Assembly (NCBI GenBank): GCA_016184115.1
Contig: JACPDH010000124.1
Span: 1 to 64,000 of the forward strand
Direction of reading: 5' to 3'
Length of the DNA stretch: 64,000 bases
Source: Acidobacteriota bacterium
Lineage (GTDB): Bacteria; Acidobacteriota; Thermoanaerobaculia; Gp7-AA8
Shown in pieces: positions 1 through 64,000 of this stretch. How positions within the stretch are numbered: position 1 is the stretch's first letter; the number at the start of each line of letters is the position of its first letter. The position numbers and the translations under genes are program-made. The notes below the pieces were generated by a model. It ran no database searches and had not been told where the DNA came from. It saw nothing but the letters and a program-made list of their open reading frames with translations.

Positions 1-68
1 CGAGGGCTTTCTACTCTTCCGGTTCCGAGCCCCTTGCGAGGGCGCCCGGGACTCGTTCATTCAACGAC

Positions 69-143
69 TGGAGCGGGAGACGGGATTCGAACCCGCGACC
101 AACAGCTTGGAAGGCTGTGACTCTACCCCTGAGTTACTCCCGC
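69..143 (-). tRNA. tRNA-Gly(TCC)
   Basis: Read on the minus strand the segment folds as a complete cloverleaf: acceptor arms GCGGGAG / CTCCCGC, T-loop GGTTCGAAT and anticodon TCC in the loop CTTCCAA. The CCA end is encoded (69-71). It is the last of three co-oriented tRNA genes. The order Thr-Tyr-Gly recalls the tRNA cluster preceding tufB in E. coli, so tuf may lie just beyond the left edge (inference). Confidence 0.95.
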
Positions 144-208
144 CCGATCGATCCCCGTGATACCCGAGCCGTCGCCGCGACGCCGGGCATCGCGACTCTC
201 ATTCAACT

Positions 209-295
209 TGGTGGAGGCGGATGGATTCGAACCACCGTAGGCCTTAAGCCAACAGATTTACAGTCTGCCCCCTTTAGCCACTCGGGCACGCCTCC
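209..295 (-). tRNA. tRNA-Tyr(GTA)
   Basis: Class II tRNA of 87 nt with a long variable arm, acceptor GGAGGCG / CGCCTCC, anticodon GTA within CTGTAAA, T-loop GGTTCGAAT and an encoded CCA (209-211). It is the middle gene of the minus-strand Thr-Tyr-Gly cluster and is presumably cut from the same precursor. Confidence 0.95.
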
Positions 296-354
296 GAAAA
301 TGCAGTGACCAGCGCCGCCACATGAGGCTCTCGTCACTGCACTCTCGATCCATT

Positions 355-430
355 TGGAGCTGGCGAAGGGACTCGAACCCGCGACCTGCTGATTACAAAT
401 CAGCTGCTCTACCAACTGAGCTACGCCAGC
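355..430 (-). tRNA. tRNA-Thr(TGT)
   Basis: Standard 76-nt cloverleaf with acceptor GCTGGCG / CGCCAGC, D-loop AGTTGGTAGA, anticodon TGT within TTTGTAA, T-loop GGTTCGAGT and encoded CCA (355-357). It is the first tRNA of the cluster, about 57 nt downstream of the predicted start site of the promoter at 494-522. Confidence 0.95.
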
Positions 431-493
431 GTGAGATTATCAAAGATTCCTGCGGACAGACCCCTGCTTTCCGCCCGACGCGGAGAACTGGGC

Positions 494-522
494 CTTATAG
501 CAGAACGCCAAACCGAACGCAA
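494..522 (-). promoter_or_regulatory. Promoter of the tRNA-Thr-Tyr-Gly cluster
   Basis: On the minus strand TTGCGT is followed after exactly 17 nt by TATAAG, with a TGC extended -10 just before it and a GC-rich discriminator (GGCCC) after it. A GC discriminator is typical of stable-RNA promoters under stringent control. Predicted start is near 487. Confidence 0.55.
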
Positions 523-623
523 GAGGAGGGTTATTCCGCCCACTCGCCCTGCCTGCCGGGTTCGACTTCCACCTTCAGCTCGCCTCGAAACCCGTTTGAG
601 GGACGCCGAATTTCGCGCCTCTT

Positions 624-1343
624 TCAGCGCTTCCCGCTCTGCCGCTCCACTTCCCAGGCGATCACTGCTGCAGCCGTGGAGACATTGAGCGACTCGATCT
701 TCCCACGCATCGGAATGGCGATCCGCCGGTCGCAGTGCTCGATGACGTTTCGGCGAACGCCTCGTCCCTCGTTTCCCAGGACGATGACAACCTTCCCGGT
801 GAGGTCAAACGATCCGAGCGCATCCCCTTCTGCGTCAGCCCCATAGACCCAGTACCCGGCTTCCTGCATCTGTTCGATAGCCCGCGCCAGATTCGTCACC
901 TGGGCAACCGGAACCCACTCTGATGCGCCCGCCGACGCCTTCACCACCGCCGCGGACAAGCCGGCACTCTCGTGCCTCGGCACGACAACGAGACCGAACC
1001 CGAACACGTCGGCGACTCGAAGTACCGCTCCCAGGTTCTGCGGATCCTGAACGCCGTCGAGAACGAACACCCGCTCCGGCGCTCCTTCGCTTCGGATGAT
1101 GTCATCGAAGTCGGCGTAGTCCGCATCTGCGAGCTCTGCGACGACGCCGTTGTGCACGCCACCTTCGGCGACCTTCGCGAGGCGGTCGGGCGGCATCAGA
1201 CGTACGTCGACTCCGGCGTCGCGTCCTTCATCCGCCAGGCGGGCAAGGCGCCCTTTGTCGGCACTCGAGATCGCGATCCAACGGATGCGATCGGGATGCG
1301 CACGAATCGCCTCCCTTACCGGGTTCATCCCAAAGATGATCAA
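624..1343 (-). CDS. rlmB: 23S rRNA 2'-O-methyltransferase, TrmH/RlmB family
   Basis: SPOUT-class RNA methyltransferase expected to methylate a ribose of 23S rRNA (G2251 in E. coli) using S-adenosylmethionine. The 239 residues hold an N-terminal L30e-like RNA-binding domain (about 1-75) and the three SpoU motifs: LDGVQDPQNLGAVLRV near 95-110, VLGNEGRGVRR near 188-197, and IPMRGKIESLNVST near 209-223. Length is normal for the family. Its start codon overlaps the pyrD stop by 4 nt, making it the last gene of the ispD-ispF-gltX-pyrD-rlmB run. TrmH (tRNA Gm18) is the alternative specificity, but the N-terminal domain favours RlmB. Confidence 0.9.
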   Translation of the reverse strand: MIIFGMNPVREAIRAHPDRIRWIAISSADKGRLARLADEGRDAGVDVRLMPPDRLAKVAEGGVHNGVVAELADADYADFDDIIRSEGAPERVFVLDGVQDPQNLGAVLRVADVFGFGLVVVPRHESAGLSAAVVKASAGASEWVPVAQVTNLARAIEQMQEAGYWVYGADAEGDALGSFDLTGKVVIVLGNEGRGVRRNVIEHCDRRIAIPMRGKIESLNVSTAAAVIAWEVERQSGKR

Positions 1344-2398
1344 CGTACCCCTCCAACGGACAGCCCGCGCACTACGTCACGCGCGAACGCAGGCCCACGG
1401 TAGATGAGACCGGTGTAACCCTGCACGAGATTCGCTCCGGCCTCGAGCTTGGCCATCGCCTCGCGAGACCCCATCACCCCACCGACTCCGATGAGCGGAT
1501 ACTCCGAACCGACGAGCCTCCGCGCCTCGCGCAGAATCGCCGTCGACAGCTCGAACAGCGGATACCCCGAGATTCCACCCGCCTCCACGAAGTCCATCTC
1601 GAGTCTCGCCTTGTCGATCGTCGTATTCGTCGCGGTCAGCCCGTCGGCCATTCGAACTGCGACATCGCAAACCTCGGCGAGCTGGGCACGATCGAGATCG
1701 GGGGCGATCTTCACGATGATCGGGTGCGTTCCAGCAGGCCTCTCGAACCGAGCGCGGCTGCGCGCCTCTCTCAGCGCGGACAGAATCTGCGCGAGCTGCT
1801 CCGGACGCTGCAGATCGCGCAACGAAGGCGTGTTAGGCGACGACACGTTCACGACGACGGCGTCAGCCAGCGGCGCGAGGATCTCGTAGGCCGCGACGTA
1901 GTTTTCCGCAGCCGCCTCGAGCGAGACCTCTTTGTTCTTTCCAATGTTCACGAAGACCGGAGGGTGCGCCCGAAACGCCTCGCTCGAGACCGAGTGCCAA
2001 TACCGCCTCATCCGTTCTGCGACCGCCGTAGCACCCTCGTTATTGAACCCCAGGCGGTTCACCAGTGCCTCACGGCCCGGATAGCGGAACATGCGCGGCC
2101 TCGGATTCCCCGCTTGGGGTCGCAGCGTCACGGTGCCGACCTCAATGAAACCGAACCCGAGCGCGACGAGCATCGGCACGAGCTCTGCATTCTTGTCGAA
2201 TCCTGCGGCGATTCCCAACGGGTTCTCGAACTGAAGCCCCCAAAGCGTTCGCGACATAGCCTGGCGAGCCATCGCGCGCCGCACGACCGAGAGCAGGGGC
2301 GTGATGCCTTGTGCACGCACCATCTGACGGGTCACAAGGTCGTGCGCGGTCTCGGCGTCCAGGCGAAAAAGCAGCTTCTTGGCGAGCTCGTAAATCAA
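1340..2398 (-). CDS. pyrD: Dihydroorotate dehydrogenase (quinone), class 2
   Basis: Membrane-associated FMN enzyme that oxidises dihydroorotate to orotate in pyrimidine synthesis, passing electrons to quinone. The 352 residues have the class 2 layout: a short N-terminal helical membrane-contact region (about 1-40), the FMN segment LGIAAGFDKNAELVP, and the catalytic-serine segment NVSSPNTPSLRDL. The C-terminal phosphate-binding loop appears as IGVGGVMG. It overlaps gltX upstream and rlmB downstream by 4 nt each. The quinone-dependent class fits a respiring Gram-negative cell. Confidence 0.95.
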   Translation of the reverse strand: MIYELAKKLLFRLDAETAHDLVTRQMVRAQGITPLLSVVRRAMARQAMSRTLWGLQFENPLGIAAGFDKNAELVPMLVALGFGFIEVGTVTLRPQAGNPRPRMFRYPGREALVNRLGFNNEGATAVAERMRRYWHSVSSEAFRAHPPVFVNIGKNKEVSLEAAAENYVAAYEILAPLADAVVVNVSSPNTPSLRDLQRPEQLAQILSALREARSRARFERPAGTHPIIVKIAPDLDRAQLAEVCDVAVRMADGLTATNTTIDKARLEMDFVEAGGISGYPLFELSTAILREARRLVGSEYPLIGVGGVMGSREAMAKLEAGANLVQGYTGLIYRGPAFARDVVRGLSVGGVR

Positions 2399-3945
2399 CG
2401 CCCACCCCGCGCTCGCAGCCCATCGAGGAGCGCCTCGGCGCGAGACAGCGGCGATGCGATCGGCGCGAGGCCTCGAAGCCCCGACCCAGCCTCGAGCAGA
2501 GGAACGAGCGCGACGAGCTCAGGCCCATGTGCGCGACCCGTCATTGCGACACGAATCGGCATGAAGAGTGGTTTCCCTTTACGCCCACTGAGACTCTTCA
2601 GCCTCTCGACGAATGCCTTGTACTCGTCGCCGTCGCGCGGCGTGCCGTTCGCCTTCAGCTCGTCAACGATCTGAGCAACGAACGATTCGGTCCCTTCTTC
2701 GCGGAGAATCGAGTCCGCCTCCTGATCGGCGAGGACATCATCGACGGCGAATTCGAACATCGGCGCAAGCGCGGGGATGAAGTCAGCGAGAGTGCTCGTA
2801 CCTTTCTGCGAGAGCGCGATCGCGCTCTCGAACCATGCGCGCGCTTCCGGACTGTCCTCCCTAAGCCATCCCGCCGTCGCGAAGCGTGGCTTCGTCAACT
2901 CCCAGAGCTCCGCGGCCGTGAGCTTGTGAATGTACTGACCGTTCACCCATGCGAGCTTTTGAGGATCGAACACCGCGGGCGCCGAGTTCACGCGCTCGAG
3001 GGAAAACGCCCTTACCGCGGATTCTCTGTCAAAGAGCTCGATTCCGTCGGCCGGCGACCAGCCGAGCAGCGTCAGGTAGTTGAGCATCGCGTCGGCGAGG
3101 TACCCATCTACTGCCCATGCTGCGACGGAGGTAGCCCCGTGACGCTTCGACAACTTGCTGCGGTCCTGCCCGAGGATGAGCGACACGTGCGCGAACTTCG
3201 GAGTCTCCCACCCGAGAGCGCGATACAACAGCACCTGCCGGTGCGTGTTCGTCAAATGCTCCTCGGCACGGATCACGTGCGAAATCTGCATGTCGTGATC
3301 ATCGACGACCACGCAGAAGTTGTAAGTCGGCATCCCATCAGAACGGCGGACGATAAAGTCGCCGAGCGAATCGGCCTTCCACGTAACTTCTCCGCGGATC
3401 AGATCGGCGATCGTCACGTCTCCTGCCACCGCCGACCCTCCCGCTTTCGGGACGTGGAACCGGATCGCTGACGTCGCCCCCGAGCGCACCCGAGCGTCGA
3501 TCTCCGCGGGTGTTAGGCCGCGACATGTGAGGTCATAGTGCGGAGGGCGCCCATCGGCTTCGGCCTCTCTGCGCTTCGCCTCGAGAACGTCCTCGCTGCA
3601 GAAGCATGGGTAGGCGTGACCCAACGCGAGCAGCTGATCGACGACCGAAGAGTAGAGCGAAGAGCGCTCTGACTGGCGATACGGTCCGTGCGGGCCGCCA
3701 TTGTCCGGCCCTTCGTCCCAGTGGAGGCCGAGCCAGCGGAGATCGTCGAGCACCATCCGCTCCGATTCGCGCGTCGATCGCGCCTGGTCGGTGTCTTCCA
3801 CGCGAACGATGAACGTTCCGCCGTGATGGCGGGCGAACAGCCAATTGAAGATCGCGGTACGAGCGCCGCCAACATGCAGGTGCCCCGTGGGTGACGGAGC
3901 GAAACGGGTTCGTACGGGTGGTTCGTTGCTCATCGATTTCGTCAT
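2395..3945 (-). CDS. gltX: Glutamate--tRNA ligase
   Basis: Class I aminoacyl-tRNA synthetase charging tRNA-Glu. The ATP-site signature is PSPTGHLHVGGART (residues 17-30) and the KMSKS equivalent is SKLSKRHGA near residue 265. A Cys cluster (CFCSEDVLEAKRREAE) marks the zinc-type insert region. At 516 residues it is somewhat longer than the roughly 470-490 usual, mainly in the C-terminal anticodon-binding domain. The gene is coupled by ATGA overlaps to ispF upstream and pyrD downstream. Whether it also charges tRNA-Gln cannot be judged, since no gatCAB or glnS lies in this window. Confidence 0.95.
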   Translation of the reverse strand: MTKSMSNEPPVRTRFAPSPTGHLHVGGARTAIFNWLFARHHGGTFIVRVEDTDQARSTRESERMVLDDLRWLGLHWDEGPDNGGPHGPYRQSERSSLYSSVVDQLLALGHAYPCFCSEDVLEAKRREAEADGRPPHYDLTCRGLTPAEIDARVRSGATSAIRFHVPKAGGSAVAGDVTIADLIRGEVTWKADSLGDFIVRRSDGMPTYNFCVVVDDHDMQISHVIRAEEHLTNTHRQVLLYRALGWETPKFAHVSLILGQDRSKLSKRHGATSVAAWAVDGYLADAMLNYLTLLGWSPADGIELFDRESAVRAFSLERVNSAPAVFDPQKLAWVNGQYIHKLTAAELWELTKPRFATAGWLREDSPEARAWFESAIALSQKGTSTLADFIPALAPMFEFAVDDVLADQEADSILREEGTESFVAQIVDELKANGTPRDGDEYKAFVERLKSLSGRKGKPLFMPIRVAMTGRAHGPELVALVPLLEAGSGLRGLAPIASPLSRAEALLDGLRARGGR

Positions 3946-4430
3946 CGCCCCGAGCTCGCGGATTCGACCAGTACCGTCGCAAGCGCACAGATGCCTTCGC
4001 GCCTCCCGGTGAAGCCGAGACCATCGGTCGTCGTGGCCGCGATGTTCACCTGAACCTCGTCGATCCCGAGCATCGAGGCGACGCTCGAGCGGATCTTCGC
4101 TTTGTGCGGGCCGAGCTTGGGAGTCTCGGCGACGACGGTGACGTCGACGTTCGCGATCGCGAAGCCGCGTTCAGAAACGAGGCGGAGCGCTTCGGTAACG
4201 AAGACGGACGACGCGGCGCCGCGCCAGCGCTCGTCACTCGACGGGAAGTACTCGCCGATGTCGCCCGCCCCCACCGCCCCGAGCAACGCATCGACGAGGG
4301 CATGGAGGACGGCATCCGCATCGGAGTGCCCCTCGAGCCCCCAACGGTCGGCGACACGGACGCCGCCGAGGATGAGCGGTCGATCCGAGGAGAACTTATG
4401 TACGTCGACTCCGTGTCCGATGCGGATCAT
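3942..4430 (-). CDS. ispF: 2-C-methyl-D-erythritol 2,4-cyclodiphosphate synthase
   Basis: Fifth enzyme of the MEP isoprenoid pathway, a small trimeric zinc enzyme that cyclises CDP-methylerythritol 2-phosphate. The 162-residue product starts MIRIGHGVDVHKF, giving zinc ligands D9 and H11, and has the second signature GHSDADAVLHALVDALLGA. A longer reading frame extends 36 codons further upstream, but that part is Arg-rich and overlaps ispD; the chosen ATG overlaps the ispD stop by 4 nt like every other junction of this operon. Confidence 0.93.
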   Translation of the reverse strand: MIRIGHGVDVHKFSSDRPLILGGVRVADRWGLEGHSDADAVLHALVDALLGAVGAGDIGEYFPSSDERWRGAASSVFVTEALRLVSERGFAIANVDVTVVAETPKLGPHKAKIRSSVASMLGIDEVQVNIAATTTDGLGFTGRREGICALATVLVESASSGR

Positions 4431-5125
4431 TCGTCGCTCCAGTTGGCAAGCTCGCGCGCGGCGGCCTCGAAATCGGAAGGTCTCGTGATCTTGATGTTGC
4501 GGGGATCGCCTTCGACGACGCGCACCTTCCCGCCGCATCGCGCCACCGCCGCAGCTTCATCGGTGGCGGGCCACCCCTGCTCGATCGCCCGCTCGAGAGC
4601 AGAACGGAGAGCTCCGAGCCTGAAACACTGCGGAGTTTGTGCGGCGGCGAGCAGGCTTCTGTCGGGAGTTTCGACGACGAGGCCATTGAAGATCCTGTGA
4701 ATCGTATCGGTCGGCGTCGTCGCCGGGATCGCTCCGTCCGCGTCGTCGAGCGCCGCGAGAAGGTGCTCGAACAACTCACTCGAAACGAACGGCCTAACGG
4801 CGTCGTGCGCCGCGACGACCGCGTCATCGCCAAGACCCGCGCGCGACAGACTCTCCGCGCCGCGCAGGACCGACTCCTGGCGCGACTCTCCGCCGCGGAC
4901 GATCTTCACATTACCCCAGCGAAAGCGATCGACGATCGCCTGCATCGTCGCCAGGTGTGCGGCCGATACGCAGACGACGATCCGCTCCACACCGCTGAAT
5001 CGATGAAAGCGCCCAACCGTGTGCGCAATGAGGGGGCGGTCGCCGAGCGGCAGAAACTGCTTCGGCGTGTCACTGCCGAATCGGGTACCAGACCCGGCTG
5101 CAGGGATGATCGCGGCGCAGCGCAT
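4427..5125 (-). CDS. ispD: 2-C-methyl-D-erythritol 4-phosphate cytidylyltransferase
   Basis: Third enzyme of the MEP pathway, joining CTP and methylerythritol phosphate. The 232 residues carry the nucleotide-binding loop IPAAGSGTRFGSDTPKQF at the N-terminus and the active-site region VAAHDAVRPFVS. It is the first gene of a five-gene run (ispD-ispF-gltX-pyrD-rlmB) whose junctions all overlap by 4 nt, linking isoprenoid, translation and pyrimidine genes in one transcript. No convincing promoter is seen in the 79 nt before it, which begin with the hairpin behind frr. Confidence 0.94.
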   Translation of the reverse strand: MRCAAIIPAAGSGTRFGSDTPKQFLPLGDRPLIAHTVGRFHRFSGVERIVVCVSAAHLATMQAIVDRFRWGNVKIVRGGESRQESVLRGAESLSRAGLGDDAVVAAHDAVRPFVSSELFEHLLAALDDADGAIPATTPTDTIHRIFNGLVVETPDRSLLAAAQTPQCFRLGALRSALERAIEQGWPATDEAAAVARCGGKVRVVEGDPRNIKITRPSDFEAAARELANWSDE

Positions 5126-5183
5126 GGCGAGGGTCGTGGTCTCCGCCGCGCGTCGCGCCCTGAATCGAGCGCAACGGGACCGG

Positions 5184-5204
5184 GAAGGCGGGGATCCCGC
5201 CTTC
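5184..5204 (-). terminator. Terminator-like hairpin behind frr
   Basis: A 9-bp perfect stem (GAAGGCGGG / CCCGCCTTC) with a 3-nt loop begins immediately after the frr stop codon on the minus strand. It lacks a U-run, so it may stabilise the 3' end or terminate inefficiently rather than being a canonical intrinsic terminator. Confidence 0.45.
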
Positions 5205-5768
5205 TCAGACCTCCATCACTTCCTTTTCTTTGTGCTTCAGCACATCGTTCACTTCATCGATGAACTTGTCGGTCAGTTTCTGAACTTCGTCGTGGGCACG
5301 CTTCTCGTCGTCCTGCGAGATCTCGTGGTCCTTCTCCAGCTTCTTGACCTTGTCGTTCACATCGCGACGCACCTGGCGGATGGCGGTCCGCGCCTCTTCC
5401 GACATGTGGTGCGCACGCTTGACGAGGTCTTTGCGCCGCTCTTCGGTGAGGGGCGGAACCGGCACGCGGATGAGCTTACCGTCGCTCGCGGGGTTGAACC
5501 CGAGGTCGGCGATGCGAATCGCTTTCTCGATCGGAGCGGCCATGCTCTTGTCCCACGGCTCGACGACAATCAGTGCCGGCTCCGGAACTTTGAGGTTCGC
5601 AACCTGTGCGAGCGGCGTATCCGTCCCGTAATACGGGACCATTACCCCATCGAGCATCGACACTGAGGCGCGGCCCGTGCGAAGTGACTTGAACTCCTTG
5701 TGCAACGCCTCGATGGCGCCGTGCATCCGGCGCTCGGCATCCTTGATCACGTCCTTCAGCGGCATCAC
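5205..5768 (-). CDS. frr: Ribosome recycling factor
   Basis: Splits post-termination ribosomes together with EF-G. The 187-residue product has the expected near-tRNA-like layout and hallmarks: [20 protein letters not shown] near the N-terminus, the [15 protein letters not shown] segment, and a long charged C-terminal helix. It overlaps pyrH by 4 nt (ATGA), reproducing the widely conserved pyrH-frr pair. A 9-bp hairpin follows its stop codon. Confidence 0.96.
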
Positions 5769-6520
5769 ATTCCTCCTGCGGCGACGGCGACCAGCTCGTC
5801 TGAAACGAGCGACCCGATGTCCTCTCCGAGGACCGCCCTGCTGATGTTCCCCTTCTCGCGGAGCGAGAAGACGTAAATAGGCACCGAGTTACTTCGGGCG
5901 AGGTCGATCGCCGACGCATCCATCACGTTCAGGCGCTTCTCGATGACCTCCTGGTACGTCGCCCTCGGGATGCGCGTGGCGTTTGGATCCTTGTGGGGAT
6001 CGGCCGTGTAGAGCCCATCGACCTTCGTCGCTTTCATGATGATCTCGCAGCGAAGCTCGTTCGCGCGAAGTGCCGCGGCGGAGTCTGTCGTGAAATACGG
6101 ATTGCCCGTGCCGGCGGCACAGATCACGATCCGCCCTTTCTCGAGGTGACGGATCGCGCGGCGACGGATAAAGGGTTCGGCCACACCTGGCATGTTGATC
6201 GCGGTCGCAACACGAGTCGGGAGGCCCCGGTTCTCGAGCGCATTCTGAAATGCGAGCGAGTTGATGACCGTCGCCAGCATTCCCATCTGGTCACCCACAG
6301 CACGGTCGATGCCTTCAGTCGCCGCATTGACGCCACGGAAGATGTTTCCTCCGCCGATCACGATCGCGACTTCGACGCCGAGTTTTTGCACGGCGACGAC
6401 TTCGTCGGCAATGTCGGCCATCGTCTGCGGGTCGATGCCGTACGAGCGTTCGCCCATCAGCGCTTCGCCCGACAGCTTGAGCATGATTCTCTTGTAGCGA
6501 GGCTTTCTTTCGCCGCTCAT
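5765..6520 (-). CDS. pyrH: Uridylate kinase
   Basis: Bacterial UMP kinase (hexameric, allosterically controlled by GTP and UTP), making UDP. The 251 residues show [14 protein letters not shown] at the N-terminus, the GGGNIFRG loop and the [12 protein letters not shown] region. An SD (GGGGAG) precedes the ATG. The gene has its own -10 (TATAAA, 6541-6546) just downstream of the tsf terminator, so it is transcribed separately from rpsB-tsf, and it is coupled to frr by a 4-nt overlap. Confidence 0.96.
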
Positions 6521-6540
6521 GAAATCTCCCCGGGCGCTGA

Positions 6541-6546
6541 TTTATA
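6541..6546 (-). promoter_or_regulatory. -10 element of the pyrH-frr promoter
   Basis: TATAAA on the minus strand, about 20 nt before the pyrH ATG with the SD GGGGAG between them. No good -35 is visible at 16-18 nt. It lies directly after the strong tsf terminator, consistent with a new transcription unit. Confidence 0.4.
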
Positions 6547-6608
6547 CCATAACGATTCCGGCTTTGCGGGGACGCTCGCCCGGCATTCGCGAGCATCGCC
6601 AAACGCAA

Positions 6609-6644
6609 AACGTCCTCCGGCCCTGCGAGAGGCCGGAGGACGTT
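6609..6644 (-). terminator. Intrinsic terminator of tsf
   Basis: A perfect 14-bp GC-rich stem (AACGTCCTCCGGCC and its complement) with an 8-nt loop is followed on the minus strand by TTTTGCGTTT. It sits 15 nt behind the tsf stop and separates rpsB-tsf from pyrH-frr. Confidence 0.8.
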
Positions 6645-6659
6645 CGAATCCAATACGAG

Positions 6660-7589
6660 CTAGTTGCCGGAAGCCTGCGCCATAACTTCGGCCACGAAAT
6701 CATTCGCCTTCTTCTCGATGCCTTCACCGAGCTTGAACCGAGTGAAGCGCGTAACTGCGAACTTCGCTCCCGCTTCTTTCGCGCGCTGGTCGACGACCTT
6801 CTGAACGGTCATCTTGTCGTCGCGGATGTAGGGCTGCTCGAGGAGAACTGTCTCCGCGTAGTACTTCTCCATCTTGCCGGCGACGATCTTCTCGACGACC
6901 GCCTCGGGCTTGCCCGATTTGATCGCCTGCTCCCGCGCGACTTCCTTCTCGGTGTCGAGGTCCTTTGACGTCACCTCGTCGCGATGAAGGAAACGGGGCT
7001 CGGCCGCAGCGACGTGCATCGCAACGTCCTTGGCGAGACCCTCGGCCGCGATCTTCGCTTCGGCGTTGTCGAACTTGACCTCGACCACCACGCCGATCTT
7101 GCCATTGCCATGAACGTAGCTGCTCAGCACCGCGCTTGCGGCGTCGAACTTCATGAATCGGCGGATCGCGATGTTCTCGCCGATCTTTGCGATCTTGCTC
7201 GAGATGTACTGTGCGACGTTGTGGCCCTCGGCGTCCCCGGGCCAGGCGAGTGTCGAAAGAGTTTCGACATCGGCCGGATTCGCTGCGCGGATGATGTCGG
7301 CAATTCCGGCGACCAGCGCCTTGAACTCGTCGGTCTGCGCCACGAAGTCGGTCTCGGAGTTCACCTCGACGAGGATTGCCGTCGAGCCTTCCACGGACGC
7401 GTAGACGAGCCCTTCGGATGCGATGCGCCCCGCCTTCTTGCCCGCGGCGGCGAGCCCTTTTTTGCGAAGGATCTTGACCGCCTCTTCGACGTTACCTTCC
7501 GCTTCCGTCAGCGCCTTCTTGCAATCCATCATACCGGCGCCGGTCTTCTCGCGAAGCTCCTTCACCTGCGCTGCGTCGATCTGTGCCAT
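6660..7589 (-). CDS. tsf: Translation elongation factor Ts
   Basis: Guanine nucleotide exchange factor of EF-Tu. The 309-residue product starts MAQIDAAQVKELREKTGAGM, containing the UBA-like EF-Tu-binding N-domain with the family signature TGAGMMDCKKAL; the dimerisation core follows (NSETDFVAQTDEF near residue 80). An in-frame extension of 33 codons upstream is unlike the family and lies over the structured rpsB-tsf spacer; the chosen ATG has a GGAG Shine-Dalgarno. It is followed by a strong terminator. Confidence 0.95.
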   Translation of the reverse strand: MAQIDAAQVKELREKTGAGMMDCKKALTEAEGNVEEAVKILRKKGLAAAGKKAGRIASEGLVYASVEGSTAILVEVNSETDFVAQTDEFKALVAGIADIIRAANPADVETLSTLAWPGDAEGHNVAQYISSKIAKIGENIAIRRFMKFDAASAVLSSYVHGNGKIGVVVEVKFDNAEAKIAAEGLAKDVAMHVAAAEPRFLHRDEVTSKDLDTEKEVAREQAIKSGKPEAVVEKIVAGKMEKYYAETVLLEQPYIRDDKMTVQKVVDQRAKEAGAKFAVTRFTRFKLGEGIEKKANDFVAEVMAQASGN

Positions 7590-7618
7590 GGTCTTCTCCA
7601 AACAGTCTGGGGTCGGGC

Positions 7619-7716
7619 CCCGGAAGCTCCGGGACTCGTGATTGACGCCGGGCCCCCGAGGGGAGCCCGGCGCCGGTCGATCACTCAAGTGGGACGCGGC
7701 CCGCCAGCGGGCCGCG
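7619..7716 (-). other. Cluster of three GC hairpins between rpsB and tsf
   Basis: The 146-nt spacer holds three successive inverted repeats: 7619-7633 (6 bp, CCCGGA / TCCGGG), 7646-7672 (8 bp plus a 3-bp inner stem with one bulge) and 7695-7716 (10 complementary bases, CGCGGCCCGC). None is followed by a U-run on the minus strand, so they are more likely processing, stability or pausing structures than terminators. Confidence 0.6.
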
Positions 7717-7735
7717 AAATCGAGATGCGCAGCCC

Positions 7736-8521
7736 TTACGAAACAGGGGCGGGCGCTGCGCCCGTGGGCGCCTCCGACGGCGGCATCTCTCCCTCGGTCA
7801 TTTCAGGCTTGTCTTCTGCGGAGATATACATCTCCTGCGCGACGTTGTAGCCCTCGAGCACCGAGTCAGCAATCTTCTGAGTAAAAAGCCGGATCGCGCG
7901 AATGGCGTCGTCGTTGCCGGGAATCACCTTGTCGATGTCGTCGGGATCGCAATTCGTATCGACGATCGCGACGACCGGGATTCCGAGCTTCTTCGCCTCT
8001 TTCACGGCGATGTACTCCTTCTTGGGATCGATGACGAACATCGCATCCGGAAGTGAGTCCATCTCGCGGATTCCGACGAGATTCTTCTCGAGCTTCTGCC
8101 GTTCACGGTCGAGCGCGGCGCGCTCTTTCTTCGACATCTCCTTGTCGGGATCGCCGAGCGAAGCCTCGAGCTCCTTGAGACGCTCGATCGACTTGCGGAC
8201 CGTGACGAAGTTGGTGAGGGTTCCACCCAGCCAGCGGCTGTTCACATAGAACATTCCGCAGCGGTTTGCCTCCTCCATGATCGCGTCCTGTGCCTGGCGC
8301 TTGGTGCCGACGAACAGAACGCGCTTTCCCTGCAAACTCAATTCCGTGACAAAGGCGGAAGCTTCCTTGAAGAGCTTGAGCGTCTTTTGGAGATCGATGA
8401 TGTAGATCCCATTGCGCTTTCCGAAGATGTACTTCTTCATCTTCGGATTCCAGCGCTTGGTCTGATGACCAAAATGGACGCCAGCTTCCAACAGCTCTTT
8501 CATCGTGATTGAAACTGCCAA
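7736..8521 (-). CDS. rpsB: 30S ribosomal protein S2
   Basis: Small-subunit protein, 261 residues, starting with the family's [17 protein letters not shown] segment and containing [13 protein letters not shown] and [13 protein letters not shown]; an acidic/Pro-Ala tail ends the protein. I chose the TTG at 8521 because a strong SD, GAGGAGG, lies 5-6 nt upstream; the upstream ATG (8554) would place that SD inside the coding region and has no SD of its own. An intrinsic terminator ends only 24 nt before the SD, so expression depends on read-through or on a promoter inside rpsI. Confidence 0.93.
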
Positions 8522-8557
8522 ACCGTCCTCCTCTTTTCTGCGTTGGTCCTGCAAGAT

Positions 8558-8589
8558 AAAAAAGGACAGGAGCCTTGCGACCCCTGTCC
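8558..8589 (-). terminator. Intrinsic terminator/attenuator between rpsI and rpsB
   Basis: On the minus strand GGACAGG ... CCTGTCC forms a 7-bp stem followed directly by six T residues and AT, a textbook terminator. It leaves only about 24 nt before the rpsB Shine-Dalgarno, too little room for a downstream promoter, so it probably acts as a partial terminator or attenuator between the L13/S9 and S2/EF-Ts parts. Confidence 0.75.
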
Positions 8590-8629
8590 CGTGCTGACTA
8601 CCTGTGTTTCCGATACATCACGGCAACCA

Positions 8630-9016
8630 CTAGCGCTTCGAGAACTGGAAGCGCGCGCGTGCGCCCTTCTGCCCGTACTTCTTGCGCTCTTTCATACGAG
8701 GGTCGCGCGTGAGCAGCCCCGCCTTCTTGAGCTTCTTACGAAGCTCGGCGTTGTACGTCTCCAGCGCTCGGGAGATGCCGTGGCGAATGGCCCCAGCCTG
8801 CCCCGTCGGGCCGCCGCCGTCAACGTTCACGAGAATGTCGAAATGCTCGACGGTCTCGGTGAGCGACAGCGGCTGTTTGATGATCATCTTGAGCACTTCA
8901 TTCGGAAAGTAGTCGTCGAACGTACGGTGATTCACCGTGATCTGTCCGCTTCCCTGGCGCAGCCAAACGCGCGCCGTCGACGACTTCCTGCGACCGGTTC
9001 CGTAGTATTCCACCAA
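8630..9016 (-). CDS. rpsI: 30S ribosomal protein S9
   Basis: 128-residue small-subunit protein. It starts [19 protein letters not shown], has the [16 protein letters not shown] segment and [12 protein letters not shown], and ends in the conserved basic tail ([10 protein letters not shown]) whose last residues touch P-site tRNA. It lies 23 nt behind rplM, the usual L13-S9 pair, and is followed by a U6-type terminator. Confidence 0.97.
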
Positions 9017-9039
9017 AGCTGAACCCCTTCCTCTGCTGC

Positions 9040-9471
9040 CTACGAAATCTTGACCGACTCAGGCTGCTGCGCCTGATGCGGGTGCTGCGTCCCGCGGTAA
9101 ACCTTGAGCTTCTTGAGCATCTTGCGACCGATGCGGTTCTTCGGGAGCATGCCCGCCACTGCGCGCTCGATCATCGACTCGGGCTTTTCGGCACGGACAA
9201 AGCGCGCGGCCGACTCGCTCAGGCCGCCCGGGTAGCCGCTGTGGTGACGATAGATCTTATCCGTCTCCTTGCGGCCCGTGAGGACGACCTTTTCGGCGTT
9301 CAACACGATGACGTGGTCACCCGTGTCGAGGAACGGCGTGTAGGTCGGCTTGTTCTTGCCCGAGATGATGTTCGCCACAGCGGTCGAGAGCCGGCCGAGC
9401 ACGAGCCCGTCGGCGTCGATGATGAACCACTGCGGATCGATGTCGCCCTTTTTGGGAAAATACGTACGCAT
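9040..9471 (-). CDS. rplM: 50S ribosomal protein L13
   Basis: 143-residue large-subunit protein beginning [20 protein letters not shown], with [18 protein letters not shown] and the [22 protein letters not shown] signature region spread over residues 105-130. First gene of the rplM-rpsI unit. The upstream region carries GGGAAT-N19-GTT, matching SigR-type promoters, with a TTGACA between the two boxes. Confidence 0.97.
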
Positions 9472-9602
9472 TTCTTGATTCCTCAGGTGTTTCCGGACTT
9501 ACGTCGGCCGGACCGAAACTCTTTCGAGAGGCGCTGCCGAGGCTTGTTGAGGGCACTCCGCACCCAACCCCTCCAGAAAGGGGCTGAACGGTAACACCGC
9601 TA

Positions 9603-9630
9603 AACCGCCCCTGTCAAGGCGAACATTCCC
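9603..9630 (-). promoter_or_regulatory. SigR-like promoter upstream of rplM
   Basis: Minus-strand GGGAAT (9630-9625) and GTT (9605-9603) are separated by 19 nt, as in SigR/SigH-type promoters. A TTGACA (9617-9612) overlaps it and might be the -35 of a housekeeping promoter, although no good -10 follows. Predicted leader is roughly 125 nt. Confidence 0.45.
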
Positions 9631-9671
9631 GACCCCTTGTCTACAGCTGTGCGGAGTGGTAGAAGCCCCGC

Positions 9672-10358
9672 GTGCTCGACAAGGACCCACACCAGATCCG
9701 TTCGATGTTCGCCAGTGTCTCCCACCGTTATGACACGGCGAACCGTGTTTTGTCGATGCGTTTCGACGTCGCCTGGAGAAAGCGTGTCGCACGCCAACTT
9801 CTTCCCGCACCCGGCCGAGTGCTCGACCTCGCCGCTGGAACGGGCGACCTGACCGTCGACCTCGCGAGGTACGGCCAGCACCGAGTCGTCTCGGCTGACT
9901 TTACGTACGAAATGCTCGCTCACGGACAACTGAAGGTCCTCGAGCGGGCCCCCGGCGCCGTCCAGGTCGCGGCGGACGCTCTGGCGTTGCCATTTCAGTC
10001 CGGTTCGTTCGACGGCGTCTCCGTCGCCTTCGGAGTACGCAATTTTCACGATCCGCTCCAGGGGCTGCGCGAGACGCGTCGCGTGCTTCGAACCGATGGT
10101 GCCCTCGGCGTGCTCGAGTTCTCGATGCCTCGACAGCCGCTCCGCTTCGTCTATGGCATCTACTTCCGCCATATCCTCCCGGCGATCGGGGGTTTCATTA
10201 CAGGGACCCGAAGTCCCTACGACTACCTTCCCGCTTCGGTGCAGACCTTCCCCGAGGGAAACGCATTCCTCTCGTTGATGAGCGAAGCGGGGTTCAGAAA
10301 CTGCGTCGCCGCCCGGATGAGCGGCGGTATCGTCACGTTCTACCGAGGTGAGGCATGA
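9672..10358 (+). CDS. menG: Demethylmenaquinone methyltransferase / UbiE family
   Basis: S-adenosylmethionine-dependent C-methyltransferase finishing menaquinone (or methylating a ubiquinone precursor). The 228 residues begin with a GTG; the SAM-binding motif is [10 protein letters not shown] near 48-57 and family signatures are [12 protein letters not shown] at the N-terminus, [15 protein letters not shown], and LEFSMPRQP. It heads a three-gene plus-strand run menG-folD-coaE with 4-nt overlaps. Menaquinone is inferred from the likely phylum, not shown by sequence. Confidence 0.9.
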
Positions 10359-11266
10359 GCGCAAAGCTGATCGATGGCAAGCAGATCGCGGCGGAGGTCG
10401 AGGCCGAAGTCCGGAGAGAGTGCGAGGCACTCGCGTCGAAAGGAGTCATTCCGGGACTCGTCGCGATTCGCGTCGGAGACGACGCCGCATCCGAGGTCTA
10501 CGTCCGGAACAAGGCGAAGAAGGCGACTGAGCTCGGCCTGAACGGGACGCAGAAACATCTTTCCGCCACGACCTCGCAGCGCGAGATTGAAGCGGAGATC
10601 GACCGTCTGAATGCTGACGACGCCGTGGACGGCATTTTGCTTCAGCTCCCGCTCCCCTCCCACCTCGACTCGAAGGCGTTGCTCGACAGGATCGATCCGC
10701 GAAAAGATGTCGACGGATTCCATCCCGTGAACGTCGGGCGGCTTCAGCAGGGACGCCCTTGCCTCGTCCCCTGTACGCCGATGGGAGTCATCCGGCTGCT
10801 CGAGTCGAGCGGCATCGCAATCGGAGGTTGCAGGGCAATCGTCGTCGGCCGAAGCGACATCGTCGGAAAGCCGGTCGCCGCGCTTCTGCTTCACCGGCAT
10901 GCCACCGTCACGATCGCGCATTCACGGACTCCCGACCTCGCGGGCGCGGTTCGAGAGGCGGACATTGTCGTCGCGGCGGTCGGCAAGGCAATGATGATCA
11001 CCGGAGAGATGATCAAGCCAGGCGCGGCCGTGATCGACGTAGGCATCAACCGCATCGAGTACGGATTCGACAAGCTCGACCGTCTCGGGGAGGCGAAACG
11101 CAACGCAGTCCTCACGAAGGGCTCCGCGCTCGTCGGCGATGTCGACTTCGAATCAGCAAGGAGCGTTGCCGGCTGGATCACGCCGGTGCCGGGCGGCGTC
11201 GGCCCGATGACGATTGCCTATCTGCTGAAAAACACGCTGCAGGCAGCGAAGGATCGCCGCGCGTGA
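10355..11266 (+). CDS. folD: Methylenetetrahydrofolate dehydrogenase / methenyltetrahydrofolate cyclohydrolase
   Basis: Bifunctional cytosolic folate enzyme interconverting 5,10-methylene- and 10-formyl-tetrahydrofolate. The 303 residues contain the catalytic region [14 protein letters not shown] (Tyr and Lys), the QLPLPSHLD segment, [11 protein letters not shown], the NADP-binding loop [13 protein letters not shown] and the C-terminal [16 protein letters not shown]. The start overlaps menG (ATGA) and the end overlaps coaE (GTGA). Confidence 0.96.
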
Positions 11267-11880
11267 TTCTTCGCGTTGGGCTCACGGGCGGAATCGCGTC
11301 AGGGAAATCGACGGTCGCGAGAATGTTCGGCGAGCTCGGCTGCGTGGTGATCGACGCCGACGACGTCGTACGGGATCTCTATCGTCCAGGTGCCTCGGGA
11401 CACCGAGCGCTCGTTGGTCGGTACGGCGCCCGGATCCTCCGCGGTGACGGCGAGATCGACCGCCCGAAGCTCTCCGCGCTCGCGCTCGGGACGCCTAACG
11501 GAGCGCAAGAGCTCAACGCCCTGATCCACCCACTCGTGATCGACGAAGAAATGCGAAGGATCGCGGCCGCAGATGACGGCAGCGACAGGATCGTCATCGT
11601 CGAGGCGACACTCCTCCTTGAGTCGGGCGGACGCCAGCGATTCGACAGGATCGTCGTGGTCGACCTCGAAAGCGAAGAGCAGGTAAGGAGAGGTACCGCG
11701 CGCGGGATGAACGAAGCCGAGGTTCGGCTCCGAATGTCGCGCCAGATGCCGCGCGGGGAGCGCGCGGCGTACGCAGACTACGTCATCTCATCCGAAGGAA
11801 CCCTCGACAACACCCGGGCGCGAACCGAGCGCGTACATCAAGCGCTTCTCGATGATCTTGCGCGGCTGAGCAGCCCCTAA
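11263..11880 (+). CDS. coaE: Dephospho-CoA kinase
   Basis: Last step of coenzyme A synthesis. The 205-residue product begins at a GTG that overlaps the folD stop by 4 nt; a longer frame running back through folD is rejected because homology begins at [18 protein letters not shown]. Walker A is residues 8-16 (TGGIASGKS), the CoA-site segment is [11 protein letters not shown], and the lid/core element LIHPLVIDE is present. A 12-bp-stem terminator follows. Confidence 0.95.
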
Positions 11881-11885
11881 ACATA

Positions 11886-11913
11886 AACGCGCCCCGCCGA
11901 AGCGGGGCGCGTT
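11886..11913 (+). terminator. Bidirectional terminator between coaE and the lipoprotein pair
   Basis: Perfect 12-bp stem AACGCGCCCCGC with the 4-nt loop CGAA lies between convergent genes, 5 nt behind coaE and 20 nt behind the lipoprotein stop. Weak U content (TTCGAT) on the plus strand. Confidence 0.7.
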
Positions 11914-11933
11914 CGATCCGATCGTTCGATCAG

Positions 11934-12197
11934 TTACTTCGTGGCCGGGGCGGCGGTGGTGTCCGTCGTGGCCGGGGCAGCGGCGGTGTCCGTCATCGCG
12001 GCGGTGTCCGTCGTGGCGGCCGTGTCCATCGTGGCGGTGTCCGTCATGACGGCGGTGTCAACGGCAGGAGCCGTATCGGTGGTGGCCGGAGCGGCCTCAG
12101 TCGTGGTCTCCGGAGCGGCCTCTTCCTTCTTGCAGCCGACGGCGAAGATCGAGAGGGCGAAAACGGCGATCAGGGCGAAAACGAGCGACTTCTTCAT
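11934..12197 (-). CDS. Small Thr/Ala/Asp-rich lipoprotein (copy 2)
   Basis: 87 residues: a signal sequence MKKSLVFALIAVFALSIFAVGC with the lipid-modified Cys at position 22, then KKEEAAPE and a low-complexity tail made of ATTDTAA / MTDTA units ending APATTDTTAAPATK. The start is the ATG with a GGAG SD; the longer upstream frame is Pro/Arg nonsense. It is a tandem paralogue of the gene at 12268-12531: same length, same signal peptide end and an identical last 14 residues. The tail resembles disordered lipoprotein linkers. Function unknown. Confidence 0.85.
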   Translation of the reverse strand: MKKSLVFALIAVFALSIFAVGCKKEEAAPETTTEAAPATTDTAPAVDTAVMTDTATMDTAATTDTAAMTDTAAAPATTDTTAAPATK

Positions 12198-12267
12198 TTG
12201 GGTAATCTCCTTGTTGGTTGTTGTTTTACGTTGAACTCTGAATCGTTCAAGTACTGGTAAATACAGG

Positions 12268-12531
12268 TTACTTCGTGGCCGGGGCGGCCGTGGTGTCCGT
12301 CGTGGCCGGCGCTGCGGCCGTGTCGGTGGTTGCGGCGGTGTCGGTCGTCGCAGCCGTGTCGGTGGTGGCCGGCGCAGCGGTGTCAACAGCCGGTGCGGCA
12401 GTGTCGGTTTCCGGCGCGGTGGTCTCGGTCACGGCGGTGTCGGTCGTGGCGGCTTCTTCCTTCTTGCAGCCGACCGCGAAGATCGACAGCGCGAGGATGA
12501 CGAGGAGAACCAAGCTAAGTGATTTCTTCAT
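12268..12531 (-). CDS. Small Thr/Ala/Asp-rich lipoprotein (copy 1)
   Basis: 87 residues: signal MKKSLSLVLLVILALSIFAVGC, then KKEEAATTDTAV and repeats of APATTDTAATTDTAA ending APATTDTTAAPATK. An AAGGAG SD precedes the ATG at good spacing, and a plausible promoter lies at 12572-12600. The neighbouring copy at 11934-12197 shares both ends almost exactly, indicating recent duplication or gene conversion, with divergence mainly in the number and order of TDTA units. No catalytic residues or known domain are seen; an abundant outer-membrane or peptidoglycan-zone spacer is a guess. Confidence 0.85.
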   Translation of the reverse strand: MKKSLSLVLLVILALSIFAVGCKKEEAATTDTAVTETTAPETDTAAPAVDTAAPATTDTAATTDTAATTDTAAAPATTDTTAAPATK

Positions 12532-12571
12532 GACAAAAGCTCCTTGCAGCGCGAAGTCTGCTGAATGCGTC

Positions 12572-12600
12572 AGAATCTTTCTGAGACAGAACCCTATCAA
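12572..12600 (-). promoter_or_regulatory. Putative promoter of the lipoprotein pair
   Basis: Minus-strand TTGATA, 17-nt spacer, GATTCT; start near 12565 would give a leader of about 34 nt containing the AAGGAG SD. The -10 is a weak match. Confidence 0.35.
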
Positions 12601-12747
12601 CGTTTCGTTCGTGGTCGCGCTTGCCGGCGCTTTCCTCCCCGTAATTGTTTCCAGGGTTGACAGAGCGAACCGTCGCTCAGTTCACGTCACAACTCCCGTC
12701 CAAGCGCTTCAGGCACACGATCAGCGAAGAGTACTGTGACGGGCGCA

Positions 12748-12753
12748 TATGAT
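12748..12753 (+). promoter_or_regulatory. -10 element of the alpha/beta hydrolase gene
   Basis: TATGAT overlaps the first possible ATG of the hydrolase frame. Transcription would begin about 12760, making the ATG at 12770 the first usable start. No clear -35. Confidence 0.3.
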
Positions 12754-12769
12754 AGGCATGCTGGGGAGA

Positions 12770-13546
12770 ATGTCAAGTCCAGGCAACCCTTCCGACTCCG
12801 GATTCGGCTCGCACCGCCTGCAGACCAGCGCGCCTGACGGGACGCTGATCGCATTCGATGTCTACGCCGGCGCCGGACGTTCCGGAGTCGTGATCATTCC
12901 CGGCTTCTGGCGCACTCGCCGCTACCCTGCACTCTGCGCAATCGCCTCGCGGATCGCCAGCGAGCTCGCTCCGTGCGCGATCCTCGACTGTCGTGGCCAC
13001 GGGGAAAGCGGTGGCGTCTTCGAGTTCGACCGGCTCGAGCACTTCGACGTCGCCGCAGTCGCCCGCCGCTTCGCAGAGCATTCGAATCTCGATCGGCTGA
13101 TTCTGATGGGATTCTCGGCGGGAGGAGCACTCGCGATCTCTACAGCCACGCGACACACCGATCTAACCCTTTCCGGACTGCTCCTGGTCTCGCCGGTGGC
13201 GGAGTTCCGACGTGTCGTTCCCCGCCCGAATCCGTTCACGATTCACCGCCACCTCTCGCTCGGCCAGGCCCTCGCGAAGCCTCGGTTCCGATGGCCCGGC
13301 ATCGACCGCCTGTCGCCACTCGAGGATGCAGCGCGGCTCGCGCTTCCGGTCTGCCTGATCCATGCGCGGAACGACTGGCTCGTCAGCCACCGGCACTCGG
13401 AGGCAATCGCACGCCTCGCCTCGAATGCGACGCTACACATCCTCGACGTTCGCGGTCGCTATCACGCTGACCGGCTATTCGAGGTTGCGGGAGAGCGAGT
13501 TTGGCCGATCGTCAGTGATTTCGTTCGCAGCGCGTTTTCGCGGTGA
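12770..13546 (+). CDS. Alpha/beta-fold hydrolase
   Basis: Probable serine hydrolase of 258 residues. The nucleophile elbow is GFSAGGA, the acid is in HARNDWLVSHRHS and the catalytic His in GRYHADRLFE, in the usual order. The HG-like oxyanion stretch is IIPGFWRTRRY. No signal peptide, so cytoplasmic. Starts at 12749 and 12758 are also in frame; I prefer 12770 because TATGAT at 12748 would place transcription start after the first two. The substrate cannot be deduced; small-ester or acyl thioesterase activity is possible. It stands alone between a divergent lipoprotein unit and convergent rdgB. Confidence 0.8.
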   Translation: MSSPGNPSDSGFGSHRLQTSAPDGTLIAFDVYAGAGRSGVVIIPGFWRTRRYPALCAIASRIASELAPCAILDCRGHGESGGVFEFDRLEHFDVAAVARRFAEHSNLDRLILMGFSAGGALAISTATRHTDLTLSGLLLVSPVAEFRRVVPRPNPFTIHRHLSLGQALAKPRFRWPGIDRLSPLEDAARLALPVCLIHARNDWLVSHRHSEAIARLASNATLHILDVRGRYHADRLFEVAGERVWPIVSDFVRSAFSR

Positions 13547-13556
13547 GGCGGACGGA

Positions 13557-14117
13557 TTAGACGCGATCGCCCAGTTCGCGTCGAAGCAGCTCGAACGCGC
13601 GACCGCGGTGTGAGATCCGGTCTTTGTCGTCACTCGACATCTCCGCGTAGGTCGCGCTCGCGCCTCGCGGCAGGAACCACGCGTCCCACCCGAACCCCGC
13701 CGTACCGCGAGGCTCGAGGAGAATCTCGCCTGGTGTCTCCCCAACGAAGAGACTCACAACCGAACCATCCCAGTACGCGAGCGCGCAGCGTGCCCGTGCG
13801 CTCCGGTCTCGAAGAGCACTCGCGATGGTCGCAAGCCCCGCACCACCTGCGGACTCGAGAAGCCAGCGAATATAAGGGCCTGGGAATCCACCGAGTGCGT
13901 CGAGGCCGAGTGCAACATCCTCGACGAGAAGCGGGCCGTCCACTGACGCGCGGGCGCGCTCGAGTTTTGCGTGGACGATCTCTTCGAGTGTCGCTGCCTG
14001 AATCTCGTCGGTCGACACGTCGACAGGTTCGAGTGCGACACCGAGCAAGCGGCGCGCCTCCTCGACTTTGTGCTTGTTCGACGTTGCGAATCGGAGCGTA
14101 GCGCCGCGCTTCGGCAT
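13557..14117 (-). CDS. rdgB: XTP/dITP diphosphatase (HAM1/RdgB family)
   Basis: House-cleaning pyrophosphatase that removes deaminated purine nucleotides. The 186 residues have the substrate loop FATSNKHKVEEA at the N-terminus, LLVEDVALGLDALGGFPGPY in the middle, GFGWDAWF and the C-terminal SHRGRAFELL. Slightly shorter than the usual 195-205. It lies 10 nt behind the anti-sigma factor, so it may be co-transcribed with the stress sigma operon, which would fit an oxidative-damage role (inference). Confidence 0.92.
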   Translation of the reverse strand: MPKRGATLRFATSNKHKVEEARRLLGVALEPVDVSTDEIQAATLEEIVHAKLERARASVDGPLLVEDVALGLDALGGFPGPYIRWLLESAGGAGLATIASALRDRSARARCALAYWDGSVVSLFVGETPGEILLEPRGTAGFGWDAWFLPRGASATYAEMSSDDKDRISHRGRAFELLRRELGDRV

Positions 14118-14127
14118 CGAATTGCGA

Positions 14128-14352
14128 TCAGGAGTGGACGACCGCGTCGTGAATGCGCTCCCTCAGACCGTCTGGAGCGGAGCGCGGACGAAGGCGACTA
14201 CGGAGAAAGCGCCTCAGCCGCTCTTCGACTCCGACATATCGCGCGCATTCTTCGCACACGTCAATGTGCAAACGGAATTCGTCGGACTTCACTTTGCCGA
14301 CGGTGCCATCGAGATAAAAGTAAACGAGATGCTTGAGTTCGCCACAGACCAC
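14128..14352 (-). CDS. Zinc-binding anti-sigma factor, RsrA-like
   Basis: 74 residues, GTG start with an AGGAG SD. Ligand positions are C3, H29, C33 and C36 (motif HIDVCEEC), the ZAS pattern; the 26-residue distance from the first Cys to His equals C11-H37 of Streptomyces RsrA, whose zinc site is a thiol redox switch. A helical tail with RLRRFLRSRLRP follows. It sits 48 nt behind the ECF sigma factor at 14401-15171. By family knowledge it should hold that sigma factor inactive until oxidised. Binding partner and redox sensing are inferred. Confidence 0.85.
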   Translation of the reverse strand: MVCGELKHLVYFYLDGTVGKVKSDEFRLHIDVCEECARYVGVEERLRRFLRSRLRPRSAPDGLRERIHDAVVHS

Positions 14353-14400
14353 CGCTGGCTCCTATCAACTCGTATTGACGGCTCAGCGGGGAAAACTGGC

Positions 14401-15171
14401 TTACTCGAGATCGAATTCCTCTTCCTCTTCTTCTTCGACCTCGAACTCGAAGTCTTCGCCCTCTGCGGAAAGGAGCGCTAACTCTTCGTCTTCCGACGGC
14501 TCCTTCTCCTCGACTTCGTCTTCCGGCTGCGCTGCTTCAGGCTTCTTCTTCTTGCCCTCGTCCTTGCGCGAGCGCATCTTTGCCGGCTCGCCGGTGCGAA
14601 TGTAGCCATACTTCCGGGCGTACTCGAGAAGCGTCCGTTCGAGCATCTTGCGGCCGCGGTAGAGGCGCGACATCACAGTGCCGACCGGGCAGTCGAGAAT
14701 CTCGGCAATCTCTTTGTAGGAGAAACCTTCGAGGTCGGCCAGAAGGACGACCATCTTGTAGTCGTGCGGCAGGGAGTCGAGGGCGCGCTTGACGTCCTCG
14801 TCCATCATGTCCTGGAAGATGTCGGTCTCGGGATCCTTGATCAGATCCGGGGCATTCTTCTGAATGACGCGCTCGTACGACTCTTCGATCTCGGAGAAGT
14901 CGATCTTGTGAGGAGTGAGCTTCTTCTTCCGGTAGTTGTTGATGAACGTGTTCTTCATGATTTTGAAGAGCCACGCCTTGAAGTTCGTACCTTCTTCGAA
15001 CTTGTCGTAGTACTTGTACGCCTTGAGGTAGGTCTCCTGGACGAGATCCTCGGCATCCTCGGAGTTACGAGTCATGCGGTACGCCGTGTTGTAAAGCGAG
15101 TCGACGTACGGCATCGCCGCCTTCTCGAAATCCCATCCGCGCTCGTGATCCTGCACCTCAGCGGTCTTCAT
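14401..15171 (-). CDS. ECF RNA polymerase sigma factor, SigR/SigH-like, with acidic tail
   Basis: 256 residues. Region 2 (about 15-90) contains YNTAYRMTRNSEDAEDLVQ and FKAWLFKIMKNTFINNYRKK; region 4 (about 130-185) contains LPHDYKMVVLLADLEGFSYK and CPVGTVMSRLYRGRKML. Beyond region 4 is an unusual 65-residue extension, first Lys-rich (EGKKKKPEAA) and then almost purely acidic (ending FEVEEEEEEEFDLE). The ATG at 15171 has a GGAG SD 6 nt away; the ATG at 15183 is an alternative. The promoter region carries GGAAT-N18-GTT, so autoregulation is likely. It is paired with an RsrA-like anti-sigma factor. Confidence 0.9.
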   Translation of the reverse strand: MKTAEVQDHERGWDFEKAAMPYVDSLYNTAYRMTRNSEDAEDLVQETYLKAYKYYDKFEEGTNFKAWLFKIMKNTFINNYRKKKLTPHKIDFSEIEESYERVIQKNAPDLIKDPETDIFQDMMDEDVKRALDSLPHDYKMVVLLADLEGFSYKEIAEILDCPVGTVMSRLYRGRKMLERTLLEYARKYGYIRTGEPAKMRSRKDEGKKKKPEAAQPEDEVEEKEPSEDEELALLSAEGEDFEFEVEEEEEEEFDLE

Positions 15172-15183
15172 AGGTGTCTCCAT

Positions 15184-15518
15184 TCACTACCCTGCCAATA
15201 CCGGGATTCACATCCCGTGCCGACTTGCCCACAACGCCCCGCAAACTCTGACACGCGGAAACGCCGGGGCGAAACCGCCCTGAATGCGGAAATCTGCGGC
15301 ATTTTTGTCTCTGTGTTGTCGCGAGACGAACCGAACTGCCGGGCCTGCCGACCCGAAACCGCTGGATCTTTTCCGGACACTAATGTCCTCGATCGGCTGC
15401 GGTTGAAAAGACTACGGATGACGGAGGGAAATGGTTCGGTGGATTCGCTGCAAACAACTGGTGAACGACACAAATTCCGTCACAACCAACCGTAGGTTAC
15501 CACGCTCGCGGGAATAAT
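15184..15518 (-). other. 335-nt gap upstream of the sigma factor
   Basis: No coding signal seen on either strand. It contains the SigR-like promoter at 15453-15478 and therefore a leader of roughly 270 nt before the sigma factor. Nothing else recognisable; no obvious terminator for the DnaJ-type gene whose stop is at 15519 belongs here, as that gene is read toward this gap. Confidence 0.5.
15453..15478 (-). promoter_or_regulatory. SigR-like autoregulatory promoter of the ECF sigma gene
   Basis: Minus-strand GGAAT (15478-15474), spacer of exactly 18 nt, then GTT (15455-15453). This is the known consensus of SigR-type ECF factors, and it lies upstream of a SigR-like gene; predicted start near 15446. 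Confidence 0.6.
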
Positions 15519-16256
15519 TCAATCGCCCGGACTGCCCGCGATCAGCTCTTCGTAGGCGCGCGTGATCTCGCGAAAACGCGCAGCCGCCTCGGCGCGCGCC
15601 GCGTCGCTCGCTTCGTGAAATCGGTCAGGATGGCACTCCGAGGCGAGATGCCGGTACGCCGCAATCACATCCTGCCGGCTCGCCCCTCGTGCCAGTCCGA
15701 GCATTCCGAGGTTCGCATCGCCATCATGCCGCCTCACCGCATCGAACAGTGGAGTCGCGCCTCCACCGCCCCGGTCGGCGTCGCGCGGCCTCCCATGTTT
15801 CGCCCAGTCGACGTACTCGAATCCGTACTTCTGCCTGAGGCGCGCGAGCGAGTCACTGTGGAAACCGAGGCAGAATGTGATCTCGACGAGTGCGTCGTAT
15901 TGCGCAAGGCCGATCGGCGTTCCCGACTCCACCGCAACAGCCACTGCCAACTCGAGCAGCTGCTCTCTTCGCTCCAACGGCACGAGCTTCACATACTGCT
16001 CGAGCCAGCTCGTGATGTCGATGCGTCCGCGGCTCCCGCACTCCGCACCGGAATGAGCGCGCACGATCTCCATCGCCCGCGCGCGGTCGAAACCAGCCCG
16101 CAGTGCGACTTCCATGAGCACCTCGGCCTCGATTCGCTCCGGAGTGACCATGCCTCCGCTCGCAGCTGCTGCCCGCGCTCCGCGCACGACGACCACACCG
16201 ACGAGCACGGTTGCCAGAAGCGCCAGCGCGACAGTGATGACAAATGGAAGAACCAC
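15519..16256 (-). CDS. Membrane-anchored TerB-like/DnaJ-domain protein (DjlA-like)
   Basis: 245 residues, GTG start with GGAG SD. One N-terminal membrane helix (FVITVALALLATVLVGVVVV), a helical region resembling the TerB-like domain of DjlA (about 40-150), a Gly-rich linker (DRGGGGATP) and a C-terminal J-domain with LGLARGASRQDVIAAYRHLA and the essential HPD tripeptide (CHPDRFH). It should stimulate DnaK ATPase at the inner membrane. queD ends 33 nt upstream in the same direction. The TerB assignment rests on architecture and is less sure than the J-domain. Confidence 0.8.
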   Translation of the reverse strand: MVLPFVITVALALLATVLVGVVVVRGARAAAASGGMVTPERIEAEVLMEVALRAGFDRARAMEIVRAHSGAECGSRGRIDITSWLEQYVKLVPLERREQLLELAVAVAVESGTPIGLAQYDALVEITFCLGFHSDSLARLRQKYGFEYVDWAKHGRPRDADRGGGGATPLFDAVRRHDGDANLGMLGLARGASRQDVIAAYRHLASECHPDRFHEASDAARAEAAARFREITRAYEELIAGSPGD

Positions 16257-16289
16257 GCTCGATCTCCGTTCTGCGCTCGCTGATCGCCC

Positions 16290-16682
16290 TTACTCCCCTG
16301 GAGCGAATCGCACTGAGTTGAACGGACCCTCCCATACGACGACCGCGACGATCCGCACGGTGTCGGGCCCCAGGGCGGCACGGAGTCCGTCGTGGAACCA
16401 GCGCGCGATGTTCTCCGCGGAGGGGTTGATCGCGTCAAAAGGCGCGACATCATTGATGCATTTGTAGTCGAGCAACTTCGCGAGTCTCTCGAGCTCGGAT
16501 CTCGACGCGACGAAGTCGATCGCGAGATCGTCGGCATCGAGCCCTCCGTCCGGCGCACTCAGCTCCGCCTCGACGAGATACGAATGCCCGTGAAGCGGCT
16601 CGCAAGTGCCTCGGTACTCACGGAGAAAGTGCGCTGATTCGAATCGCGCCTGGGTTTTCACGACATACGCGTCGCTACTCAT
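16290..16682 (-). CDS. queD: 6-carboxy-tetrahydropterin synthase / 6-pyruvoyl-tetrahydropterin synthase family
   Basis: 130-residue zinc enzyme of the queuosine/7-deazaguanine or pterin pathway. The zinc ligands and catalytic Cys are visible: FESAHFLREYRGTCEPLHGH, with His in AHF, Cys in GTCE and the HGH pair. The C-terminal Glu site appears as VVVWEGPFNSVRF. The ATG at 16682 overlaps the preceding small gene by 8 nt; a frame running 43 codons further upstream is that gene's territory. No queC, queE or folE is nearby, so the exact substrate is not fixed by context. Confidence 0.88.
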   Translation of the reverse strand: MSSDAYVVKTQARFESAHFLREYRGTCEPLHGHSYLVEAELSAPDGGLDADDLAIDFVASRSELERLAKLLDYKCINDVAPFDAINPSAENIARWFHDGLRAALGPDTVRIVAVVVWEGPFNSVRFAPGE

Positions 16683-16860
16683 TCGTGGGCCACAGCCTTT
16701 CGAGAATCGCGAGATCGACACCGATCTCAGCGAGCTCCTCACGACTCGACTGCGAGCGAAGCAGTCGTTCCGCCATCGAGCCGTCGTAGCACGGGACCGG
16801 GTCGTCGGCATTCGCGATGTCGATCAGCGCTTCCAGAGTCCTGCGTCGGTCGTCGTCCAT
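16675..16860 (-). CDS. Small conserved-looking protein upstream of queD
   Basis: 61 residues, acidic at the N-terminus (MDDDRRRTLEALIDIANADD) and ending GVDLAILERLWPTNE. Its stop overlaps the queD start by 8 nt, an arrangement typical of coupled genes, and its composition is protein-like, unlike the frames around it. No SD is evident. No family recognised and no cysteine or metal motif beyond a single Cys (VPCYDGS). Could be a real small partner of QueD or a fortuitous frame. Confidence 0.5.
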   Translation of the reverse strand: MDDDRRRTLEALIDIANADDPVPCYDGSMAERLLRSQSSREELAEIGVDLAILERLWPTNE

Positions 16861-16920
16861 CGGACAGCATTCTCTCACCCCGGATTCGTCACGGGAAAGC
16901 GCGGAATCGGCGTTCGTGTG

Positions 16921-16926
16921 TAAAAT
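16921..16926 (+). promoter_or_regulatory. -10 element 9 nt before the zinc-ribbon gene
   Basis: TAAAAT, preceded by GTGTG, ends 9 nt before the ATG at 16936. Transcription would start within about 3 nt of the ATG, the arrangement of a leaderless mRNA; no SD precedes the ATG. Confidence 0.4.
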
Positions 16927-16935
16927 GCCGCCCCG

Positions 16936-17592
16936 ATGCCACTGCCGAAGAGCCTGACCTGCAGTGCCTGCAAGCACACGTACCCCGAGGGCTGGATCCG
17001 CTGCCCGTACTGCGGCTTCGACCCGGCGAGGGAGCTGCGCGAAAAGCAAATCGACCGAGCTCTGACGCGAAAGTTTCCGCGATATGCGGAAGCGATGCAG
17101 CGCGATCGTCAGAAGTCGAGGCGACCAGGCCGCGACGAGCGATCCGGTCAGCAGCAACAGCAACAGACGCAGGGCGCGCAACCACAGGGCGATGCAAAGA
17201 AGCGGGGACGCAGGCGTCGCGGACGCCGTCGCGGACAGGGCGGCGCCGGTGGCGAGGGCCAACCACAGCGAAGCGATGCGACCCAGCGGGAGAATGGAGC
17301 GAGGGAAAACGGGCGGCAACGCCCTAACGGACCTCGCAATGGCGCGCCGCGAGAACAGCAACCTCGTCGCGAACGACCAGCTCAGGAACCTCGGCCACCG
17401 CGCCCGCAGCAGCCGCAGCAACAAATCCGCTCCGAACGGCCACCAGAGCAACAGTCACCGGGAGAGCAGGTACCTCGTGGAAGCGAAGGAGGAGGCGAAT
17501 CCGCTCGTCGCAAGCGCCGAAGATTCCGGCGCCGTCGCTCGCGCCCCGAAGGGGGAGGAGCTCCGCCTCAAGGTGGCGCGCCTCAGGAGTGA
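16936..17592 (+). CDS. Zinc-ribbon protein with a long Arg/Gln/Pro/Gly-rich disordered tail
   Basis: 218 residues. The first 25 residues form a zinc ribbon (CSACKHTYPEGWIRCPYCGF, two CxxC knuckles), followed by a short helical stretch (ELREKQIDRALTRKFPRYAE) and about 160 residues of strongly basic low-complexity sequence (QQQQQQTQGAQ, KKRGRRRRGRRRG, RRKRRRFRRRRSR). This resembles RNA-binding disordered tails of bacterial RNases and helicases, so nucleic-acid binding is plausible but unproven. Its last 10 nt overlap the end of the convergent rhomboid-like gene. Confidence 0.75.
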   Translation: MPLPKSLTCSACKHTYPEGWIRCPYCGFDPARELREKQIDRALTRKFPRYAEAMQRDRQKSRRPGRDERSGQQQQQQTQGAQPQGDAKKRGRRRRGRRRGQGGAGGEGQPQRSDATQRENGARENGRQRPNGPRNGAPREQQPRRERPAQEPRPPRPQQPQQQIRSERPPEQQSPGEQVPRGSEGGGESARRKRRRFRRRRSRPEGGGAPPQGGAPQE

Positions 17593-18506
17593 CGAAGCGT
17601 TTTGCGGTTGTCCTCGCCCTCCACGGCGGGGTCTTCCGCTGCGGGTTCGTTGAGCTTCAGAAATCGCACCGAGCACTCCGCGAAACCTTCGCAGCGCACG
17701 CAGTAGCGGTCTTCCGCTTCGGGCTTATAGTCGACCGGCGGACAGATGTTGACTCCAGGCGTGATGTCCTTACCAATCGACTCCGCCAATTTCTGCCGCT
17801 CCTCCGGCGTCCCTTCGGCGAGCGTCCGCTTCATCTCCGCGAATCGCGCCAGGTTCCTGTCCGCAAGCCCTTCGTGCGCTGAATCGACCGGAGCCGGCCG
17901 GAACGCCGCCGGAACCTTTCTCGGAAGGATTCGCGCAGGCCCGTGACGGAACCAGTACCAGGCGAAGCTCGCCAGGACGCCGCCGAGTGCGGCGATGCTC
18001 GGCGGGCGGAGCGTCACGATTCCAATCGCAAGGAGCCCCGCGGCGAACCAGGCGATCCACTTCACCTTCACCGGGAGCACGAAGAAGATCAGGAACGTCT
18101 GCTCCGGGAACGAATGCGCATAGGCAAACAAAAGCGAGTAGGTCAGGAAGTAAGAGCCGAGAAGCGGGAAACCGAACGCCATTCCGACCGCAGCGGAGCC
18201 GAAGAGCGACAGGAGATAGAACGCGAGGAACTCCCACGTTCCCCAAAGTTCCTCGAGAACTGCGCCCATGATGTAAAGGATCAGCAGGCTGAAGAAAAGC
18301 GAGATCGCGCTCGACTGGGTGAACTGGTAGGTGAAGAGCCGCCACAACTGCCCATCGAGCACCGACGTGCGGTCGAGGCTGAAAAGCGCGACGTACTTTT
18401 CGACATCCTGCGTCTGGAACACGTAGAACGCGATGTTCAGGAACAGCAGAATGTAGATCGAGTGAAGATTTTCCCGGCGGAAGGCACGCATATCTGAACC
18501 GCTCAC
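17583..18506 (-). CDS. Rhomboid-like membrane protein lacking the protease motif
   Basis: 307 residues with about six membrane helices in the first 190 (for example LHSIYILLFLNIAFYVF and SIAALGGVLASFAWYWF). Layout and the segment LWRLFTYQFTQSS match the rhomboid fold, but the GxSG nucleophile motif is missing: the corresponding stretch is LLGSYFLTYSLLFAYAHSFP. The cytosolic C-terminus has a cluster of cysteines (NICPPVD, RYCVRCEGFAECSV) that may bind metal. It is read 7 nt behind the DUF192 gene. A rhomboid pseudoprotease acting as chaperone or adaptor is the likeliest reading. Confidence 0.8.
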   Translation of the reverse strand: MSGSDMRAFRRENLHSIYILLFLNIAFYVFQTQDVEKYVALFSLDRTSVLDGQLWRLFTYQFTQSSAISLFFSLLILYIMGAVLEELWGTWEFLAFYLLSLFGSAAVGMAFGFPLLGSYFLTYSLLFAYAHSFPEQTFLIFFVLPVKVKWIAWFAAGLLAIGIVTLRPPSIAALGGVLASFAWYWFRHGPARILPRKVPAAFRPAPVDSAHEGLADRNLARFAEMKRTLAEGTPEERQKLAESIGKDITPGVNICPPVDYKPEAEDRYCVRCEGFAECSVRFLKLNEPAAEDPAVEGEDNRKTLRHS

Positions 18507-18513
18507 AACGGAC

Positions 18514-18990
18514 TCAGTGCGCGACGAAATTCTCGATCCCCTCGATCACCACGCGGTCGCCATTCCGGATTCCTCGAGCGACAGCCTCTCCGGCGGCAAG
18601 CTCGAGGACGTATCTGGCAACGCCCGACGGAGGGTACGACGGGCAGGGATCGGCCGTACATGGAGGAACGTCCCGCTCGACGTGAACGATTCGCTTCGCC
18701 TCATCGATCCAGATGATGTCGAGTGGAATCAGCGTGTTCTTCATCCAGAACGAGTGCGCCGCCGTCTCCGGGAAAATGAAAAGCATCCCGTGGTTCGCTC
18801 CAAGACTCGAGCGGAACATCAACCCCTGTGCTCTCGTTTCCGGCTCCGCAACAACTTCGATCGAAACCTTCGAGCCATTTGCCAGCGTGACGACGGGACC
18901 CGTCGATGCAGGCGCCGCTGCCGGCGACTCGCACGCGGTGGCTACGCTCATCGCCACGATCATCAAAGCACACCCCAATAGCCGCCTCAC
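18514..18990 (-). CDS. DUF192 lipoprotein
   Basis: 158 residues. The N-terminus MRRLLGCALMIVAMSVATAC is a lipoprotein signal with Cys at 20. The rest is one DUF192 domain with its hallmarks: ETRAQGLMFRSSLGANHGML, HSFWMKNTLIPLDIIWID and PSGVARYVLELAAG. The family is small, secreted, of unsettled function, and is often found attached to the cell envelope. Its start overlaps the stop of the NtrC-like regulator by 4 nt. Confidence 0.88.
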   Translation of the reverse strand: MRRLLGCALMIVAMSVATACESPAAAPASTGPVVTLANGSKVSIEVVAEPETRAQGLMFRSSLGANHGMLFIFPETAAHSFWMKNTLIPLDIIWIDEAKRIVHVERDVPPCTADPCPSYPPSGVARYVLELAAGEAVARGIRNGDRVVIEGIENFVAH

Positions 18991-20375
18991 CCTTCCTCGT
19001 CCTTTCCGACTCCAACGATGCCGTGCTTCTTCGCATAGTAGCGGAAAGACCGGAACGACATCTGAAGCACGTCCGCGGCTGCTTTCTGGACTCCGTTGCT
19101 CCGCTCGAGCGCCTGCACCATCAGGCTCCTGACCACCGAGTCGACATGCTTCTCGAGGTTGATTCCAGCGGGCGGCAATTCGAACGGGCTTGCGGTCGCG
19201 CTCTCACCGAACACGACGCTCTCGGGAAGCGATCGAGTCGTCAGGACGTCTGCGGTTTCGAGCGCGATCGCACGCTCGACCACATTCTCGAGCTCGCGGA
19301 CGTTTCCCGGCCAGCCATGCTTTTCGAGCACGCGCATCGCCTCGACGGAAATCCGCTTCGGTTGAATGTTGAGCTGCGCGGAGTACTTTGCAATGAAGTG
19401 GTCGGCGAGCAGCGGGATGTCTTCCTTTCGTTGTCTCAGCGGCGGGAGCGAAATCGGAATGACGTTGATTCGGTAAAAGAGATCCTCGCGGAAGGTCCCC
19501 TTCTGGATGGACTCCCCCAGATCCCGATTGGTTGCCGCGATGACGCGGACGTCGACAGGAATCTCTTCGTTTCCGCCGACCCGGCGGATCGAGCGATCCT
19601 GTAACACGCGCAGCAGCTTGACCTGCATCGCGGGAGACATTTCGGTGATCTCGTCAAGAAAGATCGTCCCCTTCTCGGCTTCCTGGAAAAGACCGCGCTT
19701 CTCACGAATCGCGCCCGTGAACGCTCCCTTTTCGTGCCCGAAGAGCTCCGATTCGAGGAGCGACTCCGGAAGGGCGCCGCAGTTGATCGAGACGAATTTG
19801 CCAGGCCGTCGCGAGTGGTAGTGGATAGCCCTCGCAATGAGCTCTTTCCCGGTTCCTGACTCGCCGGTGATGAGAACGGTCGAGTGCGTTGGCGCGATAC
19901 GCGACACCACACTGAAGATCTGCTGCATCCTGGAGCTCTTGCCGATGATGTTCGCAAACGTGAAGCGCTCTTCGAGCGCCGTGCGCAGATGCACGTTCTC
20001 TGCTTCGAGGTCGCGGCGCTCGACCGCCTTGCGGACGATGATCTTCAGCTCTTCGATGTCGAACGGCTTTGCAATGTAGTCATACGCGCCGGCCTTCAAC
20101 GCGCTCACCGCCGACTGCGTCGACGTGTAGGCGGTGATCATGATCACCGGCACCGCCTCACTCTGCGCTTTCATCTCGCGGAGAAAGTCGAGCCCCGAGC
20201 CGTCGGGCATCATCAGGTCGCACAAGACGAGATCGGGCTCGCTCTCGTGAAGTTTCTCTCTCGCTTCGTGAAGTGATGCCGCGGCACGCACGTCCCATCC
20301 TTCACTTTCGAATACGATCGAAAGGAAGTCGCGCAGCGAGGCCTCGTCGTCAACGATGAGCAGACTCAGTGGCAT
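18987..20375 (-). CDS. Sigma-54-dependent response regulator, NtrC/PilR-like
   Basis: 462 residues. Receiver domain 1-120 (IVDDEASLRDFL, phospho-Asp in LVLCDLMMPDGSG, Lys in YDYIAKPFD), AAA+ domain about 140-370 with Walker A GESGTGKELIARA, the sigma-54 contact loop ELFGHEKGAFTGA and GWPGNVRELENV, and a C-terminal Fis-type helix-turn-helix (KAAADVLQMSFRSFRYYAKK) close to that of PilR. No sensor kinase gene adjoins. A perfect TATAAT ends 8 nt before its ATG, pointing to a leaderless mRNA. It may govern type IV pilus-type genes; a pseudopilin lies at 27502. Confidence 0.93.
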   Translation of the reverse strand: MPLSLLIVDDEASLRDFLSIVFESEGWDVRAAASLHEAREKLHESEPDLVLCDLMMPDGSGLDFLREMKAQSEAVPVIMITAYTSTQSAVSALKAGAYDYIAKPFDIEELKIIVRKAVERRDLEAENVHLRTALEERFTFANIIGKSSRMQQIFSVVSRIAPTHSTVLITGESGTGKELIARAIHYHSRRPGKFVSINCGALPESLLESELFGHEKGAFTGAIREKRGLFQEAEKGTIFLDEITEMSPAMQVKLLRVLQDRSIRRVGGNEEIPVDVRVIAATNRDLGESIQKGTFREDLFYRINVIPISLPPLRQRKEDIPLLADHFIAKYSAQLNIQPKRISVEAMRVLEKHGWPGNVRELENVVERAIALETADVLTTRSLPESVVFGESATASPFELPPAGINLEKHVDSVVRSLMVQALERSNGVQKAAADVLQMSFRSFRYYAKKHGIVGVGKDEEG

Positions 20376-20383
20376 GCAACGTG

Positions 20384-20389
20384 ATTATA
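20384..20389 (-). promoter_or_regulatory. -10 element 8 nt before the NtrC-like gene
   Basis: Perfect TATAAT on the minus strand followed by 8 nt and the ATG at 20375. No SD in between; predicted start coincides with or touches the ATG. No canonical -35. Confidence 0.45.
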
Positions 20390-20436
20390 TCCATCACCCG
20401 CGCGCTCGATCGTCAGCGAGCGACACTGGTTCGGTT

Positions 20437-22530
20437 TCAGTCGGAACTTCGCGTGTTCCCGGCACGCCTCCGACAACCGCGTCGAAGCCGTGCGGATGAT
20501 CGCAGCCACGCGCGGGTGACGATGAAGCCGGAAAGTCTCGCGTCGTAAGCTGTAGACGACCCCGCCTCCGCGTTGATGATCCGTACGAGAGTGGCGAGCG
20601 CTGCCGTGTCCACCGACCCACGCAGTGTGTCGGCGATCAGCAGCTCTAAGCCGGCACGATAACGCCTCGACAGAACGGCGACGAGCTCGTGCGTGAGTGC
20701 TCCCGCAGCTGCCGCCGTCTCGAGCAGCCTGTAATGCGGCGACGCTCCATCGATGCGAGGAGGCTGCAGCTCGCGAGCCCTGACGGTTTCCACCCAAGCG
20801 GCGACACCGCACTCGATGTCGTCGCGACCTGCGGCGGAGGGTTGGACGCTCCCCGAGAGAAGCTCGCGCGCAAGCGCCCTTCCCTCTCGTCGCGATCCCG
20901 CCTCACCTTCGGCGCCGAGGCGCCGCAGAGCGGCCGACCATCGGCTCGCGCGGCGCTCCAACAACTCGACGATACAGTTAGGCTCTTCACAATTCACAAC
21001 TGTAGGGCCATCGAGCCGAAGCGGAGCGCGGCCAAAACTTGCATCTTCTCGACAGGGACTGAACCGCCGCCCTGCGTCGGACTTTCGCCCGAGCGCGATT
21101 GCGACGGGACTCCCTTCTGCGAGCGTGACAACCTCGTCGATGTGCGTTGCCCGCTGACCAATCCGGCTGACGCGGCCCAGCCTTTGTTCGAGCTTTGCCG
21201 GACTCCAGGGCAGGTCGGCGTGCACGACCCAGTCCGCGGCCTGGAGATTGAGCCCTTCGCATCCTACGTCGGTAGCGACGACGACATCGACCGCCCCATG
21301 CGTCAACAGCCCGAATGCACGATCCATCGAGATCGCACAACCCGCCGCGTCACGGCAACCGGTGCCCGTGACGATGGCGCAACGGCTCCGCAGGCGAAGC
21401 TCGCTCCACAACGCCCTCGCGCTGTCGCGACTCTGGGTGAAGACGAGGCCACGCCGTCCACGAAAACGCTCGACGATCTGGGAGACGACCGCGAGTTTCG
21501 GGTCGACAGCGAGTCGTATGCGAACGACCCGCAACGCTTCCTCGATTGTCGCGAGCTCATTTCGTATCTCGGCGATGTCGAGTCGCACGCCTTGCGCACC
21601 CCATAGCTCCGGAAAGAGAACGTCCTGGAAGACCGGAGCGTCGGGATCACCGAACGCGCCGCGGTAACTTGCCCGGTTCAAGGCCACACCGCGCGTCGCG
21701 CACTCGAGCGCGCGTGCGTGCAGTTTGCGCAGACGATCGAGCGTTCCTCGCAGTGCGGCCACGCTCGACTCGAGGCGTCGCCACAGGAAGGCGTGGAGCA
21801 TCCCCGCTGCGATCGGATCGACGAGAGGAAACCGCATCCGTCCGAGCGCTTCCCCGAGCTCCCGCCCGTGCTCACCCGAAGCGCGGTATACGATCGTCTC
21901 TCGTTGCGCCGTTGCGAAGCGGAGCGATTCGGGCAGCACGCCGCGATCGCGCGCGATCGCGAGCTCATCGAGCACAGTGCGAATCCGCGCGTCGTTCCGG
22001 TCACGGAAGGCCTCGTCTAGAGACGCGACTCCTCGGTCCGCGAGCCCGTCGTCAGCGACGATGAGGCCTAACAACGCGCGCAGGTCGTCGGGCGAGTTGC
22101 ATATCGGCGTCGCGGTGACGAGTAGAACCGCGGAAGCACGGCTCCGCGTCGCCAGGCTTCTGTAGCGGCGGGTCCGCGGGTTCCGGAACCGGTGCGCTTC
22201 GTCCACGATCACGAGGCGTCCTTCACGGACCAAAGCCGTCGCATGATCAGCGTCGTGCGATACGACCGACGCCGCGAGCCCGAACGCCGCCGCTAACTCA
22301 TTCCATTGATCGAGGAGCGAGGCTGGTACAACGATCTCGCACGAGCCACCTCGATCTTCCCACGTTCGTGCGACGGCCGCGGCGATCCAAGACTTGCCGA
22401 GCCCTGCCCCATCGGCAAGCAGTACTCCTCCCCTTCCCGCCAGCAGCTCGAGTATCTCCTCGACCGCATCGAGTTGGAATTGCGCGAGTGTCGGATGCTC
22501 CCATGGGCTCGCACTCGAAAAGAGCGTCAC
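20437..22530 (-). CDS. SNF2/RapA-type superfamily 2 helicase coupled to a DNA methyltransferase
   Basis: 697 residues from the GTG at 22530, which overlaps the methyltransferase stop (GTGA) and has a GGGAG SD; a longer upstream ATG frame would overlap the methyltransferase by 130 nt. Motifs: Q-like region HPTLAQFQLDAV (12-23), Walker A ADGAGLGKSW (39-48), DEAH in LVIVDEAHRFRNP, motif III LLVTATPICNSP, and in the second lobe VVVATDVGCEGLNLQAADW and LEQRLGRVSRIGQ. The last 200 residues are not recognisable. By architecture it resembles helicases of defence systems such as DrmD of DISARM. Role in DNA defence is inferred from its partner. Confidence 0.85.
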   Translation of the reverse strand: MTLFSSASPWEHPTLAQFQLDAVEEILELLAGRGGVLLADGAGLGKSWIAAAVARTWEDRGGSCEIVVPASLLDQWNELAAAFGLAASVVSHDADHATALVREGRLVIVDEAHRFRNPRTRRYRSLATRSRASAVLLVTATPICNSPDDLRALLGLIVADDGLADRGVASLDEAFRDRNDARIRTVLDELAIARDRGVLPESLRFATAQRETIVYRASGEHGRELGEALGRMRFPLVDPIAAGMLHAFLWRRLESSVAALRGTLDRLRKLHARALECATRGVALNRASYRGAFGDPDAPVFQDVLFPELWGAQGVRLDIAEIRNELATIEEALRVVRIRLAVDPKLAVVSQIVERFRGRRGLVFTQSRDSARALWSELRLRSRCAIVTGTGCRDAAGCAISMDRAFGLLTHGAVDVVVATDVGCEGLNLQAADWVVHADLPWSPAKLEQRLGRVSRIGQRATHIDEVVTLAEGSPVAIALGRKSDAGRRFSPCREDASFGRAPLRLDGPTVVNCEEPNCIVELLERRASRWSAALRRLGAEGEAGSRREGRALARELLSGSVQPSAAGRDDIECGVAAWVETVRARELQPPRIDGASPHYRLLETAAAAGALTHELVAVLSRRYRAGLELLIADTLRGSVDTAALATLVRIINAEAGSSTAYDARLSGFIVTRAWLRSSARLRRGCRRRAGNTRSSD

Positions 22531-25500
22531 TCCCTTCGCTCCCCTCGCCGCGACCGCGCAAAACGTTCGAGCAAGGCGAGCTCCTGCTCCGTAATTCCAT
22601 AGATCGCCGCGACTGCTGCGTCGACTTCCCGGTCGAGATGCTCCCCGGCGTGGCATCGCGCGGCAAGCCGCGAGAGCATCCGTTCCTCCCGCGACCGCGG
22701 CGCGACGACGGGAACCGGCGTTGCCGCCACGGTCTGCGAGCGGAATCGAAAATGATCGTCCTTGGCGCGCTCGGCCACATCGAGACAGAGCGCATCGACG
22801 ATGGTCGAATTGAGCAAAGCGGAGAGGGCGAACGCCTCTTCACCACGCGAGCACGAGATCGAGTAGACGGTCTGGTTCGGAACGACCGCGAAGGCTCGCT
22901 CTCCAATCCGCGTCGAGGCCGCCAGCACGACCGCTTCGAGCCCGCGCGAGAGATCTTTCCACGCAACACGCAGTCCCATATGTTCCTCACGAACGTAGTC
23001 GAGACGCAGCCGCGATGGCTCGATCCCGAGCCGCTCCGCCACCCGCTCGACCCACTCCCCATCGACATCGCGGCGCTCCGCCTGAGGCCAGAGCATCCAC
23101 GCGGAATCGGCAGCCGACCATCGCCTGATGTCTCGCCCGCGCACGCATCGGACGACCGCGCGATCAGGCAGCAGGAGCCCCAGCGCACGCGCCAAGACAC
23201 CGTCGTCGAGCATGTCGACTCTGTCGAGAAAGAACGTTGCGTTCGCCCCTGTCTTCACTCCCATCAGCGGAACCCGGCCGAGCGCGATGGCGAGTGGAGG
23301 GAAGCTCGCACGCAGCTTCGCCATCAGGGCCCGGCATGCCGGGTCCGCTAGGGACCAGGCGGCGCCTCCGCTTCCTGTTGATAGCTCGGTCTGGGTCACT
23401 TCCCATGTCGCGGCCGCTTCCGACACTGTCACGAATTGCGCACGCTCCCCCTCCTTGCGAACGACGAGCCCCAGAGGAAAGACGTCGGCGCCAAAGAGCC
23501 GCTTCCCTTCGCGCGACCAGTCGCGCAGAGCTACGAGCTCGTGACGCTGCGCGAGCTCCCGGCGCATCGTCGACGCGTAGTCCGCCGTGAGGACTTTCGA
23601 CGGCAGAAGTTGCGCGAGAACGCCGCGCGGCGCCAGAAGCGCAAGCGACCGCTCGACGAATGCGAGCGCAAGCTCCGCCTGAGCCAACCCGGGCGCTCCG
23701 CGTTTCCGGAAGAACGAGTAGCGCTCCGCGCACGCGCGACGCAGATCGGGCTCGATCCGGCTGGCACGCACCCACGGCGGGTTTCCGATCGCCACACTGA
23801 AACCACCCGCCGAAATCACACCGGAGAAGTGGACGTCGAAGGCGAAGAACTCGAGGTCTCCTCGCTCCACACGCGCCAACGCACGCGATGTGGCCGCAAT
23901 CCGCTCCATGAGCTCATCGCGCGATTCCGCACCCGGCGCCACGCGCTCGTTGCCGAAGAGGTCAACGATCGGCGTCTCGATCCGTGCGATCTCCGCACGG
24001 TCAGCTTCGAGCGATTTCTCGAGCATCGCGCGGCTTAACGCGCGATCCGACGCACGCAGCTTCGCGGCGACCGACGCGCGCTTGCCGAAGGGGGCTCGCC
24101 TGTAGCGCTGGACGAGATCGTCCCGCTCTCGAAGCGCCCGCGACCACGCCCCGTATACCTCCGACCTCCCTCCGCCGAGAAAATCGAGCGGCCCCGCGAG
24201 CGAGTTTCCCTGCATCACGTTCCGGTCGAGATTGGGGAGCGGCGGAACGCTTTCCGCGTCGTGCTCCGACGCCGATACGATCGCGAGCCAGAGCCGCAGC
24301 TCGCACAGCCTCACCGCCTCCGACTTCAGGTCGACGCCGAAGATCGACCGTTCGACGATGCGCGCGCGAAGATCAGGTTCGACGGCTTCGCCCGCGGCCT
24401 CGGCACAGCGCCGCGTGAGGGACTCGATTATTCGTATCGCCGCGAGGAGAAACGCACCCGAGCCGCATGCAGGATCGATCACTGAAATCGACCGCAGCCT
24501 CTGTCGGACTGCCGGGAGCGCGCCTGTCTGCACTATTTCGTCCGCTCCGCTGATTGCCGCACGCAATGTCCGTCCGAGCTCGCTGTCGCCTTCAGCACAC
24601 CAGCTCACGATCGCATCGCCCGCAAGCTCGTCGACGAGAGCTCGGGGCGTATAGAACGTACCGCTTTCCGCGCGCTCGCCACTTTCCATCAGCGATTCGA
24701 AGACACGCCCGAGCATTTCGGGGTCGATGTGGACTCCCTCTTCGTCGTCCTCGTCAGCGCAGAAGGCGAATCGCTCGAATGTATCGTCGAGTACCGTGCG
24801 CCAGAGACTGTCAGGGAGCGCGAGCGACCGATTCCGCTCCTCGAATGCAGAGCGTGCGAAGAGCCCGCCATTAAGGTACGGAATGGCCCCCAGAGCCAGT
24901 GCGGACGATGATCGCTTTCCGCGCGGCGTGCTCAGGCATTCGAAGAAGAGTGGCTCGAGGACCTGCGAGTGAAACGACGCGCCTCGACCGCTCGCGCGCT
25001 CGAACGACGCCATGAGGAATCGATGCGTACCATCGAGCCAGCCTTTCTGCTGCAGAAAGTAGAGAAAGAGCATGCGCGAGAGAAGCAGGAGTGCGTGGTC
25101 GCGAGTCGCTCGCCGGCTCTCGCTCGGAAGCAGCCCACTCACCGCTTCGTCAATCGCGCGCAGCGCCTTCCTGAACCGTTCGAAGAACCGCCGCCCAGTC
25201 GCCTCGCGATCGAGCGCTCGCGTGAAGAGGCCCCGCGCATCGACGGAAGGCGCGACACCTCGAAGCTGGAGCGCCGCAATCCTGTCGACCGCATCGGCGG
25301 ACGGCGTGTCGAGCGCAACGTCGAGTCGCCTCGTTCCGCGACAGCCGAAGAGCGACATCGAATCGCGTGACGGCGAAAAGTAGAGCGCGGTCGGCTCGAG
25401 GATCCGGTTCCATCGTGACAGTCCTCGGATGAACGGTGCGATCGCACTCCGCGAGCTTTCGTCACGTGCCTCGAACGCGTAAAGGTCGACACCTGCGTGC

Positions 25501-25664
25501 CTCATCAGGTGCCAGGCGTCGGCGCCGTCGATGGCGCTCCCTTCGATCGCGCTCCATTCGCGCGTGTCGATCCGACGCGGCTCGGCCGGCCAACCGAGGC
25601 GAACGAGAAGAGTCGACGCATCGCTCGCGGAGCGGCAGGCGCGGAGATCGGCAGCGGTGATCAT
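22527..25664 (-). CDS. Large N6-adenine-specific DNA methyltransferase (Eco57I/PglX/DrmMI-like)
   Basis: 1045 residues from the ATG at 25664, which has a GAGGTG SD; an ATG 36 nt upstream is the alternative. The N-terminal 250 residues (RRFFERFRKALRAIDEAV, LLLLSRMLFLYFLQQKGWLD) match the helical N-part common to large Eco57I-type methylases. The catalytic part has SAM motif VIDPACGSGAFLLAA near 400 and NPPW (SVAIGNPPWV) near 640, followed by a target-recognition-like C-terminal region (to 1045). No PD-(D/E)xK nuclease motif is evident. The stop is coupled by GTGA to the helicase, so the two probably form one restriction-modification or DISARM/BREX-like unit. Confidence 0.88.
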   Translation of the reverse strand: MITAADLRACRSASDASTLLVRLGWPAEPRRIDTREWSAIEGSAIDGADAWHLMRHAGVDLYAFEARDESSRSAIAPFIRGLSRWNRILEPTALYFSPSRDSMSLFGCRGTRRLDVALDTPSADAVDRIAALQLRGVAPSVDARGLFTRALDREATGRRFFERFRKALRAIDEAVSGLLPSESRRATRDHALLLLSRMLFLYFLQQKGWLDGTHRFLMASFERASGRGASFHSQVLEPLFFECLSTPRGKRSSSALALGAIPYLNGGLFARSAFEERNRSLALPDSLWRTVLDDTFERFAFCADEDDEEGVHIDPEMLGRVFESLMESGERAESGTFYTPRALVDELAGDAIVSWCAEGDSELGRTLRAAISGADEIVQTGALPAVRQRLRSISVIDPACGSGAFLLAAIRIIESLTRRCAEAAGEAVEPDLRARIVERSIFGVDLKSEAVRLCELRLWLAIVSASEHDAESVPPLPNLDRNVMQGNSLAGPLDFLGGGRSEVYGAWSRALRERDDLVQRYRRAPFGKRASVAAKLRASDRALSRAMLEKSLEADRAEIARIETPIVDLFGNERVAPGAESRDELMERIAATSRALARVERGDLEFFAFDVHFSGVISAGGFSVAIGNPPWVRASRIEPDLRRACAERYSFFRKRGAPGLAQAELALAFVERSLALLAPRGVLAQLLPSKVLTADYASTMRRELAQRHELVALRDWSREGKRLFGADVFPLGLVVRKEGERAQFVTVSEAAATWEVTQTELSTGSGGAAWSLADPACRALMAKLRASFPPLAIALGRVPLMGVKTGANATFFLDRVDMLDDGVLARALGLLLPDRAVVRCVRGRDIRRWSAADSAWMLWPQAERRDVDGEWVERVAERLGIEPSRLRLDYVREEHMGLRVAWKDLSRGLEAVVLAASTRIGERAFAVVPNQTVYSISCSRGEEAFALSALLNSTIVDALCLDVAERAKDDHFRFRSQTVAATPVPVVAPRSREERMLSRLAARCHAGEHLDREVDAAVAAIYGITEQELALLERFARSRRGERRE

Positions 25665-25780
25665 GCGCGCACCTCGGCGCTCGAACGAACGACGCAGCAC
25701 GGCAATGCGTTTAGACTTGTGCGACGACCCGCGCAGACTCGGCCGAATCGAGCGAATGGGGTGGCGGGACGTCCGATCGC

Positions 25781-27484
25781 ATGAAGATCAGACCCGGTTA
25801 CGTGAAGCGAGTTCTCGGCGGAGCCGTGTTCGGCCTCTACGTCGGGCTTCTGATTCCTTTCCTCAACCCGCAGATCGAGGCGCGACCTTCCGTCATCGCA
25901 CCGATGGTGATCGCCTATGCCGCCATCTGGGGGCTGTTGCTCGGCTCTCTGCTCTGGCTTCTTCGCATCGTGCGGGTGCGGGTGATCGGTAGACCGGGAG
26001 GTGAATTCCGGCCTCACGGATTCGGTTATGTCGTAGTCGCGACCTTCGGTTCGGCCGCGCTCTACTGGATGCACCTCGCGGTGCTTCGGATCTACCTCCC
26101 TCCGGGGGCAATTCGAGTGCTTTCCAAAGCGTCGATTCTCGTCGGAGTGACCGCGTTCGTGCTCTTTGCAGTCTGGCTCGTGGAGCGGAACGCCGACGCG
26201 CGCGCGTCGAACGGCCTCGTAGCACTTGCACTCGGCGTCATCGCGCTCTCGGCCGTGATGCTCTATTACCGGCGCGCGCAATACTTCGAGCGGCCGCCTC
26301 AGCCGCGCCGAGCTCCCGTGCGCGCGATGCCGACCGCGAAGGTCACAATCGTCACGATCCGGTCGCTGTCCTACGACTGGCTCGTGACCGCGGCGGGCGA
26401 GGAGGCGACGCCAGCCCTCCACGCGCTTCGCGATCGCTCCTACTTGACGCGACTGACGCCGTTCAACTCCTCGAGTCCGCGCGCCCTCTGGGCGTCGCTC
26501 GCCACGGGAAAGCTGCCTAACCGGCACGGCGTGACCGGGCGCTATTCCTATCGAACCCTGCTCAACCGCGACGAGCCGTGGCTCAACATTCCGATCGGAG
26601 TCGCCTTCCCGTCGTGGGGCCTGATTCCGCCGGTCGAGAAGATCGCCGCGCCGCTCCCGTCGGGAAGATCGCTTCCGCTCTGGTCGATTCTGACGCGCTC
26701 GGGCGCGCCCGCTGTGGTCGTGAACTGGCCCGCGTCGCACGGAAGCCTCCCTGAAGGGGTGCGCGGGGCGAGCGATCAGATCTGCCGCAGCGGATCCGCT
26801 GCTCAAGCCGGTGATCGCACGCGAGTCCAAGGCGCATGCGTCGAGGCTGCGCCGCGCGCCCGCGAGCTCACAGTGCGCGATACTCGTTTCGACGAGCGCA
26901 CACGCAGACGGATCCGCCGCGCGCTCACTTCGGATCGTGCCTCCGCGCGCGTCGCAATCGCTCTGGCCAATGAATCCGCCGTTCCGCTGACCGTCGTTTC
27001 GCTCAACCAGGTCGAGGAGACGGCACGCGCGATCGGCCAGAAGGGCAATGCGCTCCCAGCCGCAGCCACACCTCATGGCGACGCGCTTCGTCTTGCGCTC
27101 GAACAGGTCGACGCTCTCGTGCGCGAGATCGACCGCGGCATCGAGGGAGACATCCTGATCGTGGTCTCCCCTTCCGGCTTCGATCCTCCCGACATTCCGT
27201 CGAGCCCGATGGGCGCCCTCTCGCTCCTCTCCGCGAGCATGCTCTCGCCCGGGAGTGACGAAGGCTTCATGCTCCTCGCGTCGGATCAAGGCGTCGCCTC
27301 GGCGAATCCCGCCGCGGTTCGCGTCGTCGATCTCGTCCCGACCGTGCTCTACGCCATCGGCATGCCGATCGCCCGCGACCTCGATGGAAGGGTCCTCACC
27401 GAAGCGCTTGGCGAGGAGATCGTCACCGATCGAAGCGCGCAGTACATCCAAACCTACGACGTTGAACCGACCGCGCCCCCCTAA
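25781..27484 (+). CDS. Membrane protein with degenerate alkaline-phosphatase-fold domain
   Basis: 567 residues: five membrane helices in the first 165 (for example VLGGAVFGLYVGLLIPFL), then a type I phosphodiesterase/alkaline phosphatase-like domain recognisable from WASLATGKLPNRHGVTGRY and VRVVDLVPTVLYAIGMPIAR. The catalytic set is absent: the first Asp site reads TIRSLSYD, the nucleophile zone FNSSSPRALW, the D-x-x-x-H site VVSLNQVEETA, and the usual SDHG reads VSPSGFDPP. It is therefore probably an inactive relative. Its promoter region is shared with the divergent methyltransferase. No SD seen. Confidence 0.75.
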   Translation: MKIRPGYVKRVLGGAVFGLYVGLLIPFLNPQIEARPSVIAPMVIAYAAIWGLLLGSLLWLLRIVRVRVIGRPGGEFRPHGFGYVVVATFGSAALYWMHLAVLRIYLPPGAIRVLSKASILVGVTAFVLFAVWLVERNADARASNGLVALALGVIALSAVMLYYRRAQYFERPPQPRRAPVRAMPTAKVTIVTIRSLSYDWLVTAAGEEATPALHALRDRSYLTRLTPFNSSSPRALWASLATGKLPNRHGVTGRYSYRTLLNRDEPWLNIPIGVAFPSWGLIPPVEKIAAPLPSGRSLPLWSILTRSGAPAVVVNWPASHGSLPEGVRGASDQICRSGSAAQAGDRTRVQGACVEAAPRARELTVRDTRFDERTRRRIRRALTSDRASARVAIALANESAVPLTVVSLNQVEETARAIGQKGNALPAAATPHGDALRLALEQVDALVREIDRGIEGDILIVVSPSGFDPPDIPSSPMGALSLLSASMLSPGSDEGFMLLASDQGVASANPAAVRVVDLVPTVLYAIGMPIARDLDGRVLTEALGEEIVTDRSAQYIQTYDVEPTAPP

Positions 27485-27501
27485 CCGGCTCTGAACCGCC
27501 A

Positions 27502-28095
27502 TCATCGGTTCACCCCGATGGCTTCGTTCAGGAGCTTCAGGCGGACCTTCCCCGTCGCACCGTAGACAACGACCGCCGCGGCCCCGTGTGCGCCGTCGGT
27601 CAGGTAGATCGAGCCGGGCGTCGCGCTGCCAGTTGGCGAGAACGAGCACAAGGTCGAACGGTTGAACCGGACCGGAGACGCGTCGGGCGTCACGATGCCG
27701 CCACTCTCCGCATCCCGAACGGGCACGTCGGGAAGACCGATCCGCACCTTGCCTGTACTTCCGAAGACCTCGCGAAACGGTGCGACGACGGGATCGACAC
27801 CAGATGCGATGTCGTCATTCATGACACCATCGCCGTCGCCATCGTCGATGAAGCCGTAGTGCCAGACTCCGCCGATCCGGCGGAACTTGACGGCAGAGTT
27901 GCTGTTGCGCGCCACCGCGCGGGACCGCACCCTGCGGAAGATCGAGCGCAGTTCCGCGCTCGCGGCGCGCAACTCGCGCTTCTTCGAAATGTCGTTCAGT
28001 GAGGGGATGGAGATCGCCAGCATGAGGCCGACGATGGCGATGACGGTCAGCAGCTCGACGAGCGACACACCTCGGGCGGACGGGATCGATTTCAC
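27502..28095 (-). CDS. Type IV pilin-like / GspH-type pseudopilin
   Basis: 197 residues, GTG start with AAGGAG SD. The N-terminus has a short basic leader ending in Gly followed by VSLVELLTVIAIVGLMLAI, the class III signal cleaved and N-methylated by prepilin peptidase, with Glu at +5. The globular part (residues 40-197) has an Asp-rich loop DDGDGDGVMNDD that could bind calcium. No other pilus or type II secretion gene is adjacent apart from the ComEA-like gene upstream, so it is a stand-alone minor pseudopilin. Confidence 0.87.
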   Translation of the reverse strand: MKSIPSARGVSLVELLTVIAIVGLMLAISIPSLNDISKKRELRAASAELRSIFRRVRSRAVARNSNSAVKFRRIGGVWHYGFIDDGDGDGVMNDDIASGVDPVVAPFREVFGSTGKVRIGLPDVPVRDAESGGIVTPDASPVRFNRSTLCSFSPTGSATPGSIYLTDGAHGAAAVVVYGATGKVRLKLLNEAIGVNR

Positions 28096-28136
28096 GTCAG
28101 GATCTCCTTCGATTGGTTAGGCGTGGTTGCGTGAGG

Positions 28137-28162
28137 GGGCCGCTCCCTTGCGGGAGCGGCCC
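28137..28162 (-). terminator. Terminator-like hairpin behind the ComEA-like gene
   Basis: Perfect 11-bp stem GGGCCGCTCCC with a 4-nt loop lies between the ComEA-like stop and the pseudopilin start. There is no U-run on the minus strand. Confidence 0.5.
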
Positions 28163-28178
28163 TGGGGGTGGGCGGCGC

Positions 28179-28553
28179 TCAGTGCGCCGTGTTGGAGGGC
28201 TGTGCCGGGGTCGATTTCTTGGCGCGCGGCGCCTTCTGCTTCGCCGAGAGCGTCGTCTTGCCTTCGAGGACGAGGTAGGGCGCGACCAGATCGAACGTCT
28301 TGTCGCTGATTCCCTTGACCTGCATCAGGTCCGTGGCCTTCTTGAACTGACCGTTCTCTTCGCGCCACGCGACGACACGAGCTGCCGTCTTCTCTCCGAT
28401 CCGCGGCAAGTAGGCGATCTGTCCAGCGTCCGCCGTGTTGATGTTGACGACGCCGGCGACTTTCGCCGGGGCAGCTTCCTCGGCCGCAAACGCGCCGAGC
28501 GCGCCGAAGAGCAGGGTGACGACAGTGATGATGCTGATGAGGGACTTACGCAA
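28179..28553 (-). CDS. Secreted helix-hairpin-helix protein, ComEA-like
   Basis: 124 residues from a TTG at 28553, chosen because AAGGAG lies 9 nt upstream and it yields a classic signal peptide (RKSLISIITVVTLLFGALGA, cleaved near AFA-AEE); ATG codons at 28574 and 28610 lack an SD. The mature part has a ComEA-type HhH pair: VNINTADAGQIAYLPRIGEK and ATDLMQVKGISDKTFDLVAP, and a Lys/Ala-rich tail. ComEA proteins bind DNA in the periplasm during uptake. Next to a pseudopilin this suggests natural transformation, but no other competence gene is here. Confidence 0.82.
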   Translation of the reverse strand: MRKSLISIITVVTLLFGALGAFAAEEAAPAKVAGVVNINTADAGQIAYLPRIGEKTAARVVAWREENGQFKKATDLMQVKGISDKTFDLVAPYLVLEGKTTLSAKQKAPRAKKSTPAQPSNTAH

Positions 28554-29005
28554 GGTCGTGATCTCCTTTTTCATGACTGTTGGTTGTGATCGTTTCGGGT
28601 TGAACTTCACGCGTATTTCCTGGGGTCACACACTCCGTTCGTGCTTCCTTGTTCTCTTTGTTCTCCAGCTCTCCTTCAACCACCTCCTTTCGCCGCTCTG
28701 TAGTTTCAAGAGCGACGCCAGGTGGCATGCTTCGCTAAGCAACAGAAAATAAATGCTTTATTCGATGTGGCGACTTGCGGAGCGCGTCAAAATCCTTTGC
28801 GGATTTCTCTCGATGTACGGCGCCTTTGACATCGCGGTGCAGTCGACGCTGGGCGGACACCGCATCAGGCGCACTGCATCGGTCCGAGCGACGCACGCCG
28901 GAGCGAACGTGAGCCGGGGAGATGTGTCTCCTTCCTCCGCTCGCCGCTCTCTGGCACACTCTCAGGCGCGGAAGAACGCGCTTCGAGGCGCATTGCCGCC
29001 GAGCA
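28554..29005. other. 452-nt non-coding divergent region between comEA-like and ubiX
   Basis: No supported gene. It holds an AT-rich island with the inverted repeat AATAAA-TGC-TTTATT (28748-28762), and on the minus strand a strong SD-like AAAGGAGGTGG followed by only short frames (17 codons from TTG, or about 45 from GTG overlapping the ComEA-like start). Promoters for both flanking genes presumably lie here; none is clear enough to mark. Confidence 0.5.
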
Positions 29006-29635
29006 ATGGCAAACGCGAAGGGAAAGCGGTTGGTCGTCGGGATTTCCGGAGCATCGGGAATCGCACTGGCCATTCGCGTTCTCGAGCTCGCCGCCTCGCA
29101 TCGAGACGTCTGCGAGCTTCACGTTGTGGTCAGCAACAGTTCGCTTCGCGTTGCGATGAGCGAGCTCAATCCGCCGGGATCGACACCTGCTGCGATCCTT
29201 GATCACTGCCGGCTCGATGACGCGGCCCGCGCGAAGATCACGATTCACGCCAATGCGGACATCGGTGCGAGCATCGCATCAGGCTCCTGCCTGACCGACG
29301 GAATGGTGATCGTGCCATGCTCCGCGGGAACACTCGCGTCGATCGCGCACGGGATCTCGCGCGACCTGATCCAGCGCGCAGCCGACCTCACTCTCAAGGA
29401 GCGGCGGCGTCTAGTGATCGCACTCCGTGAGACTCCGCTGTCGATGGTTCATGCCGAGAACATCCTCACGGCGACGCGAGCGGGCGCAATCGTGATGCCT
29501 CCCGTGCCGTCGTTCTACGCCGGTCAGAGCTGGGACGACTTCCTCGACCACTTCGCGATGCGGGTGCTAGACCTGTTCGACATCGACATCGAACGCGACG
29601 ACCTTCGCTGGAAAGGAACGAACGGCGACGATTGA
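29006..29635 (+). CDS. ubiX: Flavin prenyltransferase UbiX
   Basis: Makes prenylated FMN, the cofactor of UbiD-type decarboxylases. The 209-residue product begins MANAKGKRLVVGISGASGIA with the FMN loop SGASG; further family marks are VIVPCSAGTLASIAHGISRD and the C-terminal RETPLSMVHAENILTATRAG and MPPVPSFYAG. A longer in-frame N-terminus of 28 codons is not family-like. No ubiD is in the window. menG at 9672 may act in the same quinone pathway. Confidence 0.94.
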   Translation: MANAKGKRLVVGISGASGIALAIRVLELAASHRDVCELHVVVSNSSLRVAMSELNPPGSTPAAILDHCRLDDAARAKITIHANADIGASIASGSCLTDGMVIVPCSAGTLASIAHGISRDLIQRAADLTLKERRRLVIALRETPLSMVHAENILTATRAGAIVMPPVPSFYAGQSWDDFLDHFAMRVLDLFDIDIERDDLRWKGTNGDD

Positions 29636-29678
29636 CGCGCGCGCGGGGAGCGCGTGCGGCTCTCGGCCGTCACCGCAC

Positions 29679-30536
29679 ATGACATCGATCGGCATCTGCG
29701 CCAAGATCGGCTCGAAGCGCGCACTCGAGGCCGCGGCCGACACCGCTCGCGCAATGCGCAAACGCGGCATTGCGGTCAACTTCGACCTCAGCACCGCACA
29801 CGCGCTTCATCTCGACGACGCGCGCGAGTTCAGCAAGCCGGAGCTCGGACCGAATTCCGACGTTCTCATCGTCTTCGGAGGCGACGGCACGCTCCTTTCC
29901 GTCGCGCGCTACGCCCCCTCCCACGTCCCCGTCCTCGGCGTGAACATGGGCACGCTCGGCTTCATCACCGAGATCCGGGCCAAGGAGTACGAAAAGGTCC
30001 TTGACGATGTGATCGACGGAAACTACGCGGCCGAGGATCGAGTGACGCTCGACGTCGAAGTTTCCGGCATCAACGGCGAGCTTCGCTATCGCGTCCTCAA
30101 CGACGCCGTGATCAACAAAGGAGCGCTTGCTCGCATCGCGACGATGACCGTCGATGTCGGGGGAAAATTCGTGTCGACCTTTCGCGCCGATGGACTGATC
30201 GTCGCCACACCGACGGGGTCGACCGCGTACAACCTCTCCGCAGGCGGCCCGATCATCTATCCGACGATGAAGGCGATCGTCATCACGCCGATCTGCCCGC
30301 ACATGCTCACGAACCGCCCGATCGTCCTCGCCGATGACCAGGCAATCGATATTCGGCTCGTTAGCCCCGTGCGCGAGGTGTTCCTCACGCTCGACGGACA
30401 GGAAGGAATCCCGCTGCATGGCTCGGAGAAGATTCACATCGCCAAAGCAGCGACGACCATTCGGATCGTGCAGTCCCCCGACAAGAACTACTTCGACGTG
30501 CTCCGGAACAAGCTGAAGTGGGGTGAAGGAAAGTGA
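29679..30536 (+). CDS. nadK: NAD kinase
   Basis: Phosphorylates NAD to NADP. The 285 residues contain the GGDGT motif (VFGGDGTLLSVARY near residues 66-79), MGTLGFITE, the Asn-Asp pair in LNDAVINKG and the Gly-rich TPTGSTAYNLSAGGPI; all are hallmarks of the family, at normal length. It follows ubiX by 43 nt in the same direction, so co-transcription is likely. Confidence 0.95.
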   Translation: MTSIGICAKIGSKRALEAAADTARAMRKRGIAVNFDLSTAHALHLDDAREFSKPELGPNSDVLIVFGGDGTLLSVARYAPSHVPVLGVNMGTLGFITEIRAKEYEKVLDDVIDGNYAAEDRVTLDVEVSGINGELRYRVLNDAVINKGALARIATMTVDVGGKFVSTFRADGLIVATPTGSTAYNLSAGGPIIYPTMKAIVITPICPHMLTNRPIVLADDQAIDIRLVSPVREVFLTLDGQEGIPLHGSEKIHIAKAATTIRIVQSPDKNYFDVLRNKLKWGEGK

Positions 30537-30596
30537 GCCTCCACAACCGGCAGCACAACAGCCGTTTGACCTGAAGTGCGACACCGGACCCTCCTC

Positions 30597-32282
30597 ATGA
30601 ATCGAATAGCGCTTGCGCTCGTACTCCTCTTCGCAGCTGCCTGCACACCATCGAAACACGCCACCTCCGGGATTCCGCCATCGGACCTCCTGCTGATCGA
30701 CGGCGGGATCGTCTGGAGTGGCCCTAACCAGAAACCGTCGCCCAACACCGCGATCGTGGTTCGCAAGGGACGGATCGAGTTCGTCGGCCCGATCGCGGAA
30801 GCGCGGCGACGCGCACCCGACGCGCGTACTCTCGACGCGAACGGGATGACTGTTCTTCCAGGGCTCATCGACTCCCACGCGCACGTCGACAATCTCGGAA
30901 AGATGCTCGCCATCGTCGACCTCCGAGGCACGACGAGCGCAGAAGATGCAGCCGCGCGCGTCGCCGAGCGCGCGAGATCGCTCCCGGCGGGGAGTTGGAT
31001 CGAGGGCCGAGGCTGGGACCAGAACAGCTGGCCCGGTCAGCAATATCCGAACGCGGAGTCGCTCGATCGCGTCACCGGAGATCACCCGGTCTGGTTGACG
31101 CGCGTCGACGGGCACGCCGCGTGGGCCAACTCGGCGGCGATGCGCGCGGCAGGGGTCGGCCGTTCGACGCTCGATCCATCGGGCGGCAGGATCATCCGAG
31201 ACGACGCAGGGAACCCCACCGGAGTATTCATCGACAACGCGAAGGAGCTCGTCGCGGCGACGATTCCGCCTCCCTCGCGCGACATCCGTAAGGCACGGCT
31301 GCGAATGGCGCTCGAGAACATCGCCGCCACTGGCCTAACCGCTGTACACGAAGCTGGCTCCGACGCCTCCGAGGAGGTCATCGCTCTCTATCGAGAGTTG
31401 ATCGGGGAGCGCACGATGCCGGTCCGCGTCTACTACATGCTCCCCGACGACAACCCGAAACTCGACGCGTGGCTCGCGAGCGGGCCGCTCGTCGACTTCG
31501 GCGACAGGTTGACCGTTCGGGCGGTCAAGATCTACGCCGACGGCGCGCTTGGAAGCCGCGGCGCCGCGCTGCTCGCGCCCTACCATGACGAACCATCGAC
31601 GAAAGGGCTTCTCGTCACGGAACCCGGGCGCATCGAATCGGTCGCGAAACGCTCCGCGGATGCCGGGTTCCAGGTCGGAGCTCACGCCATCGGAGACCGG
31701 GGAGTGCAGATCGTGCTCGACGCGTATGAACGAGCCGGCGTGAAGCCGGAGGATCGGTTCCGCATCGAGCACTTCCAGGTTGCGACACTCTCCGACATCG
31801 AGCGCCTCGCGAAGGAGGGCGTCATCGCGGCCATGCAGCCAACGCACGCCACTTCCGACATGCCGTGGGCCGAAGATCGCATCGGCGCGGAGCGCCTCGC
31901 AGGCGCGTACGCATGGAGGAAAGTGCTCGATGCGGGAGGCCGGCTCGCTCTCGGATCCGACTTCCCGGTCGAGGACGTGAATCCCTTCTTCGGCATCTAC
32001 TCCGCGGTCACGCGACAGGACCACGACGGACATCCGCCCGGCGGCTGGCTGCCGTCCGAGCGAATCACGCGCGCCGAAGCGGTGCGGGGGTTCTCAACCG
32101 ATGCCGCCTATGCAGCATTCGAGGAGGAGACTCGCGGCACGATCGAGGCTGGCAAGTGGGCCGACTTCACGATCGTCGATGGCGACTTCGCCTCCGCGCC
32201 CTCGAGTGAGATCTGGAAGACGAAGGTACGCTACACGATCGTAAGCGGCGAAGTCGTCTTCAAGGCTCCTTCGACGCCCTAA
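30597..32282 (+). CDS. Lipoprotein amidohydrolase, YtcJ-like
   Basis: 561 residues. MNRIALALVLLFAAACTPSK is a lipoprotein signal (Cys 16). The rest is an amidohydrolase-superfamily TIM barrel: HxH in PGLIDSHAHVDN, the carboxylated-Lys/metal region VRAVKIYADGALGSRGA, His in GAHAIGDRG and RIEHFQ, and the last metal Asp in LALGSDFPVED. This is the YtcJ (exoenzyme-type) subgroup, of mostly unknown substrates. An ATG 21 nt upstream would spoil the signal peptide only slightly. The stop overlaps the convergent small membrane protein by 4 nt. Confidence 0.88.
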   Translation: MNRIALALVLLFAAACTPSKHATSGIPPSDLLLIDGGIVWSGPNQKPSPNTAIVVRKGRIEFVGPIAEARRRAPDARTLDANGMTVLPGLIDSHAHVDNLGKMLAIVDLRGTTSAEDAAARVAERARSLPAGSWIEGRGWDQNSWPGQQYPNAESLDRVTGDHPVWLTRVDGHAAWANSAAMRAAGVGRSTLDPSGGRIIRDDAGNPTGVFIDNAKELVAATIPPPSRDIRKARLRMALENIAATGLTAVHEAGSDASEEVIALYRELIGERTMPVRVYYMLPDDNPKLDAWLASGPLVDFGDRLTVRAVKIYADGALGSRGAALLAPYHDEPSTKGLLVTEPGRIESVAKRSADAGFQVGAHAIGDRGVQIVLDAYERAGVKPEDRFRIEHFQVATLSDIERLAKEGVIAAMQPTHATSDMPWAEDRIGAERLAGAYAWRKVLDAGGRLALGSDFPVEDVNPFFGIYSAVTRQDHDGHPPGGWLPSERITRAEAVRGFSTDAAYAAFEEETRGTIEAGKWADFTIVDGDFASAPSSEIWKTKVRYTIVSGEVVFKAPSTP

Positions 32283-32686
32283 CTGACGATTCCGGCGATA
32301 CTCGCTACAGCGAGTTGAATGACGGTGCAGAAAGCGTGGCGACTCACGAGCCGCCGCGCTCCCTGACACCGTTCGGCGACACTCCGCTGCGTCGAGCCGG
32401 CCCTTCCTCCCGTCATCGCACGAAGCGCGAAATCGAGATCGGCGAGCTCCATTCGCCCGTTCGCGAGATCATCGAAGAGCTTGCTATCGAGTGCCAGGCG
32501 AAACCCGTAGTACCTGACGACGAGCCCGAATACGATGGACAGACCAACCAGTGGCGCAGAGCCTAACCGGAGAAACAGCGCGACCGTCGCGAGAAGGGTC
32601 AGACCAATCGACAACAGGTCGGTTCTCCTCGCCGCGCCGAGTACTTCCGTGGTCAACCGCGCCTCCGCGCGCTCCTCGGCGGTCAC
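32279..32686 (-). CDS. Small membrane protein at the end of the ynb-like cluster
   Basis: 135 residues with hydrophobic stretches LLSIGLTLLATVALFLRLG, PLVGLSIVFGLVVRYYGF and a C-terminal FCTVIQLAVASIAGIV. No family recognised. The start overlaps the PAP2/phosphatase gene by 4 nt, so it is read as the last gene of the phospholipid cluster. A membrane subunit or regulator of that pathway is a guess. Confidence 0.7.
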   Translation of the reverse strand: MTAEERAEARLTTEVLGAARRTDLLSIGLTLLATVALFLRLGSAPLVGLSIVFGLVVRYYGFRLALDSKLFDDLANGRMELADLDFALRAMTGGRAGSTQRSVAERCQGARRLVSRHAFCTVIQLAVASIAGIVS

Positions 32687-33999
32687 GAAAGCTCCTCGAG
32701 CGTGGCGCGAAGCCCAGGATAGACGACGAGTGCCGGCCGCGCCGCGCGCACCATCCCGATTGCGTCGTCGATTCCCTTCGCGCGCTTCGTCGCGACGAGC
32801 CAGGCGACGACCGCAGACGCACTACGCGACAAACCAACCGCGCAACAGACGAGCACCGGCCCATGGCTGCGCCCCTCTTCGATCGCGTCGACCGCCTCTC
32901 GTAACTCGCCTGCCGCCGGCACGGTCAGGTCGAGCACGGGAATCGACCTGTAGAATTGTCCGTCGTTCACGGAGAACGGCAGCTCCGCCGCCATGTCGAC
33001 GACCGCGGCGAAGGACGCCCGATCGGCGTCGAGTGGCCCGCGGATGCGGCCGACCGACACTCCATCAACGACGACGCCGGAGCTCGGGCGACCGGCATTG
33101 CGGAGTCGCGAGTTCAGCCACGCAGCCAACAAGTAGGGCGCAAGCAGGCCCCACGCCCCCGCGCTCATGGAACCGGACGCCGACTTCTGGAACCCTCGCG
33201 CACCGATGGCGAAGTAGTTCAGCGAGACGATCGCGAGCGAGAGCGCAGGCCAGAGCGACCAGAGCAACCAGCCGCCGGCCCATGCAGCCGCGGCGAAGAG
33301 CATCCCGCCGACGGCGTAGACGACCGCGAGGCGCCTTCTCATTGGATCGCTGGAGATCGACATCCCCGCGAGGGGAGAGCGCGCGCCAATCGGCAGCGCC
33401 CAGAGAATTGCGACTCCGACGGCGAGCCCGGTCGGGATGTCGATGAAGTGATGCTGGTACGTCGTCAACACCGAAACGCCGACGAGCAGCATCCAACAGT
33501 GCAGAACGACGCGAAGCCAGGTCGGACGGCAGTGCGCGGCGACTCGGACCCAGATCAGTACGAGAAGGCTGATGTGAAGCGATGGCGCCTGGTTGAACGG
33601 CTTGTCGAAGCTGCCTAACGCCGTGAAGAGCGTCCCATAGACGCCTTCGATCGCGGCCGGCCTGTCGAAGGAGAATCGCAGAGGAAACGCGATGAAGCAG
33701 GCGACCGAGATCAACTGTGCGACGAAAAGGCGCTGCGCATGACGGTCGAGCTCGCGACGAGTCGCGCAGATGAGGAGCGAGATCCCGTAGAAAAGATCGA
33801 TGGACCAGTACGGAACGATCGTCCATGGAACGAACGGAATCGACCGCTCCCACGCGAAGGCGACCGAACCGACGTCCTTTGCCAGGCTGGCTAGCCAGTT
33901 CGCGAGCCCGTAGCTCGCGAAGAAGAACGGGCCGAGCAGCGCGATCCATCCGATCGCACGCAGCCACGGTCGCGGCTCGATCGTCGCCTCCTCGCTCAT
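32683..33999 (-). CDS. PAP2-like membrane domain fused to a dual-specificity phosphatase (YnbD-like)
   Basis: 438 residues from the ATG at 33999, overlapping the preceding gene by 4 nt. Residues about 15-310 hold eight or so membrane helices with PAP2-type motifs (QAPSLHISLLVLIW and HHFIDIPTGLAVG). Residues about 320-438 are a dual-specificity phosphatase domain with the P-loop VCCAVGLSRSASAV (C-x5-R); the residue before the catalytic Cys is Cys instead of His. The same fusion occurs in E. coli YnbD. It could dephosphorylate phosphatidyl head-group or inositol-type phosphates; unproven. Confidence 0.85.
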   Translation of the reverse strand: MSEEATIEPRPWLRAIGWIALLGPFFFASYGLANWLASLAKDVGSVAFAWERSIPFVPWTIVPYWSIDLFYGISLLICATRRELDRHAQRLFVAQLISVACFIAFPLRFSFDRPAAIEGVYGTLFTALGSFDKPFNQAPSLHISLLVLIWVRVAAHCRPTWLRVVLHCWMLLVGVSVLTTYQHHFIDIPTGLAVGVAILWALPIGARSPLAGMSISSDPMRRRLAVVYAVGGMLFAAAAWAGGWLLWSLWPALSLAIVSLNYFAIGARGFQKSASGSMSAGAWGLLAPYLLAAWLNSRLRNAGRPSSGVVVDGVSVGRIRGPLDADRASFAAVVDMAAELPFSVNDGQFYRSIPVLDLTVPAAGELREAVDAIEEGRSHGPVLVCCAVGLSRSASAVVAWLVATKRAKGIDDAIGMVRAARPALVVYPGLRATLEELS

Positions 34000-35747
34000 G
34001 TGCTGCGAACCGCCAGCGATACGGTGAAGATCCCCCACTCGTCGATCCGCTGCGCGACCTTGCGGAATCCGGCGCGTTCGACGAGCTGATCCATCTCGCC
34101 CTGCGTCCTCCGGCGCATGACCCACGCCGCCCCGCCTCGGTGGCTCGTGAGTGCGCGCGCGATCAACTCGAGCTGTGGGTGCCAGGGCTGCCCTGTGTAG
34201 ACGAGCATCCCGCCTAACGGAACGGCGTCCGCGATCCCCGCCAGCGAGCGCACAACCATCTCGTTGTCGGGAAAAAGCTCGTAGAGGCCCGAGACGATCG
34301 CAAGAGTGGGCCTGGGCTCCACCGCCGCAAGGCTCGCGCGATCGAATGCGTCGCCTTTGACGAAACGCGCGATGTCGCCGAGCTTCTTCTGCTCGATCAG
34401 TTTTGCTCCGGCGGCGACGTTGATCTCGCTGTAGTCGCGCAGAAGGATCGAGTCTGGACGCGTCTCCGCCGAATCGATCGCCTCGAGCGCGTAGCGCCCA
34501 TGCCCAGCCGCGACGTCCATCACGTGAACCGAACGGCCACCATCGCGTAACCGTCGCATCGCAATGCGAAGCAGTTCCTCGACGTGCACTTTGCGCTGGC
34601 GGATTCCGCGCCAGCCGATCGAGTCGAGGTAGTTGCGATCGATCATCCTACCGAGTGGCGTCGTCCCGCCCGCCTCGTTGCGATAGACGTAATCGAGCGT
34701 ACTTCCCGAGTCGAAGCCCGTCACATGCCCAAGCTTGATGCCGTCGGAGAGTGCTCCGCCGAGCTTCATCGACGCGCGAGTGAGGCCCCAGTAGATCCCG
34801 CGCGGTGAGAGTGCCGGAAGCGGAGCCGCCAACCTGTCCGACTCCTCCTTCGTCGCGCCCGACCGATGGGCATCGGTGAGATCGACGAAGGGGCGCGGCA
34901 CGGCGAAGCGTGCGCGAACGAACGTCTTGACCCTCTCGAGCACCGGCGCGCGGTCGCGCTCGCCGAGTGTGTCGTGGAAGAAGCCAGGGATGACGTGCTG
35001 CTCTTTCACGGGACTGCCGAGCTTTGCGAAGAACTCGTGCTGCGGCCCATGGTGGACGACCCAGTCATCGCCCGAGATCAACATCTGAACCGGAACGGTG
35101 ATCGCGTTCGCGTCGGCGACGATCCGTTCCGCCGTCTCGTAAAGCGCGAGAAGGATGTTCACGGAGATCGGTCGCGAAATCAGCGGATCGTTCTCGTACG
35201 AAGCGATCCTCGCTGGATCGTGCGTGAGAAACTTCGCCTTCACGTAGCTGTTCACGTAGAAGTTCCCGCGAAGCTTCTGCATCAGCGAAAGGCTCGTCCG
35301 CGCGAAAGGAACGTAGAGCTTCACCTTGAGCGCCGGTGACGCGAGCACGGCGCAGCGAATCCGCGGCGCGTAGTCGTGAAGCCACGCCGACACGAGGACG
35401 GCGCCGACGCTCTGCGCGATGACGGCCACGTCCTCGACCGGGCAGCCTGCCTGCGTCGCGGCGTACTCGACGAAATCGTTTACGTCGCGAACTGACGTGC
35501 CGAGGCTCGGGCTGTAGCCGCGCGGCCCCGGGGAGCGGCCATGGCCACGCGCATCCCACGCGAAGAACTCGAATTCGTCGAGGCCAAGCTCGTCGACGAC
35601 GTGCGCCATACGCGCCGAATGCTCGTGTCCCCGATGGAAAAGGACGATCGCGCCCGACGACTTCGCTCCCCGCTCCACCGGCCAGTGCCGATAGAAGAGC
35701 TCTACACCGTCAAACGTGCGAAAGCTCTTTTCTTCGACCCGTCTCAT
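33996..35747 (-). CDS. Alpha/beta hydrolase fused to a SAM-dependent methyltransferase (YnbC-like)
   Basis: 583 residues in two parts. 1-290: monoacylglycerol-lipase-like hydrolase with nucleophile S113 (VIAQSVGAVLV, Ala in place of the first Gly of GxSxG), acid in ISGDDWVV and His in GFFHDTLGE. 340-583: Rossmann methyltransferase with motif I VMDVAAGHGRYALEAI and FPDNEMVVRSL. Between them a linker (YWGLTRASMKLGGALSDGIK). This two-domain protein and the flanking genes match the E. coli ynbABCD cluster. It starts at the stop codon of the CDP-alcohol transferase gene (TGATG). Confidence 0.87.
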   Translation of the reverse strand: MRRVEEKSFRTFDGVELFYRHWPVERGAKSSGAIVLFHRGHEHSARMAHVVDELGLDEFEFFAWDARGHGRSPGPRGYSPSLGTSVRDVNDFVEYAATQAGCPVEDVAVIAQSVGAVLVSAWLHDYAPRIRCAVLASPALKVKLYVPFARTSLSLMQKLRGNFYVNSYVKAKFLTHDPARIASYENDPLISRPISVNILLALYETAERIVADANAITVPVQMLISGDDWVVHHGPQHEFFAKLGSPVKEQHVIPGFFHDTLGERDRAPVLERVKTFVRARFAVPRPFVDLTDAHRSGATKEESDRLAAPLPALSPRGIYWGLTRASMKLGGALSDGIKLGHVTGFDSGSTLDYVYRNEAGGTTPLGRMIDRNYLDSIGWRGIRQRKVHVEELLRIAMRRLRDGGRSVHVMDVAAGHGRYALEAIDSAETRPDSILLRDYSEINVAAGAKLIEQKKLGDIARFVKGDAFDRASLAAVEPRPTLAIVSGLYELFPDNEMVVRSLAGIADAVPLGGMLVYTGQPWHPQLELIARALTSHRGGAAWVMRRRTQGEMDQLVERAGFRKVAQRIDEWGIFTVSLAVRST

Positions 35748-36373
35748 CAGACCTCCGAACCGGCAGTGCCGGCCTTCTCGCGAAGCTCCTTGAGCCCGTT
35801 ACGGACGCGGTTGACCGAAGTGAGCGCCGCGAGTGTGGCGGTCGCCCAGACGATCCCGTCTGCCCACGATGGGAGCGACGGCGTGCACGCAATCCAGATC
35901 GCGAGGAGCGAAAAGACGAACGCGCGGTCGCTCTTGCCCATCGGTCCGTCATAGCGACGCGAGGCGCCAGCCATCACCGCGACCGTTCCCGTCATCTCGG
36001 ACAATGCGGATGCGAATATCGCCGCGCAAACGGGACGCCAGTCGAACGGCTCGACGAACGCAAACGGCAGGTAGAGTGCTGCGTCGGAGACGACGTCGGA
36101 CAGTTCGTTCAGAAATGCGCCGAGCGACGACTTCTGCCCGAACTCGCGCGCGAGCATTCCGTCGACGGCGTTGAGCGCCATTCGTAGGAGCATCCACACC
36201 GGGATCGCCAGAAACCAGATTCTCGGCGCGAAGATGAGCGCGGCGCCGATCGCGACCGAGACCACCCACGCCGTGACCGTGACCTGGTTCGCCGTGACGT
36301 GCGCCGCATAGAGCCGGCGTACCATCGGCCTGAGGAGCGACTGAAAGCGGGATTTGAGTGCGTAGATAGTCAC
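35747..36373 (-). CDS. CDP-alcohol phosphatidyltransferase with altered motif (YnbA-like)
   Basis: 208 residues, about six membrane helices, GTG start without SD. The canonical motif D-x2-D-G-x2-A-R-x8-G-x3-D-x3-D is present but reads NAVDGMLAREF and GAFLNELSDVVSD: the first and third Asp are Asn. It should join a CDP-activated lipid to an alcohol, but two of the four metal-binding Asp are replaced, so either metal use is unusual or the enzyme is specialised. Its neighbours (CdsA-like, PlsC-like, YnbC- and YnbD-like) make a complete phospholipid-head-group pathway. Confidence 0.87.
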   Translation of the reverse strand: MTIYALKSRFQSLLRPMVRRLYAAHVTANQVTVTAWVVSVAIGAALIFAPRIWFLAIPVWMLLRMALNAVDGMLAREFGQKSSLGAFLNELSDVVSDAALYLPFAFVEPFDWRPVCAAIFASALSEMTGTVAVMAGASRRYDGPMGKSDRAFVFSLLAIWIACTPSLPSWADGIVWATATLAALTSVNRVRNGLKELREKAGTAGSEV

Positions 36374-36381
36374 GGGCTGGC

Positions 36382-36569
36382 GTTAGTTGTTAGTTGTTAG
36401 ACGTCAGTCGATGGTCGTCTGTGCGCGGCGCGTCGGGTCGTTGGTGTCTGGTCGTTCTCGAATGCCGACGGCTGGTACCGGACTGCGCCGGACTCACCCG
36501 ACTACCTGGCCATCGAGGGAAGTTCGTTCAGGTCACGATACCTGTCTAACAACTAACCACCAACAACTG
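36382..36569. repeat. Inverted TTAGTTG repeats bounding a 145-nt insert
   Basis: GTTAGTTGTTAGTTGTTAG (36382-36400) and its inverted partner CTAACAACTAAC (36546-36557, continuing CACCAACAACTG) form a perfect 12-bp inverted repeat around 145 nt. The arms are AT-rich against the background and the region has no gene. It lies inside the phospholipid cluster. It might be a small intergenic repeat element or a structured mRNA spacer. Confidence 0.5.
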
Positions 36570-36574
36570 CCTCT

Positions 36575-37525
36575 CTACGCGAAGTAATACCGCGTCAGGT
36601 GAAAGAACACCGGACCCGCAAAACAGAGCGAGTCGATCCGGTCGAGGACGCCGCCATGTCCTTCGATCAGCGCGCCAAAGTCTTTTACACCGCTGTCGCG
36701 CTTGATCGCCGACATCGTCAGTCCTCCGGCAAACCCCAGAGTTGTGATCACGAGTGACATCCCCGCGGCCTGAAGCGGCGTGAATGGCGTGATCCAGAAG
36801 AGACCGGACCCGAGCGCGGTCGCCGACAGCACCCCTCCGATGAGTCCTTCCCACGTCTTGTTCGGGCTGATCGTCGGCGCGACTTTCCGCTTGCCGAGGA
36901 GTTTCCCCCAGACGTACTGCAGCACGTCACTCATCTGCACGACAACCACGAGGAAGAGGAGAAGGCCGGCGTTGTTCGCGTAGCCCTTCAACTCGAGCAT
37001 GAGGAGCGCCGGGACGTGGCTGACGCAATAGACGCAGATCATCAGCGCGAACTGAATCTTCGCCGCACGCTCGAGGAAGCGCTCCGCGTCGCCCGACACA
37101 GCAATGCGCGCCGGAAGAAACAGAAACACCCAGACGGGAACGAAGACGGCAAAGAGGCCGTACCACTGAATGGCGACGAGCAGGTATTGAAACGGTACGA
37201 CGATGAAGAAGATCCAGAACAGAGCCATGTGGTCGCCGCGCCGCGTCGGCGTCAGCGTGACAAACTCGCGCAAGGCAAGAAACGACAGCAATGCGAACAG
37301 CACGGTCGCGCCGATCGCTCCCATCGCCACGGCCACGGCGAAGACCGCGACCATCAGCCACCACGCGCGGATGCGAGCGTTGAGGTTCGCGACGGTCGCG
37401 CGTGCCGCGTCGGTCGCCGCACGCTTCCCAAGGATGAAGCCGGCGATCGACGCAACCACCAGGAGGCCGCCGATCCCTTCCAACAGCCAGATGGTTTCTT
37501 TCGTGAGCGAGAATCCGAGAGTCAT
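36575..37525 (-). CDS. Phosphatidate cytidylyltransferase-like (YnbB-like, CdsA family)
   Basis: 316 residues, about eight membrane helices, ATG with a GGAG SD. It has the full CdsA C-terminal signature: SAIKRDSGVKDFGALIEGHG followed by GVLDRIDS, and the TISPNKTWEG segment. It should make a CDP-activated diacylglycerol from phosphatidate and CTP. It starts 4 nt inside the upstream acyltransferase gene. As a second CdsA-type gene dedicated to this cluster it parallels YnbB of E. coli; whether the genome has another cdsA is not visible. Confidence 0.9.
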   Translation of the reverse strand: MTLGFSLTKETIWLLEGIGGLLVVASIAGFILGKRAATDAARATVANLNARIRAWWLMVAVFAVAVAMGAIGATVLFALLSFLALREFVTLTPTRRGDHMALFWIFFIVVPFQYLLVAIQWYGLFAVFVPVWVFLFLPARIAVSGDAERFLERAAKIQFALMICVYCVSHVPALLMLELKGYANNAGLLLFLVVVVQMSDVLQYVWGKLLGKRKVAPTISPNKTWEGLIGGVLSATALGSGLFWITPFTPLQAAGMSLVITTLGFAGGLTMSAIKRDSGVKDFGALIEGHGGVLDRIDSLCFAGPVFFHLTRYYFA

Positions 37526-38130
37526 CCGAGACGCTCCAGTTCTCCGCGAAGCCTCGCGAGGAAGAGCTCCTTCGTTTCGCCTGACCCGAGCCGCGTGGGC
37601 GGACCGAGCGTGATCGAGCTGAGAAGCGGAACGGGCACGACCTCACCCTTCGGGAGGATCCTGTTCAGGTTCTCGATCATGACCGGGACGAGATCGACGT
37701 CGGGCTTCTTCGAGGCGACGTGAAAGACGCCGCTCTTGAATGGCGCGATCGCGGTTCCGTCACCGCGTGTGCCTTCGGGGAAGATAATGAGCGAGTCGCC
37801 GGCGTCGAGCGCGGCGACCATGTCGTCGACCGGACTCCGCTCGCGATTCGTTCCCGTCCTGTCGACGAGCACGGCGCGGAAGACTTCGCGCGCAAGAAAT
37901 CGCTTGAACGCCGACTTCTCCCAGTAGTCCGATCCCGCGACGGGCCGCGTCTTCACGCGCTCGGCCGAGGGAAGCGCCGACCAGAGGACGACGAAATCGA
38001 GATGGCTGGAGTGGTTCGCGAAGTAGATGCGCTGACCCTCGGCCGGCTTGTACCCCGCGTACCTAACCGTCGCTCCGGCAAGTAGCCGCGCGAATCCCGC
38101 GATGGCGCCGGCGAGCAGGCGTCCGCTCAA
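37522..38130 (-). CDS. 1-acyl-sn-glycerol-3-phosphate acyltransferase (PlsC family)
   Basis: 202 residues with the four acyltransferase blocks: NHSSHLDFVVLWSAL (HX4D), KSAFKRFLAREVFRAVLVDR, IIFPEGTRGDGTAIAPFKSG and VPVMIENL. It would acylate lysophosphatidate to phosphatidate, the substrate of the CdsA-like enzyme encoded next. Translationally coupled to it by a 4-nt overlap, and 0 nt from the pfkB stop upstream. Short for PlsC (about 240), with one N-terminal hydrophobic helix. Confidence 0.88.
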   Translation of the reverse strand: MSGRLLAGAIAGFARLLAGATVRYAGYKPAEGQRIYFANHSSHLDFVVLWSALPSAERVKTRPVAGSDYWEKSAFKRFLAREVFRAVLVDRTGTNRERSPVDDMVAALDAGDSLIIFPEGTRGDGTAIAPFKSGVFHVASKKPDVDLVPVMIENLNRILPKGEVVPVPLLSSITLGPPTRLGSGETKELFLARLRGELERLG

Positions 38131-39054
38131 TCAAGCCTCGAGCTCGAAGTCATCAAAGTGGGTGAGTGTGCGGAACGCCCGATAGCGCGCCTCGATCTCG
38201 GGGCGGCTGATCTTGCCCAGTTTGTCGAGCGAGAACGCTTCGACGTTGTACGACGCCACGACACTGCCAAAGATGATCGCACGGCGCAGCTCCCCTTCGG
38301 TCATGTGCTTTCGCGAGGCGAGATAGCCGAGGAAACCGCCCGCGAAGGTGTCGCCCGCTCCGGTCGGATCGAAGACATTCTCGAGCGGGTATGCCGGAAC
38401 CGCGAACACCTTGTCGTCATGGAACATCAGGACACCGTACTCGCCACGCTTCACGACGAGCGTGTCGAGCCCGTAGGAGAGAATCGCCTTCGCTCCCTTG
38501 ATCAGGTTCGCTTCGCCGCTGAACTGCCGGACTTCCGCCTCGTTGATCAGCATCAAGTCGATCGAGCGCATCAGCTTTTCGAGCGATGGCTTCTTCGACT
38601 CGATCCAGTAGTTCATCGTGTCGAGCGCAACGAGTTTTGGTCGCCCCGCCTGCTGCAACACGTCGTACTGCAAGTCGGGGTCGATGTTCGCAAGGAAGAG
38701 GATGTCGGGGTCGCGGTGAAGGTCGCCGAGCTTCGGCCGGAAATCGGCGAAGACGTTGAGCTGGGTGTCCTTCGTATGCGCCACATTCAGGTCGTAGCCG
38801 TATTCGCCACGCCAGAAGAAGGTCTTCGCCCCGTCGACCTTCTCGATCCCGGAGACGTCGATGTCGCGCCCCTCGAAGATCTTCATCTCTTCATTGCCGA
38901 AATCTTCGCCGACCACGCCGACGATGCGGACGGGAGTGAAGTACGACGCTGCGACCGAAAAGTACGTCGCCGCTCCGCCAAGCGCCTTTTCGACGCTTCC
39001 AAACGGCGTCGTGATCGCGTCGAACGCGACGCTGCCTACGACCGTGATGGACAC
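38131..39054 (-). CDS. PfkB-family carbohydrate/nucleoside kinase
   Basis: 307 residues, GTG start with a GGGGAGG SD. Ribokinase-fold signs: N-terminal GGAATYFSVAASYF (di-Gly substrate region) and the C-terminal anion-hole motif VFDPTGAGDTFAGGFLGY with the catalytic Asp. Sugar versus nucleoside specificity cannot be read. It follows mtnP (methylthioadenosine phosphorylase) by 38 nt with a small 6-bp hairpin between, so a role in purine or methylthioribose salvage is possible. Confidence 0.85.
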   Translation of the reverse strand: MSITVVGSVAFDAITTPFGSVEKALGGAATYFSVAASYFTPVRIVGVVGEDFGNEEMKIFEGRDIDVSGIEKVDGAKTFFWRGEYGYDLNVAHTKDTQLNVFADFRPKLGDLHRDPDILFLANIDPDLQYDVLQQAGRPKLVALDTMNYWIESKKPSLEKLMRSIDLMLINEAEVRQFSGEANLIKGAKAILSYGLDTLVVKRGEYGVLMFHDDKVFAVPAYPLENVFDPTGAGDTFAGGFLGYLASRKHMTEGELRRAIIFGSVVASYNVEAFSLDKLGKISRPEIEARYRAFRTLTHFDDFELEA

Positions 39055-39092
39055 GCTATGCCTCCCCGTGGGCCGCCTCTTGCGGCCGATGC

Positions 39093-39968
39093 CTAGCCCG
39101 GATTATTCAGATATCGCCCGACGATCGGCGCGAGGTCGGACTTCACTCTCGCCGGAATCTTCGACGGATCGCTGAGCAACGCGAAACGGAGCGCCGACTC
39201 GCACTGGCAGCTTCGCTCGCGTCTCGCGACCTTCGACACGGCGTCACGGATGATCGCCGTGGCCGTCTTCGCATTCTTGTGCAAGTACTCGATCACCGTC
39301 TCGACACTCACTGCGTCCTCGGTCTCGTGCCAGCAGTCGTAGTCCGTGACGAGCGCCATCGTCGCGTAGCAGATCTCGGCCTCACGCGCGAGTTTCGCTT
39401 CCTGCAGGTTCGTCATGCCGATCACGTCGACGCCCCAACTACGATAGAGGTATGACTCCGCGCGCGTTGAGAATTGTGGGCCTTCCATGCATAGGTACGT
39501 GCCGCCACGATGCGTCCGCGCACCAACCGCTTCCGACGAATCGGCGAGCAGATCGGACAGCTCATTGCAGATTGGATCGGCGAACGACACATGACCCACG
39601 AGCCCGTTTCCGAAAAACGTGTCGGGCCGATGGCGCGTGCGATCGATGAACTGCTTCGGGAACACGATGTCGGTCGGATGGCAGTGCTCCTTCATCGAGC
39701 CGACTGCCGACGCGGAGAGAATCATCTCCACGCCAAGGACCTTCATCCCATAGATGTTCGCGCGGAAGTTGATCTCGCTCGGCATGAACCGATGGCCTTT
39801 GCCATGACGCGCGAGAAAGACGACACGTACTCCGTCTACTTCACCGATCACATAAGGATCGGAGGGCTCGCCAAATGGAGTTTCTACGACCCGCTCGTGA
39901 AGGAGGGTGAGTCCCTCCATCTCATAGAGGCCCGACCCTCCGATGATGCCGATTCTCGCCTCGCTCAA
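39093..39968 (-). CDS. mtnP: S-methyl-5'-thioadenosine phosphorylase
   Basis: Phosphorolyses methylthioadenosine to adenine and methylthioribose 1-phosphate in methionine salvage. The 291 residues contain the phosphate site IGIIGGSGLYEM, FLARHGKGHRFMPSEIN, YLCMEGPQFSTRAESYLYRS and the purine-site Asp in VTDYDCWHE, the features that separate MTAP from purine nucleoside phosphorylases. The start is a TTG after GGGGGC. It follows the Gfo/Idh gene by 42 nt, so it rides at the end of the lpx operon. Confidence 0.93.
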   Translation of the reverse strand: MSEARIGIIGGSGLYEMEGLTLLHERVVETPFGEPSDPYVIGEVDGVRVVFLARHGKGHRFMPSEINFRANIYGMKVLGVEMILSASAVGSMKEHCHPTDIVFPKQFIDRTRHRPDTFFGNGLVGHVSFADPICNELSDLLADSSEAVGARTHRGGTYLCMEGPQFSTRAESYLYRSWGVDVIGMTNLQEAKLAREAEICYATMALVTDYDCWHETEDAVSVETVIEYLHKNAKTATAIIRDAVSKVARRERSCQCESALRFALLSDPSKIPARVKSDLAPIVGRYLNNPG

Positions 39969-40010
39969 GCGTGCCCCCTCATAGCGACTTCGTGACGTCG
40001 GTCGAATGGC

Positions 40011-40958
40011 TCAGTGTGCGAATCGGGCCAGCGACGCGTCGATCTTCTCGCGTACGTTGAGTGCGAGCTCGATCGCCGCAAGTCCCTCGCGCGCACCGAC
40101 GAGCGGTGCCTCGCGCGTGCGAACCACTTGCGCGAACGCCTCGAGCTCCGCGCGCAGCGGTTCCTTCTTCTCGACGATGATTTGCAGCGGTTCGATCAGC
40201 GAAGTTTCCTCGCGATGCACGAGCCTCGCCCCCTTCGCTTCCTGTTCCTTGGTGTCGACCGAAACGTAGCAGTCTGCGCCGAAGACGCGGAACTTGCGGA
40301 CGCGATCGGTCGAAACGCGACTCGCCGTGAGGTTCGCGACGCAGCCGCTCTCGAACTCGATGCGGACGTTTGCCATGTCGACCTGGCGCGTAAGCACAGG
40401 AACTCCGACGGCGTGAATGTCGCGCACCGGCGAGTCGACAAACGAAAGGACGAGGTTCAGGTCGTGGATCATCAGGTCGAGCAAGACGTCGATGTCGAGC
40501 GACCGCCCGGAAAAGACGCCGATGCGCTCGCACTCGATATAGCGCGGTGCTTCGATAAATGGCGCCGCGGCGACGATCGCCGGGTTGTAGCGCTCCACGT
40601 GCCCTACCTGAATGATCCGTCCCTGCTGCTGCGCGAGCTCGATCAGCATCCTCGCGTCTTCGACCGTGGACGTGATCGGCTTCTCGATCATGACGTCGCA
40701 TCCGGCAGAGAGGAGGCTCTTCGCCACTTCAGCGTGGTTGTCGGTCGTCGTCGCAATGACCGCGCACTCGACATGCTCCTCGAGGGCATCGACGCTTTCG
40801 AAGCGCTTCAGCTTGAGGCTTGCTTCGACTTCCGCCGCGACGGCGTCGCGCGGTTCGACAAAGCCAACGACGTCGACCTCTGGCATTTCCGTGAGCACAC
40901 GCGCGTGCAATCGTCCGAGGTAGCCGGTTCCGACGACGCCGATTCGTACCTTGTCCAT
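40011..40958 (-). CDS. Gfo/Idh/MocA-family oxidoreductase next to lpxA, possible GnnA
   Basis: 315 residues. NAD-binding N-domain IGVVGTGYLGRLHARVL, catalytic region MIEKPITSTVEDA (EKP) and GHVERYNPAI, then LDLMIHDLNLVLSF. The ATG at 40958 is chosen over a 62-codon extension that runs into lpxA. It lies 13 nt behind lpxA. In Acidithiobacillus and Leptospira the Gfo/Idh enzyme GnnA, located by lpxA, oxidises UDP-GlcNAc at C3 for diamino-sugar lipid A; a GnnB-type aminotransferase is not in this window, so GnnA function is an inference. Confidence 0.85.
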   Translation of the reverse strand: MDKVRIGVVGTGYLGRLHARVLTEMPEVDVVGFVEPRDAVAAEVEASLKLKRFESVDALEEHVECAVIATTTDNHAEVAKSLLSAGCDVMIEKPITSTVEDARMLIELAQQQGRIIQVGHVERYNPAIVAAAPFIEAPRYIECERIGVFSGRSLDIDVLLDLMIHDLNLVLSFVDSPVRDIHAVGVPVLTRQVDMANVRIEFESGCVANLTASRVSTDRVRKFRVFGADCYVSVDTKEQEAKGARLVHREETSLIEPLQIIVEKKEPLRAELEAFAQVVRTREAPLVGAREGLAAIELALNVREKIDASLARFAH

Positions 40959-40971
40959 CGCCCCTCTCCCG

Positions 40972-41754
40972 TCAGCGCACGATTCCGCGCTTCGATGCAG
41001 CCTTGATGAAATCGGCAAAGTAGCGCACTTCGGGGATCGATCCGAGCTCCGCGTCGATCTTCTCGAGAGCGTCGGCCTGGAGCAGATGCGAACGAACGAG
41101 TAGCTTGTAAGCCTTACGCAGCGCCTCGACCGTCTCCGGTGCAAAGCCTTTCCGCTGGAGCCCGATGTGATTCACGCCATACGTCTTGGCCGGACGGCTG
41201 CCGACCGTCTTCACGAATGGAAGCGCGTCCTGCGTCACGATGGTGTCGCCACCGAGGAAAGCGTGGTTGCCGACGCGGCAGAACTGATGCACGGCACAGA
41301 ACGCGCCGATCGTCGCGAAGTCGCCGACCTCGACGTGCCCGGCGAGCGTGCCGTTATTGGCGAAGATCACGTTCGAGCCGACGTGGCAGTCGTGCGCGAC
41401 ATGCGAGTAGGCCATGAAGAGGTTCTTCGACGCGATCGTCGTGACGCCGCCACCCCCCATCGTGCCGCGGTTGACCGTGACGAACTCGCGGAAGAGGTTG
41501 TCGTCGCCGATCTCGAGCCGCGTCTTTTCGCCTCCGAATTTCAGGTCCTGCGGATCGGTGCCGAACGACGCGCTGCCAGTGAAGCGGTTGCGCCTGCCGA
41601 TCTTCGTGGGACCCGCGATCCGGACGTGCGGTCCAATCTCGGTCTCGTCCCCGATCTCGACGCCGTCGCCGATGACGGCGTATGGGCCGATCGTCACGTC
41701 GCTTCCGAGCGTCGCACCCGGGTCGATGATTGCAGTTGGATGAATGTTCGCCAT
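40972..41754 (-). CDS. lpxA: UDP-N-acetylglucosamine acyltransferase
   Basis: First committed step of lipid A synthesis. The 260 residues form a left-handed beta helix of hexapeptide repeats (IDPGATLGSDVTIGPYAVIG and onward); the catalytic His lies in CAVHQFCRVGNHAFLGG, and the C-terminal helical domain (ETVEALRKAYKLLVRSHLL) is typical. It lies 6 nt behind fabZ. The adjacent Gfo/Idh gene raises the question whether it acylates the 3-amino sugar nucleotide instead. Confidence 0.95.
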   Translation of the reverse strand: MANIHPTAIIDPGATLGSDVTIGPYAVIGDGVEIGDETEIGPHVRIAGPTKIGRRNRFTGSASFGTDPQDLKFGGEKTRLEIGDDNLFREFVTVNRGTMGGGGVTTIASKNLFMAYSHVAHDCHVGSNVIFANNGTLAGHVEVGDFATIGAFCAVHQFCRVGNHAFLGGDTIVTQDALPFVKTVGSRPAKTYGVNHIGLQRKGFAPETVEALRKAYKLLVRSHLLQADALEKIDAELGSIPEVRYFADFIKAASKRGIVR

Positions 41755-41760
41755 CGCGGT

Positions 41761-42198
41761 CTACTCCGGTCTGTCGCCCATCACGGTGAGAATCTCGGCC
41801 TCGGCGACGAGTACTCCGTCGACCTTGGCGGTCCCGCGAACGCGCGCAGAGTTGGACCGGCGCTGGATGAGCTCCACCTCGAGGATGAGCTGATCGCCGG
41901 GTACCACAGGCTTGCGGAAACGCGCCTTGTCGACGCCACCGAAGTAGAAGAGCTTCTTATCCCGGTCGGGGAGATCCTGGAGAAACATCAATGCTCCACA
42001 CTGCGCCATGCTCTCGAGAATCAGCACTCCCGGCATGATCGGCGCGCCGGGGAAATGCCCCGTGAAGTGAGGCTCGTTGGCCGTCACGTTCTTGAGCGCC
42101 TTGACCCGCTTGCCCGGCTCGACCTCGAGAACGCGATCGACGAGCAGCAGCGGGTAGCGGTGAGGCAGTAGTTTCAGGATCTCCTGGATCGTCATCAT
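41761..42198 (-). CDS. fabZ: 3-hydroxyacyl-ACP dehydratase
   Basis: 145-residue hot-dog-fold dehydratase of fatty acid elongation. Active-site His is in FTGHFPGAPIMPGVLI and the catalytic Glu in LESMAQCGALMF; the N-terminal LLPHRYPLLLVDRVLEVEPG is diagnostic. Seven nt behind lpxD and six before lpxA, the conserved lpxD-fabZ-lpxA order, in which FabZ and the Lpx enzymes compete for hydroxyacyl-ACP. Confidence 0.96.
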   Translation of the reverse strand: MMTIQEILKLLPHRYPLLLVDRVLEVEPGKRVKALKNVTANEPHFTGHFPGAPIMPGVLILESMAQCGALMFLQDLPDRDKKLFYFGGVDKARFRKPVVPGDQLILEVELIQRRSNSARVRGTAKVDGVLVAEAEILTVMGDRPE

Positions 42199-42205
42199 GC
42201 GAGTG

Positions 42206-43252
42206 TCACTCCCCTTTGTCCGCGAGTTTGCGCTCGAGCTCAGCGACGCGCTTTTCGAGTGCTTTCATTCGCTCGAGCTGCTTCGGCAACCGGGCGAGCG
42301 AGGCGTCGCTGCGCATCTTGTCTCCGAGCGGGCGAGCCGGTGAACCCGAAAGCTGGATCGGTCCTTCCCAATCCTTGGTCACTGCCGACTGTGCCGTAAC
42401 CACGACCTGGTCGCCGAGCTTGATATGACCGACGAGTCCCGCCTGTCCGGCGAGAACGCAGTAGTCGCCGAGCTCCGACGAGCCCGCGATGCCCGACATC
42501 GAGACGAGAAAGCAGTGCTTCCCGACACGGACGTTGTGCCCTACCTGCACGAGATTGTCGATCTTCGTCCCGTCACCGATCACCGTCTCGCCAAGCGCGG
42601 CCCGGTCGATCGTCGTCGAGGCGCCAATCTCCACGTCGTCGCCAACGCGAACGATTCCGATCTGCGGGATCTTCATGTGCCGCCCTCCCGTCGTCGCGAA
42701 ACCGAAGCCATCGGAACCGATGACCGCACCCGCGTGGACGATGTTCCTCTCGCCAAGGATGCAGCCGTGATAGATCGTCACGTTAGGGTAAAGGACGGAG
42801 CCGCTTCCGATGCGAGCTCCCGCTCCGATCGAGCAGCCGTCAAAGACCACGCAATCGTCGCCGATCTCCGCGTTCTCGCCGATCGACACGAAGGGACCGA
42901 TGGCCACTCCGTTTCCAAGCCGCGCGGAGGCGGCGACCGAGGCAAGCGGAGAGACGCCTACCGCTGGGCCGGGAATGGCAGAAAACCACTTCGTGAGAAT
43001 CATCGCCAGCGCGACGTATGGATCATCGACACGAACGAATCGCTGCGAATCGGCGGGGTGCTTTCGGGAGACCAGCACCGCACACGCGTGCGAGGCATCG
43101 ACCTGCGCGGCGTACTTCGGATTTCCGAGGAATGAGATGTCGGTCAAGCCGGCGTCGGCAAGCGTCTTGACGCCCTCGATTTCGAGCGCTCCGTCGCCGG
43201 AAAACTCGCCGCCGACGAGCTCCACGATGTCCCTGAGACAAGGGCGTTTCAT
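42206..43252 (-). CDS. lpxD: UDP-3-O-acylglucosamine N-acyltransferase
   Basis: Third lipid A step. 348 residues: N-terminal uridine-binding domain (VELVGGEFSGDGALEIEGVK), a hexapeptide-repeat beta helix with IVHAGAVIGSDGFGFA and the catalytic His in VQVGHNVRVGKHC, and a C-terminal coiled helix (LPKQLERMKALEKRVAELER). The ATG at 43252 is preceded by TACAAT at only 9 nt and by no SD; the 66-codon extension upstream is not LpxD-like. First gene of the minus-strand lpxD-fabZ-lpxA-Gfo/Idh-mtnP run. Confidence 0.95.
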   Translation of the reverse strand: MKRPCLRDIVELVGGEFSGDGALEIEGVKTLADAGLTDISFLGNPKYAAQVDASHACAVLVSRKHPADSQRFVRVDDPYVALAMILTKWFSAIPGPAVGVSPLASVAASARLGNGVAIGPFVSIGENAEIGDDCVVFDGCSIGAGARIGSGSVLYPNVTIYHGCILGERNIVHAGAVIGSDGFGFATTGGRHMKIPQIGIVRVGDDVEIGASTTIDRAALGETVIGDGTKIDNLVQVGHNVRVGKHCFLVSMSGIAGSSELGDYCVLAGQAGLVGHIKLGDQVVVTAQSAVTKDWEGPIQLSGSPARPLGDKMRSDASLARLPKQLERMKALEKRVAELERKLADKGE

Positions 43253-43261
43253 CGGCCGCGC

Positions 43262-43267
43262 ATTGTA
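43262..43267 (-). promoter_or_regulatory. Extended -10 element 9 nt before lpxD
   Basis: TGC-TACAAT on the minus strand, 9 nt before the lpxD ATG. Transcription would begin within about 3 nt of the ATG, suggesting a leaderless mRNA. No -35 at the usual distance. Confidence 0.4.
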
Positions 43268-43337
43268 GCAGCAGTACCCGCGGGGGTCGCGCACGCTGCG
43301 CCGCAGGTGCCAAACCCCGGCGTTGCCCTGGGATTCG

Positions 43338-43357
43338 TGCAGGAGTACGCTCCTGCA
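43338..43357. promoter_or_regulatory. Palindrome upstream of the secreted repeat protein
   Basis: TGCAGGAG-TACG-CTCCTGCA, a perfect 8-bp inverted repeat with a 4-nt centre, ends 3 nt before the GGAGGT SD region of the gene at 43371. It may be an operator or an mRNA hairpin controlling ribosome access. Confidence 0.4.
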
Positions 43358-43370
43358 ATCGGAGGTCGCC

Positions 43371-46190
43371 ATGGCCCATGCGTCCCGTTCCTTCCTGATC
43401 AGTCTCTTCGTCCTTGCCACCTTCGCGCCCGATCTGGGAGCGCGAATCATCTCCTACGCGCCTGTCACCGACCAATTCGGCCGCCCGGCGGTCCAGCAGC
43501 GCGAGAACCGCTACTACCTTCTCGTCGAAAGTGCAGTCGGCGCCATACCGCCATCACCTTTTCCTGGCGGCTCCTTCCTCGAACCGGTCTCTGGGACGAT
43601 CGTGCTTCACGACGTCACGGGCGCGGACGAGCCGCGACAGCTGATGGTTACCGCGCCGGATGGGAACATCTTCACGATCGCCGCGCTGCACCAGTCGTCC
43701 ACCGGCGACCTTCGCATTCTGGTAGGAACCGACGCAGACCTGAATGGCGGGCGAACGTCATCGATCCGCTATCTCTATAGCCCCGACGCCGGCGCACATT
43801 GGCAGATCGTTGGACTCGATCCGGCTCTCGAGATTCCTGACTATTTTCGGCCCGATGTGGGTGGCCCTGTCGTCAGAGGGCGAGGCACACAAGTGCGACT
43901 CGGCAACGATGCGACTCCGTTTGTCTTCGCGGCACACGCGCCCTGGGCAAACGGCGTACCTGGCCGCGTCTCGATGTTCGCACTCGATGCGAACGGCAGC
44001 GTTCGCAAGCTCGCGCAGTTTGCCGCAGGCTCGAGTGCGATGCTCATCGGCTGTGACCAGAGCGGAAGCAGTTTTCTCGTGACCGGACGTCTGGAGACTG
44101 ACGGCGTAGCGGCAGCGAACGGGATTCGGACTCTGAAGCTCGATGGCACGATCGAGACCGTAGCGATCACCGATGACGTGAGCACGGCCATGGAGGGCTG
44201 GATCACGCCGGCGCGCCGTGTCTTCGTGGAGAGTCAGCATCCAGGCGGCACCCAGCAACTCAACCTTTTCGAAGGAGGCACGGTGCAGGCGATCCTCCCG
44301 CAGCCGCCGCAGACGACCGCCGCCGGACCTCTTCTGTTCAGCGTGCCGACCGCGGACTTTGAGGGTGCCTGGATCGTGCGACGCACTCCGAGTCAGCCGA
44401 CGCGGCTTTACCTGCACGACGGAACGTCGCTCAAGGAGCAATGGGCAGACGTTACCGCCCCGGCAATCGAAGCGGTTCACGCGAGTAGATCCGGATCCCG
44501 TGTCCTGATCCAGGTACATCGCGAGCGCGTTGATGACAACCGGATCATCATCGATCCCGCGCTCGCGATCTGGCAGGTAGGGACGAGCGCTCCGACGCGC
44601 TACGACGAGCTCTTCCTGAGTGAGGGAGAGGCGAAGATGTTCGTGAGCCTCGACGTCGACGCCGTGGCCGACGGTGCGCCGTTCGTCTTCGATTCGGCAC
44701 CTGTCGAACAACTGCCACCGCCGCCCATCTCGTCGGCGCCTGGCGGAGGAGACATCAGTCAGGAGTGGGGAGTCGTTCGCGCCTCACTGCGACAACGGCT
44801 CGTCCTTCCTGCCCTGGCCAGACTCGAAGGGGGCTATGGGAGTTTCTGGAAGACCGACCTGATCCTCGCAAACGGCGACGCGACGCCGCTCGAAGTCGAG
44901 CTCCGCTTCGCACAATCGGGGGCGGAGTCGCAGATCACAAAAACGATCGTGCTCGAGGCGAACGAGATTCGACTCGTTCCCGACGCACTCAAGAGCCTCT
45001 TCGATATGGAGCGGGGCGGCGGCGCCCTGTTCCTGACTCCCGAAGCTGGTCGCGACGTCGGCGTCACGAGTCGTACGTACAGCGAGTCATCGTCTGGCAC
45101 CTTCGGAATGGGAGTCGGGGCAACCGATCTATTCGCCTCATCGAGCGCGCGCTTCCCGCTGACGTTTGCCGGGGCATTTCAGGGAGAAGCAACCCGAACG
45201 AACCTTCTCGTCGTCGATGCGGCAGCACGTGGAACGAAGGTCGGATTCAACGCATCGGGCCCCACAGGCACGACCGGACGAACCGGCCTCGAGTTCGAGA
45301 CGACGCGCGGAGGTCAGATCCAGATCAACGACCTCGCGACAGTCGCAGCGGTTCCGCCGAGCCAGTCGGGAGCGCTCCGCTTCGAAACTCGTCGCGGGCA
45401 GTCGATTCCAATGCTCGTCTCGATCGACAACAAGACGAACGATCCGACGATGTTTCCGCCCGACGTGACCGCAAACGTCACGCGCGTCATTCCGATCATT
45501 GGACACGTCGACGGCGCGAACGGCTCGCGGTTCCGCACAGACTTGTTCCTTTACAACCCCTCGCCGGAGTTGAAAAGCGTGATACTCGCGTCGAAGCCGC
45601 TCGACGAGGCGGTTTTCGAGACGACGGTCTGGTTCACCCTTCTGCCATTCGAGTCCAAGCGTATCCCTGACGTCTACCAGACCGTCTTTCAGCGGACGGG
45701 GCTCGGGAGACTCCGGTTCCAATCCGACGCTCCATGGGAAACGGGGGGAATCCGAGTCAGTGCACGAATCTACACCGTCGACGATTCAGGCGGCACATAC
45801 GGGTACGTAATGCCTGCGTTGAATGCGTTCCAGTCCGCGAGCGCGGGCGAGTCGGTCGAGATTCTCGGCGGCGTCATCGATCCTCGATTCCGACTCAATC
45901 TCGCGATCGTCGACACCGCGGGACAGCCTAATGGCCAAAGCCAACGTGTCAACGTAGAGATCTTCGCCTCAGGAGGAACCCGCCTCGATTCGTTCGAGAC
46001 CAACGTGCCTAACGCGGGAGGCATTCAGCTTGCCGATCTGCTCACGGCACGCGGCCTCACGAGCGCCAACCCATCGCCGGTCGTCATTCGCGTTTCCCCG
46101 CTGGGAGGAAACTTCGGCGTCTTCGCGACGATGATCGACAACAGAACCAACGATCCGACCTACCTCGGCGCCGGACTCGCGTCGCACTGA
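43371..46190 (+). CDS. Large secreted protein with repeated beta-rich modules
   Basis: 939 residues. Signal peptide MAHASRSFLISLFVLATFAP; the ATG has a strong GGAGGT SD. The N-terminal half has sialidase/BNR-like stretches (IRYLYSPDAGAHWQIVG) suggesting a beta-propeller. The C-terminal half holds four related modules beginning FWKTDLILANGDATPLEVEL, ATRTNLLVVDAAARGTKVGF, RFRTDLFLYNPSPELKSVIL and RFRLNLAIVDTAGQPN; modules 2 and 4 end with the near-identical IDNKTNDPT and IDNRTNDPT. No sorting signal or cysteine pattern seen. Function unknown; exported or surface-exposed. It lies antisense inside the otherwise conserved bamA-skp-lpxD cluster. Confidence 0.85.
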   Translation: MAHASRSFLISLFVLATFAPDLGARIISYAPVTDQFGRPAVQQRENRYYLLVESAVGAIPPSPFPGGSFLEPVSGTIVLHDVTGADEPRQLMVTAPDGNIFTIAALHQSSTGDLRILVGTDADLNGGRTSSIRYLYSPDAGAHWQIVGLDPALEIPDYFRPDVGGPVVRGRGTQVRLGNDATPFVFAAHAPWANGVPGRVSMFALDANGSVRKLAQFAAGSSAMLIGCDQSGSSFLVTGRLETDGVAAANGIRTLKLDGTIETVAITDDVSTAMEGWITPARRVFVESQHPGGTQQLNLFEGGTVQAILPQPPQTTAAGPLLFSVPTADFEGAWIVRRTPSQPTRLYLHDGTSLKEQWADVTAPAIEAVHASRSGSRVLIQVHRERVDDNRIIIDPALAIWQVGTSAPTRYDELFLSEGEAKMFVSLDVDAVADGAPFVFDSAPVEQLPPPPISSAPGGGDISQEWGVVRASLRQRLVLPALARLEGGYGSFWKTDLILANGDATPLEVELRFAQSGAESQITKTIVLEANEIRLVPDALKSLFDMERGGGALFLTPEAGRDVGVTSRTYSESSSGTFGMGVGATDLFASSSARFPLTFAGAFQGEATRTNLLVVDAAARGTKVGFNASGPTGTTGRTGLEFETTRGGQIQINDLATVAAVPPSQSGALRFETRRGQSIPMLVSIDNKTNDPTMFPPDVTANVTRVIPIIGHVDGANGSRFRTDLFLYNPSPELKSVILASKPLDEAVFETTVWFTLLPFESKRIPDVYQTVFQRTGLGRLRFQSDAPWETGGIRVSARIYTVDDSGGTYGYVMPALNAFQSASAGESVEILGGVIDPRFRLNLAIVDTAGQPNGQSQRVNVEIFASGGTRLDSFETNVPNAGGIQLADLLTARGLTSANPSPVVIRVSPLGGNFGVFATMIDNRTNDPTYLGAGLASH

Positions 46191-46210
46191 TCCGCCGTAC
46201 TAGCCGCAAA

Positions 46211-46247
46211 GCACGACGAGCCTCCCGCAACGGGAGGCTCGTCGTGC
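46211..46247. terminator. Bidirectional terminator between the repeat protein and skp
   Basis: A perfect 17-bp stem (GCACGACGAGCCTCCCG) with a 3-nt loop, 20 nt behind the plus-strand stop and 22 nt behind the minus-strand skp stop. Neither side has a long U-run. Confidence 0.7.
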
Positions 46248-46269
46248 GACTACCAGTCAGGCTGGTTTG

Positions 46270-46812
46270 TTAGTTCTTCGGTGCGGCAGCCGGAGCAGCG
46301 TTTGCCTCGTTGAAGCGCTTGATCACCGTGTCGGTGACGTCGATCGCGTCGGAGGCGTAGACGAGACCCGATTCCATCTTGTTGAAGATGGCGGCGAATC
46401 CCATTTCCTTGCCGATCTGGTCGATCACGGGGCGGATCGCCTTCTCGAGGTCGAGGATCGCCTTCTCTTCCGCTTCGCGAACCTCACGCTGCGAATCCTG
46501 GGCGAAGCGCTGCAGCTCGATCTTCTTCTGGTCGAGCGCCTTCTGCATTTCCCCAAGCTTCTCGGGCGAGAGTGACATCCGCTTCGCCGTAATCTCCTTG
46601 TCGAGAGCGTCAGCGTCACCAGCGAGCTTCTTGCCCTGCTCCTGCTTCGCAGTCGCAAGCTTCTCGACCTTGTCGCGCGCCGCCTTACCCTGCGTCGACT
46701 CGAGCAGGACCTTCTGAACGTTGATGACCGCGATGCGCGACGGAGCGCTCGTCTGCGCCATCGCCGGGATCGCGATCGCGAATGCCACGAGCGCCATCAG
46801 TGTCTTCTTCAT
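46270..46812 (-). CDS. Periplasmic chaperone Skp/OmpH family
   Basis: 180 residues: signal peptide MKKTLMALVAFAIAIPAMAQ, the conserved IAVINVQKVLLESTQGKAAR strand-helix, then a long coiled coil (DALDKEITAKRMSLSPEKLG onward) and a short Ala/Pro tail. Skp holds outer-membrane proteins during transit to BamA, whose gene lies just upstream on the same strand, 56 nt away. Length is normal. Confidence 0.92.
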   Translation of the reverse strand: MKKTLMALVAFAIAIPAMAQTSAPSRIAVINVQKVLLESTQGKAARDKVEKLATAKQEQGKKLAGDADALDKEITAKRMSLSPEKLGEMQKALDQKKIELQRFAQDSQREVREAEEKAILDLEKAIRPVIDQIGKEMGFAAIFNKMESGLVYASDAIDVTDTVIKRFNEANAAPAAAPKN

Positions 46813-46868
46813 GTGGTTCTCCTTCTGTTCCCCGGAAGCGATCGCCTCCGGAGAGGTTTTTCGATTTC

Positions 46869-49259
46869 TCAGAACGTGTTGCCGATCGAAAACTGGAACG
46901 TCTCGAACTGATCGAGCGGCTGCGGATCGACGTTGTATGCGTAGATGAACCGGAGCGGGAACTGGAACACGGGGAGGAAAATCCTGAGCTCCGCGCCGGC
47001 CGAGTAGCGTAGCGCACCGAGGTCGAAGTTCTCCTTGTACCCGTAGGCCTGGCCCGCATCGGCGAAGAGCACGAAGCGTAGAGGGTCGTTGACCTTGTAG
47101 ACGTATTCCACGTTGAACACGCCGAAGCTGTACCCGCCGACGACGCTCGTGACTCCGTTGACCGCTTCCCTCGGGCCAATGCTATACGCGTCGAAGCCGC
47201 GGACCGACTGCTCTCCACCGACGAAGAAGCGCTCCGAGCGCGGCACACAAAGCTTGTTGTCGTGTTGATCGAGGTCGTCGAAGTAGTTCGCGCAGTCGTC
47301 GTCCGTCGGGTAGATGTAACCACCTTCGCCGTTGAACGTGATCGTGCTGCGCTTCGACAGCGGGTGAAAATAGCTGAAATTCACGATCGGCTTGACCATG
47401 CTGATCGTTCCGCCGAGCCCGCCGCCGACGTACGACACTGCCGCACTGAGCCGTGTACCGCGGAACGTGTCGAAGGGGTTATCGCGAGAATCGTACCGGT
47501 ACGCCGGCACGATCGCCGAGGTGATGAACTCCTCGTTGAATACGGTCGGTAGCGGCACGTTGCCGTTGTCGTCGGGAGCGTTGACGAATGATTGCTTCTC
47601 CTTGCGGTCTTCGTAACCGTAGGTGAATGAAATGCTCTCGAAGCGCCCGATGCGGTATCCGTAGCTGGTCGTTCCCCCTTTGCCCGTGCTCTCGAACCCG
47701 ACCGCGTCGGGAAGCGTCGTCGCACGGTCGTAGATGCTGATTCCGAGGCTGTGGGGGCGATCCATGAACCAGGGGTCGGTGTAACTGAGGCTGAAGAAGT
47801 TCTGCCGGCTGCCGCGCTGGTAGCTGATCCCAGCCATGTTGCCGTTGCCAAGCAGGTTGCGCGTGGAGAACTGGAACGTACCGAAGAAGCCGTACGCCTC
47901 CGAATATCCTCCGCCGAACTGGACGTCGTTCTTGCCTTCTTCCTTTCCTTTGACCGTGATGTCGACCGTCTTCGTTTCCTGGTTGACCCTGAACTCGGGA
48001 TTCTCGGTCACCTTGAAGTAGCCAAGCTGGCCGAGCTTGTACATCGAGGCTTTGAACGTCTCCATGTCCATGATCGAGCCTTCATGGATGAAGATCTCGC
48101 GACGCAACACCTTGTCGCGCGTAACGTTGTTGCCCTCGAATTCGAGGCGTCCCAGACGGAACTGGTCACCCTCGAAAACCTCGATATCGACGTCGACGAC
48201 GTTCTCTTCGACTTCGTGGTAGTCCGCGTTGATGTAGGCGTAGATGTAGCCGCGACGGCGGTAGGCCTCTTCGAAGAACTCGAGCCGAGACTGGATCGGC
48301 CCGCGGCGCAGAATCTCGCCCTTCTTGAGCGGCCAGTTCGCCAGAATCACGTCGGGCGTGAAGACCGTCGCGCCGGTCACGTTCACGTTGCGGAACGTGT
48401 GCACGGTTCCTTCGCGCACGGGGATGCTCACTCTGACTTTGGGCTTCTTCTTCTTTGGGTTGATCGTCGTGACCTTCGGATCGCCGAACTGCACGTCCTT
48501 GTAGCCGCGGTCAAGATAGTAGTTCCTGATTCGCTCGAGATCCTCTTCAAGCTTCGAGGGAATGTAGAGGTTCCGCTTGCGGGCCCAGGTGTAGAGGTTG
48601 TGAATCTTGACGTCTTTCATCTTCGACCGGAGTCGCCGGTCGGAGTAGACCTCGTTCCCTTCGAACTCGATTCTGCCGACTCGCGCCTTGATCCCCTCGT
48701 TGATCGTGAAGATCACCCGCTTTTCGTTCGGGTTCGGCCGGTCCTCGAGCGATGTCTCGACCGTCACGCCCTCGAATCCGCCTTCCGCGTAGGTCGTCTT
48801 GATGACCTCGGCAGCGCGCTTGATCATGATCTGGTCAACGGTGCGCCCCACATTGAGATCGATCTTCGCGGTCTCGAGCGCTTCGGCGATCTTCGAGGTG
48901 TTGAGGTTCTTGTTGCCGCGGTACTCGACCGCCGCAATCCGGGGACGTTCCTTGACGGTCACCTTGAGGATGACGCCCGTCGACCCCTTCTCAGCGTCGA
49001 TCCGGACATCGTCGAAGAGCCCGGTTTGCCAAAGATTCAGGTAGTTCGTCCGGACGGCGTCAGGGAAGAACGGGCGACCGATCTCGACGCCGAGGTAGAC
49101 CCGAATGGTCTCCTGCGCGACCGAAGCGTTGCCGGTCACTTCGAATTTTTCGACGTTGAGCCCAGCCATGCCGATCAGCGGATCGGTCGGCAACGCCTGA
49201 GCGTACGCGGCCAGAGGGGCGAACACGATCGCCAGCAGTAGAAGAGACAGTCGTTTCAT
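46869..49259 (-). CDS. bamA: Outer membrane protein assembly factor BamA
   Basis: 796 residues. Signal peptide MKRLSLLLLAIVFAPLAAYA; five POTRA domains (about 30-420, for example VRTNYLNLWQTGLFDDVRID and EAYRRRGYIYAYINADYHEV), and a C-terminal 16-strand barrel ending in Phe (FQFSIGNTF). The VRGF lock motif appears as SVRGFDAYSIGPRE. The upstream 19 codons of the longer frame are not signal-like. A TAGAAT with extended TGC lies about 97 nt upstream. With skp it forms the start of the usual outer-membrane biogenesis cluster. Confidence 0.95.
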   Translation of the reverse strand: MKRLSLLLLAIVFAPLAAYAQALPTDPLIGMAGLNVEKFEVTGNASVAQETIRVYLGVEIGRPFFPDAVRTNYLNLWQTGLFDDVRIDAEKGSTGVILKVTVKERPRIAAVEYRGNKNLNTSKIAEALETAKIDLNVGRTVDQIMIKRAAEVIKTTYAEGGFEGVTVETSLEDRPNPNEKRVIFTINEGIKARVGRIEFEGNEVYSDRRLRSKMKDVKIHNLYTWARKRNLYIPSKLEEDLERIRNYYLDRGYKDVQFGDPKVTTINPKKKKPKVRVSIPVREGTVHTFRNVNVTGATVFTPDVILANWPLKKGEILRRGPIQSRLEFFEEAYRRRGYIYAYINADYHEVEENVVDVDIEVFEGDQFRLGRLEFEGNNVTRDKVLRREIFIHEGSIMDMETFKASMYKLGQLGYFKVTENPEFRVNQETKTVDITVKGKEEGKNDVQFGGGYSEAYGFFGTFQFSTRNLLGNGNMAGISYQRGSRQNFFSLSYTDPWFMDRPHSLGISIYDRATTLPDAVGFESTGKGGTTSYGYRIGRFESISFTYGYEDRKEKQSFVNAPDDNGNVPLPTVFNEEFITSAIVPAYRYDSRDNPFDTFRGTRLSAAVSYVGGGLGGTISMVKPIVNFSYFHPLSKRSTITFNGEGGYIYPTDDDCANYFDDLDQHDNKLCVPRSERFFVGGEQSVRGFDAYSIGPREAVNGVTSVVGGYSFGVFNVEYVYKVNDPLRFVLFADAGQAYGYKENFDLGALRYSAGAELRIFLPVFQFPLRFIYAYNVDPQPLDQFETFQFSIGNTF

Positions 49260-49355
49260 CAGTGAGTGTGCAGAGGGGGATATCCCTCGGACGGTGAGAC
49301 GCCCGGCTAGTGCCAAACGTTTCGCGTCCCTCGCTCCCCGTGCAAAACGGCGCGA

Positions 49356-49361
49356 ATTCTA
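49356..49361 (-). promoter_or_regulatory. Extended -10 of the bamA promoter
   Basis: Minus-strand TGC-TAGAAT; start near 49349 gives a leader of about 90 nt. Just upstream is GGAAT followed after 17 nt by GTT, one nucleotide short of SigR-type spacing, so a second promoter is conceivable but not claimed. Confidence 0.4.
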
Positions 49362-49432
49362 GCAAAGAAACGCGAGGCAGGCGGGAAGATTCCTCTCCGT
49401 TTTCCAACCCGAAACCGCAAGGTCACCGAAGT

Positions 49433-49819
49433 TCAGTCCTCAGCGTAGGTGGCAAGCCCCTTCCCGAACGACCAATCTTCCCTCGAAACCTCGACCAGGG
49501 AGACCACCAGATCGTCGGGCCGGAGGCTCACTGCACGCTCGAGATTCCGCGCGATCCGGCGATAGAGATTGCGCTTGACCTCCACCGTTCGCCCCGCGTT
49601 GAGGGTCACCTCCACGATGATCAGCGCATCGGTGCGGTCGACTCCACTGTACGACGGGTGAGCGAGGAGCTCGTGCGGCTCGAGCTGGTTGAATATCTGT
49701 ATCTTGCCGTCTGCAGGCGCCGACACTGCGGTGACGAGCGCCTCGTGGATCGCTTCGCTCACCAACCGGAGATACTCCTCGCCTTTCCCTTTACGAAGAT
49801 GGATCTTCACGAGCGGCAT
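49433..49819 (-). CDS. Tautomerase-superfamily protein
   Basis: 128 residues beginning MPLVKIHLRKGK, so the catalytic Pro would be residue 2 (position 1 after Met removal), as in 4-oxalocrotonate tautomerase relatives. Length and the pattern YLRLVSEAIHEALVTAV and AGRTVEVKRNLYRRIARNLE match the longer malonate-semialdehyde-decarboxylase/cis-CaaD-like subgroup. Substrate unknown. It lies 25 nt behind clpC on the same strand. Confidence 0.82.
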   Translation of the reverse strand: MPLVKIHLRKGKGEEYLRLVSEAIHEALVTAVSAPADGKIQIFNQLEPHELLAHPSYSGVDRTDALIIVEVTLNAGRTVEVKRNLYRRIARNLERAVSLRPDDLVVSLVEVSREDWSFGKGLATYAED

Positions 49820-49844
49820 GCGTACTCCCCTCCCCAGTCACGTT

Positions 49845-52277
49845 TCAATTGAGCGCAGGCTCCGGATGGTCCTGCGGCGCGAGCAGGACGATGATCTCTC
49901 CCTGAACGGTGAACTGGACCTGCCGCGGACCCTGATCCTTGTTCCGGATCAGGTACTCGCTCAGTTCGTCCTCGATGTAGCGTTGAATTGCGCGCCGGAG
50001 CGGGCGCGCTCCCGAGCTCGACTCTTCGGCCGCACGTGCGAGCAGCCAATCGACCGCGGCGTCGTCGAGACGGATCTCGATCCCTTTCTGAAAGACGGCG
50101 TGGTTCACGTCGTCGATGAGCAACCGGCAGATCGTCCGGAGCTCCTCCTGTCCGAGCGGATTGAAGATGATGACGTCGTCGATGCGGTTGATGAACTCGG
50201 GCGAGAACTCGCGCTTGAGCTCGGTCACGATGACGAGCTCGACCTCGCGTTGGTCGGCGTCGCCCTTGTCGCGGAACCCCATCGCGGCGCCTTTGGTCGC
50301 GAGATGTCGAGTCCCGAGGTTCGACGTCATGATGATGAGCGTATTGCGGAAGTCGACCTGGTTGCCGAGCGAGTCGGTGAGAATGCCGTCCTCGAGAATT
50401 TGCAGTAGCAGATTCGAGAGGTCGGGATGCGCCTTCTCGATCTCGTCGAGGAGGACGACGGAGTATGGATTCCGCCTCACTCGCTCGGTCAGTTGCCCAC
50501 CCTCCTCGTGGCCGACGTAGCCGGGAGGCGAGCCGATCAGTTTCGACACGGAGTGCTTCTCCATGTACTCCGACATGTCGAAGCGAATCAGGTGCTTTTG
50601 CGAACCGAAGAGGAACTCGGCGAGACGGCGCGCGACTTCGGTCTTGCCGACGCCCGACGTGCCGAGGAAGACGAACGAGCCCATCGGACGATTCGGTGAC
50701 GCAACGCCGAGGCGCGAGCGACGGATTGCACGCGAGATCGCACGGATCGCCTTGTCCTGACCGACGATGCGGCGCATCAGCGATTCTTCCATCGTGATCA
50801 GCTTCGCGGCCTCGTCGGCCTCGAGCGCCGTCACCGGGATGTCGGTCCACGACGAGATGATCTCCTCGACGTCTTTTTGGGTGACCTCGATGAGCTCCTC
50901 TCCCTCGCCTTCGCGTTCCTGTTTGAAGCGCTCGATCTCGTCTTTGACCTCGATCTCGCGGTCGCGGAGCAGCACCGCGCGCTCGAAGTCTTTGTCGGAG
51001 ATCGCTTTCTTCATGTCTTTGACGACCGTGCGAACCTCCGATTCGAGACGGCGAAGAATCTGCGTGTCGGCGACGTGCCGCAGCTTCACCTTCGCGCCCG
51101 CCTCGTCGAGGATGTCGATCGCCTTGTCAGGGAAGAAGCGATCGGTGATGTAGCGGTTCGACTGGTATACGGCCGACTTGATCGCCTGCTCGGAGTACTT
51201 GACCTTGTGGAACGACTCGTAACGCTCCTTCACCCCATCGAGAATCTGGAGCGTCTCCTCCTCATTAGGCGGAGCGACGTTGATCGCCTGGAAGCGACGA
51301 AGCAGCGAGCGATCTTTCTCGATGTAGCGGCGGTACTCGCGGATCGTCGTCGCCCCGATGCAGGCAATCTCGCCGCGCGAAAGCGCAGGCTTGAGAATGT
51401 TCGCCGCGTCGAGCGAGCCCTCGGCGGATCCCGCGCCGATCAGCGAGTGGATCTCGTCGATGAAGATGATGATGTCCTTGTTTTCCTTCAGCTCCTTGAT
51501 GATCCCCTTGAGTCGCTCCTCGAACTGGCCGCGGTACTTGGTTCCCGCGACGATGAGCGACAGGTCGAGCGAGAGGATCCTGCGGTTCGCGATGAAGAGC
51601 GGCACGTTGCCATCGACGATACGCTGGGCGAGCCCTTCGACGATCGCCGTCTTGCCTACGCCAGGCTCGCCGAGGAGGATCGGGTTGTTCTTCGTCCGGC
51701 GCGAGAGGATCTGGATGATCCGATCGACCTCCTTTTCGCGACCGACGAGCGGGTCGAACTGCCCCTGCTGCGCGAGAACCGTAAAGTCGCGTGCGTACTC
51801 GGCGAGGAACGGGAGCTCTTTTTTCTGCTTGTCTGCCTCCCGCTCCTTCAGGATCGCGACAGTCTCCTCCCGCACCCCGTAAACATTCATTCCCTTCGCG
51901 GCGAGCAACCGCGCGGCCGTCGACGACTCCACCCGCATGATTCCGATCAGCAGGTGCTCGGTGCCGACGTACTGATGGAGCATCGATTCCGCCTCGTGTG
52001 AGGCGTACGCCAGGATCTTCTTCGATTCTTCGGAAAGAGGCAGTTCGGCCGACGACGAGATCCGGTCGACGAAGAGCCGGTCACCCTCGACGTCTCGCCG
52101 AATCTGATCGGGTTTGACGTTGAAGCGGGTGAAGATCTCCTTGATGATGTCTTCGCCTTCGCGGAGTACCCCGAGCAGGATGTGCTCCGACTCGATGACT
52201 CTCGAACCGAGTTTCGACGCCTCGTAGCGGGCGAAGAAGAGTGCGCGTCTCGCTTTCTCGTTATATTTCTCGAACAT
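49845..52277 (-). CDS. clpC: ClpC-type AAA+ unfoldase
   Basis: 810 residues. Clp N-domain ([33 protein letters not shown]) to about 145; first AAA+ module with Walker A GEPGVGKTAIVEGLA; a UVR-type motif (DKDFERAVLLRDREIEVKDE) in the middle domain; second module with GTSGVGKTEVARRLA and DEIEKAHPDLSNLLLQILED. The UVR/middle layout is ClpC rather than ClpB or ClpA. It would feed substrates to ClpP, not encoded here. The start overlaps lolD by 17 nt. In Actinobacteria clpC belongs to the SigR regulon, but no such promoter is seen here. Confidence 0.94.
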   Translation of the reverse strand: MFEKYNEKARRALFFARYEASKLGSRVIESEHILLGVLREGEDIIKEIFTRFNVKPDQIRRDVEGDRLFVDRISSSAELPLSEESKKILAYASHEAESMLHQYVGTEHLLIGIMRVESSTAARLLAAKGMNVYGVREETVAILKEREADKQKKELPFLAEYARDFTVLAQQGQFDPLVGREKEVDRIIQILSRRTKNNPILLGEPGVGKTAIVEGLAQRIVDGNVPLFIANRRILSLDLSLIVAGTKYRGQFEERLKGIIKELKENKDIIIFIDEIHSLIGAGSAEGSLDAANILKPALSRGEIACIGATTIREYRRYIEKDRSLLRRFQAINVAPPNEEETLQILDGVKERYESFHKVKYSEQAIKSAVYQSNRYITDRFFPDKAIDILDEAGAKVKLRHVADTQILRRLESEVRTVVKDMKKAISDKDFERAVLLRDREIEVKDEIERFKQEREGEGEELIEVTQKDVEEIISSWTDIPVTALEADEAAKLITMEESLMRRIVGQDKAIRAISRAIRRSRLGVASPNRPMGSFVFLGTSGVGKTEVARRLAEFLFGSQKHLIRFDMSEYMEKHSVSKLIGSPPGYVGHEEGGQLTERVRRNPYSVVLLDEIEKAHPDLSNLLLQILEDGILTDSLGNQVDFRNTLIIMTSNLGTRHLATKGAAMGFRDKGDADQREVELVIVTELKREFSPEFINRIDDVIIFNPLGQEELRTICRLLIDDVNHAVFQKGIEIRLDDAAVDWLLARAAEESSSGARPLRRAIQRYIEDELSEYLIRNKDQGPRQVQFTVQGEIIVLLAPQDHPEPALN

Positions 52278-52947
52278 GGTCGCTGGGGCTCCGGCGCTTC
52301 ATTTCGAAGACTCGATCGCAGCGCGATGCGAGCTCCGGGTTGTGAGTCACGATCACCGCGGTCAGCCCGCGGCGTTCCTGGCAACGCCTCATCACCTCGA
52401 ACACCCTCTCGCTCGTCTCCACGTCCAGATTCCCTGTCGGCTCGTCGGCCAGCAAAAGCACCGGATCGGACAGCAGCGCCCGCGCGATGGCAACCCGCTG
52501 CTGCTCGCCCCCTGAGAGCTGGTTCGGGAAGTGTCGCGCCCTGTCGCCAAGTCCGAGCTCCTCGAGCAGCACTGTCGCTTTTCGCAACGCCGCCCCTCGG
52601 GGCATTCTTCCAATCCACCCGGGCATCGCAACGTTCTCCTCGGCAGTGAATTCGGGGAGCAGGTGATGGAACTGAAACACGAAGCCGACCTTGTCGTTGC
52701 GAAAGCGGGCAAGCTGGTCGTTCGACATCGCCGCGTAGTTGCGTCCGTCGACCGCGATCGTTCCCCCATCCGCCCGGTCGAGTCCGCCGAGCAGGTGTAG
52801 CAGCGTCGACTTGCCGATTCCCGAGGGGCCGACGATCGCCAGTGCTTCGCCTCGCTCGACCGAGACGTCGAGAGCGCGGAACACCTCCACCGAGGCGTTG
52901 CCGCTCTCGTACTTCTTTGCCAGACCGCACGCGTCGAGAAACGCCAT
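52261..52947 (-). CDS. lolD: ABC transporter ATPase, LolD-like
   Basis: 228 residues: Walker [21 protein letters not shown], signature [15 protein letters not shown], Walker [15 protein letters not shown]-loop VTHNPE. The sequence is of the LolD/MacB type that powers lipoprotein release from the inner membrane, but no lolC/lolE is adjacent: upstream lies divergent dnaB. The ATG at 52947 is 6 nt behind a perfect TATAAT, so the mRNA is probably leaderless; a 17-codon N-terminal extension would begin upstream of that promoter. MacB-like function is possible. Confidence 0.87.
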
Positions 52948-52953
52948 GCACCG

Positions 52954-52959
52954 ATTATA
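52954..52959 (-). promoter_or_regulatory. -10 element 6 nt before lolD
   Basis: Perfect TATAAT on the minus strand, followed by CGGTGC and the ATG. Start would fall on the ATG itself: leaderless lolD-clpC mRNA. No -35 recognisable. Confidence 0.5.
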
Positions 52960-53074
52960 CGGCGCCCGTGGAAACGGCCCCTCGCACAGAAAAATCAATT
53001 ATGATCCTCGTCCTGCTTCGGAACGGCGGCCCGCCACGCGCGAATGGTCGCGGCAGCCCGAAGCCCGGCATCCG

Positions 53075-54448
53075 ATGTCATTCGCTCCTCTTTCGCTGTC
53101 GATCGACAAGCCGCTGCCTCAGAATCCCGAGGCGGAGCGCTCGGTCCTTGGATCGATTCTCATCGATTCAAACTCGCTTTACCGCGTCGTCGGAATTCTC
53201 CGCGCGGAAGACTTCTATCGCGACAGCCATCGCGTCATCTTCTCGGCCATGCAGGCGCTCGCCGACCAGTCGCAGGCGATCGATCTGCTGACGATTCGCG
53301 AGGAGCTCTCGCGCACGGCGACGCTCGAGCAGGCAGGAGGCGCCGCGTACGTCTCCTCGCTCGTCGACGGCATCCCCGACATTGCCAACGTCGAGCGCTA
53401 TGCACACATCGTCAAAGAAAAGTCGACCCTTCGCCGCCTCGTCCTGATGGGCAATCAGGTGATGCGTTCCGCGATGGAAGCGCCCGGCGACCCGGGCGAG
53501 GTTCTCGGCGCTGCAGAAAAGAGCCTCTACGACATTGCGGAAGGAAGTACCGACACCGGGTTCGTCGGACTCGACAAGATCACGCGGCGCAACATCGGGG
53601 ACATCGAGAAGCTCCAGGGTCAGGGCAAACTCGTCACCGGAATTCCGACCGGCTATGAGCGGCTCAACGAGATGACTTCCGGCTTCCAGCGGCAGGACCT
53701 CGTCATCCTCGCGGCCCGTCCCTCGATGGGAAAGACGTCGCTGATGATGAACATCGCGGAGTCGATGGCGATCCCGCGGCCAGGCAACGAGAGAGAGCCG
53801 CTTCACAACGTCGGCATCTTCTCGCTCGAAATGTCAAAAGAGCAGCTCGGCCTCAGACTTCTCTCGTCGGAGGCGGGTGTGTCGACGCAGCTGATCCGCT
53901 CAGGCCTCCTGTCGAAGAAGAACTGGGATTCGCTCGCCGAAGCTTCGGCGCGACTCGGAAAGGCGAAGATCTGGATCGACGACGCCGCCGCACTCGACAT
54001 TCTCGAAATGCGGGCGAAGTGCCGCCGTCTCAAGATGGAGCACGGCCTCGACATGATCATGGTCGATTACCTGCAGCTCGTCCATTTTCGCGGCCGCAGC
54101 GAGTCGCGAAACCAGGAGATCTCGCAGATCTCGCGCGGGCTCAAGGCGCTCGCGAAGGAAATGGACGCGCCAGTCATGGCGCTCTCGCAGCTTTCGCGTC
54201 GCCCTGAGCAACGTACCGGCGACCACCGCCCGCAGCTCGCCGACCTTCGCGAGTCGGGCGCGATCGAACAGGACGCCGACCTCGTGATGTTCATCTACCG
54301 CGACGAGGTCTACCACAAGGACACCGAAGAGAAGGGCATCGCCGAGATCATCATCGCAAAACAGCGCAACGGTCCGATCGGCGATTTCAAGCTCGTCTTC
54401 CGCAACGAGCTGACGAAGTTCTTCAACTACGAGCCGGAGCCGATGTAG
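53075..54448 (+). CDS. dnaB: Replicative DNA helicase DnaB
   Basis: 457 residues: helical N-domain (PQNPEAERSVLGSILIDSNS), linker, RecA-like ATPase with Walker A AARPSMGKTSLM near 215, Walker B-type MIMVDYLQLV, and SQLSRRPEQR and RESGAIEQDADLV. Complete, no intein. The ATG at 53075 is chosen because the protein begins there by homology; a frame 112 codons longer is low-complexity and overlaps divergent lolD. A TATGAT at 53000 could be its -10. No SD is apparent. Confidence 0.95.
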   Translation: MSFAPLSLSIDKPLPQNPEAERSVLGSILIDSNSLYRVVGILRAEDFYRDSHRVIFSAMQALADQSQAIDLLTIREELSRTATLEQAGGAAYVSSLVDGIPDIANVERYAHIVKEKSTLRRLVLMGNQVMRSAMEAPGDPGEVLGAAEKSLYDIAEGSTDTGFVGLDKITRRNIGDIEKLQGQGKLVTGIPTGYERLNEMTSGFQRQDLVILAARPSMGKTSLMMNIAESMAIPRPGNEREPLHNVGIFSLEMSKEQLGLRLLSSEAGVSTQLIRSGLLSKKNWDSLAEASARLGKAKIWIDDAAALDILEMRAKCRRLKMEHGLDMIMVDYLQLVHFRGRSESRNQEISQISRGLKALAKEMDAPVMALSQLSRRPEQRTGDHRPQLADLRESGAIEQDADLVMFIYRDEVYHKDTEEKGIAEIIIAKQRNGPIGDFKLVFRNELTKFFNYEPEPM

Positions 54449-54557
54449 CGGCAACGTCGCCGGCACCCACTCGTGTTCAAACGCCAGCCCACGCCTGCCC
54501 AACGCTGGTAGGCTTTGCACCTGCAGTTGGAACGCTCCGATCCGAAAAGAGCCCCTC

Positions 54558-55595
54558 TTGACCCAGAACTGGTTCGCGTCGTCGATCGCTGAGGAGCGCC
54601 TCGTTGCGCGAGGGGGTCGGCTCGTGACCGAGTTGTCGCGATTTGACCGCGGCTGGGCGCGCGCCCGCCTTCGCGGAACCTGGGTCGAGATCGATGCGGG
54701 GGATACGGCCCACGCGCGCGGCATGCCCGAGGAGATTGCGACACACCTCGCCTCGACGCGTATGAGCGCTCCGACAGTTCCACTCGACGCTACCGAGTTT
54801 GCCGGCTGGCGGTTCCATGCAATCGCGCGCCACAGGACCGCCGTCCACCGCGGAAGCGAGCCTGACGAGCAGCGCACGGCGATCGTCGTCGCGAGCGCGC
54901 CCGTGCGCGAGCAAGGTCCGATCTCGATCGTCACCACACCCAAATCGCTCTCCATCGACACACACGGACTCCTCGGCGCGCTGGCGAGACCGGTCGCGCA
55001 TGGCGTGACGGTCGACGACCTTCCAGTCGCGTTCTCGAATGGCAGCGCAGCCGTGCTGATGCACGAGGCAATCGGCCATCCCGCGGAGCGCGGCATGCCG
55101 CACGTCGGCTGGCCTTCCTGGCTCGAAGTGACGGATGATCCGCTCGCTGCGTCGTTAGGCTACCTGCCTCTCGACGACTGCGGTCGTCCCACCTCGCGGC
55201 GCGACCTGACGCGCGGTGACAGTCCTTCTGCGCTCCGGCGCTGGTCGTTCCGCGATACGCCGATCGTCCGCATGTCGAATCTGTGCGTCATGGGCTCTGG
55301 CCGGCCGCTCCGGCTTCCCTCGAAGCGAATCGACGTGCATCTCGTCGATCAAGGGAGCTGGGATCCGCTGAGCGACCAGATTGCGCTCCGCATCTGCCTC
55401 TCCGAGCTGGTCGATGGAAGCGAGCGCTCGCCGCTACCGCGCTTCACACTTCGTTTCACCCGGCGCGAGCTCGCAGCACGCCTCGTCGGCTGGTTCGGAG
55501 ACGCGACCTCTTACCCGGGCGTCATCTGCTCGGACGAAGGACAGACCCTGCCAGTCGGGAGCATCGCGATTGGCGCTCTGGTTACGCCACGATGA
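54558..55595 (+). CDS. Divergent TldD/PmbA-family metalloprotease
   Basis: 345 residues, TTG start. It has the TldD-type zinc site HEAIGH (residues 169-174; HExxxH) in AVLMHEAIGHPAE, and the distal GSWDPLSDQIALRI and LPVGSIAIGAL stretches resemble the TldD C-terminal barrel, but it is about 130 residues shorter than standard TldD (about 480), mostly at the N-terminus. TldD works with TldE to degrade or mature peptides, including RiPPs. The next gene, coupled by ATGA, may be its partner. Confidence 0.75.
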   Translation: MTQNWFASSIAEERLVARGGRLVTELSRFDRGWARARLRGTWVEIDAGDTAHARGMPEEIATHLASTRMSAPTVPLDATEFAGWRFHAIARHRTAVHRGSEPDEQRTAIVVASAPVREQGPISIVTTPKSLSIDTHGLLGALARPVAHGVTVDDLPVAFSNGSAAVLMHEAIGHPAERGMPHVGWPSWLEVTDDPLAASLGYLPLDDCGRPTSRRDLTRGDSPSALRRWSFRDTPIVRMSNLCVMGSGRPLRLPSKRIDVHLVDQGSWDPLSDQIALRICLSELVDGSERSPLPRFTLRFTRRELAARLVGWFGDATSYPGVICSDEGQTLPVGSIAIGALVTPR

Positions 55596-56554
55596 TCGAA
55601 GTCTACGAAAAGCGAGGCGCCTCCGTAAGGATCGAGCGAAGCGGCCGCGCGACATCGACGATCGTTGCGCGCGAGCACGGCCGGGCCACCCGGGAACGCG
55701 GACGCTTCATTGCCGAGTCGCTCGGGGAGCGTCCGCTTCCGCTCGCACCCGACGTCGCCGGCGTTGCGGAGGCCGCGCGCAGAATTTCATCGCTCGACTC
55801 CGGCCGGGTCTCCATCGAGCGGATGACCGTTACCGCGGGTTCCGCGGAGCAAACCATAACGGCGGATGGATCGACGCGGACATGGTTCGATGATGTCGCG
55901 CGCCTCCATCTTTCACTCGTCAACTGCGAGCGTGCACTCCGCGTCGCGATCGACCTCGGCGCGTCGCGCGTCGACGAGTTGCGCGTCGGCATTGCGGACG
56001 AAATCGCGGAGGCTCTCGGCAATGCGTGCGCACCGCAGGCGTCATTCAACGGACTCGTCGAGCTCGCGCCGTCGGTGTCGGCTCCGCTCTGGCTCTTCGT
56101 CGCGCGCCATCGAGCGATGTTCGAGGGCTCGCGTCTTCAGCTCACGCAGTCGACGCACCCTTCGTGGCCGTTCGACGGCGCTGGGAGACGAATCGAACAT
56201 CTCCCACTGACCGACGTCGCACCCTCGTCTTTGTTCCGGCCGAGCTTTCGCGTCGCTCCTGCACCCGCCTGGTTTCACATTCGCGCGTCGCTGCGCGGAG
56301 TCGTGCGGCCGCGCCGTACCGCCCGGGCTCGCGTTGTGGCCATGCTCACTCCATTCCGAATGACGCGCGTAGCCGTAACCGCGAACGTGCTCGCCGTCTC
56401 GGGAAGCGCCGCGTTCGCGATGACACTCGAGATCCCGCGTGAAACGTTTGCGAGCTCGATCACTCGGATCTCGCGCCGCGCGGTCTGGTTTCCTCTCGAG
56501 GCGGGCGTCTGGGGAAGCGACACGCTCGTGAACGGCGCCAGCCTCACGAGCTAG
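55592..56554 (+). CDS. Putative partner of the TldD-like protease
   Basis: 320 residues, starting within the stop codon of the TldD-like gene (ATGA). No HExxxH or other metal motif. The N-terminus (GASVRIERSGRATSTIVARE) and a central DEIAEALGNACAPQASFNGL are weakly reminiscent of the N-domain of TldE/PmbA, which is the non-catalytic half of the heterodimer. The identification as a TldE-like subunit rests mainly on gene context. Rich in Arg and Ala, no signal peptide. Confidence 0.6.
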   Translation: MIEVYEKRGASVRIERSGRATSTIVAREHGRATRERGRFIAESLGERPLPLAPDVAGVAEAARRISSLDSGRVSIERMTVTAGSAEQTITADGSTRTWFDDVARLHLSLVNCERALRVAIDLGASRVDELRVGIADEIAEALGNACAPQASFNGLVELAPSVSAPLWLFVARHRAMFEGSRLQLTQSTHPSWPFDGAGRRIEHLPLTDVAPSSLFRPSFRVAPAPAWFHIRASLRGVVRPRRTARARVVAMLTPFRMTRVAVTANVLAVSGSAAFAMTLEIPRETFASSITRISRRAVWFPLEAGVWGSDTLVNGASLTS

Positions 56555-56749
56555 TGGCCTGTATTGGAGGAATTGGTACCGCCGTTGCGGGCGCCGCGGG
56601 GTCAGATGCGCGCCGGCGCGACGTAGGCGATGTGGGACATCGTCGAGGAGCGCCGGCAACGCAGATGGCCGCGCGCCGCTCGCAACCCCAAGGATCACCA
56701 GTTAGGCCGGTCGGAACTGCGAGAACCGGCCCGGGCCGCGAAGGCGACC

Positions 56750-58788
56750 TCATTCGGTGATACTGGCGTCGAGCTTTCGCGTGTTGCGGTCGAGCGTCAC
56801 GCCGACTCGGTACACCGTCCCCGCGACTGTCGTCACGTCGAGGCTGCGCGACTCCCGGAACTTCCAGCTCGGGATGACGATCTCGACGACGAGCTTCGAC
56901 GTCGCGGGGTCGACGTTGCGATACGACGCCACGTTGCGCGGAACCTTGCTCTGCGCCATTCCCGTGCCCGCCTCGAAGAGGTTCTCCCTCAGAATCTGCT
57001 TGCCGTCGACGAGTACGACGACGTAGCCATCGTTCGTCGGGCTGTTGAGGCGGAGCAGGAACCCCGCCTTGCCTTCGGGTGGGACGGGCCCTTTGACGCG
57101 CGCGATCTGCTGGATCATCAGCCGCTCGCCGCTCAGCCGGACGTAGCGTCCCGGGTCGTTAGGGTTGCTCGGATCGAGGCGGAAGACCTCTTCGAACAGC
57201 TCGCGAGCCCGCTCGTACTGCCCCTGGTCGAACGCCGACTTCGCCACGTCGAATCTCCGCTGTGCGAGCTCGACAACCTGACGCTGCCGGGCGTCCAACT
57301 GCTGAATGCGTTCGATCTCCCGCACACGCCGCACAGCCCAGGGCGACCCGGGCGAAGTGGCCAATACTTCGCGGTACTTCGCCAGCGCCGCAACGAGATC
57401 TCCTCGTGCGTAGAGGCTGTCGGCTTCCGCTTTCCGCGCGCGTCTCGCCTCGAGCTGTTGGTCGAGCATGACGTCGCGCGGCGGCACGCTTTCGATCTTC
57501 AGAAACAGCAGGAGCAGGATCGCCGCGAGTGAGACGAGCAACGAGCCAGCTACGCCGAACATCAACACCGACGGGATGCGCATGCGTGCGAAACCGAGCA
57601 GCGTCGCCCGTAGCTTCGGCCACACCGGTTCCCTAACCGGTTCAGGAGGAGGAGGCAACGGCGGACGCCTCCCCTTTTTCGAGGTTTCGTCGCTCGATGC
57701 GTCGGACCCGATCGGCGCTTGCACTGCTTCGGCAAGCTCATCGGGCAGACGGGCGTCGACGGTGCGGAATAGGTCGCCTTCGATCTCGGTCACCGCCATG
57801 TGATCCGCGACACGCGCCGAGGTGGCTGCAGCCGCCGCGGCCTGCTTGTCCGGACGGAGCGAGTCGGCAAGCTTGCGAAGATCGACTGCGATGTCGCGTC
57901 CTCGCTGGTATCGCAGCGCCGGCTCCTTAGCGAGGCATTTCGACAGGATCGGCTCGAATCCCTGCGGGATCTTCGAATCGACGCGCCGCGGCGCAATGAA
58001 CGCTTCGTGGACGATCTTGTACGAGATCGACGTCAACGAATCGCCCGCGAACGGCTTCTTGCCGGTCAACGATTCGTACAGCACCACGCCGAGCGAGAAC
58101 AGATCGGTACGCCCGTCGACCGGTTGTCCCTTCACCTGCTCCGGCGCCATGTAGTTCGGGGTGCCGAGGAACTGTCCGGTCGTCGTCAGATTCGAGGAGT
58201 TCGAAGCGATCTTTGCGATCCCAAAGTCGGTGATCTTCGATCGCACACCTGTAAGCACGATGATGTTCGCCGGCTTGACGTCGCGATGGACGATCCCCTT
58301 CAGATGCGCGAAATCGAGCGCTTCCGCCACCTGCGCCAGGAGCTCGGCGAGCTCGTGCCAGGGCGGAACCTCTCGGCGGAGAATCAGTTCCCGCAGGTTC
58401 GTACCCTCGACGTACTCCATCGCAATAAACGAGACCTGATTCGCGCTGTCCTGCCCGAGATCGTGGACGGTGACGATCGCCGGGTGGTTGAGTATGCCGG
58501 CTGCCTGTGCTTCGCGGACGAAGCGCTCCTGGAACTCACGCTCTTCTTCGGCATCGGCCGACATGCCGAAACGAATCGTCTTGAGCGCCACCAGACGGCC
58601 GATGATCGGGTCGCGGGCGAGGTAGACGATCCCCATCGCTCCTTTGCCGAGCTCCCTCACGATCTCGTAACGGCCGAGCCGTTGCGAGCCGGAACCCTGG
58701 CTGGTTGTATTCGCGTTGGTGATGGGTCGCCCCCCCCCGAGTGATTGGAATGATAGCGCAGAGGTGCCTCCGGGGTGAGTTGGCTCAC
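56750..58788 (-). CDS. Membrane Ser/Thr protein kinase, N-terminus interrupted at a G9 tract
   Basis: Kinase domain: LGRYEIVRELGKGAMGIVYL (P-loop), Lys in VALKTIRFG, HRDVKPANI, DFGIAK, GTPNYMAPEQ; then a membrane helix (SVLMFGVAGSLLVSLAAILL) and a C-terminal region with TPR-like helices (ARGDLVAALAKYREVLA, QGQYERARELFEEVF). In the kinase frame there is no ATG, GTG or TTG between the kinase start and far inside divergent fusA. The other frame upstream of the run of nine G (58738-58730) has GTG at 58788 giving SQLTPEAPLRYHSNH; one extra G (or two fewer) joins it to the kinase. A sequencing error or slippage-based phase switch is likely. Confidence 0.85.
58730..58738. repeat. C9/G9 homopolymer at the start of the kinase gene
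   Basis: Nine consecutive C on the plus strand (G on the coding strand), longest such run noticed in the window, exactly where the kinase frame loses its start codon. Confidence 0.9.
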
Positions 58789-58789
58789 A

Positions 58790-58818
58790 TTCGACACGGC
58801 GCGGACGCGAGATATGAT
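58790..58818 (+). promoter_or_regulatory. Putative promoter of the EF-G-like gene
   Basis: TTCGAC, 17-nt spacer, TATGAT; predicted start near 58825 gives a leader of about 31 nt that includes the GAGGAG SD. It overlaps the presumed start of the divergent kinase gene. Confidence 0.45.
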
Positions 58819-58855
58819 TGGGCTCGCGAAGTTCAATCCCCCCCGAGGAGAGACC

Positions 58856-60952
58856 ATGAAAACGTACTCCGCTGCCGAGATCCGCAACCTCGCTGTCGTC
58901 GGTCACAACGACACGGGGAAGACGACCCTGGTCTCGCAGCTGCTCTTCAACGCAGGCGCCACGACGCGCCTGGGGTCGATCAACGAAGGCAGCACGGTGA
59001 CCGATTTCGATCAGGACGAGATCGATCGCAAACACTCGATCTCCACCGCAGTTGCGTGGGGCGAGTGGAAAGGTCAGAAGCTCAACCTGATCGACACACC
59101 GGGATTCGGCATCTTCATCATGGAGGCGAAGAGCGCACTGCGCGTCGCCGACGCGGCGGCCGTCGTCGTCAGCGCGGTGACCGGTGTCGAGGTCTCGACC
59201 GAGAAGGTTTGGAAGTTTGCGGAGGACTTCGAGCTGCCGCGGCTGATCGTCGTCAACAAGATGGATCGCGAGCGTGCTTCATTCACACGCGCTCTCGAGT
59301 CGCTGCAGAAAAAGTTCGGCAAGAACGTCACACCGATCCAGATCCCGATCGGCGAAGAGAAGGATTTCAGCGGGACGATCGACCTCGTCTCGATGCGAGC
59401 CTGGAAGTACGCGACGGACGGCTCGGGCAAATACGAGGTCATCGACATACCGGCCGACATGAAAGCCGATGCCGGCGAATGGCACGAGAAACTCGTCGAA
59501 AAGGTCGCTGAGGGCGACGACAAACTCATGGAAAAGTTCTTCGAGCAGGGCTCGCTCTCGCGAGAGGAGCTTCTCGACGGGCTCAAGCGCGAGATTGCTG
59601 CGCACGAGATCTTTCCCGTGGTCTGCGTTTCGGCGTCGCACAACATCGGCGGCCACGCAATCCTCGACGCGATCGTCGAGATGCTCCCTGCGGCCGACGC
59701 GCGCGGAAAGATCAGCGGCAAGGGCGCCGACGGCAGCGAGATCTCCTTCGACTGTAACGACAACGCCTTCCCTTCGGCCCTGATCTTCAAGACGACCTCG
59801 GACCCGTTCTCAGGGCAGGTGTCGCTGTTCCGCATTTTCTCGGGCACGTTCAAGTCCGACAGCGCCTACAAGAACACGTCGAAGGACCACGACGAGCGTC
59901 TCGGCAAATTGCAGGTGGTCCAAGGCAAGACCATGACACATGCGCCGGAGCTTCACGCGGGCGACATCGGTGCCGTGGCGAAGCTCAAAGACTCTCACAC
60001 CGGGGACACCCTCGCTTCGAAAGAACACCCGATCGTGATCCCGCACATCAAGTACCCGGAGAACTCGATCTCATTCGCGATCGAGCCGAAGACGAAGGGT
60101 GACGAGGACAAGCTCTCAACGGCGATCACGCGCATCATGGAAGAGGATCCTTCGATCCGCTTCGGTCGCGAGGAGCAGACGAAGGAGTTCCTCATATCGG
60201 GGCAGGGACAGCTCCATGTCGAGATCGTGATCTCGAAACTCAAGAGGAAGTACGGCGTCGACGTCATCCTCCATCCGCCGAAGGTTCCCTACCGCGAGAC
60301 GATCACGCGATCGGCTGACGCGCACGGACGGCACAAGAAGCAGTCGGGCGGCCACGGCCAGTTCGCAGACTGCAAGGTCACGATCGAGCCGTTGCCGCGC
60401 GGGGGAGAATTCGAGTTTGTCGACGAGATCTTCGGTGGCTCGATTCCGCGCCAGTACATACCTGCGGTCGAAAAGGGTATGCAGGAAGCGCGGGTGAAGG
60501 GCTACCTCGCGGGCTTCCCCGTCGTCGACTTCCGTGTCCGCCTCAAGGACGGCCAGTACCACGACGTCGACTCTTCGGAGATGGCGTTCAAAATCGCGGC
60601 GAGCCTCGCCTTCCAGGAGGGCATGGCGAAGGCAGGTGCGACCCTACTCGAGCCAATCATGCACGTCGACCTCTACGCGCCGGGCGAGTACATGGGAGAC
60701 CTGATGGGGGACCTCACTTCGCGCAGAGGCAAGGTCGAAGGGATGGATGCCGAGGATGACTCGCAGGTCATCCGCGCACAGGTTCCGCTCTCGGAGATGC
60801 TTACGTACGGCTCCACGCTCCGTTCGATTACGCAGGGGCGCGGGAGCTTCCACATGGAGTACTCGCACTACGAAGAAGTCCCGCGGCACCTCCAGGACAA
60901 GATCATCGCCGACGCACAGAAGGCCAAGGCGGAGAAGGCAGAGCACGCCTGA
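58856..60952 (+). CDS. Elongation factor G-like GTPase (FusA2 type)
   Basis: 698 residues, ATG with GAGGAG SD. GTPase motifs: G1 GHNDTGKTTL (EF-G proper has AHxDAGKTT), G3 DTPGF, G4 NKMDRE; followed by domains II-V including SGQGQLHVEIVISKLKRKYG and the GHGQFADCKVTIEP region, ending with an Ala/Lys tail. The altered G1 and Switch I (RLGSINEGSTVTDFDQDEID) place it among the second EF-G-like proteins rather than canonical FusA; it may act in ribosome recycling or be specialised. No ribosomal genes adjoin. A terminator follows at 60970. Confidence 0.88.
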   Translation: MKTYSAAEIRNLAVVGHNDTGKTTLVSQLLFNAGATTRLGSINEGSTVTDFDQDEIDRKHSISTAVAWGEWKGQKLNLIDTPGFGIFIMEAKSALRVADAAAVVVSAVTGVEVSTEKVWKFAEDFELPRLIVVNKMDRERASFTRALESLQKKFGKNVTPIQIPIGEEKDFSGTIDLVSMRAWKYATDGSGKYEVIDIPADMKADAGEWHEKLVEKVAEGDDKLMEKFFEQGSLSREELLDGLKREIAAHEIFPVVCVSASHNIGGHAILDAIVEMLPAADARGKISGKGADGSEISFDCNDNAFPSALIFKTTSDPFSGQVSLFRIFSGTFKSDSAYKNTSKDHDERLGKLQVVQGKTMTHAPELHAGDIGAVAKLKDSHTGDTLASKEHPIVIPHIKYPENSISFAIEPKTKGDEDKLSTAITRIMEEDPSIRFGREEQTKEFLISGQGQLHVEIVISKLKRKYGVDVILHPPKVPYRETITRSADAHGRHKKQSGGHGQFADCKVTIEPLPRGGEFEFVDEIFGGSIPRQYIPAVEKGMQEARVKGYLAGFPVVDFRVRLKDGQYHDVDSSEMAFKIAASLAFQEGMAKAGATLLEPIMHVDLYAPGEYMGDLMGDLTSRRGKVEGMDAEDDSQVIRAQVPLSEMLTYGSTLRSITQGRGSFHMEYSHYEEVPRHLQDKIIADAQKAKAEKAEHA

Positions 60953-60969
60953 TCGAGAACTTCGTCGTG

Positions 60970-60999
60970 AAAAGGCGCGACCCACGGGTCGCGCCTTTT
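60970..60999 (+). terminator. Terminator of the EF-G-like gene
   Basis: Perfect stem AAAAGGCGCGACCC / GGGTCGCGCCTTTT around a minimal loop, the A- and T-runs being part of the stem, 17 nt behind the stop. Works in principle in both directions. Confidence 0.8.
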
Positions 61000-61061
61000 C
61001 GCTTCGCCCCCGCACTCCGACCCGTTCCGAGCCATCCCGCCGCCCAGAAACACCCTCAGGC

Positions 61062-61087
61062 GGAATTCGGCGACCTCCCCGTTGGTT
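61062..61087 (+). promoter_or_regulatory. SigR-like promoter upstream of cspA
   Basis: GGAAT (61062-61066), 18-nt spacer, GTT (61085-61087), then GG. Predicted start near 61095, leader about 77 nt. Same spacing as the sigma gene's own promoter. Confidence 0.5.
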
Positions 61088-61171
61088 GGTCGATCCACTA
61101 GTGATCTGCCAGCTCGAGACGAACCCACACGTTCGGATTCTCCTGAGGCAACACGGAAAGGAGATTCACCG

Positions 61172-61375
61172 ATGAGAACATCCGGTAACGTGAAGTGGTT
61201 CAACGACGCCAAGGGCTTCGGCTTCATCACGAGCGAGAGTGGCGAAGACGTCTTCGTTCATTTCTCGGCCATTCAGGGTGCGGGCTTCCGCTCGCTCGCC
61301 GAAGGCGCTGCGGTTGAATTCGATGTCGTGCGCGGCCCCAAAGGCCTCCAGGCTTCGAACGTCACCCCTGTCTAA
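61172..61375 (+). CDS. cspA: Cold-shock-domain protein
   Basis: 67-residue nucleic-acid chaperone with RNP1 (KGFGFIT) and RNP2 (VFVHFSAI) on a five-strand OB fold: [20 protein letters not shown] at the start. The ATG at 61172 has an AAAGGAG SD; an in-frame extension of 30 codons is not family-like. It carries a SigR-type promoter and is followed by a GCGA-tetraloop terminator. Confidence 0.95.
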
Positions 61376-61397
61376 CCTCGAACGTTTGATGTACCCG

Positions 61398-61423
61398 AAG
61401 GGGCAGGAGCGATCCTGCCCCTT
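61398..61423 (+). terminator. Terminator of cspA
   Basis: 11-bp stem AAGGGGCAGGA / TCCTGCCCCTT with a GCGA tetraloop, 23 nt behind the stop. Only a short T/C tail follows. Confidence 0.65.
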
Positions 61424-61483
61424 CCGTCTGATGCACCCCGCAGCTTCGGCCGGCCCGCCGTTGCGTGGGAGGAGGAGAACTGA

Positions 61484-61657
61484 TTGAGTCGACCAACCGT
61501 CTCATTTGCCAAACGGCAGCGGGAGCAGATCAAGAAGGACAAGCAGGCCGAAAAGGCGGCGCGGCGCGCACAGCGCAAGACCGACAAAGAAAGCGGCGTG
61601 CTCAGCGACGAGAACGAGTTTGAGGTTCTGGACGGACCTCGGCCACTCGAAGACTAA
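61484..61657 (+). CDS. 57-residue charged protein, TTG start
   Basis: A short gene with start TTG preceded by GGGAGGAGGAG at ideal spacing. The product begins with SRPTVSFAKRQREQIKKDKQ, continues as a Lys/Arg/Glu helix (AEKAARRAQRKTDKES) and ends acidic (DENEFEVLDGPRPLED). The bipolar composition, strong SD and location in the cspA-downstream gap support it. I recall similar short proteins (a Lys/Arg-rich helix starting SRPT-FxKRQRE) in Proteobacteria and related phyla, function unknown. Ribosome or RNA association is a guess. Confidence 0.7.
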   Translation: MSRPTVSFAKRQREQIKKDKQAEKAARRAQRKTDKESGVLSDENEFEVLDGPRPLED

Positions 61658-61684
61658 CGCGCCGCGACGACCTTCAGGCGCGCA

Positions 61685-62371
61685 TCAAGGCTTCGCGAGC
61701 CGGACCCGGATCAACTCCACGTCGGTCTGCGCTCCCGCTGAGGCCACCACGGTGAACCTCGCCTCGGTTCCATCCTTTCCTACCACCCGAACGTTGAACG
61801 AGCCCTCCTGGGGAAATTCATAAGGCTCCTCTTTCGACGCGTACTGCCCCACTTCACCGATCGGGAGCTCGTTCACGAAGACGGTTGCTTCAGGCTGATC
61901 ACACTCGAACGCGACTCCCCGGCGCACTTCAAAGCTCGACGTCGGCACCACGCCGGTCGCGTCGCCACGAATTGCGTCGCGCGGCAACTCCCCTTCAGGT
62001 AAGGGCTGCGCAAGCGGCACGGCTCCGCCGGCCTCGTTCTGCACGACCGAGGAGGCGCCTGGACCCGGATCTCCCGGTGCGCCGCCGCTGTCCTCCCGCA
62101 CCCCGCTCGTGGCAACGGGTCGTTGCGGTGTGGTGATCACATAGTTCGTCTCGCTCCGCGACCGAGGCCGCATGCCGGTCCAGACCGCCACCGCGGCGAT
62201 CGCGACAAGCGCAATGCCGATGGCTGGCGCAATCCAGCGAGGGAGCTCGAGCGGCGGCTCCTCGAGCGGCGTCGCCTCCGGTTCCGTCGAGCCGCCTTCG
62301 CCTTCAGGCGCAGCCGATTCTCCCGACGGCGTTGGCGGCTCACCATCGTGCTGGTGCTCAAGCTCGTCCAT
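61685..62371 (-). CDS. Single-pass membrane protein with PEGA-like C-terminal domain
   Basis: 228 residues: acidic/Pro-rich cytosolic N-terminus (1-45), one membrane helix (WIAPAIGIALVAIAAVAVWT), a Gly/Pro/Ser linker and a C-terminal beta domain (about 145-228) with the surface-layer/PEGA-like pattern ATVFVNELPIGEVGQYASKE and FNVRVVGKDGTEARFTVVAS. It starts 5 nt behind the DUF2007 gene. Such domains often follow kinase or peptidoglycan-related membrane proteins; function unknown. Confidence 0.72.
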   Translation of the reverse strand: MDELEHQHDGEPPTPSGESAAPEGEGGSTEPEATPLEEPPLELPRWIAPAIGIALVAIAAVAVWTGMRPRSRSETNYVITTPQRPVATSGVREDSGGAPGDPGPGASSVVQNEAGGAVPLAQPLPEGELPRDAIRGDATGVVPTSSFEVRRGVAFECDQPEATVFVNELPIGEVGQYASKEEPYEFPQEGSFNVRVVGKDGTEARFTVVASAGAQTDVELIRVRLAKP

Positions 62372-62376
62372 GGGCG

Positions 62377-62802
62377 CTACGACTTCTGGTCGTCCTCCGA
62401 GACGGTCTCCGCGTCATCGGCGATCATCGCCGGACCGTCGTCGGTCATGACCGACTCGTCCGATGGTGCGGCCTCGAAATCTTCTTCGCGCTCGGCGAGC
62501 AGACGGATCGCGTCGGCCTCCCGTTCTGCATCGACGAAGACGCGGATCTCGCCCATGGTGCCGATGTTCACAGGCAGCATGTTGACTTCGAGCGACTCGT
62601 ATTGCGACGGGATCCCCTCAGCCTGGAGAAATCCCCGAACCATGCGCGCTTCTTCTTCCGAACCAACAGTCGCGATTTCGACCCAGGTCGTGGTGTCGCC
62701 TTCGACCGTCTGATACGGCAGCTCGTCGACGAGCGCGACCTTGTCGTCAGGGCATTCGGTCTTTGCTTCGAATTCGCGCTTGCACACCGGGCAGTACGCC
62801 AT
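62377..62802 (-). CDS. Zinc-ribbon plus DUF2007 protein
   Basis: 141 residues, ATG with GAGGAGG SD. N-terminal knuckle MAYCPVCKREFEAKTECPDD, then a DUF2007 (putative signal-transducing) domain: VGSEEEARMVRGFLQAEGIP and VFVDAEREADAIRLLAERE; acidic tail. It lies 34 nt behind selD and 5 nt before the PEGA-like gene, so the three are probably one unit. Confidence 0.8.
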   Translation of the reverse strand: MAYCPVCKREFEAKTECPDDKVALVDELPYQTVEGDTTTWVEIATVGSEEEARMVRGFLQAEGIPSQYESLEVNMLPVNIGTMGEIRVFVDAEREADAIRLLAEREEDFEAAPSDESVMTDDGPAMIADDAETVSEDDQKS

Positions 62803-62836
62803 GGTTGCCTCCTCTGCAGTCAGTCTACTCCCTACC

Positions 62837-63913
62837 TCACGCGACGAGCTCGATCGTTCCAGCTCGTTCGGTCATCTCGCCGATTCTGCTACAGAGCGTA
62901 CCTGTCGTGGCGGCTTCCGTCTCAAGCAGTTTCGCGTTCTCGGGCGCCACCGCGATGAGCAGGCCTCCGCTCGTCTGCGCGTCGCAGCAGAGCGTGAGGT
63001 CGTCCTCGCCAGCGCGTAGCTCGACCGAGCTGCGGAACGCGCTCTCATTGCGTCGCGTGCCTGCGGGCACGTATCCCTTCGCCATGAGCTCGCGCACACC
63101 CTCGATCACCGGAATCGCGGAGGCGGAGATTCGCGCGCCGGCACGAGCGCCGTTACACATCTCGCGCAAGTGACCGATGAGCCCGTAACCCGTCACGTCG
63201 GTACAACCGGTCGCGTGCGCGGCGACCATCGCTCGCGCCGCGTCTCGGTTCAGCAGCTGCATCCAGCCTACTGCGTCGTCGAACGCGGGTATGTGCTTCC
63301 TCCCGATTCCCCATCGCGTTCGCTCCGTCTGAGCGCGATAGGCGGCGACGGCAACGCCGTTGCCGATCGGTTTCGTCAGGTAGAGCAGATCGCCAGGCCG
63401 CGCTGTCGAATTGAGCACGACCGCATCGGCATCGCAGACTCCCGTAACCACGAGCCCGTACTTTGGAACGTCATCGATGATCGTATGCCCGCCAGCGATC
63501 GGAAACCCCGCTTCCTTCGCCTTGGTCGCACCACCCGCGAAAATTTGTTCGAGCACCTCGAGCGGCAACTTCTCGGTCGGAAAGCCGGCGACCGCGAGCC
63601 CAAGTATCGGCTCGGCCCCCATCGCGTAGACGTCGGAGATGGAGTTCGCCGCGGCAATCGCGCCGAACAGAAACGGGTCGTCGATCACGGGGGTGAAGAA
63701 GTCGACGGTCTGCACGAGCACACGTCTACCGTCGATGCGAAACACCGCTGCATCGTCGTTGTTCTCATGCCCCACGAGCAGGGGCCCGGAGACCGTGTCG
63801 ACCGGGAGGCGCGAGAGAATGCGGCGCAGGTCATCCTGACCCAGCTTGCACGCTCACCCGCCAGTCGTGGCGAATGACGAAAGTGGGGGATGACGGCGAA
63901 TCTTTGCCTTCAT
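62837..63913 (-). CDS. selD: Selenide, water dikinase with selenocysteine in the active site
   Basis: Makes selenophosphate. An uninterrupted reading frame starts only at 63775 (GTG, GHENNDDAAVF) and lacks the catalytic loop. Reading through a UGA at 63856-63854 from the ATG at 63913 gives 358 residues: SFATTGG-Sec-ACKLGQDDLR, where SelD families have Cys or Sec followed two residues later by the essential Lys. Conserved DDAAVF, SISDVYAMGAEPILGLAV, GGHTI and CDAQTSGGLLIAV follow. A 5-7 bp hairpin with a GGA loop begins about 10-12 nt behind the UGA and fits a bacterial SECIS. An in-frame TAA just upstream of the ATG rules out a longer start. Confidence 0.9.
63827..63843 (-). promoter_or_regulatory. 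Putative bacterial SECIS element in selD
   Basis: Minus-strand GGTCA-GGA-TGACC (63841-63829), extended by two G-U pairs, starts about 10-12 nt behind the UGA; the loop GG is 18-19 nt from the UGA. Bacterial SECIS elements need a stem-loop with Gs at the loop start 16-37 nt from the UGA, as in this case. Confidence 0.55.
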
Positions 63914-63948
63914 ATCTCCATCTTACTTCTTCCCGACGGCGCACGGTC

Positions 63949-63974
63949 GGAATGGAGTCGCCCGCGTCACAGTT
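63949..63974 (+). promoter_or_regulatory. SigR-like promoter at the right edge
   Basis: GGAAT (63949-63953), 18 nt, GTT (63972-63974) on the plus strand, 10 nt before an ATG at 63985. It is divergent to selD and would drive the next gene to the right with almost no leader. Confidence 0.5.
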
Positions 63975-63984
63975 GCGCTCCCGC

Positions 63985-64000
63985 ATGAACATCGACTATG
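63985..64000 (+). CDS. Start of a gene cut by the window edge
   Basis: ATG AAC ATC GAC TAT (M-N-I-D-Y) begins 10 nt after the SigR-like GTT box; no SD. Only five codons are visible, so the product cannot be named. Confidence 0.3.

Follow-up and report, generated by a model that had tools for sequence, protein, structure and literature searches.

The selD gene in the window (the whole stretch of DNA analyzed, 64,000 nucleotides from an Acidobacteriota bacterium) is read here as encoding a selenocysteine (Sec)-containing selenophosphate synthetase, with Sec delivered at codon 20 via SelB and an RNA hairpin (probability about 0.97); its in-frame UGA almost certainly inserts Sec at the active site. 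Both Sec insertion and SelD enzyme activity in this bacterium are what we infer from sequence. That selD is a selenoprotein gene, as proposed in an earlier sequence-only reading of this DNA, was upheld by (i) the same TGA in relatives, (ii) a SECIS element kept at synonymous sites, (iii) the presence of selA and selB in the genome, and (iv) another gene of this genome that carries a Sec-type TGA in frame. The features concerned are as follows.

62837..63913, minus strand: selD coding sequence of 358 amino acids plus stop, Sec UGA in frame (from translation, family match, and orthologues)
63911..63913, minus strand: ATG start codon of selD, four codons after an in-frame TAA
63854..63856, minus strand: TGA read as selenocysteine, codon 20 of selD, where E. 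coli-type SelD has Cys
63828..63842, minus strand: bSECIS core hairpin GGGUCA-GGA-UGACCU, stem 11 nt and loop 17 nt after the UGA
63773..63775, minus strand: GTG start of the ordinary (truncated) selD open reading frame (plain table-11 ORF)

Read from 63913 to 62837 on the minus strand with TGA as U, the frame runs from MKAKIRRHPPLSSFATTGGUACKLGQDDLRR... to ...GTIELVA and closes with TGA, interrupted only once, by the internal TGA that forms codon 20 (GG-U-ACK); many relatives carry ATG or GTG at the position of this start. The plain table-11 ORF begins at the GTG at 63775, 138 nt (46 codons) 3' of the ATG, and comprises 312 amino acids without the catalytic loop. A start 46 codons upstream of the called ORF had been proposed from the letters alone, and the ATG at 63913, set against the GTG at 63775, bears this out. 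The gene model is hence corrected to a SelD with 46 additional N-terminal residues, the catalytic loop among them; an in-frame UGA arrangement of this kind is easily truncated by gene finders.

The read-through protein matches the selD family model TIGR00476 (NCBIfam) at 361.5 bits (cut-off 125), with residues 11-326 aligned to profile positions 2-310 of 311; the restored N-terminus therefore belongs to the family, and the claim that read-through recovers the SelD N-terminus and its GGUACK loop holds, since the restored part lies within the match. Pfam domains AIRS and AIRS_C are both present. Against the solved Cys-type SelD (PDB 3u0o; 235.8 bits, residues 11-352), the alignment with Cys-type enzymes that had been suggested as a check pairs U20 with the first Cys of the GCGCK motif and K23 with its Lys, such that the catalytic Cys/Sec and Lys of the N-terminal loop (U-x-x-K) are present as U20 and K23.

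The UGA codon in related genomes

Conservation of the codon was followed in a set of 19 genomes from the GTDB family and order (G000-G018, G000 being the genome under study). TGA stands at codon 20 in 18 of the 19 SelD genes and TGC in the remaining one (G010), while an ordinary stop preceded by unrelated sequence, the outcome named beforehand as damaging to the Sec reading, was not encountered among these near relatives. The UGA is thus conserved in orthologues whose coding sequence extends to either side of it, and Cys replaces it in the non-Sec orthologue, which is the pattern expected of a bacterial selenoprotein. A species-genome scan returned 13 close Acidobacteriota/Thermoanaerobaculia SelD sequences (57-82% identity), with TGA at the same codon in 12 and TGC in one (L022), the latter identical to the SelD of G010. 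Since 17 orthologues from other genomes have the same TGA, its occurrence in selD is not due to chance.

The same comparison bears on the proposal that the TGA arose from faulty sequencing or assembly of a Cys (TGC/TGT) or other codon. The genome is indeed a draft in 126 contigs; however, the second genome of the genus, whose SelD protein is 82% identical, carries the same TGA, as do another 16 from the family and order. The chance of such an error is practically nil, and on the sequences of these independent orthologues the proposal can be considered already refuted. A real stop, leaving either a pseudogene or an active but shorter protein begun at the GTG at 63775, is likewise very improbable: the 312-amino-acid ORF with its GTG start does exist, but it would lack the catalytic loop, and conservation extends across the stop in 18 genomes and takes in the residues ahead of the TGA (PxLSSFAT[TS]GG).

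Beyond the family and order, whole-genome searches gave a SelD match in 61 of 61 genomes, the weakest being matches only to related kinases. More distant classmates display Sec forms, Cys forms, and forms within open frames that are some 750-1150 codons long, the last of which may be fusions. In the maximum-likelihood SelD tree there are two label changes, and each of the two Cys rows falls inside a Sec clade; two separate Sec-to-Cys changes are therefore the natural reading of these sequences. The Cys genes in question are L147 (G010) and L156 (G033), in both of which the SECIS codons have drifted. G010 retains selA and selC in spite of its Cys-type SelD, and other selenoproteins probably remain in it.

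The hairpin behind the UGA

The GGA-loop, SECIS-like hairpin that had been noticed behind the UGA was found as described (GGGUCA-GGA-UGACCU), with a 6-bp stem and a 3-nt loop beginning with G. The published model of bacterial SECIS elements calls for a loop of 3-9 nt with G in its first two places, a stem of 4-16 bp, a distance of 16-37 nt from the UGA, and a folding energy of at most -7.5 kcal/mol (PMC13188914); the selD hairpin lies within these limits for loop size, loop G, stem, spacing, and energy. The expectation that the region would fold accordingly was sustained in part. In this genome the 46 nt from the UGA have a minimum free energy of -17.1 kcal/mol with the hairpin included in the fold, but relative to shuffled sequences the folding energy is unremarkable (z from 0.39 to -1.68, depending on the stretch), and several relatives have some other structure as their minimum-energy fold of these 46 nt. 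For these reasons, a test at synonymous sites that is independent of folding was used; covariation counting was left aside within the family, as the hairpin core is invariant there.

None of the 18 Sec genes departs from GGT-CAG-GAT-GAC at codons 25-28. Across these genes, 128 positions have an invariant amino acid (Met and Trp left out), and at only 10 of them is the codon invariant as well; codons 25-28 make up four of the ten and form the only adjacent run in the gene. With positions taken as exchangeable and kinship ignored, the chance of four named positions all falling among the ten is 2e-5. All other invariant glycines of the Sec-SelD genes vary in codon. The Cys orthologue L147 retains the same residues (GQDD) as GGG CAG GAC GAT, with three of the four codons synonymously changed and the stem disturbed. 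In another family of the class, the Sec gene L153 has GGT where its Cys-type sister L156 has GGA, and in a third family the loop residue varies (GQADL, GQSDL) while GGGTCA...TGACCT is kept. Hairpin codons are thus fixed in Sec genes and drifted in Cys genes, so these codon patterns indicate that selection acts on the selD RNA hairpin, and only where the UGA is present. This restriction to TGA genes also speaks against both a miscalled codon and a real stop. It further offers a natural comparison, in that SECIS codons have drifted where the UGA became a Cys codon.

Selenocysteine machinery and selC

The Sec reading had implied that selA, selB, and selC lie elsewhere in the genome; the first two were located, and selC was not found in the assembly. 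The selA gene is on contig C31 (493.6 bits) and selB on contig C111 (335.2 bits over the open frame, both stretches of the frame covered). Among relatives, selA was detected in 18 of the 18 searched and above cut-off in 17, the match in G006 beginning at a contig end. A second UGA gene is present, i.e., formate dehydrogenase alpha (fdhA, C121:7876-9888, minus strand; L202), which contains one in-frame TGA in the motif HQCAATUHAPTVAGL; fdhA with the same TGA motif occurs in G001, the other genome of the genus.

The tRNA-Sec gene was sought in this assembly with an Rfam search, a model built from the sequences of twelve relatives, and patterns, without success. One Rfam tRNA-Sec match over cut-off (contig C59, 50.5 bits) was rejected as a tRNA-Ser with anticodon TGA, and the best Rfam matches checked in this genome were tRNA-Ser and other tRNAs. 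The model from relatives scores 109 bits in G018, one of its own source genomes, and at most 47 bits here, at a tRNA-Ser; matches to the anticodon-arm pattern were set aside as tRNA-Ser or chance. Nor does selC lie beside selA or selB in this genome; in relatives it is located elsewhere. Twelve other family genomes and the order member do carry a canonical tRNA-Sec with anticodon TCA; besides the present assembly, the gene was not found in G001, G002, G003, G005, and G016.

These absences would suit a loss of selC in the genus, with the UGA read through in the absence of a true Sec system, e.g., by a near-cognate tRNA. Such a loss is highly unlikely, as is the related notion that in the genus and some near genera selC is absent or too unlike known tRNA-Sec, selA, selB, and two UGA genes being retained and the UGA read by an unrecognized tRNA, to which we give the same slight credence. 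Both selA and selB are intact in this genome. Moreover, in many relatives selC is flanked on one side by two ExbD/TolR-like genes and on the other by a gene that looks like a type-4 prepilin peptidase by sequence, for which NCBIfam gave no match. The ExbD pair is present here (C36:4941-5831), but the contig ends at 5893, 62 nt past the pair, within a 7-bp tandem array of 7.9 copies of AAATGCG (C36:5839-5893; L184:2399-2453), and this assembly lacks the prepilin-peptidase-like gene, the second neighbor of selC in relatives. Contigs break at the same site in G005, 24 nt after the ExbD pair, and in G002, 173 nt upstream of the other neighbor of selC. G009 has selC, with short repeats around it as well, whereas its congener G016 (87% complete) lacks both selC and the prepilin-peptidase-like neighbor.

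An assembly gap is the best explanation for the missing selC, the presence of which in the organism is inferred, not proven. The lack of selB or of a tRNA-Sec gene had been put forward as grounds for rejecting Sec in this gene; selB is present, and although tRNA-Sec is literally missing from the assembly, its absence does not refute the Sec reading because its syntenic site is an assembly break at a contig end. A selC missing from draft genomes can thus be an assembly effect of adjacent repeats.

Proposed mechanism, known systems, and neighboring genes

In the mechanism proposed for Sec-containing SelD, SelB would bind the hairpin that closely follows the UGA and bring Sec-tRNA(Sec) to codon 20. 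Selenophosphate would be made with two residues of a mobile N-terminal loop, Lys23 and Sec20, the latter standing where E. coli SelD has Cys17; SelA would then use the selenophosphate to convert seryl-tRNA-Sec to Sec-tRNA-Sec. SelD would in this way take part in making its own Sec residue.

Sec-SelD is a large, known selenoprotein family, of which the present gene is one more member; Sec-SelD/SPS2 genes have been reviewed (PMC13188914, PMC4561486), in agreement with the remark in the sequence-only reading that Sec-containing SelD is known from other bacteria. Shared with Sec-SelD/SPS2 (TIGR00476) are an N-terminal loop that has Sec at the site equivalent to Cys17 and Lys three residues further, a bSECIS in the coding region directly after the UGA, and selA and selB in the genome; there is no substantive difference, the GGUACK motif being the form found here and the hairpin GGGUCA-GGA-UGACCU a typical one for this lineage. 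SelD of the Cys (E. coli) type, as in PDB 3u0o, is alike in family and in residues otherwise, but has Cys for Sec, has no in-frame UGA, and needs no SECIS. The formate dehydrogenase bSECIS similarly lies behind the UGA and has a short stem and a small apical loop that begins with G, whereas its stem sequence differs, that of selD being fixed by SelD codons. To these known systems the present work adds an Acidobacteriota family whose members almost all have Sec-SelD.

Directly 3' of selD, on the same strand, lies a gene for a DUF2007 protein (window positions 62377-62802, minus strand). Also in the window are an elongation factor G gene (58775-60952, plus strand; 933 bits to the EF-G subfamily model) and a Ser/Thr kinase with TPR repeats (frame 56750-59035, minus strand), which overlaps the EF-G gene at its start; given this overlap, the true starts of both genes are probably inside their open frames.
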